Shown piece by piece: positions 1 to 64,000 of a DNA stretch of 64,000 nt. The position numbers and the translations under genes were made by a program. This DNA is from Streptosporangium saharense (lineage in GTDB: Bacteria > Actinomycetota > Actinomycetes > Streptosporangiales > Streptosporangiaceae), in assembly GCF_014203715.1 (NCBI RefSeq), contig NZ_JACHJP010000004.1, positions 558,001 to 622,000 on the forward strand, in the 5' to 3' direction. Under the pieces are notes generated by a model. That model ran no database searches, was not told where the DNA came from, and saw only the letters and a list, made by a program, of their open reading frames with translations. Position 1 is the stretch's first letter, and every line of letters begins with the position of its first letter.

Positions 1-771
1 GGCTCCCTCAGCGACCTTTTCTGGGTCGACAGAGCTTCTGACGAGGCGCTGCAGCTCCGAGGCACTCAGGTGCGCCAGGAGCTCAGCCATCTGCGTGGGC
101 ATTTCTTCCACCCGGGGGACCCTGCCACGCTGCTCGGTGTGGTCGACTACCGCCGCAATCGCGGATGCGGCGTCGCCGGAGACGAGCCAGGTGATGTCTG
201 GCGCGATCCGCCGGGCCAGGTAACTGAGACGTTCCTCGTCCTGTTTGAAGGCGTACACAATGCCCGGCGCCGCCGAGACACAGCGCACTCCCGTGGTGTC
301 TTCCACGTAGCTGCGCAGTTCGTTAGGGCCGAACAGGTGCTGGAACGTCCGGCGGCTCGTCAGTACCCCGTCCCCGAACTCGGCACCCTTGACTTTGGTC
401 TTTTCCCACGTCAACCGGGTGGACACGACAAGCGCCTTGCCCGCCAGTTCCCAGGCCCGCATCAGGGTACGGCGGCGCTCCCCGGGGTCCTCAATGATGT
501 TGAGGACGTATGTGAGGAGCACGACGTCCGCCGGGCCAAGGTTGCCGCCGGGATTGAAGTGCGGGTCCCACCCCGACGCCTCGATCTCCATCTGCCTGAG
601 TGCATGGACATCATCGCCACGCCCGCACCCATAGTCGAGGACCGAGCGCTCAGGAGTGATCTGCTGGTCGACGACAGCCTGACGAGCGGGCGTGGAAAGC
701 CCGGTCCTGCTGATCGCGGTGAGGCGACGCTCGGTCTCCCAGGCGCCGCCCGTCTGCTGTGCGAGGGTCAC
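1..771 (-). CDS. Putative DNA phosphorothioation-associated methyltransferase (partial, 3' end off window)
   Basis: The frame is open from a GTG at 771 to the window edge (257 codons, no stop), so the C-terminus is missing. A Rossmann-type SAM-binding motif I, SVLDYGCGRGDD, lies near residue 43. Downstream segments SGWDPHFNP, ADVVLLTYVLNIIEDP and RAWELAGKALVVSTRL match my memory of the Dnd-linked putative methyltransferase family (NCBIfam type TIGR04096). The role of that family in phosphorothioate systems is not established. It is the last visible gene of a six-gene operon and begins 8 nt after the stop of the previous gene. The start is inferred because no ATG fits the frame. A generic class I methyltransferase is the alternative call. 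Confidence 0.75.
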   Translation of the reverse strand, partial: MTLAQQTGGAWETERRLTAISRTGLSTPARQAVVDQQITPERSVLDYGCGRGDDVHALRQMEIEASGWDPHFNPGGNLGPADVVLLTYVLNIIEDPGERRRTLMRAWELAGKALVVSTRLTWEKTKVKGAEFGDGVLTSRRTFQHLFGPNELRSYVEDTTGVRCVSAAPGIVYAFKQDEERLSYLARRIAPDITWLVSGDAASAIAAVVDHTEQRGRVPRVEEMPTQMAELLAHLSASELQRLVRSSVDPEKVAEGA

Positions 772-778
772 TCCCCCA

Positions 779-1264
779 TCATGGGGTCGTGAAGTCCGGT
801 GGGCTGAAGAACTGGTCGAGAACCAAGGGAAGGTCTGATTCCTTCCGGGTACGGCCGGCCTGACGAACCATCTCAAGCAGGATGTCCATGACCCGGGACT
901 TGCTGGCGTTGATCTCCCCCTGAATGTGGTTGAGTCCGCCGTTGGCGTACCCCTCGAAGATCGCCACCCGCTCGCCGAGTCGCTCCTCGCTGAGGATGCT
1001 GGGATCTCCCGGGTGCCTGAGGACGCCGAGGGAGTCGATGAAAGCTTCGGCGGTGGCGTACCGCCGGAAGACCTCGTATCGAATGGGCTCCCCCGCCTCG
1101 GTGAACTCTTCCCACCTGTCGTTGGCGAAGCCCACCGAGGCGGCGAACAACATCGTCGTGGCCATACTGGGGAACGGGCCGTCACCATCCTTCATCAGCT
1201 GCTGAATCAACTTCTCATGCGCCTTCGGGCGCCGGACCCGCTGCTCGCTGAGGGTGGTCGTCAT
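779..1264 (-). CDS. Dnd system-associated protein 4-like protein
   Basis: A 161-residue soluble protein with no signal peptide or membrane segment. The opening RVRRPKAHEKLIQQLM, the middle FAASVGFANDRWEEF and EPIRYEVFRRY, and the late block IFEGYANGGLNHI resemble the small dnd-associated protein 4 family, which occurs only beside DNA phosphorothioation genes; its biochemical function is unknown. The start overlaps the stop of the DndD-like gene by 4 nt, so translation is probably coupled. The call rests on remembered sequence pattern and context; a search against that family model would settle it. Confidence 0.6.
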   Translation of the reverse strand: MTTTLSEQRVRRPKAHEKLIQQLMKDGDGPFPSMATTMLFAASVGFANDRWEEFTEAGEPIRYEVFRRYATAEAFIDSLGVLRHPGDPSILSEERLGERVAIFEGYANGGLNHIQGEINASKSRVMDILLEMVRQAGRTRKESDLPLVLDQFFSPPDFTTP

Positions 1265-3330
1265 GCCGTCACCTCAGTGATCTCCGCGCCGTCGAAGGAC
1301 GAGCCCACCACCTGGTACGGGTAATCTCTTCCGTCCACGCTGATCTTCTCTGTGACGTCTACGAGGTCGCTCTTGGTGGTGTGGGTAGTAATGATGTACT
1401 GCTTGCCGATCCGCTGCGCGAGCGCCTCTTCGGCGACTCCATCGGCCTGCGCTTTGCTGGAAAGCACGACCACCTGGGAGGTCATCTCGGGGAGAAACTT
1501 GGCGATCTGACGCCGGTAGTCATCATCGAGGTTGCCGAAGACCGCGTCCATTACCACTGGATACTCCCCGCCGACACCGCCGAAGAATGGGTTCGTGTTC
1601 GTAGCGGCATCGCGGCACTCTTGAGCGATCGCCCCGACGAAGGAGAGCGAGAGCAGCATGTTCTCGCCGGTTGACTTAGGGGCGGGCATGGTCTCGCCGC
1701 CTACCCGCTCCCAGTACTCCAGCTGGAAGTCACTGGTCAGCTCGGGCTCGTAGTTCTTCAGGGACGCCTGCTTGAAAAGGTCCCGGATCCGGGTGTCCAG
1801 TCGGCGGCGGATGCTGTCCGAGAGCAGTTCGAGGATCTGCTTCAAGGCGTTCTCCGTATCGCGGATCACGGTGATGCGACGCTGGATGCGTTGGTTGTTC
1901 TCGTCCTTGACCTGGAGCTTGTCGACCTGCTCTTCCTTCTGCTTCTTCTGGGCGGCGAGGAGCTCCAGGTGCTCGTCGATGCCGCCGAGCCGACGACTGG
2001 TCTCGCTCAGCCTGTCGATCAACTTCCCGCGGTTGACCTCAATCGCGTTGATGTCCTCCTGAGGAAGCTTCTTGAGCTCGATGGAGACCTCGTTAAGCTG
2101 ATCCATGAGGCTGCGTTCCTTGTCGGACGCCTCCCCGATCAGACGGTCGGCGTCAAACAGCCGCTCGAGCATCGTGGACCGGCGTTCCTCGAGGGTGGCT
2201 ACGTTTCCACGAAGCTGGTTCCACGCGGCTTCGACCTCCGCCAGTCCCGCCTTGGCGCGCCAGGTCTCCAGCGCGGCACGCTCCAAGGAGCCCTTTGGAA
2301 GGTGCGTCCCGCAGATACAGGCCCCCTCCGTGAGGAGGTCCTCGATGAAGGTGCGCTTCAGTGGCGCCGGCAGCTGCCCCTTTTCCCGGAGCGCGTCACA
2401 TGCTGCGATGATCTGTTGGGGCAGTTCGGGCAGGAACGCTAGGTAGCCCGATCCCGCGAGAACACGAGCTCGGTCTTCCTCGAGTTTTCGAAGCGAGGCA
2501 TGGACGCTCTCCCGCTCTTGCTCGAGCCGCTCGCGCTCTTGTTGTAATTGCTTCGCACCGTCGAGCGTTTTGAGACGGGCGGAGAGCAGGTCAATCTCGT
2601 CCTTCAGATGCTGGACCTCGGTCCTGAGGGACTCCTTCTCCTGCTTCTTCTCCTCGGTCTCCTTGAGGATCGCGTCGATCTCGCCGGTGAGGCGCCCGGC
2701 CTGCTCGCCGTCCGCGTCCTTGGACTTCAACTGGTGCCGCAGCTTGTTGGCCGCCAGCGGAAGGTGCTTCAGCGCGCGCTCCAACTGCTCCAGGCCGAGG
2801 AGCGTCTTGATGGCGTGCTGGATCTCCGCGTAGGCCTCCTTGCGGACTAGCTGCTCAATACGCTCACCGTTCACAAAGAAGAACCGGCTCAGCCGCTCGG
2901 GGAGGATCTTGTCGATGTGTCCCTGGGCGCTCTCCAGCTCCCTGGTGAAACCTCTGTCATCTCGCTCACGCAGGGTGAGCTGCGGCTTGGGGAGCTTCTG
3001 ATCGGGCCCCTGCTTCTCGGCCATGAGGTGACGACGGGCGGTATACACGCGACCCTCGTGCTCGAACTCGGCCTCCACCGACATCTCGATCTGGCTGCCG
3101 ACAGGCGCGTCTTGCCAGACCCGATTGTTGATCAGCCGCTCCTGCTGCTCGACGTCAGAGCTGAGCTTGCTGTAGAGCGCCCAGGTGAAGGCGTTGAGGA
3201 GGGTCGTCTTACCACCGCCATTGGTCCCGTAGACGAGCGTGACGTTGTGCCCAGACTCCTGCGCGAATGAGAGACGGTGTCTCCCGCCGTACGGTCGGAA
3301 GTTCTCGAGTTCGATGGACAGGAGCTTCAC
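1261..3330 (-). CDS. dndD: DndD-like SMC/Rad50-type ATPase
   Basis: A 689-residue ABC/SMC-type ATPase. The N-terminal Walker A is VYGTNGGGKTTLLNAF (about residues 33-48). A long Glu/Lys-rich coiled coil (about 190-530) is interrupted near residue 335 by a zinc-hook-like CICG motif. The C-terminal half carries a signature-like TGENMLLSLSFVG and a Walker B-like YPVVMDAVFGNLDD. DndD is the ATPase of the sulfur-modification complex in Dnd systems, thought to act in DNA nicking or remodelling. Length and start (ELENFRPYGGRH) fit DndD, but a different SMC-like ATPase of a Dnd-linked restriction module is possible. It overlaps both neighbours by 4 nt. Confidence 0.7.
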   Translation of the reverse strand: MKLLSIELENFRPYGGRHRLSFAQESGHNVTLVYGTNGGGKTTLLNAFTWALYSKLSSDVEQQERLINNRVWQDAPVGSQIEMSVEAEFEHEGRVYTARRHLMAEKQGPDQKLPKPQLTLRERDDRGFTRELESAQGHIDKILPERLSRFFFVNGERIEQLVRKEAYAEIQHAIKTLLGLEQLERALKHLPLAANKLRHQLKSKDADGEQAGRLTGEIDAILKETEEKKQEKESLRTEVQHLKDEIDLLSARLKTLDGAKQLQQERERLEQERESVHASLRKLEEDRARVLAGSGYLAFLPELPQQIIAACDALREKGQLPAPLKRTFIEDLLTEGACICGTHLPKGSLERAALETWRAKAGLAEVEAAWNQLRGNVATLEERRSTMLERLFDADRLIGEASDKERSLMDQLNEVSIELKKLPQEDINAIEVNRGKLIDRLSETSRRLGGIDEHLELLAAQKKQKEEQVDKLQVKDENNQRIQRRITVIRDTENALKQILELLSDSIRRRLDTRIRDLFKQASLKNYEPELTSDFQLEYWERVGGETMPAPKSTGENMLLSLSFVGAIAQECRDAATNTNPFFGGVGGEYPVVMDAVFGNLDDDYRRQIAKFLPEMTSQVVVLSSKAQADGVAEEALAQRIGKQYIITTHTTKSDLVDVTEKISVDGRDYPYQVVGSSFDGAEITEVTA

Positions 3331-3530
3331 TTAACGATGCCCTCGACCTTCCGGATAATCTGGTCACTCACAGTGCGAGCTGCGGCCGTGTCCTTGAGGT
3401 GGAGGCTTTCCTTCTCCAAGGTCAGGACGTCCACGACGAGGCGTTTCGCCTCATTGCTCAGCTCTGCGTAGATACGACCCACGATTTCGCGTTCGTCCTG
3501 GTCGCTCACTCTTCGTTCTCCACCCTTCAC
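3327..3530 (-). CDS. Small helical protein of the DNA-modification operon
   Basis: A 67-residue, charged, probably all-helical protein with no transmembrane segment. Its stop overlaps the DndD-like start by 4 nt and its GTG start overlaps the helicase stop as GTGA. A second in-frame GTG at 3509 has a better-spaced GGTGGAG upstream and may be the true start, giving 60 residues that begin at SDQDEREIVGRI. Small proteins of this kind are seen between the ATPase and helicase genes of Dnd-type operons and are annotated only as modification-system-associated small proteins. The position suggests a subunit or bridging factor; this is inference. Confidence 0.6.
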   Translation of the reverse strand: MKGGERRVSDQDEREIVGRIYAELSNEAKRLVVDVLTLEKESLHLKDTAAARTVSDQIIRKVEGIVK

Positions 3531-5662
3531 ACGTCGAGGAGCTGGTAATAGTCGCGCAGATCCCTCAATTGTGCTAGAGCCTCGCCGTGATTATCCGCGT
3601 ATCCGGCAAATTCTACGCATCGAGCGAGCTCTCTACGGAAGAGCGCACGCTCGGTCTCGAACAGCGCCGGGTCTTGTGGAGGTGCGACCACGAAGTCGAT
3701 GACCTCCGCGGTCGTCTTGCCAGGTGCCCGTCTGAGGATCCTGCCGCGACGCTGGATGAACTGCCTCGGATTCATGCTGCTGGCCAGCATGTAAGCGACG
3801 CGGGCATCCGGTAGGTCAACCCCTTCATCGAGGCACTTCATAGAGACCAAGACCTGCAGGTCGCGTCCTGTCGCGAACGCACGCAGCAGACCCTGGCGTT
3901 CCCGCTTATCCTCACGAGAGGTGAATGGGTGTGCCTTGAGTCCCATCTGGTGGCCGACTAGCTCCATGACCTGCTCGACCTGCCGAGGGCCTGTGCCACC
4001 TTCGGGAAGAGGCACCCCGCCCTCAGCACAGTAAATGAGCTGGAACCAGCTCTCTCGGTGCCGCTCCAATGCCTCCTTGAGCGCCGGCAGCTTCGCGCGG
4101 GCGTGACCCAGGACCTTGGCCCGCTTACTCAACAGCAACCCGAGCGGCGAAGAGTCATCATCAGCCACGGATTCCGGGTCTCGCAATCGGATTAAGGCTC
4201 CGATCTTGATGGTGAGCTCGGTGTATTGCTCGACCTCGTCCTCGGCAAGAGGGACGAGGATCGGGTAGTAGCGGTACCTCGTCAGCGCGCCGACGTCGAT
4301 GGCCTCCTTCAAGCCCAGCTCGATGAGGGTGTCCCCGAAGTAGTCTTTCAACGCGTCCGTTCCCAGCGGGTCAAACCAGCGCTCGGGCGTTGCCGAGAGA
4401 GCGAGTCGGAACTGAGCGTGCTCGGGGAGCAAGGAGCGCAGGTGCTCAGCCCCCAGATGGTGTGCTTCATCGGCGACCACGAGCAGCGGTAGGTCGATGC
4501 CGCTCAGAACTCTCTGGAAGGCTGCCCCCTGGAAGGTCTTGTTCGTAACCACCAGCGTGACGCTGCCCCGCCCCTTCGCGCGGAGTGCAGCGAGAGCATT
4601 GCGTAGGGCCGGCTCCCATGACTTGGCGGCATCGCGGCACTTGATCGGCACAATACCGAAGTTCCGGAGCTCTACGGACCACTGCTCAGCGAGGTCAAGC
4701 AGGGGGACGACGATTACGGTTACAAGAGAACCATTGCGAGCATGGAGCTGTCGGCCGATCTGGTCGAGGGCCGCCAGCGCGGTGATTGTCTTTCCAGTGC
4801 CGGTCGCCATCTGGCACATGCCACGGCCGTTGGCACTGAGCCATTTGGCGATGGCAGTCTTCTGGTAGTCCCGCAGTTCGATGCCGCGCGGTAGCCGGGC
4901 CCAGCCAAGAGTGGTCAGGTCCTCCGAAACCACGAGCGGACGGGGCTCGCAACCGCTGTCTTCCGGCGGAGTTGTGAGTGCCCGTTCACCGAGGGCGACG
5001 AAGCGCTCGCGAGCCACAGCCGGGAAGTCCAGTACCTCGAGCCGAGGTGTGCGTCCAGCCCAGAGCTCGTCGAAGTCCGTACGAAGCCTGCCGACCCGGC
5101 CTCTGTCGCTCTCAAGCCACGACTTGAACACCTGGATGGATTCGAAGTTGTCAAGGAAGGCGGATCCGGTCTCGTTCATGGAGCCGGTAAAGGCCAGTTC
5201 GTCGCCGTACTGGTCGGAGATCAGGCCGATCTTCTCGTGGTAAAGCGCGAGCCCCTCGCGCCCGTGGACGATGGCGATCTTAATGTCCAGGGTGCCCTGC
5301 GCGACAAGCTGGCCCAGCAGTCCTAGTCCGGTGAGCTCCCGCGCCGGACGGTCCGTGTTGGGGTCCAGCTCGCGGATGACCGCTTTGGCGATCACTTCAC
5401 GGTAGGCATATCCGGACCGGATTTCCTCGATGTCACCTTCGGTGAGGTGGGGGCTTGCGATCAGTCGCATTCGCCCCTCATTGCCCTGAAAGCTTTCCAG
5501 CCCGCGGGCGACGAGAGCCAGCGCCTTGCTGCTGAAGTAGCCAACGGCTCGGTCGTACCGGTTCGCGTGTGAGAGGCAAGGGACGTAAAACTCACTCACG
5601 ATGTTGCTGCGGTTGCTGCGGTAGCTGTCCTCGATTTCGAGGCTTCGAAGCATGTCTGCCAT
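3527..5662 (-). CDS. PLD-domain/SF2 helicase, phosphorothioation restriction enzyme-like
   Basis: A 711-residue two-part enzyme. The N-terminal ~200 residues hold a phospholipase D-like nuclease region with LYHEKIGLISDQYGD followed by LAFTGSMNETGSAF, the usual HxK...D and GSxNxT pattern. The remainder is a superfamily 2 helicase: MATGTGKT (Walker A, near 283), VVADEAHHLG (DEAH box), LALSATPER (motif III), and a C-terminal CLDEGVDLPDARVAYML with QRRGRILRR (motifs V and VI). The combination matches the family called DNA phosphorothioation system restriction enzyme, expected to cut unmodified DNA. The ATG shares one base with the upstream stop (TAATG). A stand-alone PLD-helicase defence protein is the main alternative. 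Confidence 0.75.
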   Translation of the reverse strand: MADMLRSLEIEDSYRSNRSNIVSEFYVPCLSHANRYDRAVGYFSSKALALVARGLESFQGNEGRMRLIASPHLTEGDIEEIRSGYAYREVIAKAVIRELDPNTDRPARELTGLGLLGQLVAQGTLDIKIAIVHGREGLALYHEKIGLISDQYGDELAFTGSMNETGSAFLDNFESIQVFKSWLESDRGRVGRLRTDFDELWAGRTPRLEVLDFPAVARERFVALGERALTTPPEDSGCEPRPLVVSEDLTTLGWARLPRGIELRDYQKTAIAKWLSANGRGMCQMATGTGKTITALAALDQIGRQLHARNGSLVTVIVVPLLDLAEQWSVELRNFGIVPIKCRDAAKSWEPALRNALAALRAKGRGSVTLVVTNKTFQGAAFQRVLSGIDLPLLVVADEAHHLGAEHLRSLLPEHAQFRLALSATPERWFDPLGTDALKDYFGDTLIELGLKEAIDVGALTRYRYYPILVPLAEDEVEQYTELTIKIGALIRLRDPESVADDDSSPLGLLLSKRAKVLGHARAKLPALKEALERHRESWFQLIYCAEGGVPLPEGGTGPRQVEQVMELVGHQMGLKAHPFTSREDKRERQGLLRAFATGRDLQVLVSMKCLDEGVDLPDARVAYMLASSMNPRQFIQRRGRILRRAPGKTTAEVIDFVVAPPQDPALFETERALFRRELARCVEFAGYADNHGEALAQLRDLRDYYQLLDV

Positions 5663-7926
5663 TACCGACCGCCCAGGGCTGCGAAGAAGTCACCCAGGTC
5701 GGGGACGGCATCCTCCGGTCGCGTCATATCACGCACGGTGTACGCCTCCACTACTTCGGCTAGCTCGAGGTCGCCCCGGGATCGCAACGTTGTGACTAGC
5801 GCCTGCCACGAGGTCTCTTCAGGGAGCATGAGTGCGCTGGCAACGGCCATGCGAAGGCCCTCTCCGGTCAAGCCGCGGGGGACACCGGTGCAGATGGCGA
5901 TTTCGTCATCCTCGCCCTTATTCCATCCCCGGACCAACCGGGTTCGGACGGCGCCCTGCTCTGTCGGCGCTAGCCAGAGAACGTCACCTTCTTTCGCGTC
6001 GAGCCGTACGGCGAGCGGACGGAGGCTGCCAAGTTGTGGCTGCGCCGCTGTCCAGGAGACTCGGATGTCCTGACCGAGAGCAGGAAAGATGCGTTCTGTT
6101 CCCTCGTCGACTTGGAAGAGGAGCATGGCACCCACAGGCGCGGTTAGTCCCGACCCGCGAAGCAGCTCTCTTCCCACGTCGACACGGAACCACCACTGCG
6201 CCTTGTGGAAGAAGCAGCGTCGGGTCTGCGCGGGTGTTGCCATCACACGCCGCGCACGCTCAGATCCTGCACTTCCCTGTCCCGCAAGGCTGATCCATCC
6301 GTCCCTGCGGGTGAACTCCTTCTGGGTCGCGTAGGCTCGGACGCTAAGTGGTGAGACCCCGAATTGCTCCACGAGTTCGTCCACGACGGCGGAAAGCAGG
6401 GCGCGCCCGCCGCCCCGCTCGATCCGCTGCACGATCTCCTCGCGGATGCCCTCATAAGTTTCGAGCTGCCATTCTGGTAGGCCGAAGGAGTTCGGCCCCA
6501 CCCGGACAATCCTCTCGTCGTCTAAGAGCCGATTCCGGAGCGAGCGGATGGCGTCGAGCCCGAGAAGCGCAGCGATCTCTTCCGTTTGCAGTGGATGCCC
6601 TGCTTGACGTAGAACCGCTATGGCCAGTTCTGGTTGGGAGGCCGTCTTTCGTGCAACCAGCCCTCCGATCCTGCGCAGGCCGCAGGACTCCAACCACTGG
6701 GCCCACTGCTGATCGTCCAGCAAGGCTTGATTCCGGAAGGCGTCGAGACCGGACCCTGCAGCAGCGCGAACTGTCTCGTCCCGCAGATCCGGCAGCGGTC
6801 GTGTTGCCAGCCACTCTTTCTCCACGTAAAGCTTGGGAAGCAGCACTCCGAGAAGGTTGCCGAGACTCGTCCCCAAGGAATGAATCTCCTCTACGAGCTG
6901 TGGGACTCTTTGCATCAGAGTGGCCAAGTTGATCAATGTGGGGACGGTGGACTTCACCTCTGCCTCGAGTGTCTCCAGGCGCCATCGCACTGCCGTGCCC
7001 TGCCGCCAGGTTTCGAAGTCCTCGACGAGCCTCTTCTCGACCTGCCGGATCCGCTCCCGGCTAACCCCGAACTCTTTCCCTAGGTCGTCAAGAGTTTGGT
7101 CACGGCAGATCACCCGATGCATCAGCGTCGCCTGCTGACGCTCGTCGAGCTGTGAGACCCATAGCTCAAGCAGATCCGTGAGCGTCATATCGGGGTCGAC
7201 TCCAGCTTTGTCGAGGACGTCGCCATCTGTGGCGCCGTCGTCGTCTAAGGCTGTGAAAATGAGGGCTTGCAAGATGTCTTCGACCACGTCTCCGCCGCTT
7301 CCCTGCAGATCCCAAAGATCCTGCACAGACAGCGACGCAAGATGAGAGGCAGTAGCAAGACCGCTCCCGCTCAGCACACCTACGGAGCGAATCAACCGGC
7401 ATCGTGGCCGAATGTCACGACGATCCGGACCCTCTACACCTAGGAGACGGCCCAGAGATGCCAGGCTCTCGCTTGTCGCGAGTTGTTTCGCCCCCCGGTT
7501 TACTAAAAGGTGCCGGTCCTCGGGAGTCGGCGACTCGCTAAGTTCCATGATTAACGCAGCGTGGAGGGGATCCGCGTACTTCAAATCCCGCAGACTCGCG
7601 TCGGCTGCGGTCAGAAGAAGAGCAGTGAGGATGTCTGTGACGCTCCGCGGACCGCAGTTCCTAAGCTCCCGGAGCTCTGGCACGGAGACCTTCAGCACCG
7701 ATGAGAGCTTGGAGAAGCCAGCGACCCGCAAGATGTTACGCGCTCGGACTGTGGCGCACCGACGGCTGACGTCGAGAGATGGAAGAAGATCTACTTCCAA
7801 GAGGACGCCGATTGGGTCGCCGGTCGCCACCTGGCCCAGACGCAGAGCCCAGGTAGCAGCTCGTGCAGCGCGCGCGTCCCGGTCGGAGGTTGCCCGGAGC
7901 TCCTCCAAGACACCACCGAAGACCAC
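5662..7926 (-). CDS. Sigma region 4-like / alpha-CTD-like DNA-binding protein
   Basis: A 754-residue protein, first gene of the minus-strand operon. It starts at GTG 7926 with AGGAGGAGG about seven bases upstream. Residues about 45-105 resemble the helix-hairpin-helix fold of the RNA polymerase alpha C-terminal domain (VPELRELRNCGPRSVTDIL), and a second similar block lies near 200-245 (SLSVQDLWDLQGSGGDVVED). Residues about 265-320 hold a sigma-70 region 4-type helix-turn-helix with LDDLGKEFGVSRERIRQVEK. A winged-helix-like stretch (PLQTEEIAALLGLDA) and an uncharacterised C-terminus follow. Region 2, needed to melt promoters, is absent, so it is not a classical sigma factor. A DNA-targeting or regulatory subunit of the operon is likely; the function is unknown. 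Confidence 0.65.
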   Translation of the reverse strand: MVFGGVLEELRATSDRDARAARAATWALRLGQVATGDPIGVLLEVDLLPSLDVSRRCATVRARNILRVAGFSKLSSVLKVSVPELRELRNCGPRSVTDILTALLLTAADASLRDLKYADPLHAALIMELSESPTPEDRHLLVNRGAKQLATSESLASLGRLLGVEGPDRRDIRPRCRLIRSVGVLSGSGLATASHLASLSVQDLWDLQGSGGDVVEDILQALIFTALDDDGATDGDVLDKAGVDPDMTLTDLLELWVSQLDERQQATLMHRVICRDQTLDDLGKEFGVSRERIRQVEKRLVEDFETWRQGTAVRWRLETLEAEVKSTVPTLINLATLMQRVPQLVEEIHSLGTSLGNLLGVLLPKLYVEKEWLATRPLPDLRDETVRAAAGSGLDAFRNQALLDDQQWAQWLESCGLRRIGGLVARKTASQPELAIAVLRQAGHPLQTEEIAALLGLDAIRSLRNRLLDDERIVRVGPNSFGLPEWQLETYEGIREEIVQRIERGGGRALLSAVVDELVEQFGVSPLSVRAYATQKEFTRRDGWISLAGQGSAGSERARRVMATPAQTRRCFFHKAQWWFRVDVGRELLRGSGLTAPVGAMLLFQVDEGTERIFPALGQDIRVSWTAAQPQLGSLRPLAVRLDAKEGDVLWLAPTEQGAVRTRLVRGWNKGEDDEIAICTGVPRGLTGEGLRMAVASALMLPEETSWQALVTTLRSRGDLELAEVVEAYTVRDMTRPEDAVPDLGDFFAALGGR

Positions 7927-8276
7927 CTATGCCTCCTCCTTGGACCTCATTGACGTCCCATGTCTATCAGGACTTGGCGACAGATCTCAGGGTCGCTCTC
8001 GATCCTGCTAGGGATAACCGCCCAAAGATCGAATCCTCGATGCCGCCCTCCGCTTCGCACCCCAAGAGGAGATCTACATTTACGAATCGAATTGCAGATA
8101 AAGGTCATTTATCGGGGCATAATCCCCAGGACATTCCATTGTGATCATGCTGCTCAGGTTGGGTGCAGGAGGCGGGAGGTCCGGAGAAGTTGGGGGTTAG
8201 ATGAGCTCATACGGCTGACCTCTGGCCCGCCCACAGTGATGACGCTAAGGTACTTGTCTGCAGAGGAGGGCCTCCT
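7927..8276. promoter_or_regulatory. Divergent intergenic region between the Dnd-like operon and the XRE regulator
   Basis: About 350 bases without a convincing gene. It separates the leftward operon (start 7926) from the rightward regulator (start 8277), so both promoters should lie here, and the regulator is well placed to control both. The stretch around 8085-8145 is AT-rich. I could not fix a -10/-35 pair or a clear operator dyad by eye. Confidence 0.4.
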
Positions 8277-8882
8277 GTGCTGCAGGTAAACCTCAGCGAC
8301 GCCAAACCTGTCTACGGCAGACTTGGTCACATGTCGTCCTCAAGAACCCCCTCCGTCGGCGACTCCATTCGCACCCACCGGGTACGGGCCAAGGTGTCCC
8401 TGAGGCAGCTAGCTGAGCGCGCCGGGATCTCCAATCCCTACCTCAGCCAGATCGAACGCGGCTTGCGGACGCCGAGCAGAGAGATCATCGACAAGATCGC
8501 CAAAGCGTTGGGCACCACAGCGCAGATGCTTCTGATGGAGACCGAAGCCGGGGAGAACCGTTCGGTATCCGGAGTCATGGCTGCACTGCAGGCCGACGAG
8601 ATCCTGGACGCCCGCCAGCGACGGATCTTGATCGAACTATACGAGTCGTTTTGTCGTGCGAACCAGACCCTTGCACACGGTGTTCCCGGGGAAGGTGCGG
8701 CGGTGCCGACCAGGAGCGACTGGGTAGGCGATACCTTGTTCGACCTGGCCGATGTGGGCAAGGGCGCTGAAGCTGATCAAGTCGAGGTGCCCTCCGCTAC
8801 AGCTGCTATGGATGAAAGTGCCGAACCGCACCTACAGGATTTCCTCGAGGTACTGATGCCAGGATTGCCGTGGTCATCGTGA
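8277..8882 (+). CDS. XRE-family transcriptional regulator
   Basis: A 201-residue protein with a canonical XRE helix-turn-helix at about residues 25-85: SIRTHRVRAKVSLRQLAERA, then SNPYLSQIERGLRTPSREI. The C-terminal half has no recognised domain and is acidic. GTG 8277 is chosen because AGGAGG at 8264-8269 lies seven bases upstream; an internal ATG at 8331 sits right before the helix-turn-helix but lacks a good ribosome-binding site. The domain resembles actinobacterial XRE regulators with an RQLAERAGISNPYLSQIERG signature. Divergence from the six-gene operon suggests control of the island genes, by inference. Confidence 0.8.
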   Translation: MLQVNLSDAKPVYGRLGHMSSSRTPSVGDSIRTHRVRAKVSLRQLAERAGISNPYLSQIERGLRTPSREIIDKIAKALGTTAQMLLMETEAGENRSVSGVMAALQADEILDARQRRILIELYESFCRANQTLAHGVPGEGAAVPTRSDWVGDTLFDLADVGKGAEADQVEVPSATAAMDESAEPHLQDFLEVLMPGLPWSS

Positions 8883-8942
8883 GAACGTAATAGGCGCATC
8901 GCTCGCCGCAAGCGGCCTCATTTGGCAATTTGGTGTTCGGGG

Positions 8943-9205
8943 TTTTCCGGACAGTTGGCTTGTGGGCGCGTTTGGCCCGGACAGTGGTTAGTCGGCGTCG
9001 GGGTGGGCGGCTTTGCGGGTGCTGGTCCGGTGGTCGAGGGCGGTGGGGTTCATGCCGGACTCCCAGGCCACCGCGGGGATGGGCCCGTCCAGAACCATGC
9101 GAACGGCTTCCTCCCTGAACTTGGGTGAGGACTGCCTGCAGTGTATCGTCACGTGCTTACCTTTTCGGGCTCTCTGTCAGGTTATGTTCCTGACCGTCCG
9201 GAAAC
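8943..9205. mobile_element. Internally deleted IS3-family remnant with inverted ends
   Basis: The left end at 8943 (TTTTCCGGACAGTT) and the right end at 9191-9205 (reverse complement TTTCCGGACGGTC) form imperfect inverted repeats about 260 bases apart. Between them lies only a short piece of an orfA-like reading frame on the minus strand and no orfB. This is the structure of a non-autonomous deletion derivative of an IS3-type element. I see no clear target duplication. Confidence 0.55.
8988..9152 (-). pseudogene. IS3-family orfA fragment
   Basis: A 54-codon frame reads SPKFREEAVRMVLDGPIPAV, then AWESGMNPTALDHRTSTRKA, ending with a TAA at 8988. The first block is the typical start of IS3 orfA transposase helix-turn-helix proteins (SPEFRxEAVRLV), and the second matches VARELGMNPTTLxxWV with decay. 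It is far shorter than a normal orfA (about 95-110 residues) and has no partner orfB, so it is inactive. Confidence 0.6.
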
Positions 9206-9585
9206 TGTTAAGCACCCCAAGGCCGACGTCGGACCAGCGCAGGTTGAGCAGCCATACCTGCTCACCGGATGCCTGACTAGAGCTAGGCCGACTATCGATC
9301 AAGTTGACTTCATCGCGATCCTCTACGCATTCGACCGACGTACATCTACATTGCGACTCCACCGGCCGAGATCTCCATATTGCAACCTCTGAAATATCTC
9401 GATGCTTGATACATCGCGCACTGTTCGTCAAGACAAGATGATCAGACAGGCCGGACCCCGCAAGCTCAGGACATTTCTACACATACAGGGCATCGCTGGA
9501 CATAAATGCGTGGCCTACATGACCTCGCGTCAATCGACTCATGACGCTAACATAACCAGCATCATCCTCTACTAGCAGGAGAGCC
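9206..9585. other. AT-richer intergenic stretch upstream of the DGQHR gene
   Basis: About 380 bases with no supported gene. Base composition drops here and stays low through 12.3 kb. It presumably holds the promoter of the DGQHR-HNH pair. I see no unambiguous promoter or operator. Confidence 0.35.
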
Positions 9586-11304
9586 ATGTACTTCCGCTAT
9601 CCCGCCTGCCTGATGCGGCAAACGCCTGAGGCGAAACCGCTCATTCTCTTCTCGGCTCCGGCAACGGAAATCGAGCAATGGGCAGGTGTTCCCCAGCGGC
9701 AGCGACTCCATGGTGAGGAAACGGTTGGCTTTCAACGAGAAGAAAACCCCTCTCGTGTCACCGAGATTTCAGCTTTCTTTGACAATCCACACAACATTGT
9801 CCAGAACCCACTACTTGGCGCTCTCCAAAGCGCACAGTCAGTTACTTTTGTATCCGTCGATGAAGACCAAAGTGTTGGTCACATAGTCATCGAATACGAA
9901 AGTCTCGATGAGCTTAAACTTTTGGATCTTCTTAAGCGACTCCGTGACCGACTAGAGGAACGTCTGCCAGGACTCCTGAGCGCTTCCATCCCGCAAGGTC
10001 GGTATCAGAGAACTCTGGCAGAGGCAGCTAAAGAGCATGGAATTCCGCACGATCCCGACGTTGATCTGGATGGGATGGACAGTGACGATGATTTCGATCC
10101 GTCGACCGATGATCCGGAAGACATCTCGGGTATCTTGCTCGCCGAAGAAACCAGAATAGTCGACTTCTACATAGAGATTCGGGCCCGTATTGCTGTACTG
10201 GAGAAATTCCCAGCAGAGGAAGACCCCGAATCAATAGTGGGTTTTACGAAAGAAGCCGTAAAATCATACCTTCTTCCGATAGTCCTGGTAGACGGACAGC
10301 ATCGTCTTCGCGGAGCAGTTAGAGCGGCCCGGGCGTCGCTCGAGACACCTGTTGGGAAGACGAGGCTAATGGAGGCCATCTTTGGCAAAGATAGCGCCGA
10401 CCTTGACGATATTGACCCTGACTCGCTTGCCAGTACTCTTATTAAAAATAACGATAGGTGGCTCCCCGTATCACTTCTGATGGATGACAGGCCCAGTGAA
10501 CATGTTTTCCAATTCGTTGTAGTCAATCAGAAAGCAACCCCTATGGGAAAGGCTCTTCTAGGTACGATCGTCTCAACGAGTTTGAGTAAAGAGGAACTCG
10601 AGCCAGTCGCTCAACGCCTTATAGAGGCTAAAATACAGCTCGATGACTCACGTGCGGTCGCCTATCTGACTCGTGCCGAAGAGAGCCCATTTAAAGGACT
10701 GGTCCAAACTGGAATTGCCGGTGACAACTCAGAGCATCTGCAATGGACGGTGCTTAAGAGTCTCGTCCAGATCTTCCGTGAACTAATAGGCGGGAAACTA
10801 TATGGTCAGAAGAACGACTATGCAAAAAAGTGGCGACGCGAATTCCTTCCTCAAAGCGATCTCGTATCAGAGGGGGATGCGGACGAGGCCAAGTTTAAGA
10901 TCTGGAGTCAGGTGGACGGGCCATGGCGTACCGTCTTTATCAGATTTTTCACGCTCGTAAGAGATAAATTTGGCGTCATTGATGATATGCAAGCGCCGAA
11001 CGCATGGGGAAGTAGTAGAGGCAACCTCTTCAATATGGTTAGCCTCACTATATTGACAGCCGACTACTTCGAATACCTGTGCATGCGGAAAAAGACACTT
11101 AATCACATTGCCGATGTCGACGCAACATTCGAGGATTGGCTCGATGGAGTTAAGGAGTCCTATTTTGCACGCGAATGGCCGCTACCTACGGGCATGAAGA
11201 AAGATCAGCGGCCCGTTAAAGTGAAGTGGGCATCGCTTTGGTCCGAATATCGGCGCGATCCTTCTGCCGGGCTTCCCAAAGTCATCGAATACGTTCCTAA
11301 GTAG
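9586..11304 (+). CDS. DGQHR-domain protein (DndB/DpdB-like)
   Basis: A 572-residue soluble protein with the diagnostic motif LVDGQHRLRGAV at about residues 235-246, followed by FVVVNQKATPMGKALLGTI. DGQHR proteins include DndB, a regulator or specificity factor of DNA phosphorothioation, and DpdB of deazaguanine DNA modification; they have ParB/Srx-like nucleotide-binding character. An acidic segment with several DDD/DPD runs lies near 160-180. The start has GCAGGAGAG just upstream. It is followed five bases later by an HNH nuclease gene. Base composition is clearly more AT-rich than the flanks, with many A- and T-ending codons, indicating recent acquisition. Whether it serves the adjacent Dnd-like operon or its own system is open. 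Confidence 0.75.
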   Translation: MYFRYPACLMRQTPEAKPLILFSAPATEIEQWAGVPQRQRLHGEETVGFQREENPSRVTEISAFFDNPHNIVQNPLLGALQSAQSVTFVSVDEDQSVGHIVIEYESLDELKLLDLLKRLRDRLEERLPGLLSASIPQGRYQRTLAEAAKEHGIPHDPDVDLDGMDSDDDFDPSTDDPEDISGILLAEETRIVDFYIEIRARIAVLEKFPAEEDPESIVGFTKEAVKSYLLPIVLVDGQHRLRGAVRAARASLETPVGKTRLMEAIFGKDSADLDDIDPDSLASTLIKNNDRWLPVSLLMDDRPSEHVFQFVVVNQKATPMGKALLGTIVSTSLSKEELEPVAQRLIEAKIQLDDSRAVAYLTRAEESPFKGLVQTGIAGDNSEHLQWTVLKSLVQIFRELIGGKLYGQKNDYAKKWRREFLPQSDLVSEGDADEAKFKIWSQVDGPWRTVFIRFFTLVRDKFGVIDDMQAPNAWGSSRGNLFNMVSLTILTADYFEYLCMRKKTLNHIADVDATFEDWLDGVKESYFAREWPLPTGMKKDQRPVKVKWASLWSEYRRDPSAGLPKVIEYVPK

Positions 11305-11309
11305 AAGTT

Positions 11310-12260
11310 ATGCAATCGAACCAAGTGCGAGGTTTCCTCCGTTCTTTGGAAGAGCTTGATAAGAATCGGTGGGATCGTGAAGCACTCCAGGAGTTCGCAA
11401 AACTCAAGGTGCCTCACCACATGCTTGGGCCGAAACAGTTACTACTAGAAGTCGATGTAACTGTACTCCACGCCTGGTGGTTTATCGAAAGCGTAGCTGA
11501 TCTAGCTATTTATGTACATGATGAAAATAAGCATATCTTGCACCTGGGAATAGATGTCGTCCGTGAGATCCGGCGACGCTACTCGGCGCTCCCACTCGAT
11601 GAGGTTAAGCAGCTGGCCGAAACAATTACGGAGATAGCGTGGGGAGAGGTCCTTCAGCGGCGTGCGAGAAAGAGACACAACATCGCTCTTGCCGACAGGA
11701 GACTACTTTGGTCTAACGCACAGCCGGACCCTCGGTGCTACCTTTGTGGCTACCAGTTTTCTCCTCAGGCCGGCGCCCGGCTTGTCCGTTCAGGAACTGC
11801 GCCTATCCCAGAACCGCCGTTCGTGGATTTCACCCGGCCGCGTGGCCTCAACCTTCGGGATCTTAGGATAGAGGTAGATCACGTCCGGCCTGTCACGGCA
11901 GGAGGTTTAACTGACATCAGTAACCTTAGGCTAGCTTGTGGCTGGTGCAATCGCGTTAAGAGCAAATATGGCAGCTTGTATGATGTTGGTTCGTGGGCTT
12001 TTGGAAAAATCCTAAATCCTCATCTTGGATGGGTTACAGTTCCTCAACCCTTCTGGGTATTACGTCTCGTCAGTATGATTGGCCGCTGCGAAGAAGCATC
12101 TGGCTGTACTGCTACATTGAACACCCATGAACTGTTTGCCGGGCCGCAGAATGCTCGTGGTGCGCTTAATCCAGCCAACTTTGCTGTCTACTGCTCTGAC
12201 CACGACCCATGGTCTTATGAGAGATATATATCGCTTTCTACTGCGAGGTCGCGTATTTGA
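11310..12260 (+). CDS. HNH endonuclease
   Basis: A 316-residue protein. The catalytic module is near residues 135-225: a zinc-binding CYLCGYQF, the core RIEVDHVRPVTAGGLTDISN (D-H plus the conserved N) and a second zinc pair ACGWCNRVKS. The N-terminal ~130 residues are helical and unassigned. The C-terminal ~90 residues contain more cysteines (GRCEEASGCTA) and may bind DNA. It starts five bases after the DGQHR stop and shares its AT-rich codon use, so the two form one transcription unit. A plausible role is restriction of DNA whose modification state is read by the DGQHR partner; this is inference. Confidence 0.8.
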   Translation: MQSNQVRGFLRSLEELDKNRWDREALQEFAKLKVPHHMLGPKQLLLEVDVTVLHAWWFIESVADLAIYVHDENKHILHLGIDVVREIRRRYSALPLDEVKQLAETITEIAWGEVLQRRARKRHNIALADRRLLWSNAQPDPRCYLCGYQFSPQAGARLVRSGTAPIPEPPFVDFTRPRGLNLRDLRIEVDHVRPVTAGGLTDISNLRLACGWCNRVKSKYGSLYDVGSWAFGKILNPHLGWVTVPQPFWVLRLVSMIGRCEEASGCTATLNTHELFAGPQNARGALNPANFAVYCSDHDPWSYERYISLSTARSRI

Positions 12261-12386
12261 AGCTTAGGGTCCGAAGAAGTTCCGGAAAGAAGAAAAATTA
12301 CCACTCCTGCTACGTCTAGTCGTCAAATTAAAACACAAGCCACGCCTATGAATACCTCAAGAACCAGCGCTGAACGCTGGCTCGGG

Positions 12387-12670
12387 TTGCCGACCTTATC
12401 CCGGTCTTGTTCCGCGCCCGTTATACCTTGCGCGGGGTGTCGTATCTGCTGCACCGTCTCGGCTGGAGTCCGCAGATCCCGTCAGTAAGCCGTTGAGCGC
12501 AGAGAGGGTGATTAACTCGCGGGTCGCCAAGGAATGGCCGGTGATAAAAGGTCGGCGCTCGACCTGAGCGTCTGGCTGCGTTGGGCCGACGAGTGTGGGC
12601 AGAGCCTGAGACCGCCCAGGGCGGCCATCTGGATGCCGCGCGGCCGTACTCCGGTGGTGACGCGACGGCA
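12387..12670 (+). pseudogene. IS630-family transposase remnant
   Basis: Frame 1 reads FRARYTLRGVSYLLHRLGWS and ends at a stop near 12495; frame-shifted sequence continues as WADECGQSLRPPRAAIWMPR and GRTPVV. These match the middle of IS630-type DDE transposases, where the D-E-x-G-Q block holds the first catalytic aspartate. Several stops and frameshifts, no start and no C-terminal catalytic residues show that it is dead. It marks the decayed right part of the island. Confidence 0.6.
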
Positions 12671-13001
12671 AAGGGGTACAGGCGAGGGCGCTGGCTGGGC
12701 TGGCGTGTACTAAGCCGGGTTAGCGTACCCGGCTGATGTACCCGGCCTGAGTTCGGCGCAGGCAGCTGGGTGAGGTCAGGAGTTTTGGGCTGCACAGTTC
12801 GCGGCGTTACTGGATACCTCGCACGCTTACTGGGCGGGCCCGCTTGCGGGTGGGGTGGACGACGACCGCCGTCGGTTGCGTCTACGGAGGCGATGTACAG
12901 CAGCCGTGTACAGCAACACCGCCTTACGTGATCACACTTCGCCAGCCTGTATCCGCCGTCCGACCAGCGTGTGAGCCCACGGATCTGGGGCCTGCCATTC
13001 C
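12671..13001. other. Non-coding debris between the IS630 remnant and the tRNA fragment
   Basis: About 330 bases with stops in all plausible frames. The two copies of GTACAGCA near 12895-12910 are a short local repeat of unknown meaning. Nothing else recognisable. Confidence 0.3.
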
Positions 13002-13047
13002 CTACGGATCAGAAGGTTAGGGATTCGAGTCCTCCCTTGACCGCGCA
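13002..13047 (+). other. tRNA-Arg(ACG) 3'-half: probable attachment site
   Basis: The sequence begins in the anticodon loop (CTACGGATCAGAAGG), continues through the variable region and a T-arm-like GGGATTCGAGTCC, and ends near CCGCGCA. This is the 3' half of an actinobacterial tRNA-Arg with anticodon ACG as I remember it. No 5' half precedes it, and the acceptor end is degenerate, so it is not a working tRNA. Identity starting exactly in the anticodon loop is the usual form of an att site left by a tyrosine integrase in a tRNA gene. A broken integrase lies about 700 bases away. Confidence 0.55.
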
Positions 13048-13055
13048 GCAGGTCA

Positions 13056-13087
13056 GAGGCCCTCCAGGATCACCCTAGAGGGCCTTC
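13056..13087 (+). terminator. Hairpin downstream of the tRNA-Arg fragment
   Basis: GAGGCCCTC (13056-13064) pairs with GAGGGCCTT (13078-13086) across a 13-base loop, followed by CTTC. GAGGCCCTC-type hairpins commonly follow tRNA genes in high-GC actinobacteria, which supports the tRNA origin of the preceding fragment. Confidence 0.55.
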
Positions 13088-13142
13088 TTCATGTTCATAC
13101 GGCAGTGTCATCTTCTGAGCGGCTGGTTGTGGGGTCGCTCGC

Positions 13143-13724
13143 TCAGGCACCGTAGCTGTCGTCAGGGGCTCCGATCGGGATGGGTGGGCAGTCGTGCGGA
13201 TTGATTGACGCGGCGGCGTTCTCCAGGAGTAGTTCGTCCTTGTCGTCGGCTCGGAAAGTGAAGACGACGTCTGAGGGAATGGTCTGCAGGTAGACCCCTT
13301 CGGGAAATTGGTAAGGAGCCGGTCGCCAACGGCAATTGGTGGCGTCCAGGGCTTCGGTGATCTGTCGGTAGGTCATGTGGCCGGGGAAGGACGTGATCGT
13401 GTTCGTTCGGGGGTTGAGTAGTTCGATGGGATTGTGCCAGGTCTGGATGCTGAACGAGATTATGAGGCGGCAGCGGCAGACACACAGTTCGATGTCGCCG
13501 TAGGCGAACAGATGGGGCCATCGGGTGCGTTTGCTGATCCGGCTGCTGTCCCATGGCGGACCGAGGACTGCGGCGATGTCAGGTAGGGACGCGCCGCACC
13601 GTAGCGGTCCGATTCTCCCTGTTGCCCCGAAGCCGGCCATCACTTCCAACGGCATCATGTGGGGAGCCTGCCAGTCGGTGTGCTTCGGCGTCCTCAGTAT
13701 TAACTGGGTGATGGGCGCGGGCAT
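13143..13724 (-). CDS. Hypothetical protein
   Basis: A frame of up to 193 residues with no family I can name. The core begins near MAGFGATGRIGPLRCG and contains AAVLGPPWDSSRIS, HLFAYGDIELCVCRCRLIIS and TYRQITEALDA. The GPPWD...FAYGDIEL pattern recurs in small actinobacterial proteins of unknown function and has the feel of an immunity-type or SMI1-like fold, but I cannot support that. In-frame ATGs at 13661 and 13643 are alternative starts; none has a strong ribosome-binding site. It lies between the att-like site and the integrase remnant, so it is probably cargo. Confidence 0.55.
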   Translation of the reverse strand: MPAPITQLILRTPKHTDWQAPHMMPLEVMAGFGATGRIGPLRCGASLPDIAAVLGPPWDSSRISKRTRWPHLFAYGDIELCVCRCRLIISFSIQTWHNPIELLNPRTNTITSFPGHMTYRQITEALDATNCRWRPAPYQFPEGVYLQTIPSDVVFTFRADDKDELLLENAAASINPHDCPPIPIGAPDDSYGA

Positions 13725-13763
13725 ATGCGAAGGGCCCGGATTTCCGAGGGTTTGCGCTGGTCG

Positions 13764-14000
13764 CTAACGGTCACCATGGTCGGAGTCGAGGCTGGCATTC
13801 AGCCGATCGAGTGCCTTCGGTGACGTGGTCTGTGCGTAGATGTTCATCATCAAGACCTGTGAGTGCCGCAGAAGCACATCGCGACGCCGGGGCGGACGTC
13901 GAGGGGGGCCAGGAGCGAGACGCAGGTGCGTCGGGTGTCGTGGATGCGGATCGTCAGCACGCCCGGGCCCCAAGGGTCCGGTTGATGATTGGCGAAGACG
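13764..14000 (-). pseudogene. Tyrosine recombinase (integrase) C-terminal remnant
   Basis: Two frames carry pieces of the catalytic domain. One reads TIRIHDTRRTCVSLLAPLDV, which contains the box II HxxR. The other reads VLLRHSQVLMMNIYAQTT, giving RHSQ and the tyrosine nucleophile in NIYAQ, and then runs to the stop at 13764. A frameshift separates them near 13880-13900 and no N-terminal domain remains. It is the expected partner of the tRNA-Arg attachment site, now inactive. Confidence 0.65.
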
Positions 14001-14185
14001 GGGTCGGAGCGCGGGCATCCTCCCGCGCATGCTGGTCGTACACGTTGGTGATTTGTGGAGTCGTCTGGGCGCTAGCTATTGATGATCTACACGTAATATC
14101 GTTGTTCTCCCAGGTCAGAACCGCCATCCGTGGCGACAACACGCGTTGGGATTCAGTAACACCGGGGCCACAGATGTTTCCAGAT

Positions 14186-14235
14186 CGTCCATGGGGCGCC
14201 GCGGGCAGCAAAGGCCCGCGCGGCGCCATGGACGG
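14186..14235. repeat. Long imperfect inverted repeat
   Basis: CGTCCATGG followed by GGCGCCGCGGGC (14186-14206) and its near-complement up to GGACG (14214-14234) form a hairpin with arms of about 20 bases and a small central loop. It sits in the ~460-base gap before the peptide-binding lipoprotein gene. It could be a terminator facing either way or an element end; there is no T-tract. Confidence 0.45.
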
Positions 14236-14464
14236 GGCAGCACGGGGCTCCACTCACGGATGTGTACCGTGATCTTCCAGACGTCGGAGCGGCAGGCTAT
14301 CGTGGATGGCACACGTGCGGATCGCCGCGATCTATCAGATTTTCTTAAAGATCCTGTGCAGAACTCCTCGATGGACGCGTGCTCTCGACCGCCAACAGAC
14401 TCCCTTCCTGAGATCCAAGCAGCGGACCCGCCCGTTCGGGGCCGCCTCACAGGAAGCGCGATCT

Positions 14465-16174
14465 ATGGCGAATCGATCCCGGAGAGTGGCGCCCGTAGGG
14501 CTCGCGCTCGTTCTGACCCTCGTGATGGCGGGCTGTAACGCGAACTCGCAGTCTCCCGAGCCGGCGAAGGAGAAAGCCAAGGCCGCGGCGGCGCTGGAGT
14601 CCGTGCCCCAGGGCCAGACGCTGCACTATCTCTCACGGCGTGCGAACGAATCCTTTGAAACCGCCAACGCGCAGATGGTGCCGACCAGCCGGTTGCGGTG
14701 GGTTCACCGCGGGCTGACGTCGTGGCAGACGTTCCCGGACAAGGACACGATCCTGGTGCCGGACCTCGCCACCGACACCGGTACGACGGCTGACGGTGGC
14801 AAGACGTGGACCTTCACGCTGAAGGAGGGCTTGAAGTTCTCCGACGGCAGCCCGATCACCGCGCAGGACGTGAAGTACGGCATCGAGCGGTCGTTCGCGC
14901 CGATGTTCCAGGGCGGCCTTGGCTACCACAAGACGCTGCTGGTCGGCGGCACCGACTACGACGGCCCGTACGACGGCAAGAAGCTCGACTCCATAGAGGT
15001 CGTCGACGACCACAAGATCGTCTTTCATCTGAAGCGTCCGTTCGGCAACTGGCCGTGGATCGTCAGCATGCCGGCCTTCGCGCCGGTGCCGGCCGCGGCC
15101 GACACCAAGCCGGAGACGTACGGCGAGCACCCGGTCGCCAGCGGGCCGTACCAGGTGACGAGTTTCCGCAAGGGTTCGCAGGCGGTGCTGGAGCGCAACC
15201 CGAACTGGAAGGCCGACACCGACCAGGCACGGTTCGCAGGGCCGGACAAGATCGTCCTCGACATGGGCCTGAACAACGACACGATCGTGCAGCGCCTCAT
15301 CGACGACAAGGGCGAGGACAAGGCCGCGATCAGCAACGCGCTCATCTCGCCGTCGCAGTTCCAGCGGATCGAGTCTGACCCGTCGATCTCCAACCGCATG
15401 GCCAACAGCCCGTCGGGCTACTTCCGCTACCTCGCCATGAACGTCAAGCGCCCAGGCCTGTCCGATGTCCGGGTACGGCGGGCGATCAACTACGCGGTCA
15501 ACAAGGCCGAACTGCAGAGCGTGTACGGCGGCCCGAAGTTCGGCGGCCAGATCACCTCGACCATCATGACGCCCGGCATCCCCGGCCACACCGAGTACGA
15601 CCTGTACGACGGCGGTGACACCGGCAACGTCGACAAGGCGAAGGAACTGCTCGCCGAGGCCGGAGTCTCAGAGCTGAAGCTCACGCTGACCTACCCGACC
15701 GACGTGAGCGCGATCGAGGAGAAGGAAGCCCAGAGCATCAAGAACTCGCTGGCGCGGATCGGCGTCAAGGTCGAACTCAAGGGTCTCGACGGCGACACCT
15801 GGTCCGAGCTCGTCTCGTCCGACGACGGCGACTACGACATGACGACGAACGGCTGGGGAGCTGACTTCCCGAGCGGCATGAGCACCATCCAGCCGCTGTT
15901 CGCGTCGAGTGAGATCGGCAACGGCGGCGGCAACGCCTCGAAGTACTCCAACCCCAAGGTGGACGCCGCGATCGACGCCGCCATCGCGGAGCCGGACCTC
16001 GGCAAGGCCGCCACGATGTGGGCCGCGATCGACAAGCAGATCATGGAGGACGCGCCGGTCGTGCCGATCCTCGTGCAGCGCACGCAGGCCCTGGCCGGTT
16101 CGAAGATCATGAACTACTTCATCCCCGCCTACCCACCGTTCGCGAACGAGTTGGTCGTCGGTGTCGGTCGCTGA
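14465..16174 (+). CDS. ABC transporter peptide-binding lipoprotein
   Basis: A 569-residue solute-binding protein of the dipeptide/oligopeptide/nickel class (SBP_bac_5). It starts at ATG 14465 with AGGAAG upstream. A lipoprotein signal peptide ends in LVMAGC, the cysteine being about residue 24. Family landmarks are TWTFTLKEGLKFSDGSPITA with DVKYGIERS, then VASGPYQV and YFRYLAMNVKRPGLSDVRVR. It binds substrate outside the membrane for the two permeases encoded next. The stop overlaps the next start by 14 bases. Substrate specificity cannot be read from sequence. Confidence 0.9.
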   Translation: MANRSRRVAPVGLALVLTLVMAGCNANSQSPEPAKEKAKAAAALESVPQGQTLHYLSRRANESFETANAQMVPTSRLRWVHRGLTSWQTFPDKDTILVPDLATDTGTTADGGKTWTFTLKEGLKFSDGSPITAQDVKYGIERSFAPMFQGGLGYHKTLLVGGTDYDGPYDGKKLDSIEVVDDHKIVFHLKRPFGNWPWIVSMPAFAPVPAAADTKPETYGEHPVASGPYQVTSFRKGSQAVLERNPNWKADTDQARFAGPDKIVLDMGLNNDTIVQRLIDDKGEDKAAISNALISPSQFQRIESDPSISNRMANSPSGYFRYLAMNVKRPGLSDVRVRRAINYAVNKAELQSVYGGPKFGGQITSTIMTPGIPGHTEYDLYDGGDTGNVDKAKELLAEAGVSELKLTLTYPTDVSAIEEKEAQSIKNSLARIGVKVELKGLDGDTWSELVSSDDGDYDMTTNGWGADFPSGMSTIQPLFASSEIGNGGGNASKYSNPKVDAAIDAAIAEPDLGKAATMWAAIDKQIMEDAPVVPILVQRTQALAGSKIMNYFIPAYPPFANELVVGVGR

Positions 16175-17090
16175 GATCCAGCGGGCGGAGAGCCGGGGCA
16201 CGTCGGCTCTCCGCCGTTTCCTCAGGAAGCGGTCCGGCGTCGCCGGCCTGGTCATGCTGGTCGTGCCGCTGCTCGCGGGGCTCTGCGCCCCGCTGCTGGT
16301 GTGGATCGAGGGGCAGGACCCGAGCACCCTGCACACCGAGCTGCTCGACCCGGACGGTGGCCGCCCGCTGGGCGTCCTCGGTGGCGTCAGCGCCGACCAC
16401 TGGTTCGGTGTCGTCCCGGTGACGGGCGTCGACCTGTTCGCCCAGATCGTCTACGGCATCCGTTCGTCGCTGTTCATCGCGTTCGGGGCGAGCATCCTGT
16501 CGATCGTCGTCGCCGCCGTCCTCGGTACGGCCGTGGGGTACTTCGGCGGCTGGTTCGCCGCCGTCGTCGGGCGGTTGATCGACTTCATGTTCGGCTTCCC
16601 CGGCCTGATGTTCGTCATCGCGATCATGGCGATCGTGCCGCCGGAGATGCCGCGGGGCCTGGTCCTCGTGCTGGTGCTGGCCTTCTTCGGCTGGACCGTT
16701 CCTGCCCGGATCATCGGCGCCCAGGCCGGTGCCGTCAACGCCCGCGCCTTCGTCGAGGCGGCGCGTGCGACCGGGGCCCCGCCCTGGCAGATCATCCGCC
16801 GCGAGATGCTGCCGCACCTCTTCGGCCTGGTCGTCGTCCTGTTCGCGATGTCGCTGCCCGGCAACGTCAGCGTCGTCGCGGGACTGTCGTTCCTCGGCGT
16901 CGGCCTCCGTGGCGATGTCCCTGACCTGGGCAAACTGCTCTCGGACTCGCTGCCGTGGATCTACAGCGGCGCGGACGTCTGGTACATGCTCTTCCCGGGC
17001 GCCGTGGTGTTCCTGATCGTGTTCGGCGCCACGCTCGCCGGTGACGCGCTGCGCGACGTCCTCGATGTGCGCACGGAGGATGCTTCATGA
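16161..17090 (+). CDS. ABC transporter permease (DppC-like)
   Basis: A 309-residue membrane protein with about six transmembrane helices. The EAA-type coupling loop is EAARATGAPPWQIIRREMLP (about residues 202-221). An N-terminal cytoplasmic segment with RRFLRKRSGVAGLVML and a periplasmic loop with HWFGVVPVTGVDLFAQIVYG are typical of DppC/OppC. GTG start inside the preceding gene. In this operon the C-type permease comes before the B-type one, the reverse of the common order. Confidence 0.88.
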   Translation: MSVAEIQRAESRGTSALRRFLRKRSGVAGLVMLVVPLLAGLCAPLLVWIEGQDPSTLHTELLDPDGGRPLGVLGGVSADHWFGVVPVTGVDLFAQIVYGIRSSLFIAFGASILSIVVAAVLGTAVGYFGGWFAAVVGRLIDFMFGFPGLMFVIAIMAIVPPEMPRGLVLVLVLAFFGWTVPARIIGAQAGAVNARAFVEAARATGAPPWQIIRREMLPHLFGLVVVLFAMSLPGNVSVVAGLSFLGVGLRGDVPDLGKLLSDSLPWIYSGADVWYMLFPGAVVFLIVFGATLAGDALRDVLDVRTEDAS

Positions 17091-18073
17091 TCGTCTACGT
17101 AGCCCGCCGTATGGTCACCGCGGTGTTCATGCTCCTCTCGATCGCCTTCGTGACGATCTGTCTCTTCTTCGGGGCCTCGAAGGACCCGGCCCGCGCCATG
17201 TGCGGCAAGCCGTGCCCGCCCGAGACCCGGGCCAAGGTCAGCGCCTACATGCAGACCGACCAGAGTGCGGTGTGGCAGTACGTCGAGTTCGTGAAGGGCC
17301 TCTTCGTCGGCCGTACGTACGGCACGGGCGCCCAGCAGGTGCACTGCCCCGCGCCCTGTTTCGGCTACTCGTTCCCGAACCGCAGCGACGTCACGACACT
17401 CATCGCCGAGCGGTTGCCCGTCACGCTGTCGCTCGCGCTTGGCGCGGCCATCCTGTGCCTTGTCGTGGGCATCGGCCTCGGCGCGTTGTCGGCGATCCGC
17501 AAGGGCGGGATCGTCGACCGGTTCTCGACCGGCTTCGCGATGTTCGGCCTTTCTGTGCCGACCTTCCTCGTTGGCCTGCTCGTCCTCCAGGTCTTCGGCT
17601 TCATGCTCAACGCGCTGCCGTACTCCGGCTTCGTGTCGTTCTCCGAGTCACCGGCGGACTGGGCCTGGCACCTGATCGGCCCGTGGATGGTGCTGTCGTT
17701 CATCCTCGCCGCCGGCTACGTCCGGGTCACCCGCACCCAGCTCCTCAACGAACTCTCGGCCGACCATCTCGTCGCGATGACCGCGCGCGGCGCGTCGAAC
17801 CGGCAGGTGAACCGGCACGCCGTCCGCGGTGTGATGGTGCCGGTCGCGGCGATGTTCGCGCTCGACGTCACCGCGCTCCTGGGCGGGTCGGTGATCGCGG
17901 AGAAGGTGTTCAGCCTGCACGGGCTCGGCGACCTGCTGCTGTCCGGCGTGAACGAGTCCGACCTGAGCATCGTCGTCGGGGTGACGCTCTTCTCCGCCTT
18001 CCTCATCATCGTCGGCAACCTGGTCGCCGATCTGCTGATGCCGCTTCTCGACCCGAGGATCCGCCGTGCCTGA
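17087..18073 (+). CDS. ABC transporter permease (DppB-like)
   Basis: A 328-residue permease with a first helix at the N-terminus (YVARRMVTAVFMLLSIAFVT), a large periplasmic loop containing two cysteine pairs (AMCGKPCPP and HCPAPCFGYS), and a C-terminal permease domain with the coupling loop AMTARGASNRQVNRHAVR. The cysteine pairs could form disulfides outside the cell. It overlaps both neighbours (4 and 8 bases). It pairs with the DppC-like protein to form the channel. Confidence 0.87.
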   Translation: MIVYVARRMVTAVFMLLSIAFVTICLFFGASKDPARAMCGKPCPPETRAKVSAYMQTDQSAVWQYVEFVKGLFVGRTYGTGAQQVHCPAPCFGYSFPNRSDVTTLIAERLPVTLSLALGAAILCLVVGIGLGALSAIRKGGIVDRFSTGFAMFGLSVPTFLVGLLVLQVFGFMLNALPYSGFVSFSESPADWAWHLIGPWMVLSFILAAGYVRVTRTQLLNELSADHLVAMTARGASNRQVNRHAVRGVMVPVAAMFALDVTALLGGSVIAEKVFSLHGLGDLLLSGVNESDLSIVVGVTLFSAFLIIVGNLVADLLMPLLDPRIRRA

Positions 18074-19100
18074 CCCCGTGCTCCAGGTCGAGGACCTGTG
18101 CGTCTCGTTCACCGGCGGTGGCGTCACCGCCGACATCGTCCGGGACCTCTCCGTGACGCTGTACGGCGGCCGCACGCTCGCCGTGGTCGGCGAGTCGGGG
18201 TCGGGAAAGACGATCACCGGCCGGGCGATCATGCGGCTGCTGCCGCGCGGGGCGAGCGCCAGGGGCCGGATCGTCGTCGCCGGAAGGGAGATGCTCTCCG
18301 CCGACGAGCGTGAGCTGCGCCGGGCCCGGGGCTCAGACGTGGCCATGGTGTTCCAGGACTCGATGTCCGCGCTGAGTCCGTACCTCGACATCGGCGCGCA
18401 CATCGCCCAGGCGATCCGCCTGCACAACCCGTCCGTCACCCGCCGCGCCGCGCGGGCCCGCGCGGTCGAGATGCTCGACCGGGTCGGCATCCCCGAACCC
18501 GCGGACGCCGTACGCCGCTTCCCGCACGAGTTCTCCGGCGGCATGCGGCAACGCGCGGTGATCGCGATGGCCCTGGTGAACAGACCGGCGCTCCTCATCG
18601 CCGACGAGCCGACCACCGCGCTCGACGTGACGGTGCAGGCGCAGATCCTCGCGCTGCTCCGCGAACTCCAGCGGGAGTACGGCATGGCGATGCTCCTGAT
18701 CAGCCACGACTTCGGGGTGGTGGGGAGCGCGGCGGACGAGGTCCTCGTGATGTACGCCGGTCGCCAGGCCGAGTACGGCAGCCTCCGCGACATCTTCGAC
18801 CAGCCCGCCCACCCGTACACGGCCGGTCTCCGCGCGGCCACGCCCCGGCTGGACGTCCGACGCGAGATCGGAGGGGAGCGGACCCGGCTCCGCGCCATCC
18901 CCGGCGCGCCCACGTCGCTGCGTGACGCGGGACCGGGTTGCGCCTTCGCGCCGCGCTGCGGCCTCGCCGACCAGGTCGGCGAACGCTGTGTCGTCGAGGC
19001 GCCGCTGCCCACCGTCCGCCCGACCAGCGAGGTCGGCGGCCTGCACCTCGCGGCCTGCCACCTCGATCGTCTCCCCGCACCGCAGGAGGTCGCCTCGTGA
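18066..19100 (+). CDS. Peptide ABC transporter ATP-binding protein (DppD-like)
   Basis: A 344-residue ATPase. Walker A is VVGESGSGKTITGRAI, signature FSGGMRQRAVIAMAL, Walker B LLIADEPTTALDVTVQ, H-loop LLISHDFG. The C-terminal oligopeptide-transporter extension has HPYTAGLRAATPRL and a cysteine-containing CAFAPRC block, which in this family can bind an iron-sulfur cluster. It supplies energy with the DppF-like partner. GTG start. Confidence 0.9.
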   Translation: MPDPVLQVEDLCVSFTGGGVTADIVRDLSVTLYGGRTLAVVGESGSGKTITGRAIMRLLPRGASARGRIVVAGREMLSADERELRRARGSDVAMVFQDSMSALSPYLDIGAHIAQAIRLHNPSVTRRAARARAVEMLDRVGIPEPADAVRRFPHEFSGGMRQRAVIAMALVNRPALLIADEPTTALDVTVQAQILALLRELQREYGMAMLLISHDFGVVGSAADEVLVMYAGRQAEYGSLRDIFDQPAHPYTAGLRAATPRLDVRREIGGERTRLRAIPGAPTSLRDAGPGCAFAPRCGLADQVGERCVVEAPLPTVRPTSEVGGLHLAACHLDRLPAPQEVAS

Positions 19101-19993
19101 GCGAGCCGATCCTGGAGATGACCGACGTCAGCAAGCGTTACCGTACGGCCGGCTTCGGCCGTGGGCGCGGGGGTTTCCTCGCCGTGGACGGTGTTTCGCT
19201 CCATGTCGGGCGCGGTGAGGCGCTCGGCCTGGTCGGCGAGTCCGGCTCGGGCAAGTCCACGCTGGCGCGGATGGCCAACGGCCTGGTGGTGCCGACGTCC
19301 GGCACCGTCCGGACGGACGGGCGGGATGTCGCCCGCCTCGGTCGGCGAGGACTGCGGCGGCTGCGGCGCAACGTCGCCATGGTGTTCCAGGACCCGTTGG
19401 CGTCGCTGAACCCGCGGCAGACCGTACGGCAGACGCTGGAGAACGTCTTCCGCGCGCACGGCGAGACGACGTCAACCGCGGAGCTGGTCGCGCTGCTGGA
19501 GTCGGTCGGCCTCGGCGCCCACTACCTGGAGCGTTACCCGCACGAGGCGTCCGGCGGGCAGCTCCAGCGCGTCGCCGTGGCACGCGCGCTGGCCCTCAAA
19601 CCGGACCTGATCATCGCGGACGAGCCGACCTCGGCGCTCGACGTTTCGGTACGTGCCCAGATCCTCAACCTGCTGGCCGACCTGCAGCGTGACCAGGGGA
19701 TCTCGTTCCTCCACGTCAGCCACGACCTGGCGGTGATCCGGCTCTACAGCGACCGCGTCGCCGTCATGCAGCGCGGCCGTGTCGTCGAGACCGGCCCGTC
19801 CGAGGAGATCTTCCGCTCCCCACAGCATCCCTGCACGCGCGCGCTGGTCGAGGCGACGCCGGAGGCGGAGCTGCCCGCCCGCCCTGCGGGAGCGTTGCGC
19901 GGCGCCGACCGGGCGTGCCACGATCGCGACCATGACTCACCGAACGATCACCCCGTCGTGAGCCGGCCGGAGGCCGGCGCCACAGAGTACTGA
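19097..19993 (+). CDS. Peptide ABC transporter ATP-binding protein (DppF-like)
   Basis: A 298-residue ATPase starting at GTG 19097, which overlaps the previous stop as GTGA. Walker A is LVGESGSGKSTLARMA, signature ASGGQLQRVAVARAL, Walker B LIIADEPTSALDVSVR, H-loop LHVSHDLAV. It ends with a short HPCTRALVEATPEAEL extension. It is the second ATPase of the five-gene importer. Confidence 0.9.
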   Translation: MSEPILEMTDVSKRYRTAGFGRGRGGFLAVDGVSLHVGRGEALGLVGESGSGKSTLARMANGLVVPTSGTVRTDGRDVARLGRRGLRRLRRNVAMVFQDPLASLNPRQTVRQTLENVFRAHGETTSTAELVALLESVGLGAHYLERYPHEASGGQLQRVAVARALALKPDLIIADEPTSALDVSVRAQILNLLADLQRDQGISFLHVSHDLAVIRLYSDRVAVMQRGRVVETGPSEEIFRSPQHPCTRALVEATPEAELPARPAGALRGADRACHDRDHDSPNDHPVVSRPEAGATEY

Positions 19994-20003
19994 ATGAGGA
20001 CAC

Positions 20004-20852
20004 GTGGGAACCGACCTGTTCGTCCGAGAGTATGGGCGGGCCGCAGCAGATGCGCCCGCCATCCTCATCCTGCACGGCGCCGTGGAGTCCGGCGCTTGTT
20101 ACGGTGACGCCGTCGACCGCTGGGGCGGCGACTACCACATCGTGGCGCCGGACGCCCGGGGCCACGGGAAGTCGCCTGGCCGCCTGCCCGAGCACGAGGG
20201 CGTTCCGTCCACCGACGTGATGGTGCAGGACGCGATCGACATCCTCAAGGACATGCTCGACGAGACCGGGCGCAGGACGCTCATCGTCGGACACTCCATG
20301 GGCGCGCGGATCGCCGCCTTCGTCGCCGCCGACGCCCCGTACCTCGTGGCCGGGGTCGTGCTTGAGGACCCGCCGTGGTGGGTTCCCGAGGCCGGTCCCA
20401 ACCCGTGGCTCAGCGTCGAGCAGACCACCAAGGACCCCTTCGACTACGCCGACACGGCGTCGGTCGAGGAACTCGTGGACATGCAGCGCGAGCTCAATCC
20501 GCACTGGGCGGAGCAGGAGCTGCGCCCGCTCGCCGAGGCGATGAAGGCCGTCGACATCGACTACATGGAGCAGCGGGTCCACGAGAAGCGCCGGATCTGG
20601 ACGCCGACCGCGCGGCAGATCACGGTCGGCCCGGCCGGGGTGCCGGCGCTGCTCGTCACCGGCACCGGCGACGTCATCGTCGACAAGCACTCCCGTGACC
20701 GCCTCACGGCCGTCGCGCCCGGCTTCGACGTCGTCGTGATCGAGGGCGCCCACCACTGTGTGCGCCGCGACAAGCCGGACGAGTATCACCGGCACGTCGA
20801 CGCCTTCCTCCGCGAGAACGCCCCGCCGGTCGGAGCCGTCACTCGACGCTGA
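20004..20852 (+). CDS. Alpha/beta hydrolase
   Basis: A 282-residue alpha/beta-hydrolase fold protein. The oxyanion HG motif is ILILHGAVESG, the nucleophile elbow IVGHSMGARIAAF (Ser about 98), an acid near TGTGDVIVDKHS, and the histidine in EGAHHCVRRDKP. No signal peptide, so it is cytosolic. It starts 10 bases after the importer's last gene and probably acts on the imported compound, for example an ester, lactone or amide bond. The 3' end overlaps the convergent LysR gene by 14 bases. Confidence 0.85.
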   Translation: MGTDLFVREYGRAAADAPAILILHGAVESGACYGDAVDRWGGDYHIVAPDARGHGKSPGRLPEHEGVPSTDVMVQDAIDILKDMLDETGRRTLIVGHSMGARIAAFVAADAPYLVAGVVLEDPPWWVPEAGPNPWLSVEQTTKDPFDYADTASVEELVDMQRELNPHWAEQELRPLAEAMKAVDIDYMEQRVHEKRRIWTPTARQITVGPAGVPALLVTGTGDVIVDKHSRDRLTAVAPGFDVVVIEGAHHCVRRDKPDEYHRHVDAFLRENAPPVGAVTRR

Positions 20853-21801
20853 AGGTGTCGGACCGCGCGAGCGGGCCGTAGATCTCCGAGTCCGGCGAGG
20901 CGACGGCGGCTCGCATCGCGTCCAGTCCCGCGCGCACGACGGGGTGACCCTGGTTGTCGCGCCGGGTCGTCATGATCACCTTGCGCAGCGGCGCGACGCC
21001 GCGCGTCGGCAGGATCGCCACCCAGTCGGCGTCCCGGGCGGAGAGCGCGGACTCCGGCGCCAGACAGATCCCCGCCTCGGCGGCGACCAGTGCCAGCGCG
21101 GCACGGTAGTCGTCCGAGACGTGCGTGATCGGCGGATGGAAGCCGAGCTCGGCGCACGCCTGCAGCACCATCGTGCGGCACGGGTTACCGGGAGAGGGCA
21201 TGATCCAGCCCTCCTCGGCGAGCTGGGTGAGCCCGACGCCCTCCTCGCCCGCCAGCGGATGCGTGTGAGGGAGGACGGCCCTGAACCGCTCGATGTAGAG
21301 CGGGAACTTCACGATGTCGGGGGAGTCACGTTCGGGGCTGGACTCGTACTCCATGGTGACGGTCACGTCGATGTCGCCGCGCATCAGCATCCGGTGGCTC
21401 ATGTGCGCCTCCGCGTCGACGACCGTGACGTCCACGCCTGGCGCCTGACGGCGCAGCTCGACGATGGCGGGTGCCACCAGCCAGCTGATCGCCGTGGGGA
21501 AGGCGCCGATCCGGAGCTGTCCGAGGACACCGGCCGCGTGCGCGGCCAGGTCGGCCTCGGCGATCTTCAGGCGGGAGCTGATCTCCTCGGCGTGCTCGGC
21601 GAGGATGCGCCCGGCCGGGGTGAGCGTCAGCTTGCGCCCCGCGCGTACGACGAGCACGTGGCCGACCTCGCGTTCGAGCGCCGCGAGCTGCTGTGAGACC
21701 GCGGACGGCGTCAGGTGCAGCGCCGCCGCGGTCGCGGTGACCGAGTCGGACAGCACGAAGGCGCGGAGAACGAGGAGGCGTCGAGGGTCGATCGTGGGCA
21801 C
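20839..21801 (-). CDS. LysR-family transcriptional regulator
   Basis: A 320-residue regulator with an N-terminal winged helix-turn-helix (ATAAALHLTPSAVSQQLAAL, about 23-42) and a periplasmic-binding-like effector domain beginning around VLGQLRIGAFPTAISWLVAP. It faces the importer operon tail to tail rather than lying divergent, so it is not obviously its regulator. The usual LysR target would lie in the 21802-21942 gap at its own promoter. Confidence 0.88.
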   Translation of the reverse strand: MPTIDPRRLLVLRAFVLSDSVTATAAALHLTPSAVSQQLAALEREVGHVLVVRAGRKLTLTPAGRILAEHAEEISSRLKIAEADLAAHAAGVLGQLRIGAFPTAISWLVAPAIVELRRQAPGVDVTVVDAEAHMSHRMLMRGDIDVTVTMEYESSPERDSPDIVKFPLYIERFRAVLPHTHPLAGEEGVGLTQLAEEGWIMPSPGNPCRTMVLQACAELGFHPPITHVSDDYRAALALVAAEAGICLAPESALSARDADWVAILPTRGVAPLRKVIMTTRRDNQGHPVVRAGLDAMRAAVASPDSEIYGPLARSDTFSVE

Positions 21802-21942
21802 GCGGGCTCCCTCGCGAGTCGGCCGGGCGTCCGTCGCGGTAAGGGCATCCGCGAGGCGGGACCGGGAAACCTTGATGCTAGCGGGAGCTTCCGGGGTGGA
21901 ACGTCACAGTATGGGTGTTTTGTCGCCCGCAGTTGTCGCCGG

Positions 21943-22671
21943 TCACCGAGGCCTGCGGCCCTTCTTCCTACGATCAGCCGGTACGGCCCGGCGACCGGAG
22001 CTTTTCTGCGCGGGTTTCGGTGTCCGCCGCTGGGCTGGTTTCTCCGCGGGAGCGGCGGGAGTACGGCCCCGCGAGCTGTTCACCGTACGACCGCGAACGA
22101 CACCGATGAAGTCCTCCACCAGGTCGGTGGTCGCGTCCGTGGGCCAGCTCAGCGCGACCTGCGACTGTGGCGCGTCAGAAACCGGCCGGTGGGTGAGATC
22201 CCTGCGGTGGTGGAGGCGTGCCAGCGACAGCGGAACCAGGAGAATCCCCGTGCCGGACGCCACCATCTCGACCGCGTCCGCCGTCGTGGCCGGACGGGTG
22301 AACGCGGGCAGGCCGGGCCGTACGGGCCACTCGATGGTGTCGTCCAGCGGGTGGAACACCTCGTCGTCGGCGAGATCGGCGATGGAGACCTCGTCGGCGG
22401 CGGTCGCCACGTGGTCCTTGGGCACCACGGCCACCGTGGTCTCCACGTAGAGAGGGATCACGCTGAGCCCGTCCCGGTCGATCGGCAGCCGGACGAGTCC
22501 GGCGTCGGCACCGCCGTTCCGCAGAAGATCCACCACCTCGGCGGCGGGAACCGCGACCAGGGTGATCGGCACGTCGGGCATTCTCTCGGTCCAGACGTTG
22601 ACCCATTTCGCGGGTGTCACTCCGGGCACATACGCCAGTCGGAACGTCCTGCCGGTCTCTCCATCAGCCAC
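21943..22671 (-). CDS. LysR effector-binding-domain protein without DNA-binding domain
   Basis: A 242-residue protein that begins directly with the effector-binding fold (GRTFRLAYVPGVTPAKWVNV) and contains ADAGLVRLPIDRDGL and ASGTGILLVPLS, typical of LysR co-inducer domains. There is no N-terminal helix-turn-helix. The C-terminus is a Lys/Arg/Pro/Ala-rich basic tail (about 205-242) that might bind nucleic acid. GTG start with TGAGGAA upstream. It is divergent from a DUF5997 gene, a pairing I recall from many actinobacteria. Confidence 0.75.
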   Translation of the reverse strand: MADGETGRTFRLAYVPGVTPAKWVNVWTERMPDVPITLVAVPAAEVVDLLRNGGADAGLVRLPIDRDGLSVIPLYVETTVAVVPKDHVATAADEVSIADLADDEVFHPLDDTIEWPVRPGLPAFTRPATTADAVEMVASGTGILLVPLSLARLHHRRDLTHRPVSDAPQSQVALSWPTDATTDLVEDFIGVVRGRTVNSSRGRTPAAPAEKPAQRRTPKPAQKSSGRRAVPADRRKKGRRPR

Positions 22672-22726
22672 TTCCTCAGGGTACCGATGTCAAAGGAACC
22701 CGTTCCGGCTGACTACTCTTGACGCC

Positions 22727-23104
22727 ATGACCTCGCCCAAACCCAAGTCCGTCCAGACGATGAAGGCCACGACCGCGGCCAAGAAGCTGGGTGTCCCCTT
22801 CTCGGCCACGCCCGCCGAGTTCCAGGCGAGCGTCGTCACCAGGGACGAGCTGAACCAGTTGCAGTCGAATCCGCCCGCCTGGCTCGCTGACCTGCGCCGG
22901 AACGGCCCGCACACCAAGCAGGTCGTCGCCGCGAAGCTCAAGGTCTCCGTCGCCGGTCTGACAAGGAACGGAATCACCGAACCGCTCACCACCGCCGAGA
23001 TCGACGCGCTGAAGGCGGAGAAGCCGGAGTGGCTGGAGCGCGAGCAGGCCAACCAGGTCGAGGTCCGCAAAGAGGCCCTCCGCCTCAAGCAACGCGACAA
23101 CTGA
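22727..23104 (+). CDS. DUF5997 family protein
   Basis: A 125-residue basic cytosolic protein. The start at ATG 22727 gives SPKPKSVQTMKATTAAKKLG, followed by VPFSATPAEFQ and the block NPPAWLADLRRNGPHTKQVV, which I recognise as the DUF5997 family of actinobacteria. Function is unknown. The 55-base divergent gap with the LysR-domain gene implies a shared promoter region. Confidence 0.75.
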   Translation: MTSPKPKSVQTMKATTAAKKLGVPFSATPAEFQASVVTRDELNQLQSNPPAWLADLRRNGPHTKQVVAAKLKVSVAGLTRNGITEPLTTAEIDALKAEKPEWLEREQANQVEVRKEALRLKQRDN

Positions 23105-23211
23105 GATTCCGCGGCGCCTCACCGAGAAAGCTTCCGCGGAGACCGTACGGCAGCGCGGCGACGCCCTCATGTCCCACCGAACCGGCCTGTCCCGGTACGA
23201 GGCTCACATGG

Positions 23212-23907
23212 TCACGCCGGAGGAACGGCCGTGATCGCGTCGGCCAGTTTGGGGAGCGAGGAGACGACGACCGCGCTGCTGGTGAAGGCGAGTTGCTTGC
23301 GTGTGGAGTGCCTGCTGACCACGCCGATCGCGTGGGTTCCGGCCTCTTCCGCCGCGAACATGCCCTCGGGGGACTGGCTGACCAGCGCGCAGTCGGACGG
23401 TTCCACGCCCAGTGCTTCCACCGCCTGCCGGATCAGCCTCTGCGCGGAGAGCCGCCGCTGCCCACGTCCGATGACCGGTCCCACCAGGTGCCGCAGGTCG
23501 TGTGCCTCAAGGTGGGACTCCATGGCCGTGGGGCAGGTGTATCCCATCACGGCGACGGGTCTGCCGCTGGCCTGGCAGGCCCGCAGCACCTCGTGAATCC
23601 CCGGTTCGGGCGTGGCCGTCCTGGCCGCGGCCCGCTCCGCGTCACGGACGATCTTCTCGGCTTCGGCGCCGGAGGCCGGGCCGACACTACGGGCGTATGC
23701 CATCATCCCCAGCGGATCGGCCGTAATGGCGACCATAAGTGTCATCCGGTGCCCACGCTTGAAGAGCCGGGCCCGGATTCTTTTGGCGATCGCGGCGGTG
23801 TCCACATCGGCGAAGAGATCGCAGACCGTGCCGTCGAAGGGGAGCAACACCGCACGGGTGTGCTCCAGGACACGGGCGACATGGGGCCGTACCCTCGTGC
23901 TCGTCAA
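23212..23907 (-). CDS. HAD-like protein lacking the catalytic nucleophile
   Basis: A 231-residue protein of the haloacid dehalogenase superfamily. Motif I should read DxDGT, but here it is VLLPFDGTVCDLF: the first aspartate, the nucleophile, is a proline. Later motifs are present: VAVMGYTCP (motif II position), SQSPEGMFAAEEAGTHAIGV (motif IV). The start is a TTG at 23907 supported by AGGAGAG seven bases upstream. It is probably catalytically dead or altered and may act as a binding protein. Confidence 0.7.
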   Translation of the reverse strand: MTSTRVRPHVARVLEHTRAVLLPFDGTVCDLFADVDTAAIAKRIRARLFKRGHRMTLMVAITADPLGMMAYARSVGPASGAEAEKIVRDAERAAARTATPEPGIHEVLRACQASGRPVAVMGYTCPTAMESHLEAHDLRHLVGPVIGRGQRRLSAQRLIRQAVEALGVEPSDCALVSQSPEGMFAAEEAGTHAIGVVSRHSTRKQLAFTSSAVVVSSLPKLADAITAVPPA

Positions 23908-24005
23908 GCGGACTCTCCTGATCTTGGCGTCGCGGCCGGTCGTATGTGCGACCGTACGACCTCGGAAGCGCCCAGGCGAGCGGGTTTTCCGCCGTCCCGA
24001 AAGAC

Positions 24006-24368
24006 CTAAGCCGCGTAGACAGGGGTCAAGTCGACGAATATGCGGTAGTTCGTGATCAGGTCGTCGGCACCGGTGTGCCAGATCGACACGGCCACGGCGG
24101 TGGCCTCCCTGCCGTCGGGGCGTTGGTAGGTCACCTCGGTCTCGGCGATGATGTCGGCGTCCACCTGCCAGTTTCTGATGATCCGGTGCCGCAGGCCGCC
24201 GATGGTCGAGAAGAACGCCCGCAGCCCGGCGACGATGGCTTCACGACCCACCAGCGGCTCGGCGTTGCCGAACACCAGCGTGGCGTCCTCCGCCAGAAGC
24301 CGGGCGAACTCGTCGGGGTCGAACGAGTCGACCGCCCGGAAGACACGTCGCACCACGTCGTCGGTCAT
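24006..24368 (-). CDS. SnoaL-like / NTF2-fold protein
   Basis: A 120-residue protein of the nuclear transport factor 2 fold: VRRVFRAVDSFDPDEFARLL, then EPLVGREAIVAGLRAFF and an isomerase-like C-terminal strand set (EVTYQRPDGREATAVAVSIW). The ATG at 24368 is preceded by GGAAAGGG, better than the longer upstream alternatives. Such proteins are isomerases, hydratases or binding proteins of small hydrophobic molecules; the substrate is unknown. It appears monocistronic. Confidence 0.75.
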   Translation of the reverse strand: MTDDVVRRVFRAVDSFDPDEFARLLAEDATLVFGNAEPLVGREAIVAGLRAFFSTIGGLRHRIIRNWQVDADIIAETEVTYQRPDGREATAVAVSIWHTGADDLITNYRIFVDLTPVYAA

Positions 24369-24529
24369 GCCATCCCTTTCCCACACAACCGGGATCACTG
24401 AGGGGGACGGTACGGGGCGAAGGCCAGCGCACAACTGTCCCCGGCGTGGGAATCATGTCGCCGAATGGATCACCCAGAAAGCCGGAGAGCTCACCGGGAC
24501 GGTGCCTCGCCCGGTTTCACCGACGCCAC

Positions 24530-24795
24530 CGGGAGCGGGATCAGGTTGAAGCCCTGGAACACGAACCCATGCGCCTGGCCCGGTGAGCCGTCCGTTTCCT
24601 GTCCGGCAGCGCGTGGATGTAGAGGCCGTCGGTGATCAGATGGTGTCGATCCCGGACAGACAGTTCATCAGCGTCGATTTCCCGGTCCCAGGCGGGCCGA
24701 CGACGGTGACGAACTCCCCGGCCTCGATCCCGAGCACGGGCACCGTCATGTCGCCGGAGCGGACAGGTCTTGACGATCTCGTGTGCGCGGATCAT
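24530..24795 (-). pseudogene. Decayed LolD/MacB-type ABC ATPase gene
   Basis: An apparent start at 24795 reads [10 protein letters not shown]. After a frameshift come [20 protein letters not shown], an intact-looking Walker A region, then MNCLSGIDT. Another frame gives LHALPDRKRTAHRARRMG, and a third gives FQGFNLIP (the Q-loop region). The order matches the first third of a MacB/LolD ATPase, with internal deletions and at least two frameshifts. The sequence diverges after 24530. It lies just downstream of the lipid operon. Confidence 0.65.
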
Positions 24796-24800
24796 GGATA

Positions 24801-25811
24801 TCACTCTTCGGACCACGTCCGCCGATCGTGTCCACCGAGGACCGCCGGTTCCTGCCTCTCCGTGATCCCAGATCTCGCCGGGGTACGGCGGGGCGCCCTC
24901 GACAGCCGGGTGGGCCACCAACGGTTCCCGGTGAGGACCAGGGCGTAGGCGCCGACGGCGAAGGCCATCCCCACCAGCCCGTCGACGATGTAGTGGTGGT
25001 TCAGATAGGCCGACGCCAGGACGACCACCAGCCAGCCCGTGGTCGCGACGATCCGCAGCGAGCGGAACCGCCAGGCGAACAGGACGGCCAGGAAGATCTG
25101 CCCGACGTGCAGCGAAGGACAGGCACCGAAGACGTTCGCGCTGTTCGTGTACGAGTTGGCGAACCAGGAGATCCCGAGCAGCTCGTCGAAGCGCGTGGCG
25201 CCCGCGGCCTCGGCCGGTGCGGTGAGAACGGCGGGGCCAAGGCCGTAGCGGTCGACGTACCAGGGCGGCGCCGTCGGGTAGGTCAGGTGGACGAGGTAGC
25301 CCCCGAGATGCAGCAGGAGCGTCGCCCACGTCACGAGCTGGGACCTGTCCCGCCGCAGCCCGAACCGCCACCACGCCGCCATAACCATAAACAGCGTGAA
25401 ATACCCGATGTAAGCCAGGCCGCAGATGAGGTCGAGCACCGCCGAGGTGTGCGTCTGGAACCACGCCGCAGGCGTCACCCTGCCGGTCGCGGTGGGGATG
25501 CCGAACCACGCCAGCTCCCAGGTGTGCAACTCGGCCACGTGGACGGGGACGGAGGTGACCCTGGCCACCAGGAAACGCTGAAGGTCGTAGACGCCGAGCA
25601 GGACGAACAGCGGCAGGAAGAACATCGTCACCGGCCGCCAACGGTCCAGCATGAGGACCGCCAGCAGACACACCCCGGCGAAGAGCACGTGAACGAGCGT
25701 GAGCCTTCCGGAAGCGGCGTGGGCACCGAGGAAGACGGCCACGACGACCGAGGCGACAGCCACCCGCGTCAGGGGCCGGACCCCGGCGCGACGCTCACTG
25801 CCCAGTTCCAC
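24801..25811 (-). CDS. PAP2 / inositol phosphorylceramide synthase-like membrane protein
   Basis: A 336-residue protein with about eight membrane helices. PAP2-type catalytic motifs are CPSLHVGQIFLAV (motif C2) and AYLNHHYIVDGLVG (motif C3). A conserved HLTYPTAPPW lies in the preceding periplasmic loop, as in IPC synthase/aureobasidin-resistance-type enzymes. These transfer or remove phospho-headgroups on lipids. It overlaps the preceding hydroxylase gene by 17 bases and closes the lipid operon, suggesting that the product is or becomes a membrane lipid. Confidence 0.8.
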   Translation of the reverse strand: MELGSERRAGVRPLTRVAVASVVVAVFLGAHAASGRLTLVHVLFAGVCLLAVLMLDRWRPVTMFFLPLFVLLGVYDLQRFLVARVTSVPVHVAELHTWELAWFGIPTATGRVTPAAWFQTHTSAVLDLICGLAYIGYFTLFMVMAAWWRFGLRRDRSQLVTWATLLLHLGGYLVHLTYPTAPPWYVDRYGLGPAVLTAPAEAAGATRFDELLGISWFANSYTNSANVFGACPSLHVGQIFLAVLFAWRFRSLRIVATTGWLVVVLASAYLNHHYIVDGLVGMAFAVGAYALVLTGNRWWPTRLSRAPRRTPARSGITERQEPAVLGGHDRRTWSEE

Positions 25812-26640
25812 GACGGCTCTCCCCGGAAGCCCGAGCCTCGGAAGCCCGAGCCTCGGAAGCCCGAGCCTCGGAAGCCCGAGCCTCCGAAACGCGGGCCCCC
25901 GAAACCCGAGTCTCAGGAACCTGGACCTCGGAAACCTGCGCCTCGGAAACCCGGATCCCAGGAACCTGTGCCCCGGCAGCCCGGACCTCAGAGGCCCGAG
26001 CCCCAGAAACGCGGGCCTCAGGAACCCGCGCCCCGGAAAACCGATCCTCGGAAAGCCGACCCTCGGAAGCCCGCGTCCCAGACCCCCCAGTGGCCCGGCG
26101 CCGGGAGATGACGTAGGTTCCCGCGAAGGCCGCAGCCACGTCGCCGGTGGCCGGGTCGAGGAGCCAGTCGGGCGCGTGCCGTTCCGGGATGGAGACCGGC
26201 AGCTCGACCCGCACGTAGGTGCCGAACACCCTGTCCCAGATCGGCGACGTCACGCCCAGGTTGGTCCTGGGGCCGTGGAAGTGGTGGTGGACGTGGTGGA
26301 TCCTGAGCCACCGGCCGTACCGGCTCCTGGGCGGACGCCGGTGGATGAGGCGGTGCACCAGCTCGTAGTAGAGGTACATGAGGGTCAGGCCCGCGACGAG
26401 CCCCGCCGCGTCGGGGCGGCCGAGGACCGGCGTGACGAGGGCCCACAGGACGAGGGCGACCGGCGTGACGATCAGGAACTTGAGCGTCCACCCGGCGATG
26501 TACTGGGGCGTCGCGTGGTGTTTGGCGTGTTCGACCGCGAAGCGGTTCCTCGCGCCGCGACGGTGACCGAGCCTGCCGTGGATGAACCACTCAAGGAGCG
26601 TCCACAGCGCGACTCCCAAAGCGAACCAGCCGAGGAACAT
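25795..26640 (-). CDS. Fatty acid hydroxylase/sterol desaturase family protein with repetitive tail
   Basis: A 281-residue di-iron membrane enzyme. The histidine clusters are EWFIHGRLGH, EHAKHH, ELVHRLIH and HHVHHHFHG, with two or three hydrophobic hairpins between them. The catalytic domain ends near residue 185. The last ~95 residues are a low-complexity tail of five-residue units such as SEARA and SGARV, absent from the family norm. It starts 27 bases after the KS stop. The reaction is probably hydroxylation or desaturation of an acyl chain. Confidence 0.8.
   Translation of the reverse strand: MFLGWFALGVALWTLLEWFIHGRLGHRRGARNRFAVEHAKHHATPQYIAGWTLKFLIVTPVALVLWALVTPVLGRPDAAGLVAGLTLMYLYYELVHRLIHRRPPRSRYGRWLRIHHVHHHFHGPRTNLGVTSPIWDRVFGTYVRVELPVSIPERHAPDWLLDPATGDVAAAFAGTYVISRRRATGGSGTRASEGRLSEDRFSGARVPEARVSGARASEVRAAGAQVPGIRVSEAQVSEVQVPETRVSGARVSEARASEARASEARASEARASGESRRGTGQ
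25825..26092. repeat. 15-base tandem repeats in the hydroxylase gene
   Basis: Four perfect tandem copies of GGAAGCCCGAGCCTC occupy 25825-25884, followed by about 13 degenerate copies up to roughly 26092. The period equals five codons, so the repeat encodes the repetitive C-terminal tail of the hydroxylase without breaking the frame. The perfect copies nearest the gene's 3' end suggest recent expansion by replication slippage. Confidence 0.85.
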
Positions 26641-26667
26641 GGTGCACCGCCTCCCACGTGTGTGGAT

Positions 26668-27858
26668 TCAGATCCGCTGGAAAACGACGGAGGCGTTCAG
26701 GCCCCCGAAGGCGAACGAGTTCGACATCACCGTGCGCATGGGGTGCTCCCTGGCGACGTTCGGCACGCAGTCGAGGTCGCACTCCGGGTCGGGGCCGTCG
26801 AAGTTGGCGGTCGGGGGTGCCATGCCGTACTCCATGGCGAGCAGGGTGGCGACCGCCTCGATGCCGCCTGAGGCGCCGAGACTGTGGCCGGTGGTTCCCT
26901 TGGTCGAGGACATGACCGGGACGGAGCCGAACACCGCCCTGAGGGCGGTGACCTCCGTCGGGTCGTTGGAGAGGGTGCCCGTTCCGTGGGCGTTGATGTA
27001 GTCGATCTCCTCGGGCCTGAGCGCCGCCTCCCGCAGGGCCTTCGTCATGGCCCTGGCCATTCCGTCGGCGGACGGCCTGGTGAGGTGCCCCGCGTCGGCG
27101 CTCCAGCCGGAGCCGACCACCGAGGCCCGGGGGACGAAACCCCTGGCCCGCGCGTGCTCGGCCGATTCGAGGACCAGCATGCCCGCCCCCTCCGCGAGCA
27201 CCAGTCCGGTACGGCTCGCGGAGAACGGGCGGCAGGTGTCCTTGGTCAGCACCCCGAGGGCGTGCCACGCGCGCAGGGGGCCCTCGGCCAGGCAGGATTC
27301 GGTGCCGCCGCACACGGCGACATCGACGACGCCCGACTCGACGAGCCTGGCCGCGATCCCGATGGCGTGCGTCGCCGACGCGCAGGCGCTGGAGACGCAG
27401 AAGGCCGGTCCCTGGAAGCCGAAGGCGGTGGCGATCCAGCTCGCCGCGGCGCTGTTCATCATCTTCGGCACGGTCAGCGGGCTGACCCTGGGCCTGCGTC
27501 TGCGGTAGAGGAGGTCGTACTGCTCCTCGATCGTCGCGACGCCCGCGGCCCCGCTGCCGACGATCACCGCGACCCGGTCGGGGTCGCAGTCGTCGGCCGT
27601 GAGGCAGGCGTCGTCGAGCGCGTCGCGCGCGGCCGCCACGGCGAGCAGGGCGGAACGGTCACACAGCGAGGGCCGGGGCAGGACCGACTCCGCGACGAGG
27701 TCCGTGGCGAGGATCTCCCCGACGGGAACCCCCACCTGCGGACAGCTCGTCGGCGGCGCGAAGTGCGGGAACGGATCGGTCAGCGCCTTCCAGAAGGTGT
27801 CCGGGGTCGCCCCGATCGGCGTCAGCACCCCGAGACCGGACACCCCGACGTCCCTCAC
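26668..27858 (-). CDS. Beta-ketoacyl-ACP synthase (KAS I/II type)
   Basis: A 396-residue condensing enzyme. The active cysteine is in FCVSSACASATHAIG (about 162-176). The two catalytic histidines lie in NAHGTGTLSNDPTE and KGTTGHSLGASGG, and a C-terminal SNSFAFGGLNAS loop is present. All catalytic residues are intact. It overlaps the KR-ACP gene by 4 bases, so it probably elongates chains carried on that ACP. Similarity lies between FabF and polyketide-type ketosynthases. Confidence 0.88.
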   Translation of the reverse strand: MRDVGVSGLGVLTPIGATPDTFWKALTDPFPHFAPPTSCPQVGVPVGEILATDLVAESVLPRPSLCDRSALLAVAAARDALDDACLTADDCDPDRVAVIVGSGAAGVATIEEQYDLLYRRRRPRVSPLTVPKMMNSAAASWIATAFGFQGPAFCVSSACASATHAIGIAARLVESGVVDVAVCGGTESCLAEGPLRAWHALGVLTKDTCRPFSASRTGLVLAEGAGMLVLESAEHARARGFVPRASVVGSGWSADAGHLTRPSADGMARAMTKALREAALRPEEIDYINAHGTGTLSNDPTEVTALRAVFGSVPVMSSTKGTTGHSLGASGGIEAVATLLAMEYGMAPPTANFDGPDPECDLDCVPNVAREHPMRTVMSNSFAFGGLNASVVFQRI

Positions 27859-29558
27859 CGGGCAACCCGGACACGCTCGTCGAGTTTTCCGGCCGTCGTC
27901 CTGAGCGTGGCGTCCAGGTCGACCAGGACCTCGCGCAGTTCGAGGCGGACCGCGAACTCCCGGTCGATGACGAAGAGCAGTTCGAGCGCGATGAGCGAGT
28001 CGATCCCCAGCCTGAGCAGCGGCCGGTCGGGGTCGATGTCGTCCGGCGCCCGGTTCAGCATGTTCGCGAGGTGTTTCCCGACCACCTGGACGATGTACTG
28101 GACGCGTTGTTCGTCCGCCAGCTCCGCCAGGTGCTCCAGCGAGAGCCCGACGGGTTCCACGGCCGACAGCGCCTCAAGGACCGGACGCTGCCTGAACCAC
28201 GGCGGCGTGCCCGGCGTCGACCCCTCCCACGTGACCACCGAGAGGTTCGGCTCGTCCTGGGACAGGGCCATGTCCACCGCCGACAGGACCTGGCCGACCG
28301 TCAGCCGCCCGAGGCCGAGCCGTTCCCACACCTCGTGCAGGTCCGCCCCCTCGCGCGTGGCGCCGAACCCCACATCGCCGACCGGCCCCCACGCGATGCT
28401 CACCGCGCGCACGCGCCCGCCGTGGAGACGACGCGCCACCCCGTCGAGTACGGCGTTCGCCGCCGCGTAGCCGGTCTGGCCGGGGGAGCCGAGCGTGGCC
28501 GCGGCGGAGGAGAAGAGGACCATCGCCTCGGCCCCAAGCTCCTCGGCCAGCTCACCCAGCAGCAGGGCGCCACCCGCTTTCGCCCCGATCAGCAGCCGGG
28601 TCTGCTCCGGGGTGGCCGAGGTGGCGTGCGGGTGGGAGGCCAGGTGGAACACGCCGCCGACCGCCTCGCCGCGCAGCCGCGCCGTGAGCCGCCGCACCGA
28701 TCTCGGGTCGCCCACGTCCAGGACCTCGTGGTCCACGGCGCAGCCCATGCTTTCCAGCCGCCGGAGGTTGCGCTTCCTGTCGTCGTCGAGGGGGGTGCGG
28801 CCGAGAATCAGGAGCCGTTTCGCACCGCGGCCCGCGAGCCAGCGTTCGATCTCGAAGCTGAGCCCCAGCGCCCCGCCGCTGACGAGGTGCAGCCGGTCCA
28901 TCGAGACGCCGTGCCCGCTGGCGGCGGGCGGCAGCAGGGAGGCCCGCAGCCGGGCCACGGACGGGCCGTCGTCGGCGAGCAGGACCTCGTCCTCGGGAGA
29001 GCCGGAGAGCAGGTAGTCGGCCAGCGCCCTCCCGGCCACGCGGGGGTCGTCGATGGACACGTCCACGAGACCGCCCCAGCTCTCCGGGCTCTCCGCGGCG
29101 TGGCAGCGGCCGAGCGCCCAGACGAAGTCCTGCTCGGGCCGGGTGACGGCTCCGCGTGCCGGGCCGTTGAGCCCGGTCCGGGTGACGATCCACAGGCGGG
29201 CCCCGGGCAGGGACGCCACGTGCCGGCAGAGGCGCACGGCGGCGTGGGCCCACGCCCAGCTTCCCTCGTCGGCGAGGTCGAGCCCGGTCAGCGGCACCGC
29301 CTCGTCGAGGAAGAGGACGTGGTGCTCCCCACGAGCGCCGCCTCCGGTCGAGGCGTCCTCGCGGACCAGGGTGACCTCGGCGCCCTCGGTCAGGAGCGCC
29401 GTGACGAGGGCGTCGGCGCAGCGGCTCGGCCCCCACGTCCGCACGACCCATCCCGTCCGCGCCGCCGTACCGGACCGGGGCGCGAAGTCGTCTGTCCGCT
29501 CCCAGTGCCGCGTCAGGATGCGCGTCGAGTCCTCGGCGTGCGGTGATCCCATGGTCAT
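27855..29558 (-). CDS. Ketoreductase-acyl carrier protein (KR-ACP) PKS-type protein
   Basis: A 567-residue protein. Residues about 1-200 form a structural, KR-like first half. A Rossmann core starts at HLVSGGALGLSFEIERWLAG (about 218), with VGGVFHLAS, the catalytic serine region VLFSSAAATLGSPGQTGYAA and the tyrosine in that same block. Near the C-terminus an ACP domain carries LLRLGIDSLIALEL, whose serine receives phosphopantetheine. There is no KS, AT or DH domain, so it works with the separate KS and KAS III-like enzymes. ATG start; overlaps both neighbours by 4 bases. Confidence 0.82.
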   Translation of the reverse strand: MTMGSPHAEDSTRILTRHWERTDDFAPRSGTAARTGWVVRTWGPSRCADALVTALLTEGAEVTLVREDASTGGGARGEHHVLFLDEAVPLTGLDLADEGSWAWAHAAVRLCRHVASLPGARLWIVTRTGLNGPARGAVTRPEQDFVWALGRCHAAESPESWGGLVDVSIDDPRVAGRALADYLLSGSPEDEVLLADDGPSVARLRASLLPPAASGHGVSMDRLHLVSGGALGLSFEIERWLAGRGAKRLLILGRTPLDDDRKRNLRRLESMGCAVDHEVLDVGDPRSVRRLTARLRGEAVGGVFHLASHPHATSATPEQTRLLIGAKAGGALLLGELAEELGAEAMVLFSSAAATLGSPGQTGYAAANAVLDGVARRLHGGRVRAVSIAWGPVGDVGFGATREGADLHEVWERLGLGRLTVGQVLSAVDMALSQDEPNLSVVTWEGSTPGTPPWFRQRPVLEALSAVEPVGLSLEHLAELADEQRVQYIVQVVGKHLANMLNRAPDDIDPDRPLLRLGIDSLIALELLFVIDREFAVRLELREVLVDLDATLRTTAGKLDERVRVAR

Positions 29559-30625
29559 GGCGCGTTCCCCTGTCTCGCCCCGGGTGCGACGTGGTCGTTG
29601 ACGTCACCGAGATACGGCATCTGCTGGAGGACCTGTTGACCGCGCAGGCCGAAGTCCACGAGGCACGCGACCTCGTCGACGCCGAGATCCCGCATGGTCC
29701 CGAGCGTGTCGAGGGCGTCCTTCGGCGTTCCGATCAGCGACCGGCCGTCCACGGCGCGCTCGAAGTGGAGGCGGGCGAACTGGTCCACGTGGCCCGCGCT
29801 CAACCGGTTGAGGTCGACGTTCCTTCTCCTCGCGGTCGCCAGCCCCCTGGCCAGGGGAGCGATGTGTTTGAGGTACTCGCAGTAGGGGCCGCGCACGGTC
29901 TCGACGACCTCGTCGCGGTCAGGCCCGACGAAGGTGTGGAGCATGACCGCCACCCGTCCGTCGGCCGGGTCGCGCCCGGCGCGTTCGAACTCTTCGCGGT
30001 AGGCCGCGATGTTCTCCCCGAGCTTCTGGAGGTCGCCGTCCAGGACGTGGGTCAGCACTCCCTCGCCCCGGCGCCCGGCACCGCGGAAGGTCTCGGTGCT
30101 CTGCGCCGCGGCGATCCAGACGGGCAGGTCCCGCCGCACGGGCCGGGGCAGCGGCCGTACGTGGATCGCCTCGCCGGTCCCGGAACGGGCGTCGTGCAGA
30201 CCGCCCCGCCACAGCGACTGAACCTGGTCGATCAGCTCGAAGAGCAGGGCGTGCCGTCTCTCGTAGCGCTCGGGGAAGAACGCGAAGTCACTCGGCGCCC
30301 ACCCGGAGGCGAACCCGGCCTCAAGCCGCCCACCACACAGATTGTCGAGTACGGCCAGCTCCTCGGCGAGCCTCAGCGGGTCGTGGAGCGTCGCGACCAG
30401 GCTGCCGGACCTGAGCGTGAGCCGTTCCGTCCGCGCCGCGACGGCGGCGAGCAGCAGCAGGGGGTTCGGGAAGGGGGCGCCGAAGGTCGAGAAGTGACGC
30501 TCGGGCAGCCAGATCCCGGCGAATCCCCGCCGGTCCGCGATCTCGGCGAGTTCGAGGATGGTCCGGTACTGCTCGTCGGCCCCGGCCGCGAGGGCGCCGG
30601 AGAAGAACATCAGGCTCAGGCGCAT
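29555..30625 (-). CDS. Luciferase-like flavin monooxygenase, MupA/Atu3666 type
   Basis: A 356-residue LLM-class flavin-dependent oxidoreductase. Typical segments are LSLMFFSGAL at the start, GFAGIWLPERHFSTFGAPFP, SGSLVATLHDPLRLAEELAV and NLCGGRLEAGFASGWAPSDF. These match the subfamily that accompanies carrier-bound natural-product assembly (MupA-like), which hydroxylates or oxygenates acyl or peptidyl-carrier intermediates. One-base overlap (TGATG) with the KAS III gene. It probably works on the ACP-bound intermediate; the site of oxidation is unknown. Confidence 0.82.
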   Translation of the reverse strand: MRLSLMFFSGALAAGADEQYRTILELAEIADRRGFAGIWLPERHFSTFGAPFPNPLLLLAAVAARTERLTLRSGSLVATLHDPLRLAEELAVLDNLCGGRLEAGFASGWAPSDFAFFPERYERRHALLFELIDQVQSLWRGGLHDARSGTGEAIHVRPLPRPVRRDLPVWIAAAQSTETFRGAGRRGEGVLTHVLDGDLQKLGENIAAYREEFERAGRDPADGRVAVMLHTFVGPDRDEVVETVRGPYCEYLKHIAPLARGLATARRRNVDLNRLSAGHVDQFARLHFERAVDGRSLIGTPKDALDTLGTMRDLGVDEVACLVDFGLRGQQVLQQMPYLGDVNDHVAPGARQGNAP

Positions 30626-31734
30626 CAGGGCGACACCGTCTCCTTCGGGCGCGTGCCCTCGACGTAGGCGAAACCGCCGTACATGAACTTCGTGGCCTCG
30701 GCCCCGAGGACGCCAAGCACCTCGCCGGGACGCAGGAGCCGCTGCTCACGCACGCTGTGCAGGCCGATCCAGGTCGAGGCGGAGCCGGTGTTGCCGTGGT
30801 CGGCCGCGCAGTTGTGGAACCTCTCCTCGGCGACGCCGAGCATGGGACCGAGCACCGAGGCCAGCCGCCCGTTGGCCTGGTGGGTGAGATAACGCGACAC
30901 CTCCCGCGGACCGACTCCGGCGGAGCGCAGGACCTCGAACCCGGCGCGGAACAGCTCAAGGCCGTGTTCGCGCGTCAGGGTGTAGTCGTTGACGAAACCG
31001 CGTCTGGCCCCGGGGTCGTCGACGCTGTGGGCCGGTTGCGACGACCCCCCGGTGACGAGGCTGAAGCCGGAGGGCCTCCCGAGACCCTGGGTGCCGAAGT
31101 AGACGCTGTGGAGGTGCGCCCCGGAGCCTCCCTCGTGCCGGGACAGGACCACCGCGCCCGCCCCGTCACCCATCTGCGCGACGTTGATGAGCTGCCCCCG
31201 GTCGGAGAGCGCGTCGTCCACGTCGAAGAGGGTCGAGCCGGTCTCGCTGCCGACGACGCACACCCGGTCGGCCGCCCCCGACGTGAGCATGCTTCCGGCG
31301 ATCATGAGCGCGTTGGCGAAGCCGGTGCACGCCTGCCTCAGCTCCATGTACTGGCCCGGGTAGCCGAGCCGGTCCGCGACCCACGAGATGTTCGGGGGCA
31401 GCAGCGTGTGCGGCGAGGTCGTGTGCCCGATCAGGAGGTCGAGGTCGCCGACCGCGAGCCGGGCCTCGTCGAGGGCGGCGCGGATCGCCCGCTCGCACAG
31501 CTCCGGGTTCGTGTCGCCCTCGCGGGGCAGCTCACGGGGCTTGGCGAGGTCGCGGGAGAGATGGCGGTGGTGGACACCGAGCTGGCCCGCGAGGCTTCCC
31601 ACGAATCCGGACAGGTGCCTGCTCGCCCTCAGGGCCATGAACGCGACCATGTCGTCGTTGGAGCGGGCACTGCCGGGAAGCGCGACGCCGGTTCCCAGGA
31701 CGCCCAGTTTGGCGGGGATCATCCGGTGACTCAT
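30625..31734 (-). CDS. 3-oxoacyl-ACP synthase III-like (FabH-type) enzyme
   Basis: A 369-residue thiolase-fold enzyme. The cysteine is in MELRQACTGFANAL, the histidine in YLTHQANGRLAS, and the asparagine in DHGNTGSASTW: a complete Cys-His-Asn triad. FabH-type enzymes start chains from acyl-CoA; family relatives also form esters or transfer acyl groups. Its 5' end overlaps the desaturase stop by 4 bases. It probably supplies the starter for, or releases, the acyl chain. Confidence 0.85.
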   Translation of the reverse strand: MSHRMIPAKLGVLGTGVALPGSARSNDDMVAFMALRASRHLSGFVGSLAGQLGVHHRHLSRDLAKPRELPREGDTNPELCERAIRAALDEARLAVGDLDLLIGHTTSPHTLLPPNISWVADRLGYPGQYMELRQACTGFANALMIAGSMLTSGAADRVCVVGSETGSTLFDVDDALSDRGQLINVAQMGDGAGAVVLSRHEGGSGAHLHSVYFGTQGLGRPSGFSLVTGGSSQPAHSVDDPGARRGFVNDYTLTREHGLELFRAGFEVLRSAGVGPREVSRYLTHQANGRLASVLGPMLGVAEERFHNCAADHGNTGSASTWIGLHSVREQRLLRPGEVLGVLGAEATKFMYGGFAYVEGTRPKETVSP

Positions 31735-32651
31735 CTCCCGGCCTCGGCCAGCTCCTCCCGCCGGGGTTTCGGCAGGAAGACGGGGTTGGCGGTCAGGCGT
31801 TTGACGAAGGCGAGGGTGAACCCGCGCTCGTAGGGGACCCCCATGGCCTGCAGCTCACCGCGCAGCACCTTCGCGGCCCCGACGAGCCTCGGTCCGGGAA
31901 CCCCGGGATACAGGTGGTGCTCGGCGTGGCGGTTCGCCCCGCTGAGGAAGGCCTGTCCGAAGACGTCGCAGTCGAAGGAGGTGCTGGCCCGCAGACTGTC
32001 CTCGTCCACCAGACCCTGGTGGTAGACGATGTCGTTCATGCTGCCGAGCACCCACCCGGCGAGGATGGTCCACAGCAGGAAGTGCCACTGTACGGCGGGC
32101 AGCACGAGGCCAAGTCCGCCGTAGAGGGTGATGGCCGCGACCGGTCCCCTGAGCGCGTGGAAGGCCCCTCTCCGCCGCCACGCGATGAGCGGCGCGCGCA
32201 CCAGCAGGAAGATCGGCGCCCCGATCACGGCGGCCACGACCAGCAGCGTCACCATGATCGGCTTGGGGTGCGGGGGATGGATGACCTCCTGGGGGTCGAG
32301 ATCCGTCCTGAACCGCGCGTGGTGCGTCAGGTGGGCGGCGCGGTAGCCCGGGTAGGACGTCCCGACGACGAGGGACAGCGCCTCGCCGAGCATCCTGTTG
32401 GCCCTGCCGGTGCGTGCCAGGTGCTCGTGGGCGGCCTCGTGCATCAGGCCGAAGACACCGATGAACTGGAGCGCGCCGACGACGACGGCGACGCCTTTGA
32501 CGAGGGGCTCGAACGGCCCGGAATAGGTGGAGCCGAACGAGACGGCCAAGACCAAAAGAACGGCATATACCGGAAATTTCCACATCTGCCAGGAGACCGG
32601 GTGGAAATATTCGGGCGGCAGCGTTCCCCGAGGACCTTTTCCTGGCGCCAT
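31731..32651 (-). CDS. Membrane fatty acid desaturase
   Basis: A 306-residue desaturase with hydrophobic hairpins and the three histidine boxes: GLMHEAAHEHL (HxxxH), HLTHHARFRTD (HxxHH) and ANRHAEHHLYPGVPG (HxxHH). ATG 32651 is chosen because GGAAGGGG lies eight bases upstream; a longer frame to 32711 lacks a good site. It is the first gene of a seven-gene minus-strand operon, so its promoter should lie in 32652-33081. It probably desaturates the starter or final acyl chain. Confidence 0.85.
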   Translation of the reverse strand: MAPGKGPRGTLPPEYFHPVSWQMWKFPVYAVLLVLAVSFGSTYSGPFEPLVKGVAVVVGALQFIGVFGLMHEAAHEHLARTGRANRMLGEALSLVVGTSYPGYRAAHLTHHARFRTDLDPQEVIHPPHPKPIMVTLLVVAAVIGAPIFLLVRAPLIAWRRRGAFHALRGPVAAITLYGGLGLVLPAVQWHFLLWTILAGWVLGSMNDIVYHQGLVDEDSLRASTSFDCDVFGQAFLSGANRHAEHHLYPGVPGPRLVGAAKVLRGELQAMGVPYERGFTLAFVKRLTANPVFLPKPRREELAEAGR

Positions 32652-33081
32652 GATTTGCCCCTTCCCGTCGTATTCCCCGTCAAGAGCCAAGTGACCGCGC
32701 GGAAGTCTCACATGTGACGCGCCTGAGCAGGGCGGAGGGAATCAGCGGGTCCCATCGGAGTCGAGTTTCCGCCGGCGAGAAGTGACGCTTATAGAATTGC
32801 GCCGGTCTGCTTGGCTTACGGGCGAGTATAAGTACGGCCGATGACGCCCGACAAGTGGATTAAAGTATGCCACTTGGTGTGATTGGTGGAGCGTCAGGGG
32901 ATTCTGTGTGTTAGGCCAGGCCCGTAAACGCGATAAACGCGGGAGTGAATTCCCGGGTGTCGGTCATTCTTTGTGGTGTTATTTACCTTATTTCTGGAAA
33001 TAATACGCCGATGGCAATCATATTGGCGTTGTACGGCACCGATCGGGGCATGGCCGTACGGCATCGGCGAGGGTGGGGTCG
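32652..33081. promoter_or_regulatory. AT-rich intergenic region: promoter of the lipid operon
   Basis: About 430 bases, markedly AT-rich at 32780-33030 against the high-GC background, with no convincing gene on either strand. It must hold the promoter for the desaturase-led operon and perhaps the lgt terminator near 33040-33080, where GCCGTACGGC and GGTGCCG-type palindromic bits occur. No specific operator could be fixed. Confidence 0.45.
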
Positions 33082-34044
33082 TCAGCCCTTGGTCGATGCC
33101 TCGTCGGGCTCGGCCGTGGTCTGGGGTCCGGCCTCGGCCGCCGCCCTGTGCGCGAGGAACTCCTCCTCGGTGACGGTCAGGTAGCCCTCACCGCCGGGGG
33201 CCGGGACGAGATAGTCGCGCGGGCCCCTGCGCAGCAGGAAGTAGGCAAGGGCGCACAGGAACACCAGGATCGCGACCCAGAAGTTGAGCCGCTGGCCGAA
33301 GAAGACCAGGGCCTCGTCCGACCTGATGGTCTCGATCCAGGCGCGGCCCGCGGTGTAGGCCATCACGTAGAGCGCGAACGCGCGGCCCCTGCCGAACCTG
33401 TACTTACGGTCGAGCCAGTAGACGAGTCCGGCGACGCCGAGGTTCCACACCATCTCGTAGAGGAAGGTGGGGTGGTAGAGGCCCTCCAGCAGGACGGGTT
33501 CGCCGCCGGACATCCTGTGCACTTCCAGGCCCCACGGCAGGTCGGTCCTGCCGCCGTAGAGCTCGTTGTTGAACCAGTTGCCCAGCCGGGCGACCACCTG
33601 GCCGAGCGGAAGGCCGACGGCGATGCAGTCGGCCAGGAGCGTGTAGCTCAGCTTCAACTGCCTGCAGGCGATCCAGGCGCCGAGCGCGCCCCCGGCGACG
33701 GCGCCCCAGATGCCGATGCCGCCCTCCCACACCCTGAGGGTGCCCAGAATGCCCTCGCCGCCGACGCCCCAGTACTTCTCCGGGGTGGTGACGACGTGGT
33801 AGAGGCGGGCGCCGACGATGCCGAAGGGCACCGCCCACACGGCGATGTCGAGGGCGGCCGTGGGAGGCGCGCCACGACTCCGCATGCGCCTGCTCGTGAC
33901 GATGCTCGCGACGACGACGCCGGCGACCATGCACAGCGTGTAAGCCCGGATCGGAATCTCGACGAACCCGAGATTCACATACCAGACCGCCGTTTCCGGG
34001 CTGGGAATGCTCGCGAGTATCACGGGAGAGAACACTAGCGGCAC
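33082..34044 (-). CDS. lgt: Prolipoprotein diacylglyceryl transferase
   Basis: Transfers diacylglycerol from phosphatidylglycerol to the lipobox cysteine of prolipoproteins at the membrane. About seven helices. The family signature is GQVVARLGNWFNNELYGGRT, with GARLYHVVTT, YHPTFLYEMVWN and AYTAGRAWIETIRSD. The start is uncertain: the frame stays open to 34173, but similarity begins around VFSPVILASIPSP, and GTG 34044 is the nearest plausible start. It appears monocistronic. The C-terminal ~50 residues are a polar tail. Confidence 0.9.
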   Translation of the reverse strand: MPLVFSPVILASIPSPETAVWYVNLGFVEIPIRAYTLCMVAGVVVASIVTSRRMRSRGAPPTAALDIAVWAVPFGIVGARLYHVVTTPEKYWGVGGEGILGTLRVWEGGIGIWGAVAGGALGAWIACRQLKLSYTLLADCIAVGLPLGQVVARLGNWFNNELYGGRTDLPWGLEVHRMSGGEPVLLEGLYHPTFLYEMVWNLGVAGLVYWLDRKYRFGRGRAFALYVMAYTAGRAWIETIRSDEALVFFGQRLNFWVAILVFLCALAYFLLRRGPRDYLVPAPGGEGYLTVTEEEFLAHRAAAEAGPQTTAEPDEASTKG

Positions 34045-34257
34045 GCCATGGGGCCGTACAGCGACGGCGTATCCATGAAGACGATTCACGGTGGTGAATG
34101 GGCCCCCAAGCCAAGCGGAAAGGCCTCCAGAAATATTGGTGCGTTCCAGGGCTGAACATTTCATGCTTGGCAAATCCGGCGGCGGTGGTTATATGCTGAT
34201 CGCGATGAATACCTACTCCAGCGGATTGGGGGGCACGTTCCGGCAAGGTGAGTGCTG

Positions 34258-35469
34258 ATGCGCTCCTTGACCGTGAACGAGGACTCCCGTCTCTCCCTCT
34301 GGCTGCGCGTGCGCGAGTTCGCCGTGCCGCCCACCATGATCGAATCAGCGACCGCCCGCCGTACCGTCGGGGACTGGGCGGGGGCGTGCGCCGCCGCGCG
34401 TGTCGACATCGACCTGGACCTTCACACAACGGCCCGCACCCACGGCCGGGAGCTGGCGAACCGGGTCCGGGACGACCTCCGACATCTCGCTCCTGACCTG
34501 CTGCGATGGCACATGCCACGGATCGCCCCCGACGGTCTGCTGCGTCCTGGTCTGACCGTCTCCCTGGCCAGATACCGTGACACCGCGGTGCACCTCGTGG
34601 CGCGGACCCCACCGGCCTGGGCGGGCGCCGGGCAGCGGATCAGCCTGGCGCTGTGGGACGGGTCCGGCGCGGGGCAGCACCCGCATCCCCATCCGCACCG
34701 GCGTTTCCGCCTCGACCTGCACCGCCACCTGTGGGACGCGCGCAGGGCCGCTGAGCTGCGGGTTCGCTCGGAGCCCGATCGGTGGGTGCCCGAGGCGCGG
34801 ATCCTGCTCCACGCGGAGGGACGCGCCGAGGGCGCGGTCGCCGTACGTCTCGGAAGAAGGCGTCGGTTGCTGCTGGACCTGACGGCGGGGTGGGTCACGG
34901 CGGCTCCCGCCGGGGGTGACTGGCCGCTGCTGCCCGACGCGGCGACGTGGGTGCTTCCCGACCTGGCGTTGCTCCGCGCCGGGCTGATCGAAGCTGACCG
35001 GCTGCACCCGCTCGTCGCCGCGGCGCTCGTGCCGGGCCACTCCCCGGCACCCGCCCGACGGTCCTGCGGTGAACGGCTTGTCGAGTGCCGTGGCGTCCAG
35101 CACAGGATCGGACTCGTGGACGGGGTGCTGGTGCCGCTCGACCACGATCCCGCCGAGATCCACTGCGAGAAGCTGCTGTCCGCGCTGACCGGCACCCCGC
35201 TGCCCTGCCTGCGGGTGATCGAGCAGGCGCACCGCGACCCGGTGGGACTCCTCGACATCCGGGCGCGTCTCGACCACGGCGACGTCTCCGGTGCCCTGGC
35301 CGCCATCGAGGACCTCCTCGGCCCCGGCGCCTCGCTGCCCGAGGGCGCACTGCGGGACGAACTGGAGAGGGCGGCCCGGCGCCGCGTTCTGCATGGCCTG
35401 TTCCGGTCCGGTCTGGCCGAGGTGGGCCAGGAGGACCGCGAGGTCCCCCGTCAGCGTTCGCGCCGCTGA
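34258..35469 (+). CDS. Conserved actinobacterial protein of unknown function, partner of AAA/VWA pair
   Basis: A 403-residue soluble protein with no named domain. Recognisable conserved stretches are LRVREFAVPPTMIESATARR, HLAPDLLRWHMPRIAPDGLL and QRISLALWDG, which I recall from actinobacterial proteins that precede a MoxR-type ATPase and a VWA-like protein. ATG 34258 has AAGGTG about nine bases upstream and is preferred over GTG 34252. A role as substrate or scaffold of the ATPase-VWA machine is inference. Confidence 0.7.
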   Translation: MRSLTVNEDSRLSLWLRVREFAVPPTMIESATARRTVGDWAGACAAARVDIDLDLHTTARTHGRELANRVRDDLRHLAPDLLRWHMPRIAPDGLLRPGLTVSLARYRDTAVHLVARTPPAWAGAGQRISLALWDGSGAGQHPHPHPHRRFRLDLHRHLWDARRAAELRVRSEPDRWVPEARILLHAEGRAEGAVAVRLGRRRRLLLDLTAGWVTAAPAGGDWPLLPDAATWVLPDLALLRAGLIEADRLHPLVAAALVPGHSPAPARRSCGERLVECRGVQHRIGLVDGVLVPLDHDPAEIHCEKLLSALTGTPLPCLRVIEQAHRDPVGLLDIRARLDHGDVSGALAAIEDLLGPGASLPEGALRDELERAARRRVLHGLFRSGLAEVGQEDREVPRQRSRR

Positions 35470-35501
35470 ACCCCTTTCCCCTGACCTCAAAGGTGATCTT
35501 C

Positions 35502-36749
35502 ATGCCCACACCGTCATCCGGTACGGCTCCCGCCTCCAGACTGGAGGTCGCCGCCGACCTGCTCTCCCTGCTCAACGACACGACAACCGAGCCACGCGCC
35601 GACGCCCAGTTGGAGGCGCTGACCCTGGCCGTCGCCGCCGACCTGCCGGTTCTCCTCTGGGGAGAGCCGGGGATCGGCAAGACCGCGGCCCTCGAACAAC
35701 TCGCCGTCGCCCTCGACCTGCCGCTGACCACGGTGATCGCCAGCGTGCACGAACCGTCCGACTTCTCCGGCCTGCCGGTGGTCGGTGACGACCCCGCGGC
35801 GCAGGGCGTCCCGATGGCCCCACCGGACTGGGCGGTACGGCTGGCCAGGGCGGGGCGCGGGCTGCTCTTCCTGGACGAGCTGTCCACGGCGCCGCCCGCG
35901 GTCCAGGCCGCCCTGCTGCGGCTCGTGCTCGAACGGCGGGTCGGCGCCCTGCGGCTTCCTCCCGGGGTGCGGATCGTGGCGGCGGCCAATCCGCGATCCT
36001 CGGCGGCCGACGGCTGGGAGCTGAGCGCGCCGCTGGCCAACCGGTTCGTCCATCTCCGGTGGGCGCACGACCACGAGGTCGTGGTGCGTGGCCTCGGCGG
36101 GACCTGGCCGAGGGCGTCGCTGCCCCTGCTCGACCCGGACCGGTTGCCGGAGGCCGTGCGGTTCGCCCGGCGCGCGGTGTGCGAACTCCTCGCCGCCCGC
36201 CCCGCCCTCGTACACCAGTTGCCGAAGGACGAGGCCCGTATGGGCGGGCCGTGGCCCTCACCCAGGAGCTGGGAGATGGCGCTGCGGCTCACGGCCTTCG
36301 CCACCGCGGCGGACACGTCGAAGGACGTGCTGTCCATGCTGGTCAGGGGCACGGTCGGGGACGGTCCCGGGCTTGAGCTGCTGGCCAACATGGACAGGAT
36401 GGACCTGCCCGACCCCGAGACGCTGCTGGCCGACCCGGCGACCGCCGACCTTCCCGAACGGGGCGACCTGCGCCAGGCCGTACTCGACGGGGTGGTCGAG
36501 GCGGTCAGGAGGCGACCGGAGAGAGCCAGGTGGGAGGCGGCGTGGGTGCTGCTGGTCAGGGCGCTGGAGACCGGGCCGCCTGACCTGGTGGTCGTGCCCG
36601 CGAGCACCCTGGCCGCGCTGCGCCGCGCCGACTGGGACGTCCCGGCGTCGATCGAGAAGCTCACCGGGGTGGTGTCCCTGGGCGGCAGGGCGGACAGGGC
36701 GGCGGCACGGATCACGGCCGCCACAGCCGCCACGGGGCCGAAGTGGTGA
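35502..36749 (+). CDS. MoxR-like AAA ATPase
   Basis: A 415-residue AAA+ ATPase. Walker A is LLWGEPGIGKTAALEQL (about 51-67), Walker B LLFLDELSTAPPAVQAALL, sensor region IVAAANPRSSAADGWELSAP. ATG 35502 follows AAAGGTGAT. MoxR-type ATPases act with VWA proteins to insert metals or remodel complexes. It overlaps the VWA gene by 7 bases. Confidence 0.85.
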   Translation: MPTPSSGTAPASRLEVAADLLSLLNDTTTEPRADAQLEALTLAVAADLPVLLWGEPGIGKTAALEQLAVALDLPLTTVIASVHEPSDFSGLPVVGDDPAAQGVPMAPPDWAVRLARAGRGLLFLDELSTAPPAVQAALLRLVLERRVGALRLPPGVRIVAAANPRSSAADGWELSAPLANRFVHLRWAHDHEVVVRGLGGTWPRASLPLLDPDRLPEAVRFARRAVCELLAARPALVHQLPKDEARMGGPWPSPRSWEMALRLTAFATAADTSKDVLSMLVRGTVGDGPGLELLANMDRMDLPDPETLLADPATADLPERGDLRQAVLDGVVEAVRRRPERARWEAAWVLLVRALETGPPDLVVVPASTLAALRRADWDVPASIEKLTGVVSLGGRADRAAARITAATAATGPKW

Positions 36750-37942
36750 CCCTGGACCGGGAGAAGCTGTTCGCCGCCCGGCTGCTGGCCGCGCGGGCCA
36801 GGCCGTACCTCGCGACGGCGCTCTTCGCGCTGCACGCGGTCGAGTCGCGGCGGGTGCCGACGATGGCCGTCGACCGGTACTGGCGCTGTTACGTCTCGCC
36901 GAGGTTCGTCGCCGGGACCCCCGTCGAGGAGCTGGCGGGGGTGTGGGTGCACGAGGTCTCCCACCTGCTGCGCGACCACCACGGGCGCAGCGACCGGGTC
37001 GCGCGGGAACGCGGGCTGACCGGGCCTGGGGAGCGGCTGCGGATGAACATCGCCGCGGACTGCGAGATCAACGACGACGTCTACGGGGACGGGCTGGTCA
37101 AGCCGGAGGGTGTCGTCGAACCGAAGACCCTCGGGCTGCGCGAGGGCGAACTCATGGAGGACTACCTGCGCCAGTTCAGGCTGGGGCCGTACACCCAGGG
37201 GCTCGTCTGGCTCGACTGCGGCAGCGGCGCCGACGGGCTGGAGCGGGAGTGGGACCTCGGCCCCGACGGCGCGTACGGCCTCAGCCCGCAGGAGCAGGAC
37301 GCGGTGCGGTTCCGGGTCGCGGAGGGCATCGTCGGCCGTCCCGGCGACGCCCCGAGAGGGTGGCGGCGCTGGGCCGAGGAGGCGTTCCACCCGCCGCAGC
37401 CGTGGCGGGACCTGCTCGGTGCCGCGGTCCGCTCGGCGGTGTCCGCCTCCGGCGTGGGAGAGGACCACGTGTACGGCAGGCCGTCGCGGCGGGCCACGAG
37501 CCTGCCCGGCGTCGTCCTGCCGAGCCTGCGCCGCAGGCCGCCCAGGGTGGCCGTGGTCGTCGACACCTCGGGGTCGGTCAGCGACGCCGAACTCGGCGAC
37601 GCGCTCGTCGAGATCGCCGCGATCGTCCGTGCCGTGGGTGGCAGGCGTGACCTGGTCAGCGTGCTGTCGTGCGACGCCGCTGCCCAGGCCGTGAACCGGC
37701 TGGGCCGTACCGAGGGAATCACGCTGGTCGGCGGGGGTGGGACGGACCTGCGCGCGGGCTTCGCCAGAGCACTGCGGGCGAGACCCGCGCCGGACGTCGT
37801 CGTGGCCCTGACCGACGGTCAGACCCCGTGGCCCAAGGTACGGCCCGCGTGCAGGACGGTGGTTGGGCTGTTTCCCAGGAGGACCGGGTCTTATGTGCCG
37901 GATTCGCCACCGGAATGGGCGCGGGTGGTCACCATCGGGTGA
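36743..37942 (+). CDS. VWA-like / DUF2201 metallopeptidase-type protein
   Basis: A 399-residue protein. The N-terminal half has a zinc-peptidase-like motif VWVHEVSHLLRDHHGR (HExxH, about 71-86) followed by NIAADCEINDD. The C-terminal half is a von Willebrand A-like domain with the MIDAS start VAVVVDTSGSVSDAEL. This matches the DUF2201 peptidase-VWA arrangement. GTG start at 36743 or 36746, coupled to the ATPase gene. The 3' end overlaps the convergent P450 gene by 52 bases. Confidence 0.82.
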   Translation: MVTLDREKLFAARLLAARARPYLATALFALHAVESRRVPTMAVDRYWRCYVSPRFVAGTPVEELAGVWVHEVSHLLRDHHGRSDRVARERGLTGPGERLRMNIAADCEINDDVYGDGLVKPEGVVEPKTLGLREGELMEDYLRQFRLGPYTQGLVWLDCGSGADGLEREWDLGPDGAYGLSPQEQDAVRFRVAEGIVGRPGDAPRGWRRWAEEAFHPPQPWRDLLGAAVRSAVSASGVGEDHVYGRPSRRATSLPGVVLPSLRRRPPRVAVVVDTSGSVSDAELGDALVEIAAIVRAVGGRRDLVSVLSCDAAAQAVNRLGRTEGITLVGGGGTDLRAGFARALRARPAPDVVVALTDGQTPWPKVRPACRTVVGLFPRRTGSYVPDSPPEWARVVTIG

Positions 37943-39162
37943 GAGCGCAGGCGCACGGGGAGTTCCCGGTGGCCGTTGCTGATGAGGGAGGGGACCGGGC
38001 GCAGCGTGTCGGCCGGGGCCGCGAGCGTCATGTCGGGGAAGCGTTCGAAGAGCTGGCGCAGGGCCTCGGCGACCTCAAGGCGGGCCAGGGGAGCGCCGAG
38101 GCAGAAGTGCACGCCGTGGCCGAACGCCAGGTGGTCCTTCACCGCCCTGGTGACGTCGAAGGCATCGGCGTCGGGGCCGTGCCAGTCGGGGTGCCGGTTG
38201 GCGGCGCCGTACGCGGCGAGGATGGGGTCTCCGGCGGCGATGACCTGTCCGTCAGGCAGTTCGAGGTCGGTCACGGCGAAGCGGAGCGGGAGATATTTGA
38301 CGGCGGGTTCGGCGCGGAGGGTCTCCTCGACCACGTCCTCCCAGGTGGCACGGCCCGCGCGGACGAGGTCGAGCTGGTCGGGGGAGGTCAGCATCGTGAA
38401 TACGGCCTGGTCGATGACGTTGACGGTCGTCTCGTATCCGGCGCTGATCATCAGGATCATCGTGTCGCGCAGTTCGACGTCGGTGAAGCCGGTGCCGTCC
38501 GACTCCTCGTCACGCGCCGCGATGAGGAGGGAGGTCATGTCGTCGCCGGGTTCCTCGCGCTTGGCGGCGATCAGCCGGTCGATGGTCTCGTAGAGGAGCA
38601 CGGTGTTGGCCATGGCCTGCTCGGGCGTGAGCGTGCTGTCGAAGACGTTGTCGACGAGCTGCCGGAAGTCGTCCCGCCGCTCCTCGGGCACGCCCATCAG
38701 ATGGCCGATCACGGCGATGGGCAGCGGGTAGGCCAGGCGTTCGCGCAGGTCGGCGACCTGGCCCGGGGGCACGGTGGCGAGGTCGTCGAGCAACGCGGTG
38801 ACCAGGGACCGGATGGTCGGCGCCAGCGCGGCGATGCGGCGGGCGCCGAAGGCGGGGGCGACCATCCTGCGCAGCCTGCGGTGGTCGGCGCCGTAGGCGG
38901 TGAACATGCTCTGCACCTCGATCCACAGGGCGAGCGGCCACGTGCCGACCGTCTGCTGGAAGGCCGGATAGTGCGCCCGGCCGTTCTTGGAGACGGCGGG
39001 ATCGGTGAGCAGGGCCTTGAGAAGGGTGGGATCGCTGACCGCCCAGGCACGCAGCCCGAGAATGTCCACGAGGGTCGCCGGACCTCGCTCCCGCAGGGCC
39101 CGATACTCGGCGTACCGGTCGGCACCGGCGGGGTCGATAACGAACGGGAGAGCGTGGGACAC
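37891..39162 (-). CDS. Cytochrome P450
   Basis: A 423-residue class I bacterial P450. The I-helix oxygen-binding motif is MISAGYETTVNVID, K-helix EETLRAEP (ExxR), heme loop HLAFGHGVHFCLGAPLARLE with the thiolate cysteine. GTG 39162 follows AAGGAGAAG. No ferredoxin gene adjoins it, so it needs redox partners from elsewhere. Its substrate is unknown and it stands alone between unrelated genes. Confidence 0.92.
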   Translation of the reverse strand: MSHALPFVIDPAGADRYAEYRALRERGPATLVDILGLRAWAVSDPTLLKALLTDPAVSKNGRAHYPAFQQTVGTWPLALWIEVQSMFTAYGADHRRLRRMVAPAFGARRIAALAPTIRSLVTALLDDLATVPPGQVADLRERLAYPLPIAVIGHLMGVPEERRDDFRQLVDNVFDSTLTPEQAMANTVLLYETIDRLIAAKREEPGDDMTSLLIAARDEESDGTGFTDVELRDTMILMISAGYETTVNVIDQAVFTMLTSPDQLDLVRAGRATWEDVVEETLRAEPAVKYLPLRFAVTDLELPDGQVIAAGDPILAAYGAANRHPDWHGPDADAFDVTRAVKDHLAFGHGVHFCLGAPLARLEVAEALRQLFERFPDMTLAAPADTLRPVPSLISNGHRELPVRLRSHPMVTTRAHSGGESGT

Positions 39163-39524
39163 GTGTCTTCTCCTTACGATCGCGATGACGGGCGGAGCGA
39201 GATCTCGCGGGCGTTCCCTGTGGAGTTGTGGCCTACGTCCTGACGAGGACCCCGCGGACGATTGACCGGACAGCCCGACTGTATGTGACAGCGGGCCGCC
39301 TCCCATGGGCTTCGGTCACGTACGGCGAGGCCCCGGACGCGACCACGCGGTCAAGCAGACCTACTACGACGGTGATGTCTCCAGCCGCTGGTGCTGGACG
39401 CCCCTCGCCCGAGACAGCTCCTGTTCCCTGTCCAGCGCGTTCCGATCCGGGCGAGACGACGATCGGAATACGAGCGTGGGAACTCGGGGAACCTTCGAGT
39501 GCGGGGCAAGGAACAGAAAGCTGA
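39163..39524. other. Intergenic region upstream of the P450 gene
   Basis: About 360 bases between two leftward genes. No gene supported. It should hold the P450 promoter. I see no clear dyad or terminator. Confidence 0.3.
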
Positions 39525-40619
39525 TCAGCCTTCCAGGTCAGTCAGGTTGAACTCCTTGTAGAGATGGTCCAGCGTGAATTTGTTGCGTAGCTTGCAGGCG
39601 CTGTTCTGATTGGCGAACATCCCCTGGGCCCAGCGGGCACTGTCGCGGGGAACCGTCTGGATCCATGTGACGGGAACGATGTACTCCGCCAGCGTCTCAT
39701 CGTGCTCGTCGCCCTTGTGCCGGTAGCTTCCCTTGAGTTCGAGGTCGGTGAACCGGCGCAGCTCTCCGTCAATCTCCAAGATCGCTTCGTGCGCGGGACG
39801 GGCCTCACCGGTGACCGTGCCAACGCCGACATATCCGGCCTTCGGAATGTGCGTGAAGATACGTGCTCCACTGGGCAGGCTGATGAGGGTTCTGGAGAAC
39901 CAGGTTCCGCCTCCGGCGGAGACGAATCCATACTTGCGTGCGTCGTCCCAGGCGCGGGTCTCGTCTTCGCCCAGGGCCACGTACCAGTCCTGGCCGTTCC
40001 ATGTCTCCTTGGTGCCGCTTCGCCTCTGGACAGAGGCCGTACGCGATGGCTTGGTCTCGTCGATCAGCCACGTACGTGCCAGGTATCGACGGCCCTCGTC
40101 TTCGAAGTATCGGAAGAACGCGACGTTGACCGGGACCGCGAACGAGCTGAGGTAACCCACGATGCGTTCGGTGGCGGGATCGGCGTCGTGGGCCACGATC
40201 GTCAACCGGTGGTCGGTGTTGAGCTCGTCCGGAGGACTGACGCCGAACAGGGCGGAGAACGCCGTCTCGAAGGGAGACTCCTGGCGGGACGCGCCGTAGA
40301 TGGCCAGGACGTCATCGTGGCTCAGGTTCTTGACCCATGAGGCGTAGTCGAGGATCTGAGCCACGACCTCCCGTGGCGTACGGCCACGCTTCAACTCAAG
40401 GACGTGAAGCGTGCCGTCGCCGTCGATCCCCAGCAGGTCGACGAATCCGCCGAAATCCGTGGGGACCTGCCTACCGATGATCATCAGCGGTTCGCCCAGA
40501 ATCGTGGGGTCCTGCGCGATCAGCGTTTCCAGCTGTGATTCCAGTGGAATCGCACCGGAGGTGACACGAACGGGTTCACCGCTCCCGCCGATCCGCCAGA
40601 GTCCCACCTCGTACGCCAT
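39525..40619 (-). CDS. NucS-like (DUF91-type) PD-(D/E)XK nuclease protein
   Basis: A 364-residue protein. The N-terminal ~110 residues contain QDPTILGEPLMIIGRQ, DFGGFVDLLGID and LHVLELKRGRTPREV, giving the D...ExK active-site pattern of the NucS/DUF91 endonuclease fold, then AQILDYASW. The C-terminal half is unassigned and has a DNA-binding-like basic segment (RTASVQRRSGTKETW). It lies 24 bases downstream of an HsdM C-terminal fragment in the same direction, so it may have been the last gene of a restriction-modification cluster. It is not the housekeeping mismatch-repair NucS, which is shorter. Confidence 0.72.
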   Translation of the reverse strand: MAYEVGLWRIGGSGEPVRVTSGAIPLESQLETLIAQDPTILGEPLMIIGRQVPTDFGGFVDLLGIDGDGTLHVLELKRGRTPREVVAQILDYASWVKNLSHDDVLAIYGASRQESPFETAFSALFGVSPPDELNTDHRLTIVAHDADPATERIVGYLSSFAVPVNVAFFRYFEDEGRRYLARTWLIDETKPSRTASVQRRSGTKETWNGQDWYVALGEDETRAWDDARKYGFVSAGGGTWFSRTLISLPSGARIFTHIPKAGYVGVGTVTGEARPAHEAILEIDGELRRFTDLELKGSYRHKGDEHDETLAEYIVPVTWIQTVPRDSARWAQGMFANQNSACKLRNKFTLDHLYKEFNLTDLEG

Positions 40620-40643
40620 GCGGAGTCCCTTCGTCCGGGAGAT

Positions 40644-40865
40644 TTACAATTCGGCAGGCCTCGTTCGCGACCGTTGCAGCACCTCGGCGATCGCGGCGAA
40701 CTCACCGGGCGCGGCCTCCAGGCCTTCAGCGATCTCCTCGGGAGACGGCAGCGAATCGGTGTCCTCCAGTGCCAGGTCCTTCGGTCGTGTGATGTCGAGG
40801 TTGGCCTTGTCGCGCTCTGCATGCCGATAGGCCGACTGCTCCCGATGAGCCCGACCAAGGTTACG
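40644..40865 (-). pseudogene. HsdM (type I N-6 DNA methylase) C-terminal fragment
   Basis: The frame ending in TAA at 40644 reads RAHREQSAYRHAERDKANLD, then ITRPKDLALEDTDSLPSPEE. This is the typical C-terminus of type I methylase subunits. The catalytic domain (NPPF/Y) is missing: upstream of about 40865 the sequence changes abruptly to AT-rich DNA with no methylase similarity. It is a stump left by a deletion or insertion. Confidence 0.65.
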
Positions 40866-40968
40866 TGGTGAAGTTGGATATTTGCTATGCGTATAAGAGG
40901 GATTTCAATTTAAGGCGTACTAGAAGTGTCATATCAGTCATGTCAAAAAATAGGAGGGCTGTATCGGG
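40866..40968. other. AT-rich junction upstream of the HsdM stump
   Basis: About 100 bases, far richer in A and T than the flanks, lie where the methylase homology breaks off. No gene or inverted repeat could be supported. It may be the scar of the event that truncated the restriction-modification locus. Confidence 0.3.
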
Positions 40969-41190
40969 ATGAGGCAAGGTCTGCGGTACTGGCGAACGGA
41001 TGAGCGGCAGCGCGGACTACAGAGATGGTGGTTCGGGGGCGACTACTCCGATGGGGTCGCCTGGGCAATGTCGGTGGGGCGCTCCGGCTCGGTGACCGAA
41101 CTGTCTGAGTACGGCGTCCATCCGCTGACGCTGCCGCTCCCAAGGTCGGTGACCGGGCTCGCAGCGTCTACTGGAACGTCAAGCGGTTGA
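40969..41190 (+). CDS. Possible small hypothetical protein
   Basis: A 73-residue frame from ATG 40969 with AGGAGGG 11 bases upstream, rich in Trp and Gly at its start (YWRTDERQRGLQRWWFGGDY). No family recognised. Its end overlaps the convergent lipoprotein gene by 23 bases. Codon use is only moderately actinobacterial. The ribosome-binding site is the main support; it may be spurious. Confidence 0.3.
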   Translation: MRQGLRYWRTDERQRGLQRWWFGGDYSDGVAWAMSVGRSGSVTELSEYGVHPLTLPLPRSVTGLAASTGTSSG

Positions 41191-41548
41191 CGACGACGTC
41201 GTCCTCAAGGTGTTCCGGCGCGACCGGTTGGCCGTCGAGGGCGGTGCCGCCCTTTGCGGCGGCCATGAAAGTTCGGCACTGGACCGCGGGGGAGACCCGG
41301 TTCACCGGTGGGGACACGATCGGCCGTTCCTGGGGGACCGCCGTACCGCCGAAGAACCACACGTCCCGCGGCTGGTTCCTGGTGCAGAACCTTCCGCTCG
41401 TGTCCCTCACCAGGCTGGTGCGCTCGTCCCCCGAGTACGCCCAGTTCCACCAGCGTCCCTGGACCGGCGCAGAGGCTCCGGGCCCGGTCCCGCAGCCGGT
41501 GACGAGTGCGAGAGCCAGCAGAAGGGACAGCGCGGATCTCAGGAGCAT
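41168..41548 (-). CDS. Small secreted lipoprotein, unknown function
   Basis: A 126-residue protein with a lipoprotein signal (LSLLLALALVTGC, cysteine about 19). The mature part has RWWNWAYSGDERTSLVRDTS and WFFGGTAVPQERPI, a pattern seen in small actinobacterial lipoproteins near signalling genes; no function known. It starts 6 bases after the IclR stop in the same direction, so the two may be cotranscribed. Confidence 0.65.
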   Translation of the reverse strand: MLLRSALSLLLALALVTGCGTGPGASAPVQGRWWNWAYSGDERTSLVRDTSGRFCTRNQPRDVWFFGGTAVPQERPIVSPPVNRVSPAVQCRTFMAAAKGGTALDGQPVAPEHLEDDVVVNRLTFQ

Positions 41549-41554
41549 CCGTGA

Positions 41555-42316
41555 TCAGAACGTGTTCGTGATCTCGTTGACCAGGAAGGCGCCGAGTTCC
41601 GTGAGGCGGTCCTTGGGCATGCGGGAGGTGGGGCCGGACAGGGCGATCGAGCCGATGCACCTGCCGTTGTTGTTCAGCGGGGCCGCGACGCAGGAGGCGC
41701 CGACGAGGGTCTCGTCGATGTCGAGGGCGTAGCCGGTGACCCGGGCCTCCTCGACCCGTTGGCGCAGTTCGAGCGGCCCCTTGGCGGCGCGGTCCGTGCC
41801 GCCCGAGTAGTTCAGGGTGCCGAGGACCTCGTCGAGGGCGATGTCGTCAAATGTCAGGAGGTAGGCCCTGCCGACCGCCGAGCAGTGGATGGGCCGTACG
41901 GTGCCGAGCCGTTCGCGGAGGGTCAGGACCTCCGACGAGGGCTGGTACTGGACGTAGACCATGTTGCCGCTGGCGGGGGCGGCGAAGAGTGAGGCCTCGC
42001 CGGTCTCGCCGGTCAGCCGCTTGAGCAGCGGCCCGACCTTCTCTATCAGCTGTTCGTGGGCGGGGTGGTTGACGATCAGCCCGTAGAACCGCTCCGGGCG
42101 GATGGTGAACTCCTTGGTGGCGTCGTCGCGGGCGACGTAGCCGGCGTCCACGAGATCGCCGAGTATCCGCAGCGCGCTGCTGCGGTTCACGTTGACCAAC
42201 CGCCCCACCTCGGCCGCCGTCGCAGACTTGGTGGCCAGTTGCTCAAGAACCATGAGACCGCGCCTGATGTGCGACATGCTCCCGAGGTCGCTGTTGTCCC
42301 GTGATGTGTCTGGCAT
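41555..42316 (-). CDS. IclR-family transcriptional regulator
   Basis: A 253-residue IclR regulator. The winged helix-turn-helix is around residues 14-75 (KSATAAEVGRLVNVNRSSAL), and the effector domain from about 80 has SAVGRAYLLTFDD and GYALDIDETLVGASCVAAPL. It is divergent from the importer/catabolic operon beginning at 42596, the standard arrangement for a local IclR repressor or activator, with dyads in the gap. Confidence 0.9.
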   Translation of the reverse strand: MPDTSRDNSDLGSMSHIRRGLMVLEQLATKSATAAEVGRLVNVNRSSALRILGDLVDAGYVARDDATKEFTIRPERFYGLIVNHPAHEQLIEKVGPLLKRLTGETGEASLFAAPASGNMVYVQYQPSSEVLTLRERLGTVRPIHCSAVGRAYLLTFDDIALDEVLGTLNYSGGTDRAAKGPLELRQRVEEARVTGYALDIDETLVGASCVAAPLNNNGRCIGSIALSGPTSRMPKDRLTELGAFLVNEITNTF

Positions 42317-42405
42317 AGAGAAATTCTCTCCTTACCAAGATCCTGGACTGACCGTCTTCTCGGAATCTTCTCAGTGCGGCTGGGGATGTGCCAGGCACTG
42401 AGGTG

Positions 42406-42424
42406 TGTTGCGTTGCCGACAACA
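42406..42424. promoter_or_regulatory. Candidate IclR operator 1
   Basis: TGTTG and CAACA form a dyad with a 9-base spacer (TGTTGcgttgccgaCAACA) inside the IclR-importer divergent gap. It shares the GTTG...CAAC arms with the second dyad nearer the importer gene. Confidence 0.35.
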
Positions 42425-42560
42425 TAGCACGCTCGTGTTGGGCCAAGGAAGCGTCTGTCTCCTCGCCTGGATCGGTCCACACCACCAGGAATGTCTACTT
42501 CGTCGCTGGTGGACCCCTTGACACGCCTTCCGGGCCTGCCTATGTTCGTCAGCCATACGC

Positions 42561-42577
42561 GTTGCATTGATTGCAAC
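42561..42577. promoter_or_regulatory. Candidate IclR operator 2
   Basis: A perfect 17-base dyad, GTTGCA-ttgat-TGCAAC, lies 18 bases before the start of the ABC ATPase gene. IclR regulators typically bind palindromes of about 13-17 bases, and the position would block transcription or translation initiation. It is a candidate only. Confidence 0.45.
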
Positions 42578-42595
42578 TTTACCGAGGAGTTGAGG

Positions 42596-43732
42596 ATGTC
42601 CGAGGTGTCGGAGGGCGTCCAGGTCGTCGACCAGGTCGCGACGGGCGGTGAGGTTGAGCTGGACGGCCTGAAGAAGAAGTACGGGGCCGTCGAGGCGGTA
42701 CGTGGTGTCTCGCTGAACATCCGCCGCGGTGAGTTCCTGGCGATTCTGGGTCCCTCCGGTGCGGGGAAGACGACGCTGCTCAACATGCTCACCGGCTTCG
42801 AGAAGCCGACGAGTGGCGCGATCCGGATCAACGGCAGGGACGTCGCGCGGCTGGCGCCGCACAGGCGTGGGATCGGCGTCGTGTTCCAGCACTACGCGCT
42901 GTTCAAGCACATGACCGTCGCCCAGAACGTCGGCTTCCCGCTACGGATGCGGCGGATGCCGCTGCGGGAACAGCGCGGCCACATCCAGAACGCCCTGGAG
43001 ATGGTCAAGCTTGAGGACTACGGGACCCGCTTCCCCGACCAGCTCTCCGGCGGCCAGCAGCAGCGGGTCGCGCTCGCCCGCGCCATCGTGTTCCGTCCCG
43101 CGCTGCTCCTCATGGACGAGCCGCTCGGCGCGCTCGACAAGCGCCTGCGCGAGCACATGCGCGTGGAGATCAAACGCCTGCAGCGCAGCCTCGGCGCGAC
43201 CGTCATCTACGTCACCCACGACCAGGGCGAGGCGCTCACGATGGCCGACCGCGTCGCGGTGATGAACGACGGCGCCGTCGAGCAGCTCGGCACGCCGACC
43301 GACCTGTACGAGAGACCCGCGAGCGCCTTCGTGGCCGACTTCGTCGGGGAGACCAACTTCTTCCGTGGCCGTTCCGTCCTCGACGCCGACGGCCGGGTCC
43401 GGGTCGTCCTCGACGGCGACCCCTCCGGGAACCGCCGTGAGGTGGACAACGACGCGGCGCTCAGGCCCGACCGGGGCGTCGAGGTCGGGGTGCGTCCCGA
43501 GCAGGTCTCGCTGCTGCCCGTCGAGGGCGCCGACCCGCTGGCCGTACCGGGCACCGTGAGCGAGGTGCTCTACGAGGGCGCCACCGCCCTGCACGTCGTC
43601 GAGACGGCGCTCGGGAGCCTGAACGCGCGCCTGTCGCTCAAGAACGTCCGGGAGACCCGATGGGCCGTCGGCGACCGGGTCGCCGTCCACTGGGAGACCC
43701 ATGCCGCGCGGGGCTACCACGTCGCGGGCTGA
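42596..43732 (+). CDS. Spermidine/putrescine-type ABC importer ATPase (PotA-like)
   Basis: A 378-residue ATPase. Walker A is [17 protein letters not shown], signature [15 protein letters not shown], Walker [18 protein letters not shown]-loop [17 protein letters not shown]-terminal TOBE region starts near [15 protein letters not shown]. PotA/CysA-class features are clear. ATG 42596 has GAGGAG upstream. First gene of the operon facing away from IclR. Confidence 0.9.
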
Positions 43733-43800
43733 GACCCGCCCCTCTTCGTGACGTCGTGGCGACACGCGTCAGAGATTTGCACGACAGAAAGGTTCGGCTG

Positions 43801-44913
43801 ATGAGGATTTCCCGGAAGACCGTGCTGGGGGCGGTGGTGACGGCCGGAGCCCTGCTCACGACGGCCGCCTGTGGAGGTGGCGGCGACGAAGCGGCGGGGG
43901 CCTCCTCCGCGGGCACGGTCGTCGTCCCCGACCCCGGTGGTGACCTGGGCAAGGCGATGAAGCAGGCGTTCTTCGACCCGTTCGAGAAGCAGACGGGCAT
44001 CGACGTCGTGCTCAGCCCCGGTGAGTTCGACGCCGCCGTGGTGCTCACGGGCGTCAAGGCCGGTGCCCCCGCCTTCGACCTGGTGAACATCAACGGCGCC
44101 GTGCTCCAGCGCTTCCGCGACGGCGCCGCGCTCGAACCGGTCGACTACACGCTGTGGAAGGCCGGCGACCGCGACAAGATCTCCCCGGTGAAGGCCGCCG
44201 ACGACGCGGTGCCCGCCTACTACATCTCCGTCGTCCCGGCGTGGAGTACGGCCAAGCTCGGCGGACAGGCGCTGACCTCCTGGGCGGACTTCTGGAACGT
44301 CGGGAAGTTCCCCGGCAAGCGGACCCTCGCCCCGGGCTCGTGGGGCGCCGGTGGCGCGACGTTCGAGATCGCGGCGCTGGCCGACGGCGTGGACCCCAAG
44401 AACCTCTACCCCATCGACTACGACCGGGTGTTCGCGAGCCTGGACAAGCTCAAGCCGAACCTCGTCAAGTACTGGGAGACCGGCGCCGAGCCCATCCAGT
44501 TGCTCACCGGTGGTCAGGTGACGGTCGCCAGCGCGTGGAACGGCCGCGTCGCCGGTGCCCAGGACAAGGGAGTCCCGGTCGCCAGCACGTGGAACCAGTC
44601 GATCCTCCAGTACGACAACTGGGCGATCCTCAAGGGCGCCAAGAACGCCGGGAACGCCCAGAAGCTCCTGGCCTTCATGATGGAGGCGCAGCCCCAGGCG
44701 GAGTTCGCGAAGGCGATCACCTACTCGCCCGCGAACTCGGCGGCCTTCGACCTCCTTCCCGAGGAGCGCGCCGCCCTGCTGCCGACCTCGCCGAAGAACG
44801 TCGCCTCCGCCGTGACCCAGGACTACGCCTGGTGGACCTCGCCCGCCCCCGGGACGACCAAGACCAATGAGGAAGTCGCCATCGAGCGCTGGCAGACGTG
44901 GGCCTCCAAGTAG
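43801..44913 (+). CDS. Polyamine-type ABC transporter substrate-binding lipoprotein
   Basis: A 370-residue PotD-like protein. The lipoprotein signal ends in LLTTAACGGG. Conserved blocks are AFFDPFEKQTGIDVV, TSWADFWNVGKFPGKRTL and VASAWNGRVAGAQ. ATG 43801 with GAAAGG upstream. Members bind polyamines but also other small amines and acids; ligand residues cannot be assigned by eye, so polyamine is only a family-level guess. Confidence 0.85.
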   Translation: MRISRKTVLGAVVTAGALLTTAACGGGGDEAAGASSAGTVVVPDPGGDLGKAMKQAFFDPFEKQTGIDVVLSPGEFDAAVVLTGVKAGAPAFDLVNINGAVLQRFRDGAALEPVDYTLWKAGDRDKISPVKAADDAVPAYYISVVPAWSTAKLGGQALTSWADFWNVGKFPGKRTLAPGSWGAGGATFEIAALADGVDPKNLYPIDYDRVFASLDKLKPNLVKYWETGAEPIQLLTGGQVTVASAWNGRVAGAQDKGVPVASTWNQSILQYDNWAILKGAKNAGNAQKLLAFMMEAQPQAEFAKAITYSPANSAAFDLLPEERAALLPTSPKNVASAVTQDYAWWTSPAPGTTKTNEEVAIERWQTWASK

Positions 44914-44958
44914 CCCACGGTCCGTCCGCGACCGAGACGACCTCGACCTAGGAGATCC

Positions 44959-46758
44959 ATGTCGGTCGACAGCTCCCAGGAGCGGTTCACCGGTGATCCG
45001 GCCAGCGCCGTCAGCGCACGGCACAGGCCGGATCGCCGGTGGCTCACCCTCGTGCCGCTCCTCGCCGTCCTGATCCTGCTGTTCGTCGTCCCGCTGTGCT
45101 CACTGCTGGCCGACAGCTTCCGCGGCGGGCAGGGATTCACCCTGGAGAACTACCACGAGCAGGTGACCTCGCCGGTCTTCTGGCGGGCGATGCGCAGGAC
45201 CCTGGTCATCGCCGCGCTCTCGACCGGCATCTGTGTCGTCCTCGGGTACTGCATGGCCTACGCGCTCACCCGGGTGCCCCGGCGCCTGCGCGGCGCGCTG
45301 ATGGTCGTGGTGCTCGTGCCGTACTTCACGAGCATCCTGATCCGCTCCTACGCGTGGATCGCGATCCTCGCGCCGAACGGGCTGGTGGCCAGGACGCTCG
45401 CGCTGGTGGGCGTCGACAACCCTCCCGACCTGGTGTTCAACCAGACCGGCATGCTGATCGGAACCGTGCAGATCCTGCTGCCGCTGGCGCTGCTGCCGAT
45501 CTACAGCGTGATGAGCGGCATCGACCGCGCCGCCGTACGCGCCGCCCAGAGCATGGGGGCCTCGCCCGCGGTCGCGCACTGGCACGTGTACCGGCCCGCC
45601 ACCTCCTCGGCGGTCCTGGCGTCGGCGGCCCTGGTCTTCATCAGCACGCTCGGCTTCTACGTGACGCCCGCGTTGCTCGGTGGGCCCGGTGACACGCTCA
45701 TCGCGCAGTCCATCCTGGTGCAGTTCTCCAACCTGGTCGATCCGGCGGGGGCCGCGGCGCAGGCCGTACTGCTCCTGCTGATCGTCCTGCTGCTCTTCGT
45801 CGTCCTGTTCCGCTATCTCGCGCCGTCGCTGTCCATCGGGGGCACCACCGCGCCCGCCCGTCGTGGTTCCGCGGAGCGGCATGTACGGCACGAGCGCCTC
45901 CTTGACCTGCGTGCGCGCGTCCTCGACACCGTTCTCGACGTCGTGGGACGGCTGCGGCTGCCGATCCTGGTCGGCGGCTGGGTCGTGGGCGCCGCGCTGC
46001 TCGTCACGCCGCTGGTCGTGGTGGCCATCTGGTCCTTCAGCGACGCGACCTACCTGATCTTCCCGCCGGAGGCGTACTCCACCCGGTGGTTCGCCGACTA
46101 CTTCGCCGACGACGCGTGGATCGACTCCACGCTCCTCAGCCTGGGCATCGCCTCCGCGTCCGCCGCGATCGGCGTCGTCATCGGCGGTCTCGGGGCCTTC
46201 GGTCTCGTACGGGGTCCGCGGCGCTCGCGGGTGCCGGTCGCGGTCCTGGTCGCGATGCCGATGATCGTCCCTCCGATGATCTACAGCCTCGGATTCTTCG
46301 TGCTCGTGGCGCCGCACGGCCTCGTCGGGACCCGGCTGGGCCTGGTCCTGCCGTACGTGGTGCTGGGGCTGCCCTTCGCGGTGTCGATCACGGCGGCGGC
46401 GCTGCGCAACCTCGACGTGCGGCTGGAGAACGCGGCGCGCAGCCTGGGCGCCGGACCGCTGTCCGTGCTCAGGCACGTGCTGCTGCCCGCGCTGCGCCCG
46501 GCGCTGGTCAGCGGCTTCGTCTTCGCCTTCCTCGCCGCGTTCGACGACGTCGTCGTCGCGACCTTCATGTCCGGGCCCACGGCGGTGACGCTGCCGCTGC
46601 GGATGTTCCAGGACATCAAACTCGAAGTGAGCCCGAGGACAGCCGTGGTCGCCGTCGTCCTGCTCGGCGCAGGGGTGATCGCGGTAGTCCTCAGGTTCGT
46701 CACGGCCTGGCTTGTGCGCGCCGTACGGGTGGCGCTGAGCCGAATGGGAGCATCATGA
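44959..46758 (+). CDS. Fused two-domain ABC permease (PotB-PotC fusion)
   Basis: A 599-residue membrane protein. The first half is PotB-like with a coupling loop at AAQSMGASPAVAHWHVYRP (about 195). The second half is PotC-like with AARSLGAGPLSVLRHVLLP (about 492). A charged linker (about 300-330) with RHVRHERLLDLRARVLDTV joins them. Normally these are two polypeptides; fusion fixes their stoichiometry. Both halves have the expected six-helix patterns, so it should be functional. The stop overlaps the next start by 4 bases. Confidence 0.88.
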   Translation: MSVDSSQERFTGDPASAVSARHRPDRRWLTLVPLLAVLILLFVVPLCSLLADSFRGGQGFTLENYHEQVTSPVFWRAMRRTLVIAALSTGICVVLGYCMAYALTRVPRRLRGALMVVVLVPYFTSILIRSYAWIAILAPNGLVARTLALVGVDNPPDLVFNQTGMLIGTVQILLPLALLPIYSVMSGIDRAAVRAAQSMGASPAVAHWHVYRPATSSAVLASAALVFISTLGFYVTPALLGGPGDTLIAQSILVQFSNLVDPAGAAAQAVLLLLIVLLLFVVLFRYLAPSLSIGGTTAPARRGSAERHVRHERLLDLRARVLDTVLDVVGRLRLPILVGGWVVGAALLVTPLVVVAIWSFSDATYLIFPPEAYSTRWFADYFADDAWIDSTLLSLGIASASAAIGVVIGGLGAFGLVRGPRRSRVPVAVLVAMPMIVPPMIYSLGFFVLVAPHGLVGTRLGLVLPYVVLGLPFAVSITAAALRNLDVRLENAARSLGAGPLSVLRHVLLPALRPALVSGFVFAFLAAFDDVVVATFMSGPTAVTLPLRMFQDIKLEVSPRTAVVAVVLLGAGVIAVVLRFVTAWLVRAVRVALSRMGAS

Positions 46759-47771
46759 ACACCCCCTCGGTCATCGCGGAGATGACCTCCCCCTATGTCG
46801 AGAACCAGGAGTTTCCCGGCATCGTCTACCCGACCTCGGTCACGGCCACGCTGGCGGCCTTCCGCAGGTCGTTCCCGGACGCGGAGCGGCTCGCGCCGGA
46901 ACCGGACGGCGGTACGGCGGCGCTGACCGTGCACAGTCCCGACTACGTCGAGTTCGTCAAGGAGGGCAGCGGGCGGGCCGAGGGATCGACGAAGTTCCCG
47001 CTGAACGTCATCGCGGTCCCCGCGCTGAAGGTCTCCGAGCCGCGCACCTTCGTGGGACGGCACATCCAGTACTTCTTCGACGAGATCACCCAGGCCACGC
47101 CCTCGGTGTGCGAGGGGGCGCTGCTCAGCGCGGCGGCCTCCCAGCAGGGGGCGCGCAGGCTCGCCCAGGCCGACCGGTCGGCGCCGGGGCTGGTGCTCGT
47201 GCCCTCCCGGCCTCCGGGCCACCACGCCCTGCCGACCGTGGGCGGTGGGCTGTGCGTGTTCGCCAACGCCGCCATCGCGGCCCGTGAACTCTCCCGTAAT
47301 GGCCGGGTCGCGGTGCTCGACATCGACCAGGACCACGGCAACGGAACCCAGGCCGTGTTCTACGACGACCCGTCCGTCCTGACCGTCTCGATCCACGCCG
47401 AGGGCTGGCCGCACGTCGCCGGGTTCGCCGAGGAGACCGGTGGCCCCGGCGCGCCCGGCGGCAACCTCAACCTGCCGCTGCCGACCGGTTCGGGGTTCGA
47501 CGCCTACCTGCCCGCGTTCGAGACGGCGCTTGGGGCGATCCGCCGCTTCGAGCCCGACTATCTCGTCCTGGCGCTGGGCTACGACGCGCACCGGGAGCAG
47601 GGGTTCGGGCTGCTCCGTCTCGACGTCGAGGACTTCGGCGTCCTCGGCCGCCGTATCGCGGAGCTGCGCCTGCCGACCCTGGTGACGACCGAGGGGTGCT
47701 ACGGCTACTACGACTCGACAGCCGAGGTCGCGAACGCCTTCTTCGAGGGGTGGGCCGAGCGGTGGCGGTGA
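46755..47771 (+). CDS. Histone deacetylase/acetylpolyamine amidohydrolase-like protein
   Basis: A 338-residue deacetylase-fold protein. PSRPPGHHALPTVGGGLCVF carries the active-site His pair, and LALGYDAHREQGFG the third metal aspartate. The metal motif normally DxDxHHGNGT reads VLDIDQDHGNGTQ here, so the position of the histidine ligand is an aspartate. Family enzymes remove acetyl groups from polyamines or other amides, which suits a PotABCD-type importer. The altered ligand could change the metal or reaction. Overlaps both neighbours by 4 bases. Confidence 0.82.
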   Translation: MNTPSVIAEMTSPYVENQEFPGIVYPTSVTATLAAFRRSFPDAERLAPEPDGGTAALTVHSPDYVEFVKEGSGRAEGSTKFPLNVIAVPALKVSEPRTFVGRHIQYFFDEITQATPSVCEGALLSAAASQQGARRLAQADRSAPGLVLVPSRPPGHHALPTVGGGLCVFANAAIAARELSRNGRVAVLDIDQDHGNGTQAVFYDDPSVLTVSIHAEGWPHVAGFAEETGGPGAPGGNLNLPLPTGSGFDAYLPAFETALGAIRRFEPDYLVLALGYDAHREQGFGLLRLDVEDFGVLGRRIAELRLPTLVTTEGCYGYYDSTAEVANAFFEGWAERWR

Positions 47772-48847
47772 GTGCCACCATGCGCGCCGCGCTCCTGACC
47801 CGGATCGGCGGGCCGCTGGAGGTCCGCGAGGTCCCCGTGCCCGCGATCGGGCCCGACGAGGTTCTGGTACGGACGCTGTCCAGCGGGGTGTGCCGGACAG
47901 ACCTCCACATCCAGGACGGTTTGGCCTACGTGCCCGGACTGCCGCACATCATGGGCCACGAGCCCGCCGGTGTCGTGGTCGAACGCGGTCCCGACGTCTC
48001 CGGGATCGAGGTCGGCGACGTGGTCGTGCCCCACCTGTTCGTCGCCGACGAGCAGTGCCGCTTCACCAGGGCGGGGGCTGACGCGCAGGCGCTGCACCTG
48101 CGGGGCATCATCGGGGTGACGCTGCCCGGGGGCTTCGCCGAGTACTTCGCCGCCCCGGCGCGCAACCTCCTGAGGGTTCCCGAGGGGCTCGACCCCCGGA
48201 TCGCGGGGCTGTCGAGCTGCGCGGTCGTCACGGCGCTGCACGCCTACCGGCGCGGCACGGTGACGCCGGTGCGGACCGCGGTCGTGATCGGCGCCGGGGG
48301 CATCGGGCAGATCATCCTCCAGCTCCTCGCCGGTGCCGGGATCTCGGCCGCCGCCGTTGACGTCGTGGAGGAGAACCTGGCGCTCGCCGTACGGAACGGG
48401 GCGGAGCACACCGCGTCGGCGGGCGCGGTTGACCGCGCGTCCGTGCTGCGCGCCTGGGCCGGGTCGCGGGCCGGTGACGAGGGGCCCACCGATGGTGCCG
48501 ACCTGGTGATCGACCTGGTGGGGACGACGGCGTCCATGGCCGACGCCGCCGAGTACGTCCGCCGCAGGGGCCGGATCGTCGTGGTCGGTGAGGAACCCGA
48601 CTTCCCCGGCATCAGCTCGACGGTTCTCGCCCAGCGCGAGCTGGAGATCGTCGGCTCGCGCAACGGCGACAGGAGTGACCAGGAGGACGCGCTGCGGCTG
48701 CTCGCCGAGGGCGTCATCACCCCGGCGCTGGACGAGGAGTATCCCCTCGACCGCGTCAACGAGGCACTCGCCCGGCTTCGGAGCGGCAGGGCGCGGGGCC
48801 GGGTCATCGTCACGCACACGCACAACGACCAGCGAGGAACGAGATGA
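47768..48847 (+). CDS. Zinc-type alcohol dehydrogenase
   Basis: A 359-residue medium-chain dehydrogenase. The catalytic zinc ligands are in SGVCRTDLHI and IMGHEPAGVVVE; the Rossmann motif is VVIGAGGIGQIILQLLA. The four-cysteine structural-zinc lobe is not intact (LFVADEQCRFTRAGADA). It starts at GTG 47768 overlapping the previous stop (GTGA). In the pathway it would oxidise an alcohol or reduce an aldehyde arising from the deacetylated substrate. Confidence 0.83.
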   Translation: MSATMRAALLTRIGGPLEVREVPVPAIGPDEVLVRTLSSGVCRTDLHIQDGLAYVPGLPHIMGHEPAGVVVERGPDVSGIEVGDVVVPHLFVADEQCRFTRAGADAQALHLRGIIGVTLPGGFAEYFAAPARNLLRVPEGLDPRIAGLSSCAVVTALHAYRRGTVTPVRTAVVIGAGGIGQIILQLLAGAGISAAAVDVVEENLALAVRNGAEHTASAGAVDRASVLRAWAGSRAGDEGPTDGADLVIDLVGTTASMADAAEYVRRRGRIVVVGEEPDFPGISSTVLAQRELEIVGSRNGDRSDQEDALRLLAEGVITPALDEEYPLDRVNEALARLRSGRARGRVIVTHTHNDQRGTR

Positions 48848-49722
48848 AGATCGCGACCGACACGTGGATGCTGCGTCCACACCCCATCGACACGGTGTTC
48901 TCGACCGTCAGGGAGGCGGGATTCGAGTATCTGGAGCTCTCGCCACGGCCCGACGTGATGCCGAGCTACGGAGGCAGGCGCGCGTCGAAGGCGAAGATCA
49001 CCGAGATCGCGCAGGCGTCGAAGGCCCACGGCGTCGGGATCGTGTCCATCTTCATCGAGCAGGCGTGGGGAAGCTCGGAGGAGGACATCCGGCAGGCGGC
49101 CGTCAGCTACTGGAAGCAGACGATCCAGCTGGCGGTGGACCTGGGCTGCGACCGGATCAACTCCGAGTTCACCGGACGGCCGAGCGCCCCGCAGGCCGGG
49201 GAGGCCGCGATGCGCCGCTCCCTTGAGGAGGTGCTGCCGCTGGCGGAGGCCGAGGGCATCACGCTCGCGCTCGAACCGCACCCCGGCGACTGGCTGGAGT
49301 CGGGCATCGGGGCCGTGGACTTCATCCGGGGCCTGCAGAGCGACAACGTGACCTACCTGCACTGCGTGCCGCACACCTACTACCTCACCGGGGTCGAGGA
49401 CGAGCGCGGCCACTTCGAGCACGTCAACCGCGACATCATCACCTACGCGGGCGACACCATGGACCACGTCCACCTGGCCGACACGCTGCTGCCTGGCCGT
49501 ACGTTCCTCAACCCGGGAAGCCCGGGGGTGCGTAACCACCAGCACCTGGACATCGGCCAGGGGGACATCGACTGGGACGAGGTGTTCGACGCCCTGCGCG
49601 AGGTCGCCTTCGACGGCGTCCTGTCGGTTGCCGTCTTCAGGCACGAGTCACGGGTGACGCAGTCGCTCACCCACAACCTTCGCATCATTCGCGAACGTCT
49701 CGAAGGGGGCGTTGACCAGTGA
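48844..49722 (+). CDS. Sugar phosphate isomerase/epimerase (TIM barrel)
   Basis: A 292-residue xylose-isomerase-like TIM-barrel protein. Metal-ligand regions are DRINSEFTGR, LALEPHPGDWLESG, DHVHLADTLLPGR and LDIGQGDIDWDEVF. These enzymes isomerise sugars, keto-sugars or hydroxypyruvate-type substrates. Four-base overlaps with both neighbours place it firmly in the catabolic operon. Confidence 0.85.
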   Translation: MKIATDTWMLRPHPIDTVFSTVREAGFEYLELSPRPDVMPSYGGRRASKAKITEIAQASKAHGVGIVSIFIEQAWGSSEEDIRQAAVSYWKQTIQLAVDLGCDRINSEFTGRPSAPQAGEAAMRRSLEEVLPLAEAEGITLALEPHPGDWLESGIGAVDFIRGLQSDNVTYLHCVPHTYYLTGVEDERGHFEHVNRDIITYAGDTMDHVHLADTLLPGRTFLNPGSPGVRNHQHLDIGQGDIDWDEVFDALREVAFDGVLSVAVFRHESRVTQSLTHNLRIIRERLEGGVDQ

Positions 49723-50741
49723 CCGCACCGGTACGCTTCGGCGTCGTCGGACTCGGCGAGATCTACCAGCTCGCCCACCACCTCGCCTACCAGCGGGCGG
49801 ACGGCCTCCAGGCCACGGTCGTCTGCGACCTCGACCAGTCCGTGGCTGAGCGGACGGCGCAGTCCCTCGGCGCGCGGGCGTCGACCGACTACCGCGAGCT
49901 GCTTGAGGACGACGAGATCGACGCCGTGGACCTCGTGCTTCCGCACAACGTGCACTACCGGGTCGCGCGGGAGTTCCTTGAGGCGGGCAAGCACGTCCTC
50001 ATCGAGAAGCCCATGACCGTGGACGCCGCGCACGCCCGTGAACTCGTCGCCCTCGCGGCCGACAGGGGCCTCAGGTTCACGGTCAACGAGAACACCCGGT
50101 TCATCCCCGCCTACCAGGCCGCTCTCGACGCGATCAACGCGGGCGAGATCGGGGACGTGACCCTCGTCCGCACCCTGATCAGCGGCAACGAGTTCGAACG
50201 GCTCGGCAACCCGAAGCTGTGGAAGGGCCGTCAGGACGGCTCGGGCGGCGGCACCATCATCGACGCCGGTGCCCACTCCTTCTACCTGCTGAAGTGGATG
50301 TTCGGCGAGGTCGCCTCGCTGCGGGCCCTGTCCGACCGGCTCGTGGACGTCAGCCAGGTCGAGGACTGGTCGATCGTGTGCGGCCGGATGCGCTCCGGCG
50401 CCCTCTTCTCCGTCGAATCCTCCTTCACCTCGGGAGGACCGTGGAACGAGCGCCTTGAGGTGCACGGCACCGAGGGCCTCATCGTCGTGGACCAGCACCA
50501 GAACCCCCCGGCCATGATCTTCCACGGCAAGCGCGACCACGCGGGGACGTCGCTGCCGGGCACGGCCTACGAGCCGACGACCTGGAAGTACACCTCGATC
50601 GCGGCCGGAATCGAGAGCTTCGCCCGTTCGATCGCGAAGGACGAGCCGACCGCCGTGGCGCCCGACGACGGTGCCTATGCCGTACGGATCATCGAACTCG
50701 CCTACGAGTCGGTGGCCACGGGTCGGCCCGTCACGCTCTGA
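49719..50741 (+). CDS. Gfo/Idh/MocA-family oxidoreductase
   Basis: A 340-residue NAD(P)-dependent dehydrogenase. Dinucleotide-binding FGVVGLGEIYQLAHHLA (about 6-22), then AGKHVLIEKPMTVDAAHARE with the catalytic EKP lysine, and GGTIIDAGAHSFYLLKWMFG (DxxxH) for the second catalytic pair. It oxidises a polyol, inositol or sugar derivative. The isomerase plus Gfo/Idh pair is a common sugar-acid or inositol-like catabolic module. Confidence 0.87.
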   Translation: MTAPVRFGVVGLGEIYQLAHHLAYQRADGLQATVVCDLDQSVAERTAQSLGARASTDYRELLEDDEIDAVDLVLPHNVHYRVAREFLEAGKHVLIEKPMTVDAAHARELVALAADRGLRFTVNENTRFIPAYQAALDAINAGEIGDVTLVRTLISGNEFERLGNPKLWKGRQDGSGGGTIIDAGAHSFYLLKWMFGEVASLRALSDRLVDVSQVEDWSIVCGRMRSGALFSVESSFTSGGPWNERLEVHGTEGLIVVDQHQNPPAMIFHGKRDHAGTSLPGTAYEPTTWKYTSIAAGIESFARSIAKDEPTAVAPDDGAYAVRIIELAYESVATGRPVTL

Positions 50742-50786
50742 CCGCTTTTTTATCTATAAATCCGCTTATAAAAGGAGAAAACCCCC

Positions 50787-51665
50787 ATGGACCCGCTCGT
50801 CATCACCGTCACGGTTGACAGCACGATGTCCTATCCCGGCTACAAGGGTATGCCGGCCATCGAGGACACCGACAAGGTCGGCCAGGAGTACATCGACTCG
50901 GTGAACGCGGGCGCGACGCTGTGCCACCACCACGGTGTCCACTACCTGGAGGATGCCATCCAGGAGGACGGCAAGAAGCTGTCCAAGATCGACTTTGACG
51001 GCTGGAAGAACCTCACCGAGAAGATCCGGACCGTGGGCACCGATCCGATCATGCAGTTCGGCATCGCCAGCGCCCGGCTCCCCGAGAAGGTCGAACTCAT
51101 GTCGCTCAAGCCCGACATGATGTCCTACGCCTTCAACGTGCACGACGAGTACTTCCAGCCCGACCCGGCCTACCCGGCCAACGAGATGTACTCGCTGCAC
51201 CCGAGGGACGAGCTGGTCGAGTTCGTCACCGCGGCCGAGGCCCACGGGGTGAAGCCGGAGATCGAGTGCTTCTACACCGGCGCGTTCTGGAACCTTGAGT
51301 ACGTCCGCCGTCAGGGCCTGCTGAAGGAGAAGGCCTGGGCGACCCTGTTCTTCGGCTGGCAGGGCGGCGCGTGGACGCCCCCCACCCCGGACGCGCTCAT
51401 GTACATGGTCAAGCACCTCCCGGCGAACACGAACTGGAACATCAGCGTGATGGACCCGGTCGCGCAGTGGCAGCTCCTGCCGCTGGCCATCGCGCTGGGC
51501 GGCCACGTCCGCGTCGGCTGGGAGGACAACCCCTACCTGCCCGGCGGCGAGCCCTCGCGCAGCAACGCCGAACTGGTCGAGGTCGTGGTCAACATGGCCC
51601 AGCAGATCGGCCGCCCGATCGCGAACATCGAGGAGGCCAGGAGCATCGCCGGGGTGAGCAGGTGA
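50787..51665 (+). CDS. Beta-keto acid cleavage enzyme (BKACE, DUF849)
   Basis: A 292-residue TIM-barrel enzyme. The metal site is NAGATLCHHHGVHY (HxH), and the C-terminal GHVRVGWEDNPYLPGG with NAELVEVVV matches the BKACE family. These zinc enzymes condense a beta-keto acid with acetyl-CoA to give acetoacetate and a new CoA ester. A strong AAAGGAG precedes the ATG. The 45-base AT-rich spacer before it (TTTTATCTATAAAT region) may hold an internal promoter. Confidence 0.83.
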   Translation: MDPLVITVTVDSTMSYPGYKGMPAIEDTDKVGQEYIDSVNAGATLCHHHGVHYLEDAIQEDGKKLSKIDFDGWKNLTEKIRTVGTDPIMQFGIASARLPEKVELMSLKPDMMSYAFNVHDEYFQPDPAYPANEMYSLHPRDELVEFVTAAEAHGVKPEIECFYTGAFWNLEYVRRQGLLKEKAWATLFFGWQGGAWTPPTPDALMYMVKHLPANTNWNISVMDPVAQWQLLPLAIALGGHVRVGWEDNPYLPGGEPSRSNAELVEVVVNMAQQIGRPIANIEEARSIAGVSR

Positions 51666-52522
51666 CGACAACCCGGGGGCTGGCGCGGGCTCGCCTCGGT
51701 GACCGGGTCGTGCTCGTTCTGATCGAGCAGGACAAGGCGAGGGTGCTCGCGACCGAGTCCGGTCACCCCGCCGCCGACGTCCTGCGGGAGGCGCTGCACA
51801 CCGGCGCGCTGGACCAGGCGGGGGGAGAGACCGTCCCGGTCGACGACCTCGAACTCCTCGCCCCGGTCGCGAACCCCTCGAAGATCCTGTGCGTCGGGCT
51901 CAACTACCTCGACCACGCAGAGGAGTCGGGGGTCGAGCCTCCGGCCAGGCCGCTGCTGTTCGCGAAGTTCCCCAACGCGCTGCGGGCGGACGGCGCCGTG
52001 GTCGAGGTGCCGCAGGACCTGTCCGGCGAGCTCGACTACGAGGGCGAACTGGGCGTCGTGATCGGCCGCCGGGCGAGGAACGTCGCCCTGGACGAGGCGC
52101 TCGGCCACGTCCTCGGCTACGTCGCGGTCAACGACCTGTCGGCCAGGGACGCCCAGTTCTCCGACGGCCAGTGGCTGCGCGGCAAATCCGCCGACGGGTT
52201 CTGCCCGGTCGGGCCGGTCGTGACGCTCGCCGGGGACGTCGCGGACCCCCAGGCGCTGCGCATCGTCACCCGGCTCAACGACCAGGTCGTCCAAGACGGC
52301 TCGACGGAGAAGATGATCTTCTCCGTCGCGGAGATCATCTCCTATGCCTCCCGCTACCTGACCCTCGAACCGGGAGACCTGATCCTGACGGGCACCCCGC
52401 CGGGCGTGGGCTTCGCCCGCAAGCCTCCGCTGCTGGTCAAGGATGGTGACACGGTGACGGTGACCGTCGAGGGCGTCGGCGGCGTCACCAACCGGGTACG
52501 CGTGGTGTCAGAGATTCGATGA
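51662..52522 (+). CDS. Fumarylacetoacetate hydrolase family protein
   Basis: A 286-residue FAH-fold enzyme. Family motifs are ILCVGLNYLDHAEESG, the metal site DYEGELGVVIGRRARN, GYVAVNDLSARDAQF and a C-terminal DLILTGTPPGVGFAR. Members hydrolyse acylpyruvates or decarboxylate/isomerise keto acids. GTG start, overlapping the BKACE stop (GTGA). It likely handles a keto-acid intermediate before or after the BKACE step. Confidence 0.87.
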   Translation: MTTTRGLARARLGDRVVLVLIEQDKARVLATESGHPAADVLREALHTGALDQAGGETVPVDDLELLAPVANPSKILCVGLNYLDHAEESGVEPPARPLLFAKFPNALRADGAVVEVPQDLSGELDYEGELGVVIGRRARNVALDEALGHVLGYVAVNDLSARDAQFSDGQWLRGKSADGFCPVGPVVTLAGDVADPQALRIVTRLNDQVVQDGSTEKMIFSVAEIISYASRYLTLEPGDLILTGTPPGVGFARKPPLLVKDGDTVTVTVEGVGGVTNRVRVVSEIR

Positions 52523-52529
52523 GGGGGGC

Positions 52530-52562
52530 GACGGGGCTCCTGGAGGATCCAGGAGCCCCGTC
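52530..52562 (+). terminator. Perfect hairpin between the FAH and glycerate kinase genes
   Basis: A 14-base-pair perfect stem (GACGGGGCTCCTGG / CCAGGAGCCCCGTC) with a 5-base loop and no T-tract. This is the usual intrinsic-type structure in actinobacteria. It would partly separate glycerate kinase expression from the genes before it. Confidence 0.75.
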
Positions 52563-52578
52563 GCGGATCGGGAGAGTC

Positions 52579-53700
52579 ATGACAGGCAGTACGGCGGGCC
52601 GGGTCGTCGTCGCGCCGGACAAGTTCCGTGGGTCGCTGACCGCCCCCGAGGTGGCCGCCCACGTGGCCGCCGGGCTGCGTGCCGCCGGTGCCGGGCGGGT
52701 GCCCGTGGTCCCGCTCCCGGTCGCCGACGGCGGTGACGGCACCGTGGAGGCGGTGGTCGCCAGCGGGTTCACCCGGGTCGAGACCGAGGTGACCGGCCCC
52801 CTCGGCACCCGCGTCACGGCGGCCTACGCCGTACGCGACGAGCCCGAAGGCCGGGTGGCGGTGGTCGAGCTGGCCGAGGCGTCCGGCCTGCGGCGGCTGC
52901 CCGAGGGAAGCGCCCCCGCGCCGCTGACCGCCACGAGCCACGGCACCGGTGAGCTCATCGCCCATGCCGTACGGCACGGCGCGCGGCGGATCGTGCTCGG
53001 TCTCGGCGGCAGCGCCTGCACCGACGGCGGCGCCGGGATGCTCCAGGCCCTCGGCGTGCGGTTGCTGGACGCGGCGGGGAACGACCTGCCGCAGGGCGGC
53101 GCCGCGCTGCGCGACCTGCGCGCGATCGACACCTCCGGCAGACTGCGCGGCTTCGAGGTCGTCGTGGCGAGCGACGTGGACAACCCCCTCCTCGGCCCGT
53201 ACGGCGCGGCGGCCGTCTACGGCCCGCAGAAGGGCGCGACCCCCGAGGATGTGGCCGTGCTTGAGACCGGTCTGGCCCGGCTCGCCGTACACGCACCGGG
53301 TCTGGCCGGGCGGCCGGGGGCGGGGGCCGCGGGCGGGGTGGGGTTCGGCGCGCTGGCCTTCCTCGACGCGGAGATCCGGCCGGGCATCGGCTACCTGCTG
53401 GACCTGGTGGACTTCGACCGGCACGTGAGAGGCGCCCGGCTGGTGATCACCGGTGAGGGTTCGATCGACGAACAGACGCTGCGCGGCAAGGCCCCCATGG
53501 GCGTCGCGGCGGCCGCCGCCAGGCACGGTGTCCCGGTTGTGGCGGTCTGCGGCCGTCGTTCGGTGAGCGACGAGGAACTCAGGGCGGTCGGCATCGAGGC
53601 GGCGTACGCGCTGACCGACATCGAACCCGACCCCCACCGCTGCATGACCGAGGCCGGTCCCCTCCTCGAACGCCTCGCAGCCGCGTTCCTCGTTCCCTGA
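52579..53700 (+). CDS. Glycerate kinase
   Basis: A 373-residue kinase of the GlxK/GarK type. The start is VVVAPDKFRGSLTAPEVAAH. Then come PVADGGDGTVEAVV, LGLGGSACTDGGAGMLQALG and GLAGRPGAGAAGGVGFGAL, with ITGEGSIDEQTLRGKAPMGV near the C-terminus. It phosphorylates D-glycerate to 2- or 3-phosphoglycerate. ATG 52579 with GGAGAG upstream. It would move C3 products of the preceding enzymes into glycolysis. Confidence 0.9.
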   Translation: MTGSTAGRVVVAPDKFRGSLTAPEVAAHVAAGLRAAGAGRVPVVPLPVADGGDGTVEAVVASGFTRVETEVTGPLGTRVTAAYAVRDEPEGRVAVVELAEASGLRRLPEGSAPAPLTATSHGTGELIAHAVRHGARRIVLGLGGSACTDGGAGMLQALGVRLLDAAGNDLPQGGAALRDLRAIDTSGRLRGFEVVVASDVDNPLLGPYGAAAVYGPQKGATPEDVAVLETGLARLAVHAPGLAGRPGAGAAGGVGFGALAFLDAEIRPGIGYLLDLVDFDRHVRGARLVITGEGSIDEQTLRGKAPMGVAAAAARHGVPVVAVCGRRSVSDEELRAVGIEAAYALTDIEPDPHRCMTEAGPLLERLAAAFLVP

Positions 53701-53708
53701 GGGCCAGC

Positions 53709-53746
53709 TTGATACGCATTTAACGGGAAATTTCCGGTGGTATAAA
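53709..53746 (+). promoter_or_regulatory. Candidate promoter/operator before the PrsW-deaminase operon
   Basis: A perfect 10-base palindrome, GGAAATTTCC, at 53726-53735 lies between TTGATA (53709) and TATAAAG (53741), in a locally AT-rich gap after glycerate kinase. The TTGATA-TATAAA spacing of 26 is too long for a simple promoter, so the palindrome may be an operator and only the TATAAA box a -10 element. Confidence 0.35.
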
Positions 53747-53858
53747 GTCCGCTGTCGGCCCCGTTTTCTTTTTCTCTTCTCGATTCCCGTGGACGTCGAT
53801 ACGCTCTGCGGCTGTACGCCCCATGAGCGAATTCCGAGTCGCGTGAGGCAGCGGAATC

Positions 53859-54104
53859 ATGAACGAGAAGAACACGGCAGAAACGGCCGGAGAAGTGTCG
53901 TCCCGGCAGGTCAGGCTCGTGACGATCGGCGCCGCCTTCGGCGCTCTCGCGCTGGTCGCCTCCATCGTGGTCAGCCTGACGGGGCTTTCTACGCCGGAAA
54001 TACCCCAATTTCCCGCCATGCAGAATCCATTACCCTCCTCCTTTCCACGGAATTTCCCTACGGACCTGCGCATTCCGGACTTCGTCCTGGAGAAGGCCCC
54101 ATGA
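53859..54104 (+). CDS. Small single-pass membrane protein
   Basis: An 81-residue protein with a charged cytosolic start, one transmembrane helix (TIGAAFGALALVASIVVSL, about 23-41) and a Pro/Phe-rich exoplasmic tail containing PQFPAMQNPLPSSFP. No family recognised. GAGG lies about ten bases upstream of the ATG. Its stop overlaps the PrsW-like start (ATGA), so the two are coupled; it may be a subunit or substrate of that protease. Confidence 0.65.
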   Translation: MNEKNTAETAGEVSSRQVRLVTIGAAFGALALVASIVVSLTGLSTPEIPQFPAMQNPLPSSFPRNFPTDLRIPDFVLEKAP

Positions 54105-55549
54105 CCGATGACCTGTCGATCACCTCAGGCTCCGTCCGCGACGACGCGAGCAGAAGGCGGGCGCTCCTGATCGTCCGGCTGCTGGTCGGCGTCTTCCTCG
54201 TCTACCTGCTGCTCGATCTGGTACGGCCCCGCCGACAGCCCGACGAACCGGTGCTGGCGGTGCTGAGGCAGTTGAAACTGTCGGACTCGCTCGGCCAGAC
54301 GCTCTCCATCCCGCCCCGGCTCCTCGCCGCCGTCGCGGTGGGGATCGTGACGGGGCTGATCCTGCAGGCGCTGGCCGCGAACGCCAGGTTCGCCGGGGGA
54401 CGCCGGGTGGTCGTCCTGACGTGGGCCACCATGGCGGCCATGCTGGGGCCGTTCGCGCTGGTCTCGCTGGTCATGCTGATCGTCTTCGGCTCAAGCCTCC
54501 CGGTGGTCGTGGCCTGTGCCGCGAGCAGCGCCTTCGTGCTGTGGCTGCTGCACCACTGCCAGGGCTTCGCCCGGCTGCCCGTGCGGATGCTGCTGGCGGC
54601 CTTCGGCTGGGGCGCGCTGATCGTGTTCGGCCTGAGCCGCGTCTACAACGCCATGGCGCTCGGCGTCATCGACGGCTACCTGGGCACGCCGAGCGAGCTC
54701 GACATGCTGGTGGTGCACATGGGCGTCGTGGTCGGGGTGGTCACGGTGGCCGGGGTGCTGCTGTCGCTGATCGTGTTCCGGCACCGCGTCACCGACGCCG
54801 TGAGCGGCCTGGTTCTCGGGGCGGCCATCGGCCTCGGCTACAACTTCACCGAGAGCGTCCCGCTCATCCAGGTCTACGGCCTGCTGAGCTGGGTGACCGG
54901 CGCGACGGGCGGCTTCCAGTACTGGATCCGCCAGTCGATCGGCCTGCTGGGGGGACACGTCACCTTCTGCGCGCTGCTCGGCGCCGCGGTCGGCCTCGCC
55001 GTACAGACCAGGGGGCGTGGGCGGCGGGTGCTCATCGTCGGGGCGGGGCTGCTCGCGGCGGCCGGTGGGTCCGCGGCCCACGAGATCCTCCCGGCCTGGT
55101 TCTCCCAGCTCGCGAGGCAGAGCCTGCCGACCGGCGGACCGCTGGACACCCTGGTGGTCTCCCCGGCGCTGTGGCTGGTGGTCCAGGTGCCGTTCTTCGT
55201 GCTCGTCCTGGCGCTGCTGTGGACCGGGGTGCGGGCCAGGGCGGCGGCCGCGCGGGAGGCGGTGGCGGCCGAAGCCACGGTCGGTGGGGCGATCACCACG
55301 CGGGAGGTGCCGTTTTTGGTCGATCCGGCGCTGCGGTTGTGGGCCGTGGTGAGCACCTGGCGTGGATACGGACGTGACGCCGCGCTGGCGCTGCGCCGGG
55401 TGCAGACGGCCCAGCTCGACCTGGCCGCCTGGCACTGGCAGCACCGGCGATCCGGCCGGGACGAGGGCGCGAGTGAGGGAGAAAGGCTGCGTGCGAAGGT
55501 GATCCGGCTCAAGACGAGGACCGCGACCGGCCCGGCGGTGACGCCATGA
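54101..55549 (+). CDS. PrsW-like intramembrane protease
   Basis: A 482-residue protein with about ten membrane helices. PrsW-type motifs are GLVLGAAIGLGYNFTESVPL (the ExxxE-like glutamate region), LLGGHVTFCALLGAAVGLA and GGSAAHEILPAWF, each giving a conserved acidic or histidine residue in the membrane. PrsW proteases cut transmembrane regulators such as anti-sigma factors. A cytosolic C-terminal tail of about 110 residues follows. Neighbours encode small and large single-pass membrane proteins that could be its substrates. Confidence 0.7.
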   Translation: MTDDLSITSGSVRDDASRRRALLIVRLLVGVFLVYLLLDLVRPRRQPDEPVLAVLRQLKLSDSLGQTLSIPPRLLAAVAVGIVTGLILQALAANARFAGGRRVVVLTWATMAAMLGPFALVSLVMLIVFGSSLPVVVACAASSAFVLWLLHHCQGFARLPVRMLLAAFGWGALIVFGLSRVYNAMALGVIDGYLGTPSELDMLVVHMGVVVGVVTVAGVLLSLIVFRHRVTDAVSGLVLGAAIGLGYNFTESVPLIQVYGLLSWVTGATGGFQYWIRQSIGLLGGHVTFCALLGAAVGLAVQTRGRGRRVLIVGAGLLAAAGGSAAHEILPAWFSQLARQSLPTGGPLDTLVVSPALWLVVQVPFFVLVLALLWTGVRARAAAAREAVAAEATVGGAITTREVPFLVDPALRLWAVVSTWRGYGRDAALALRRVQTAQLDLAAWHWQHRRSGRDEGASEGERLRAKVIRLKTRTATGPAVTP

Positions 55550-55902
55550 CGGGCTCCTTCTCGCGTCACAGGGGCGTCGCCCTCGGGGCTCTGCTGCTGA
55601 GCTGCCTCCTGCTGCCGCTGGACGCGCGGCAGGCCCACGCCTGCGACATCGGCTACAGCTACCGGCCCTCCCTCACCTTCGACCTGTCCGCTCCCGGCCT
55701 GGGGCGGACGGAGTGCTCGAACGCGACCTCGCTGACCGGGGTCGCCGTCGTCGCCGCGCTGGCGGTGACGGCCCTGCTCGTCGCCGGTGCCCGCGCCTTC
55801 CGGCGGGGCGAGCGGGCCGCCGGGTCACTCGCGGGCCAGGCGACCGTGGCGCTGTCCGGCTATCTGGACGAGGCGGGCGTGACCCGCTCCTCCGGTGGGT
55901 GA
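55546..55902 (+). CDS. Small membrane protein with signal peptide
   Basis: A 118-residue protein: signal peptide (GVALGALLLSCLLLPLDA), a short exoplasmic segment with two cysteines (HACDIGYSYRP and GRTECSNA), one transmembrane helix (VAVVAALAVTALLVAGA) and a cytosolic tail. No family recognised. It overlaps both neighbours by 4 and 8 bases. Confidence 0.65.
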   Translation: MTGSFSRHRGVALGALLLSCLLLPLDARQAHACDIGYSYRPSLTFDLSAPGLGRTECSNATSLTGVAVVAALAVTALLVAGARAFRRGERAAGSLAGQATVALSGYLDEAGVTRSSGG

Positions 55903-58162
55903 TCGCATGCCTCAGGTACGGCGACGCCTGGCGGCCCTGGCCACCCTGCTGGGCGTCGCGCTGTCACTCCTGGTCCCCGGGGCGTCGGCGGCCCCGAAGC
56001 CGTCCCCCTCGCCGCCGGGCCACTACCGCCTGCTGCGGCCACCGGGGACCACGGCGGAGGACGCGGAGGTCGACGCGGCGATCCGTGAGGGAATGCCTGG
56101 GGAGCCGATGGTGCGCGAACTCACCGAGGCCGCCGTGCGAATCGGCGGGAAGAACTCCGTCATCAGCCAGGACGGAAACATCTCCGTCCAGTGGTTCGAC
56201 CTGAAATCCCTGGCGAACGCCGAAGACCTCCCCGAATGGGTTCGGAAGAAGGTCCCCGAGATCCATGATCTGCTGCTGGACGCCGGAGCCGAGTCGGCCC
56301 GCTCCGGGGCGGCGGAACGCATGATCATAGAGGGCGTCGAGTACGGCGAGGCGAACAAGGAGGTTTACCGGGCGATCGGGGCCACGCCGGACAGCAGACT
56401 GGTGAAGATCACGTCGGGCAGCACGTCCAGGAAGACCAACCCCGACGGGGAGCACTCCGAGCTGCGAGCCATCCAGTGGCTTGAGAAGTATCTCCCGAAC
56501 GTCCTGATGGAGGTGTCCAGGAGCAGGACGGACGGGGACCCCATCCGGGGCAGCAAGGCGAGAATTCTCGCGCGAAGAATAATGGACAGGACGGGCCTGT
56601 ACTTCGCCAGTCCGAGAGGCCCGTGCCTCGACAAGTGCGACAGAGCAACCCGGATCTTCGCCGGAGGCTTCGCGCTCGTCCACTACGGCAGGATGGGAAG
56701 CCGCGAATCCAAGGCTGCCGGAGCCTTCGTCAGCCTCTTCATGCCGAAAGCGCGCATCGCACTGGGGCTGTGGAAGAGAAATCCCAGCCGGGACGCCTTC
56801 GTGAAGGCGTGGGACGAGAAGGCCACCGCGATGTCGCGACAGAAGAACGCGCGGCAGGAGGAGGCGCGCCGGGACAACCTCGGGCTCGGCGCCTGCCCTC
56901 CCACGGGCGCGTCCGGGTACGGCGGCGCCGGTGAAAGGCGGGTCCTGGCGATGGCGGCACGTCCCCTGGCCGCGTCCTGCGCGGAGAGCGGGTCGAGTGC
57001 CCTGGCCGAGGGCGACTACGGCGGGGTCGACCTGTCGACCCTGGAGCTGCGCTACCTCTCCGACCGCCCCGACGCCGGTGACGTGCGCTACGCCTTCTCC
57101 GCGCGTGCCGCCTCCCCGGGGGGAACCTCCGGCGACGGTCCCCAGGCGGCGGCAGCGGCGACAGCGGCCACCGCGGACCTGCGGACCTGGCTGGTGCTGA
57201 GCCCGCAGACGTTCTGGGTCAACCTCAACCCGACCGAGCCTGACCGGGTCATCGATCCCGCTCTCGGCCAGACGGGCGCGGGCCGGGCGATGCTGGAGGC
57301 CGACCTGCGGATGAAGCGCACCCAGGGGAAGCTCCTCGACCCGGACACGGCCTTCGGCGCGCGCTACTGGAAGGCCATGGCCAGGAGCGAGGGAAAGCTG
57401 TGCTTCTCCTCCCGGATGTGGATCGTCCCCGGCGACGTGCGGGTGTACGAGGACGACGACTCGCTCTACGTCCTGCAGGCGCCGCTGACGGTGAAGATGA
57501 AGGCCGAGGACATCGGCGGCTCCTACTCGTGCGGGTCAACCGATCCGGCGGCCAGCGCGCGCAACGAGGAGCTCGAACGGTCGACGGTGCTGCCCGAGAT
57601 CGTCAAGGCGGTCAACACCGCCCCCGAGTACGCGCCGCTGCGCCGGGCCTTCACGGCCCGCGTGGTGGCCGAATGGATCCGCAGACGGCACGAGGCCGGC
57701 CACAGGACGTCGTTCGACGACCTCATCGACTCGGGAGATCTCGGCGGAGCCAGGCGCGACGACGGCTGGCGGCCCCGGCAGGTGTTCGACGACTACGTCC
57801 GCTCGATCCGCGACCGTGAGTTCACGTTCAGACAGACCGTCCGCCGGGGCCGGACGACCCTCGTCCGTACGCTGACGTTCGGCGGCGTCGACTTCGGCAG
57901 CGTCCCGACCACCACCGTCGACGCCGCCGAGATGAACCGGCTCCACCCGGACCTGCCGCGGGTCGTACGGGCGTCGGCGAGTCACCCGGAGAAGGGCAGG
58001 GACGGCGTGATCTGGCTGGGGGAGAGGCAGACGTTCCCCGAACCCTCTCTCTGGACCAGGGCGGGCGACTTCCTGAGCGGGCGCACCGGCGTCCTGGTCC
58101 TGGTCGTGGCCGGACTGGGCGTGGTCCTGTTCGGCTTCCGTGGGCGGCGCCCGAAGCGGTGA
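55895..58162 (+). CDS. Secreted, membrane-tethered deaminase-fold protein
   Basis: A 755-residue protein. Signal peptide at 8-32 (ALATLLGVALSLLVPGASA). A cytidine-deaminase-like zinc site is formed by DGEHSELRAIQW (HSE near 187-189) and SPRGPCLDKCDR (PCxxC near 243-248), the H-x-E...PCxxC pattern of the deaminase superfamily, including polymorphic-toxin deaminases. The long central part (300-720) has no recognised domain. A C-terminal helix (TGVLVLVVAGLGVVLFGF, near 735) and RRPKR anchor it in the membrane with the deaminase outside. GTG 55895 or ATG 55907 are possible starts. Confidence 0.7.
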   Translation: MGDRMPQVRRRLAALATLLGVALSLLVPGASAAPKPSPSPPGHYRLLRPPGTTAEDAEVDAAIREGMPGEPMVRELTEAAVRIGGKNSVISQDGNISVQWFDLKSLANAEDLPEWVRKKVPEIHDLLLDAGAESARSGAAERMIIEGVEYGEANKEVYRAIGATPDSRLVKITSGSTSRKTNPDGEHSELRAIQWLEKYLPNVLMEVSRSRTDGDPIRGSKARILARRIMDRTGLYFASPRGPCLDKCDRATRIFAGGFALVHYGRMGSRESKAAGAFVSLFMPKARIALGLWKRNPSRDAFVKAWDEKATAMSRQKNARQEEARRDNLGLGACPPTGASGYGGAGERRVLAMAARPLAASCAESGSSALAEGDYGGVDLSTLELRYLSDRPDAGDVRYAFSARAASPGGTSGDGPQAAAAATAATADLRTWLVLSPQTFWVNLNPTEPDRVIDPALGQTGAGRAMLEADLRMKRTQGKLLDPDTAFGARYWKAMARSEGKLCFSSRMWIVPGDVRVYEDDDSLYVLQAPLTVKMKAEDIGGSYSCGSTDPAASARNEELERSTVLPEIVKAVNTAPEYAPLRRAFTARVVAEWIRRRHEAGHRTSFDDLIDSGDLGGARRDDGWRPRQVFDDYVRSIRDREFTFRQTVRRGRTTLVRTLTFGGVDFGSVPTTTVDAAEMNRLHPDLPRVVRASASHPEKGRDGVIWLGERQTFPEPSLWTRAGDFLSGRTGVLVLVVAGLGVVLFGFRGRRPKR

Positions 58163-58184
58163 CCCGGTGTCACAGGGACGTCCT

Positions 58185-58224
58185 GAGGGCCCGCCGCCGG
58201 AGAGTCCGGGGCGGGCCCTCTTTT
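58185..58224 (+). terminator. Strong intrinsic terminator
   Basis: GAGGGCCCGCC (58185-58195) pairs perfectly with GGCGGGCCCTC (58210-58220) around a 14-base loop and is followed by TTTT. It closes the PrsW-deaminase operon. Confidence 0.88.
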
Positions 58225-58566
58225 GTCGGTGCCTCGCCGTACGGTGTCGGGCGTGTGGGGTGATCGAAGATCATCGGGGTGTTTGTCGCGGACAGATGTA
58301 TGTTCCGGTCGGCGGCGTCGGGTTGTGATCGGCTGAGCTGTTCTTGACCAGGTCACGGGTGGTGCGGGGGTGGTCCCGCACGGTTCGGAGGGTATCTGCC
58401 GGGGGTGAAAATCGGGTGACATTTCGGGGTGGATGGCGGAATGTTGGGCGTGAGCGATGAGTTTTGTCGGTGGCACCGGTCAGTCTTTGTACGAACACAT
58501 TTTCGTGTCTCGCGGCTGGAACGCCAGCAACGACGACGTCCTGTCCGACAACCTGATTGAGGTTCC
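58225..58566 (+). promoter_or_regulatory. Upstream region of the MFS exporter gene
   Basis: About 340 bases without a firm gene. TGACCaGGTCA (58345-58355) is a perfect 11-base dyad and TGCGGG/CCCGCA (58363-58380) a second small hairpin. A TetR- or MarR-type operator is possible, but no such regulator gene adjoins. A short frame at about 58450-58560 is not convincing. Confidence 0.3.
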
Positions 58567-60027
58567 GTGTCCCGCACACAGCTCGACTCACCAGTCAAGC
58601 CCGTGACCGCCACCCCGGCGCGCACCCCGGCCGTGATCCGGCTGCTCGTGCTCGCCACCTTCGTGGTCATTCTCAACGAGACGATCATGATCAACGCGAT
58701 CCCGAGGCTGATGAGCGCGCTGCACATCACCGAACAGACCGCGCAGTGGCTCTCGACCGCCTTCATGTTGACCATGGCCGCCGTCATCCCGATCACCGGC
58801 TGGTTCCTGCAGCGGGTGTCCACCCGCAGCGCCTACACCACCGCGATGGGGCTGTTCCTGGCCGGTACGGCACTGGCGACCGTCGCGCCGACGTTCGAGG
58901 TGCTGCTGGGCGCCCGCATCGTCCAGGCGTCCGGGACCGCGGTGATGATGCCGCTGCTGATGACCACGCTGATGCAGGTCGTGCCCGAGGGCGACCGGGG
59001 CCGGGTGATGGGCAACGTCACCCTGGCCATCTCGGTCGCGCCCGCGATGGGTCCCACGGTCTCGGGAGTGATCCTCCAGTTCGGGTCATGGCGCCTGCTG
59101 TTCGCCGTGGTGCTCCCCATCGCCGCGTTGATCATGTGGGGCGGGCTGAGGCAGCTGAAGAACGTCGGGGAGCCCCGGTTCAGCACCATCGACTGGCTGA
59201 GCGTCGTGACGGCCGCTCTCGGCTTCGGCAGCCTGGTCTACGGGCTCAGCCGGTTCGGCGGCGACGACACCCGCGTCGCCCTCGCGTTCGCGGCTGTCGG
59301 TCTGCTGTCCATCGCCGTCTTCATCCTGCGCCAGCTTTCGCTGCAGAAGAACGGCACGCCGCTGATGGACCTGCGCACCCTGCGCCACCGCACCTACACG
59401 ATCGCTCTGATCATGATGTCGGTCGCCTTCCTGGCGATGATCGGCTCGATGATCCTGCTCCCGCTGTACCTGCAGAACGTCCGTGGGCTCAACCCCCTGG
59501 AGACCGGGCTTCTCGTGATGCCGGGTGGTCTCGCGATGGGGCTGCTCGGTCCGAGCGTCGGCCGTCTGTTCGACCGCTTCGGTGCCCGGGTGCTGATCGT
59601 CCCCGGGGCGGTCGGCATCACGGTCGCGCTCGCCGGTTTCACCCAGGTCGCGATGAGCACGCCGTTCTGGCTGGTCCTCGGGCTGCACGCGCTGCTGATG
59701 GTGAGCCTGGCCGCGACCTTCACCCCGGTGTTCACCCTCGGCCTCGGGGCGGTTCCGCCCTCGCTCTACTCGCACGGCAGCTCGATCCTGAGCACGCTGC
59801 AGCAGGTCTCCGCCGCCATCGGCACCGCGCTCGTGATCACCGTGATGGGCGCGCGGGCCGCGGCGCTGCGGGCGGAGGGCGCCACCGAGGCGTTCGCCAA
59901 CCTGGGCGGCATGCGGCTGGCCTTCATCGTCGGCGCCGTGCTGTCCGTGATCGTGATCGTCACCGCCCTGCTCCTCCCGGCCCGCGCGGCGAGCACGGAG
60001 GAGCAGCAGCCGGTCGCCGTTCACTGA
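58567..60027 (+). CDS. MFS drug exporter (DHA2/EmrB family, 14 helices)
   Basis: A 486-residue transporter with 14 predicted helices. DHA2 landmarks are VVILNETIMINAIPRLMSAL (motif D1-like), QWLSTAFMLTMAAVIPITGW and GNVTLAISVAPAMGPTVSG (motif C, antiporter-type). GTG 58567 follows GAGGTTCC. It expels drugs or a product by proton antiport. It stands alone with no adjacent biosynthesis genes. Confidence 0.88.
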   Translation: MSRTQLDSPVKPVTATPARTPAVIRLLVLATFVVILNETIMINAIPRLMSALHITEQTAQWLSTAFMLTMAAVIPITGWFLQRVSTRSAYTTAMGLFLAGTALATVAPTFEVLLGARIVQASGTAVMMPLLMTTLMQVVPEGDRGRVMGNVTLAISVAPAMGPTVSGVILQFGSWRLLFAVVLPIAALIMWGGLRQLKNVGEPRFSTIDWLSVVTAALGFGSLVYGLSRFGGDDTRVALAFAAVGLLSIAVFILRQLSLQKNGTPLMDLRTLRHRTYTIALIMMSVAFLAMIGSMILLPLYLQNVRGLNPLETGLLVMPGGLAMGLLGPSVGRLFDRFGARVLIVPGAVGITVALAGFTQVAMSTPFWLVLGLHALLMVSLAATFTPVFTLGLGAVPPSLYSHGSSILSTLQQVSAAIGTALVITVMGARAAALRAEGATEAFANLGGMRLAFIVGAVLSVIVIVTALLLPARAASTEEQQPVAVH

Positions 60028-60033
60028 GCGGCG

Positions 60034-60867
60034 TCACCTGCCGATCCGCTGATGCTGGCGGGTCGCCAGGGGGACGAAGACGGCGAGGATCGCGACCGAC
60101 CACAGCAGGACGGCCGCGATCGGATGCTGGAGTGGCCAGGCATCCTGGGGTACGGAGGCTCCCGGGTTGCCGAACAGGTCGCGGCAGGCGGCGACGAGCG
60201 CGCTGGCCGGGTTCCAGTCCGCGACGAGCCGCAGCCACGCGGGCATGCCGTCGGTGGGCACGAAGCTGTTGGATAGCGCCGAGACCGGAAAGATCAGCGG
60301 AATGAACGCGTCCGCGGTCTCGGGGCTGATCGACAGACCGACGGTCACCCCGATCCAGCTCACCGCGAAGCGGACCAGGAGGATCAGGCCGAAGGCGGCA
60401 AGCGTGGCGGCCAGGCCGTGGTGCGCCCGCCAGCCGACGAGCAGCCCCATCCCGGCCATCATCGCGGTGGTGACGGCGCCGACGACCAGGTCCGCGACCG
60501 TACGGCCCGACGGGATCGCCGAGCGTGCCATCGGCAGGGAACGGAACCGGTCCATGACCCCCTCGGCGACGTCCTTGGAGATCATCAGGGCGCTGGCTAT
60601 CACCCCGGTGACGGCGTTCATGGCGAACAGGCCGGGGATTAGATACTCGCGGTAGTCCCCGCCCTCGGGCACCGCGATCGCGCTGCCGAAGTCGTAGCCG
60701 AACAGCACGACCATGACGGCCGGGACAACCAGCGCGCCGACCAGTTCGCCCGGATGATGGCGGATCTGGCTGAACTCCCTGCCCGCGACCGACCACGCGT
60801 CGCGCGCCCCCCAGCCAGCCTGGAAATGGTGCTGGACGGCCTCGCCCTCGGCCTGAGGTAGCGCCAA
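60034..60867 (-). CDS. ABC-2 type permease, no adjacent ATPase
   Basis: A 277-residue permease of the DrrB/ABC-2 class with six helices. Typical are YLIPGLFAMNAVTGVIASAL, MDRFRSLPMARSAIPSGRTV and a C-terminal SNSFVPTDGMPAWLRLVADW. These normally pair with an ATPase encoded just upstream; none is present in the 114-base gap or nearby. The start is a TTG at 60867 with no clear ribosome-binding site, so the gene may be a 5'-truncated remnant of a two-gene exporter. It converges with the MFS gene, 6 bases apart. Confidence 0.75.
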   Translation of the reverse strand: MALPQAEGEAVQHHFQAGWGARDAWSVAGREFSQIRHHPGELVGALVVPAVMVVLFGYDFGSAIAVPEGGDYREYLIPGLFAMNAVTGVIASALMISKDVAEGVMDRFRSLPMARSAIPSGRTVADLVVGAVTTAMMAGMGLLVGWRAHHGLAATLAAFGLILLVRFAVSWIGVTVGLSISPETADAFIPLIFPVSALSNSFVPTDGMPAWLRLVADWNPASALVAACRDLFGNPGASVPQDAWPLQHPIAAVLLWSVAILAVFVPLATRQHQRIGR

Positions 60868-60981
60868 TTGTCATATAACGCCCGAACCAAGCGATAAGTG
60901 ACCAATCATGAGGGGTCCACATATTTCGGTCGAGCCGGATTATGCTCTGGGCAGTTCTGAAGTGGATCAACGGAGGTGTCC

Positions 60982-61065
60982 ATGAGGAAGATGACCGTCC
61001 GTCGCAAGGGCGCACTGCGCCTGCTGTCCGGCGCCCGCCGTCTCTGGATCGAGTGGTGCTGGTAG
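60982..61065 (+). CDS. 27-residue Trp-rich micro-ORF (peptide precursor or leader peptide)
   Basis: An ATG-started 27-codon frame with a strong ACGGAGG (60970-60976) five bases upstream. The N-terminal part is basic (MRKMTVRRKG), the middle ALRLLSGARR, and the C-terminal six residues are WIEWCW, ending in TAG. A short basic leader followed by an aromatic/Cys core is the form of a ribosomally made peptide precursor; the Trp codons before a hairpin could instead act in attenuation. It lies 56 bases before the TPR gene with a perfect palindrome between. No tailoring enzyme is adjacent. Confidence 0.6.
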   Translation: MRKMTVRRKGALRLLSGARRLWIEWCW

Positions 61066-61075
61066 TTGCCGGTAC

Positions 61076-61099
61076 GGCGGGCACCCCGGGGTGCCCGCC
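61076..61099 (+). terminator. Perfect 24-base palindrome between micro-ORF and TPR gene
   Basis: GGCGGGCACCCC (61076-61087) is followed directly by its complement GGGGTGCCCGCC (61088-61099), a very stable stem (loop formed from the inner bases). It begins 11 bases after the micro-ORF stop and ends about 20 bases before the TPR start codon. It could be a leaky terminator or attenuator, or a translational block. Confidence 0.6.
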
Positions 61100-61120
61100 C
61101 TCACGGGAACCGGACGGGCT

Positions 61121-62809
61121 ATGACGCGGGAACCGGACAGGCCGGAAGGCTACGACTGCCACCGGGACGGCGGGCCGTACGCCGGGATCGCCTCCTTCCT
61201 CGCCAGGATCGCCGAGGAACGGCCTCGCCTGGCGGCCCACCACCGGGTCGAGCTGCACGCGATCGCCCCCTGGCTCGACCGTACGGCGCGCCCCGCCGCC
61301 GAGGAGGAGCCGATCCGCTTCCACCCCGCCCGGCGCACCGCCTGCCTGGCCTACGGCGCCGTGGAGTTCGTCACGGCCTGGGCCGACACGCTCAGGCGCC
61401 CGGTCACCGTACGGCTCGACCACGTCGGCGACGCCGACGAGACCACCCGCGAGCTGCTGGACGCGCTGGCCAGGAGGAAGCCGTCCCTGCTGCGCCTGGA
61501 GTCGCGCGACGGCGGCGCTCCCCGGCGGGCGGCGGCCGAGCCGACGCGTACGGCCCTGGGCGAGAGTCTGGCTCGCGGTTTCTACCACCACGCGGAGCGG
61601 ATCGCCCGGCGCGGGCGCGCCACGGTGACCCCGGACGGCGACCTGCGGCTCTGGTGGGCGTTCACCACCGGCCTGGCCACCGCCCTGGCGGCACTGGACC
61701 GCGCGGCCGAGGCGCTCGACCTCTACCACGAGGCGCGCGCCGCCACCGACGACCCGAAGATCACCATGTCGGCCGCCTACGCCACGGCCATGCTGTACGC
61801 CAGGCACCTGCCCGCCTCCGACCAGGACCCCGAGCAGGCACGGCGCTGGCTGGAACGGGCGATCGACCTCGCGGCCGGGCTGGACGACCCACGGCGGCGG
61901 ACGCTGTCCACGGTCTTCTACGAGCAGGGGCTCGCCCTGCTGGACGCCAGGGCCGGGGAGCACGCCTACGCGCTGCGGCTGGTCAACGACGGGCTGGCCC
62001 GGCTGACGGCGATGCTCGGTTCCGGGGAGCGGTCGCAGGACGTGGCCCGGCTGCGCCACAACCGGGCGCAGGTGTACCTGGCCATGGGGGAGCGGGACCT
62101 GGCCCTGGCCGACCTCGACACCGTGATCGAACACGACCCCGACAACTGCGAGTACTACGTGGACCGGGCCGCCCTGTACCGTGCGGCGGGACGGGCGAAG
62201 GCCGCGATCGGGGACTACGGCACCGCGATCCGGCTGGGGCCGCACCTGCCGGAGGCGTACTACAACCGGGCCGTGCTCCAGCAGGAGCGGGGCCGTACGG
62301 CACGGGCGTGTGAGGACCTGGAACGCGCGCTCGCCGTCGACCCCGGGCACCTCGACGCCAGGATCACCCTGGTCAACCTGCGGGTCGAAAGCGGCGCGCT
62401 CGACGAGGCCGAGACCGAGGCGCGGGCCGGACTCGAACTGGCGCCGAGGGATCCCGCGCTGCTGTGCACGCTCGGGCTGGTCCGCTCCGAACGCGGCGGC
62501 CTCGCCGAGGCGGACGAACTGCTCACCCGGGCCCTGGCCGGGGACCCCAAGCTTGTCGAGGCCTGGACGAACCGGGCAGCCGTACGGTTCGACCGCGGTG
62601 AGGTGGCCGCCGCGGTCGCCGACCTGGACCGGGCGGTCGCGCTGTCGGAGGCGCCGGTGCCCCGCTACAACCGGGGGAAGGCGCTGGTACGGCTCGGCCG
62701 GACCGAGGAGGCCGCCCGCGACTTCGCCTATGCCCTCACCCAGCCCGGCCTGGACCGGGCGCTGCGCCGCGACCTCCGCGCCGAACTGGCCCGCTGCCGC
62801 CGCCCCTGA
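61121..62809 (+). CDS. Tetratricopeptide repeat protein
   Basis: A 562-residue soluble protein. The N-terminal ~190 residues are unassigned (RVELHAIAPWLDRTARPAAE, then TACLAYGAVEFVTAWADTLR). From about residue 195 helical repeats begin, and clear TPR units follow: AQVYLAMGERDLALADLDTV, AALYRAAGRAKAAIGDYGTA, AVLQQERGRTARACEDLERA and later copies, about nine in all. ATG 61121 is preferred; an in-frame GTG at 61091 falls inside the hairpin. Its place after the peptide micro-ORF suggests a peptide-related or regulatory role, by inference. Confidence 0.8.
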   Translation: MTREPDRPEGYDCHRDGGPYAGIASFLARIAEERPRLAAHHRVELHAIAPWLDRTARPAAEEEPIRFHPARRTACLAYGAVEFVTAWADTLRRPVTVRLDHVGDADETTRELLDALARRKPSLLRLESRDGGAPRRAAAEPTRTALGESLARGFYHHAERIARRGRATVTPDGDLRLWWAFTTGLATALAALDRAAEALDLYHEARAATDDPKITMSAAYATAMLYARHLPASDQDPEQARRWLERAIDLAAGLDDPRRRTLSTVFYEQGLALLDARAGEHAYALRLVNDGLARLTAMLGSGERSQDVARLRHNRAQVYLAMGERDLALADLDTVIEHDPDNCEYYVDRAALYRAAGRAKAAIGDYGTAIRLGPHLPEAYYNRAVLQQERGRTARACEDLERALAVDPGHLDARITLVNLRVESGALDEAETEARAGLELAPRDPALLCTLGLVRSERGGLAEADELLTRALAGDPKLVEAWTNRAAVRFDRGEVAAAVADLDRAVALSEAPVPRYNRGKALVRLGRTEEAARDFAYALTQPGLDRALRRDLRAELARCRRP

Positions 62810-62815
62810 ATCACA

Positions 62816-62851
62816 GCCGGTACGGCGTCGCGCGGTGCGCGCCGTACCGGC
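62816..62851. terminator. Bidirectional terminator between convergent genes
   Basis: GCCGGTACGGCG (62816-62827) pairs perfectly with CGCCGTACCGGC (62840-62851) around a 12-base loop. It lies between the TPR stop (62809) and the stop of the leftward gene (62855) and can serve both. Confidence 0.8.
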
Positions 62852-62854
62852 CGG

Positions 62855-64000
62855 TCAGCGGTAGTGCAGTGCCGGGAGGCACTCGGGGAAGGGGCGTCGC
62901 CAGCGGTGGCCGTCGGGGGGCACGTGGGCCTCAAGGTGTTCGCGCACCGGCGGCACCATGGCCTTGAAGAAGCGCCGTGGCGTGGCGCGCGGATTGGTCT
63001 CGGCGAGGTGGCGCAGGGCGTCCGCCCCGGTCAGCAGGGTGTAGCGGCCCTGGCCTCGGCCGTAGAAGACGTAGGTCGGAGTGCTCCACCGCCAGGCCGA
63101 CCTGCCGGTGTTGCGGTTGCGGACGGCGGTGGCGATCAGGCGGCCCCCGGTCCGCCAGGCGGGCAGCGACGGCCTGCCGGTCCGCTCGCCGATCGGCCAG
63201 GCGTCGAGCCACACGCGGTGTCCGTCGAAGATCCAGCGCACGTCCCAGCCGTGCTCACGCAGGACGTCGGCGTGGCCGTCGAACACGCTCGGGTGCGGAG
63301 GCCGGGGTGGGGGACGGTGGTTGCGCGGGTCCTGCCGGGCCTGCTCGACAAGCTCGGCGTACCGGACGGGATGGCGGTCGACGAGGTGCCGGTGGAGCGG
63401 CGCGTCGGCCCGGCGGCTCAGCCGGTCGTGCTCGACCAGCGCGGCCCGCACGTGGGTGAGGAAGGTGAGCTTGGAGGCCCACCGCTCGCGAGGGGTGTCG
63501 TGGCGCGCCTGGATGAGGTGCGGGTCGGGGACGGCGAAGAGGTTGCGCACGCGGGCGGGCGTCACCTCCAGGCCTATCTCGGTGAACGCCATCGTGCCGA
63601 TCGCCACCAGCGCCTCGTACCACCGGGACAGCAGCGCCGGGTGGCGCAGCGCGTGGCACACCCCGCTGTCCTTGATGTCGTTGCCGACCAGCTCGCGGAA
63701 GGCGACCGCGCCCATCGTCAGCAGTCTGGCGACGTCGTCGTTCCTCTTCGGGTGGAACAGCGGCTCGGCCTCCTCCCGGTGGTCCGCCATGAGAGTCGCG
63801 AGCGCCGAGGCCGTCGCCCGGTCGGCGGACAGCCCGGCGCGCGCCTCGACGATGAGCCGCGCCTCGACGCCGCGCTGGCGGATGCGGGCCAGGCGCCGTT
63901 CCGCGCGCCGCGTGGCCGGGTCGTCGAACCCTGAACCGAGCACGCTGTTCCACCACGAGAGCTGGTGGAGCCCCTCCTGTCGGGTGAGGACGTCCTCCCA
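62855..64000 (-). CDS. Hypothetical protein, 5' end beyond the window
   Basis: The frame stays open through the right edge: upstream of the internal GTG at 63943 it continues as DVLTRQEGLHQLSWWNSVLG, so the real start lies outside. At least 381 residues are visible. No family recognised. Notable features are an Arg/Ala-rich helical start (RRAERRLARIRQRG), a C-terminal half rich in Trp and His (HGWDVRWIFDGHRVWLDAWP) and an end of RWRRPFPECLPALHYR. No signal peptide or membrane segment is visible. Confidence 0.6.
   Translation of the reverse strand, partial: WEDVLTRQEGLHQLSWWNSVLGSGFDDPATRRAERRLARIRQRGVEARLIVEARAGLSADRATASALATLMADHREEAEPLFHPKRNDDVARLLTMGAVAFRELVGNDIKDSGVCHALRHPALLSRWYEALVAIGTMAFTEIGLEVTPARVRNLFAVPDPHLIQARHDTPRERWASKLTFLTHVRAALVEHDRLSRRADAPLHRHLVDRHPVRYAELVEQARQDPRNHRPPPRPPHPSVFDGHADVLREHGWDVRWIFDGHRVWLDAWPIGERTGRPSLPAWRTGGRLIATAVRNRNTGRSAWRWSTPTYVFYGRGQGRYTLLTGADALRHLAETNPRATPRRFFKAMVPPVREHLEAHVPPDGHRWRRPFPECLPALHYR

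Follow-up and report, generated by a model that had tools for sequence, protein, structure and literature searches.

A conserved micro-ORF ending in RRLWIEWCW and its TPR partner gene in Streptosporangium saharense look like a protease-less branch of a wider actinomycete precursor-peptide family

The 64,000-nucleotide stretch of the Streptosporangium saharense genome analyzed here (the window; contig NZ_JACHJP010000004.1, positions 558,001 to 622,000 of the forward strand) carries a micro-ORF of 27 codons followed by a palindrome and a TPR-repeat gene, and the question raised by this arrangement is whether the micro-ORF encodes a peptide with a role of its own, as a signal or a natural product, or a leader that regulates the gene behind it. 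The micro-ORF (60982..61065, + strand) reads MRKMTVRRKGALRLLSGARRLWIEWCW* and is preceded by the ribosome-binding site GGAGGTG (60972..60978, +), 3 nt ahead of the ATG. Its product comprises a leader-like N-terminal part (codons 1-18, 60982..61035, +), kin to the MKKIxVRKxGxVxL peptides found beside TPR paralogues, and the tail RRLWIEWCW (codons 19-27, 61036..61062, +), conserved in an alignment of 31 copies and proposed as the active part. A perfect 24-nt palindrome, GGCGGGCACCCCGGGGTGCCCGCC (61076..61099, +), would form a 10-bp stem with a CCGG loop as RNA and is proposed to be a partial terminator or an mRNA-stability element; the gene for the TPR protein, of 562 aa, lies at 61121..62809 (+). 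The initial annotation had described a 27-residue peptide ending in WIEWCW with a strong ribosome-binding site, then the palindrome and the TPR gene, and all of these were confirmed in the sequence, the peptide also recurring in relatives, with the single correction that the gap between micro-ORF stop and palindrome is 10 bases instead of 11. The first listed start of the TPR frame is GTG 61091, which falls within the palindrome, and ATG 61121 better matches the start positions in relatives, making the latter the most likely start. Upstream, a promoter-like block, CATATTTC-N12-TTATGCTC (60920..60947, +), was kept 5' of most micro-ORFs of this type in an alignment of 31 upstream regions, which also showed GGAGG kept 5' of the relatives' micro-ORFs; the block may act as a promoter, and no sigma-70 consensus promoter was identified in 60800-61300.

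The peptide was recovered from seven further Streptosporangium genomes (E 4e-10 to 4e-12), giving 8/16 genus genomes including the window's own, and the TPR protein was present at E 1e-285 or better in exactly those eight. Both the peptide and a close TPR orthologue were absent from the other eight, so that co-occurrence agreed in 16/16 genomes. At the family level, the peptide was identified in 14 of 250 genomes and was adjoined by the TPR gene in all 14. A scan from the TPR protein alone yielded 38 loci, nine distant ones of which (L119-L127, 23-34% identity) were left out of the counts; the 29 close orthologues (52-83% identity) occurred in named actinomycetes of the genera Streptosporangium, Microtetraspora, Micromonospora, Nonomuraea, Spongiactinospora, Catellatospora, and Hamadaea plus one Streptomyces and one Actinophytocola. 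The micro-ORF lay directly upstream in 29/29, complete in 28 and truncated in the other (L104), whose contig begins within it, and the conserved WxxWCW micro-ORF sought beside TPR homologues was therefore found. The motif was present in 42/43 loci examined, represented by 31 distinct copies. The DNA pattern TGGNTNGARTGGTGYTGGTRR occurred in 2/394 genomes of the class, both carrying the peptide-TPR system. Eleven weak peptide-only matches (E 0.07-0.86) were rejected as noise, none of the eight inspected ending in WxEWCW.

The coding nature of the micro-ORF was reflected in its substitution pattern. Across the 31 distinct copies, dN/dS (Nei-Gojobori, pooled over pairs) was 0.33 in frame vs. 0.97 and 3.6 in the other two frames, and by part it was 0.077 for codons 17-27 vs. 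0.57 for codons 2-16. The residues R19, R20, W22, E24, W25, C26, and W27 (RR..W.EWCW) were invariant, and eight of the nine tail positions varied in at most one copy, the remaining position being I, F, or M. The peptide itself is under selection, as the in-frame dN/dS is low and lowest in the tail.

Genomes with this unit, hereafter the WCW unit, also carried TPR paralogues (35-41% identity) that have the motif HRRLRGPYT in their N-terminal part, and three proteins of the paralogue family gave a weak AAA ATPase match below the model cut-off (E 7e-4 to 9e-3). Many of these paralogues were preceded by micro-ORFs such as MKRVIVHKPGTVTLSGAASPKHVG and MKKIIVRKPGTTKLSGASSVIHKG, whose products share the N-terminus MKKIxVRKxGxVxL with the WCW peptide, have other tails, and are often followed by a hairpin. 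A 23-row alignment displayed an N-terminal leader common to the relatives and a variable C-terminal part, some tails being rich in Cys, Tyr, or Trp. Leader-like peptides were found in 18/20 paralogue regions, with four in tandem at L166 and three at L177, and the pattern search recovered none in the other two (L176 and L178). The Streptomyces-group loci L166 (G506) and L177 (G454) both carry tandem precursors with one leader and differing tails ahead of a protease gene, and at L166 a 13-bp stem stands behind the last precursor copy only. In most of the Streptomyces TPR loci examined, a protease gene separates the micro-ORFs from the TPR gene, and an early view of the broad Streptomyces TPR family as free of micro-ORFs was rejected on finding peptides beyond the protease gene. 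All three kinds are present in the window genome, where the WCW unit is joined by a KHVG pair and by a full protease operon. The KHVG-type pair (L045, G000:C3:677292-679130) consists of MKRVIVHKPGMITLSGAASPKHVG, a hairpin, and a TPR gene, with no protease in the fetched flank. The operon (L180, G000:C1:526000-540000, peptide near 7775 on the minus strand) consists of the precursor MKKITVRRAGDVRLTSATCSCPYPQAN, a 12-bp stem, an RRE-like/HExxH protease gene, and a TPR gene.

The relation of the WCW peptide to these precursors was supported by a leader profile of 16 columns built from 18 non-WCW peptides, with which five tested WCW peptides (of the 31) scored 13.0-28.8 against a best background score of 10.3; none of the 14,578 background ORFs, from which 161 family-like ORFs had been removed beforehand by pattern, reached the scores of the WCW peptides, and the window peptide was the weakest of the five at 13.0. 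The divergent peptides L117 (MRKMTTRKSGTVALTGNS-RRLWFEWCW) and L118 (MKKVTAKKAGSTKLTAGS-RRLWIEWCW) bridge the WCW branch and the wider family. In a TPR tree of 85 rows, obtained by a quick method and carrying a long-branch warning that includes L118, the WCW partners (31 rows) and the KPGT partners (28 rows) were each set apart as one group by a branch with support 100, and between them lay the 26 rows of the protease type. By these comparisons, the window unit looks like the WCW branch, lacking a protease, of a wider family of precursor peptides paired with TPR proteins in actinomycetes, a family that is apparently large and unnamed.

The protease of the relatives, of about 400-450 aa, contains HExxH and 4-6 hydrophobic stretches and is encoded between the peptide and TPR genes; [YF]LRTD[LV]Y occurred some 94-100 residues past HExxH in 14/18 of the proteins. 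With three protease queries, an HExxH protein was found beside 29/58 paralogue loci, three repeat fetches included, vs. 0/43 WCW loci, the 29 negative paralogue loci all being KPGT-type, for which some 1.5 kb of flank was covered. A PqqD/RRE-like domain seems to make up the first 84 residues: when a profile of this region from 13 sequences was searched against the PDB, the top two of three matches were TbiB1 (E 0.13) and TfuB1 (E 0.31), both leader-binding proteins of lasso-peptide pathways. Pfam PqqD was not matched by the proteases scanned, Pfam M50 was reached at E 0.16 by one of six and by none of the others, and NCBIfam gave nothing for five, so the scores behind both the RRE and the protease assignment are weak. 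No modifying enzyme common to the protease-bearing relatives was found with a crude gene finder. A close protease homologue (at least 46% identity) was encoded elsewhere in 7/8 WCW genomes of the genus, G002 being the one without it, vs. 0/8 non-WCW genomes, a comparison uncorrected for kinship; two of the non-WCW genomes carry only homologues at 31-32%. The genus genomes also contain a second, distant HExxH set (L191-L198, 31-33% identity to the protease) with a similar N-terminal domain and the motifs HEGGH, HECGH, HELMH, or HEMMH, with no leader-like peptide alongside by pattern search. A protease (annotated as hypothetical protein) plus TPR operon was identified amid transposase genes on the linear plasmid NZ_CP109482.1 of Streptomyces sp. 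NBC_01450 (L200), where the pattern search found no leader-like peptide.

The TPR protein of the window consists of an N-terminal alpha/beta part (about residues 10-135) and a TPR superhelix, in an AlphaFold model of pLDDT 89. Foldseek matches of this model were TPR superhelices in general and thus gave no specific functional hint, and Pfam (E 1e-3 or better) returned generic TPR-type models and no HTH, DNA-binding, or RRNPP-specific domain. A tethered AlphaFold model of peptide and TPR protein showed no docking, with residues 1-55 at pLDDT below 50; as the peptide rows were unpaired and the tether is unnatural, this is at most a weak result against peptide-TPR binding.

The reading preferred here, with a probability of roughly 0.55, is that the locus is a two-gene cassette, with the TPR protein either acting on or sensing the short precursor peptide encoded beside it, as the WCW branch of the wider family. 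It draws on the homology of and selection on the peptide, its pairing with one TPR clade, the resemblance of its leader to those of the relatives, and the existence of relatives with a protease, and any binding, cleavage, or modification would proceed as follows. The strong ribosome-binding site would drive production of the precursor, and the hairpin would let more precursor than TPR message accumulate. The leader would then be cut off, perhaps by an RRE-protease acting in trans from another genomic locus, leaving the tail RRLWIEWCW, bare or modified, as the active product, for which the TPR protein may serve as a cytoplasmic receptor or carrier. A diffusible signal would be the most likely use of the product, with antibiotic action or regulation confined to the cell less likely. 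Against this reading stand the near-invariance of the tail, which most RiPP cores do not share, and the neighborhood of the WCW unit, where no processing or modifying gene is common to the loci and neither an exporter nor an importer is linked. A broader proposal is more tentative and possible rather than probable, namely that actinomycetes possess a widespread peptide-receptor system in which short precursors, alike in their leader and clade-specific in their tails, are cut by an intramembrane protease guided by its RRE and sensed by a dedicated degenerate-ATPase/TPR receptor; the WCW unit would be a minimal, horizontally moving form of this system and the almost fixed RRLW[IF]EWCW a cross-genus signal processed in trans.

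Ribosome-arrest and attenuation leaders such as TnaC and the trp leader also place a short ORF with Trp codons before a hairpin and a downstream gene, and a leader controlling read-through of the hairpin had been among the initial suggestions. Here, nascent RRLWIEWCW would stall the ribosome at the stop codon, or a shortage of Trp or Cys would do so, and the stalling would determine both what becomes of the hairpin and how strongly the TPR gene is expressed. The most conserved residues adjoin the stop codon, and a stem of at least eight pairs lies 3' of it in 30 of the 31 copies, exactly 10 nt away in 26, with 12 different stem pairs; when these GC-rich stretches were shuffled by mononucleotide, 20.6% of the shuffles also gave stems of this size. 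The stem is nevertheless absent in L118 and replaced by an unrelated 20-bp stem 19 nt past the stop in L117, these being the two most divergent members. In Hamadaea (L113 and L116), translation of the micro-ORF and the TPR gene may be coupled, since the sole TPR start codon that is suitable overlaps the 3' end of the micro-ORF; a stem would consequently fall inside the TPR coding region. Folded as RNA, the 159-nt leader was not unusual (z -0.88), its stability being no higher than that of shuffles; only the local stem stood out, no alternative fold was seen, and 60800-61300 contains no T-tract terminator. In contrast to TnaC and the trp leader, the family is also marked by conservation of the amino acids, tandem precursor genes, and differing tails, and the paralogous precursors have other, unrelated hairpins (20/29 and 14/23, as raw counts not adjusted for chance stems). 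A Trp attenuator or read-through leader is accordingly disfavored, and a cis-acting role of the micro-ORF in general appears quite unlikely.

Production of a modified natural product, in which the TPR protein would present the precursor and enzymes encoded elsewhere would cross-link or otherwise alter the tail, fits a tail rich in Trp and Cys, the precursor-like leader, and the Cys/Tyr/Trp-rich tails of some relatives. The protease-containing relatives, as described above, have no modifying enzyme in common. At 14 WCW loci with about 9-10 kb per side, the TPR gene was the sole neighbor common to more than four and no conserved enzyme neighbor was detected, both by a crude gene finder; four neighbors scanned in the window matched ABC-2 permease and MFS families or nothing. 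This alternative is considered unlikely. Two further ORFs of the window, of 755 aa (55895-58162, +) and 362 aa (62855-63943, -), had no match in Pfam (1e-3) or NCBIfam (0.1). The unshared flanks of the two-gene cassette would also suit a toxin-antitoxin or other self-interaction in which the TPR protein restrains a cationic, Trp-tailed peptide harmful to the cell, as would its mobility: the host distribution and the scattering of Micromonospora rows among Streptosporangiaceae rows in the TPR tree, at forks several of which are weak, suggest horizontal transfer of the unit. The TPR protein gave nothing notable against PADLOC and toxin families beyond one weak match of the TPR region to PrimPol, and processing better accounts for the leader's kinship to precursor peptides, which makes such a role very unlikely. 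No phage record matched at E 1e-20, and one plasmid record, a Nonomuraea gerenzanensis replicon of 11.85 Mb, carried a TPR gene at 36% identity.

The precursor-peptide cassette was compared with known peptide systems. The FxSxx-COOH system of NCBIfam also links short peptide genes of actinomycetes to a TPR protein; no such model was matched by the peptides or TPR proteins scanned, and the C-terminus differs. None of the peptides or proteases scanned reached Pfam or NCBIfam cut-offs, and no description of the peptide-TPR family was found in the open-access literature searched. The RRNPP systems share a small peptide gene adjoining a TPR protein gene and are described for Firmicutes, with a detector range of 250-500 aa (PMC10075063), compared with 562 aa here. 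In addition, the window protein has no HTH or RRNPP-specific Pfam domain, the peptide gene comes first, and no hydrophobic secretion signal is visible in the peptide, so the RRNPP comparison drawn initially stands as an analogy and not as membership. In daptide clusters, which each contain several short ORFs, the leader is removed by a site-2 protease with an RRE fused to its N-terminus (PMC10036551). The relatives are similar in having short ORFs that are alike at the N-terminus, in some cases more than one at a locus, and a membrane protease with an RRE-like N-terminus alongside. Daptides have the leader motif ELExMEAP and an invariant C-terminal Thr (PMC10036551), whereas the leader here is MKKIxVRKxGxVxLT/S and the tails lack an invariant final Thr. 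The conserved partner here is a TPR protein instead of a decarboxylase, an aminotransferase, and a methyltransferase, and no protease lies near the WCW unit of the window. Parts of the system resemble known ones, namely the RRE-guided site-2 proteases of RiPP clusters and the peptide-TPR pairs of Firmicutes, and the shared leader, variable tails, protease, and tandem copies correspond, by analogy with daptide clusters, to a RiPP-precursor architecture. Among the early suggestions, the RiPP unit gained the most, through the precursor-like N-terminus, variable tails, tandem copies, and the protease of the relatives, but no homologue of the RRE-like protease was found at the 43 WCW loci themselves.

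If the peptide is a product, it would represent a peptide class, unnamed by Pfam and NCBIfam, in the antibiotic-producing genera Streptosporangium, Micromonospora, Nonomuraea, and Streptomyces; if it is a signal, peptide-TPR pairs would extend beyond the Firmicutes. In either case, as the nonapeptide is near-fixed and has a single partner, one purified protein and a synthetic peptide would be enough to test the question directly.
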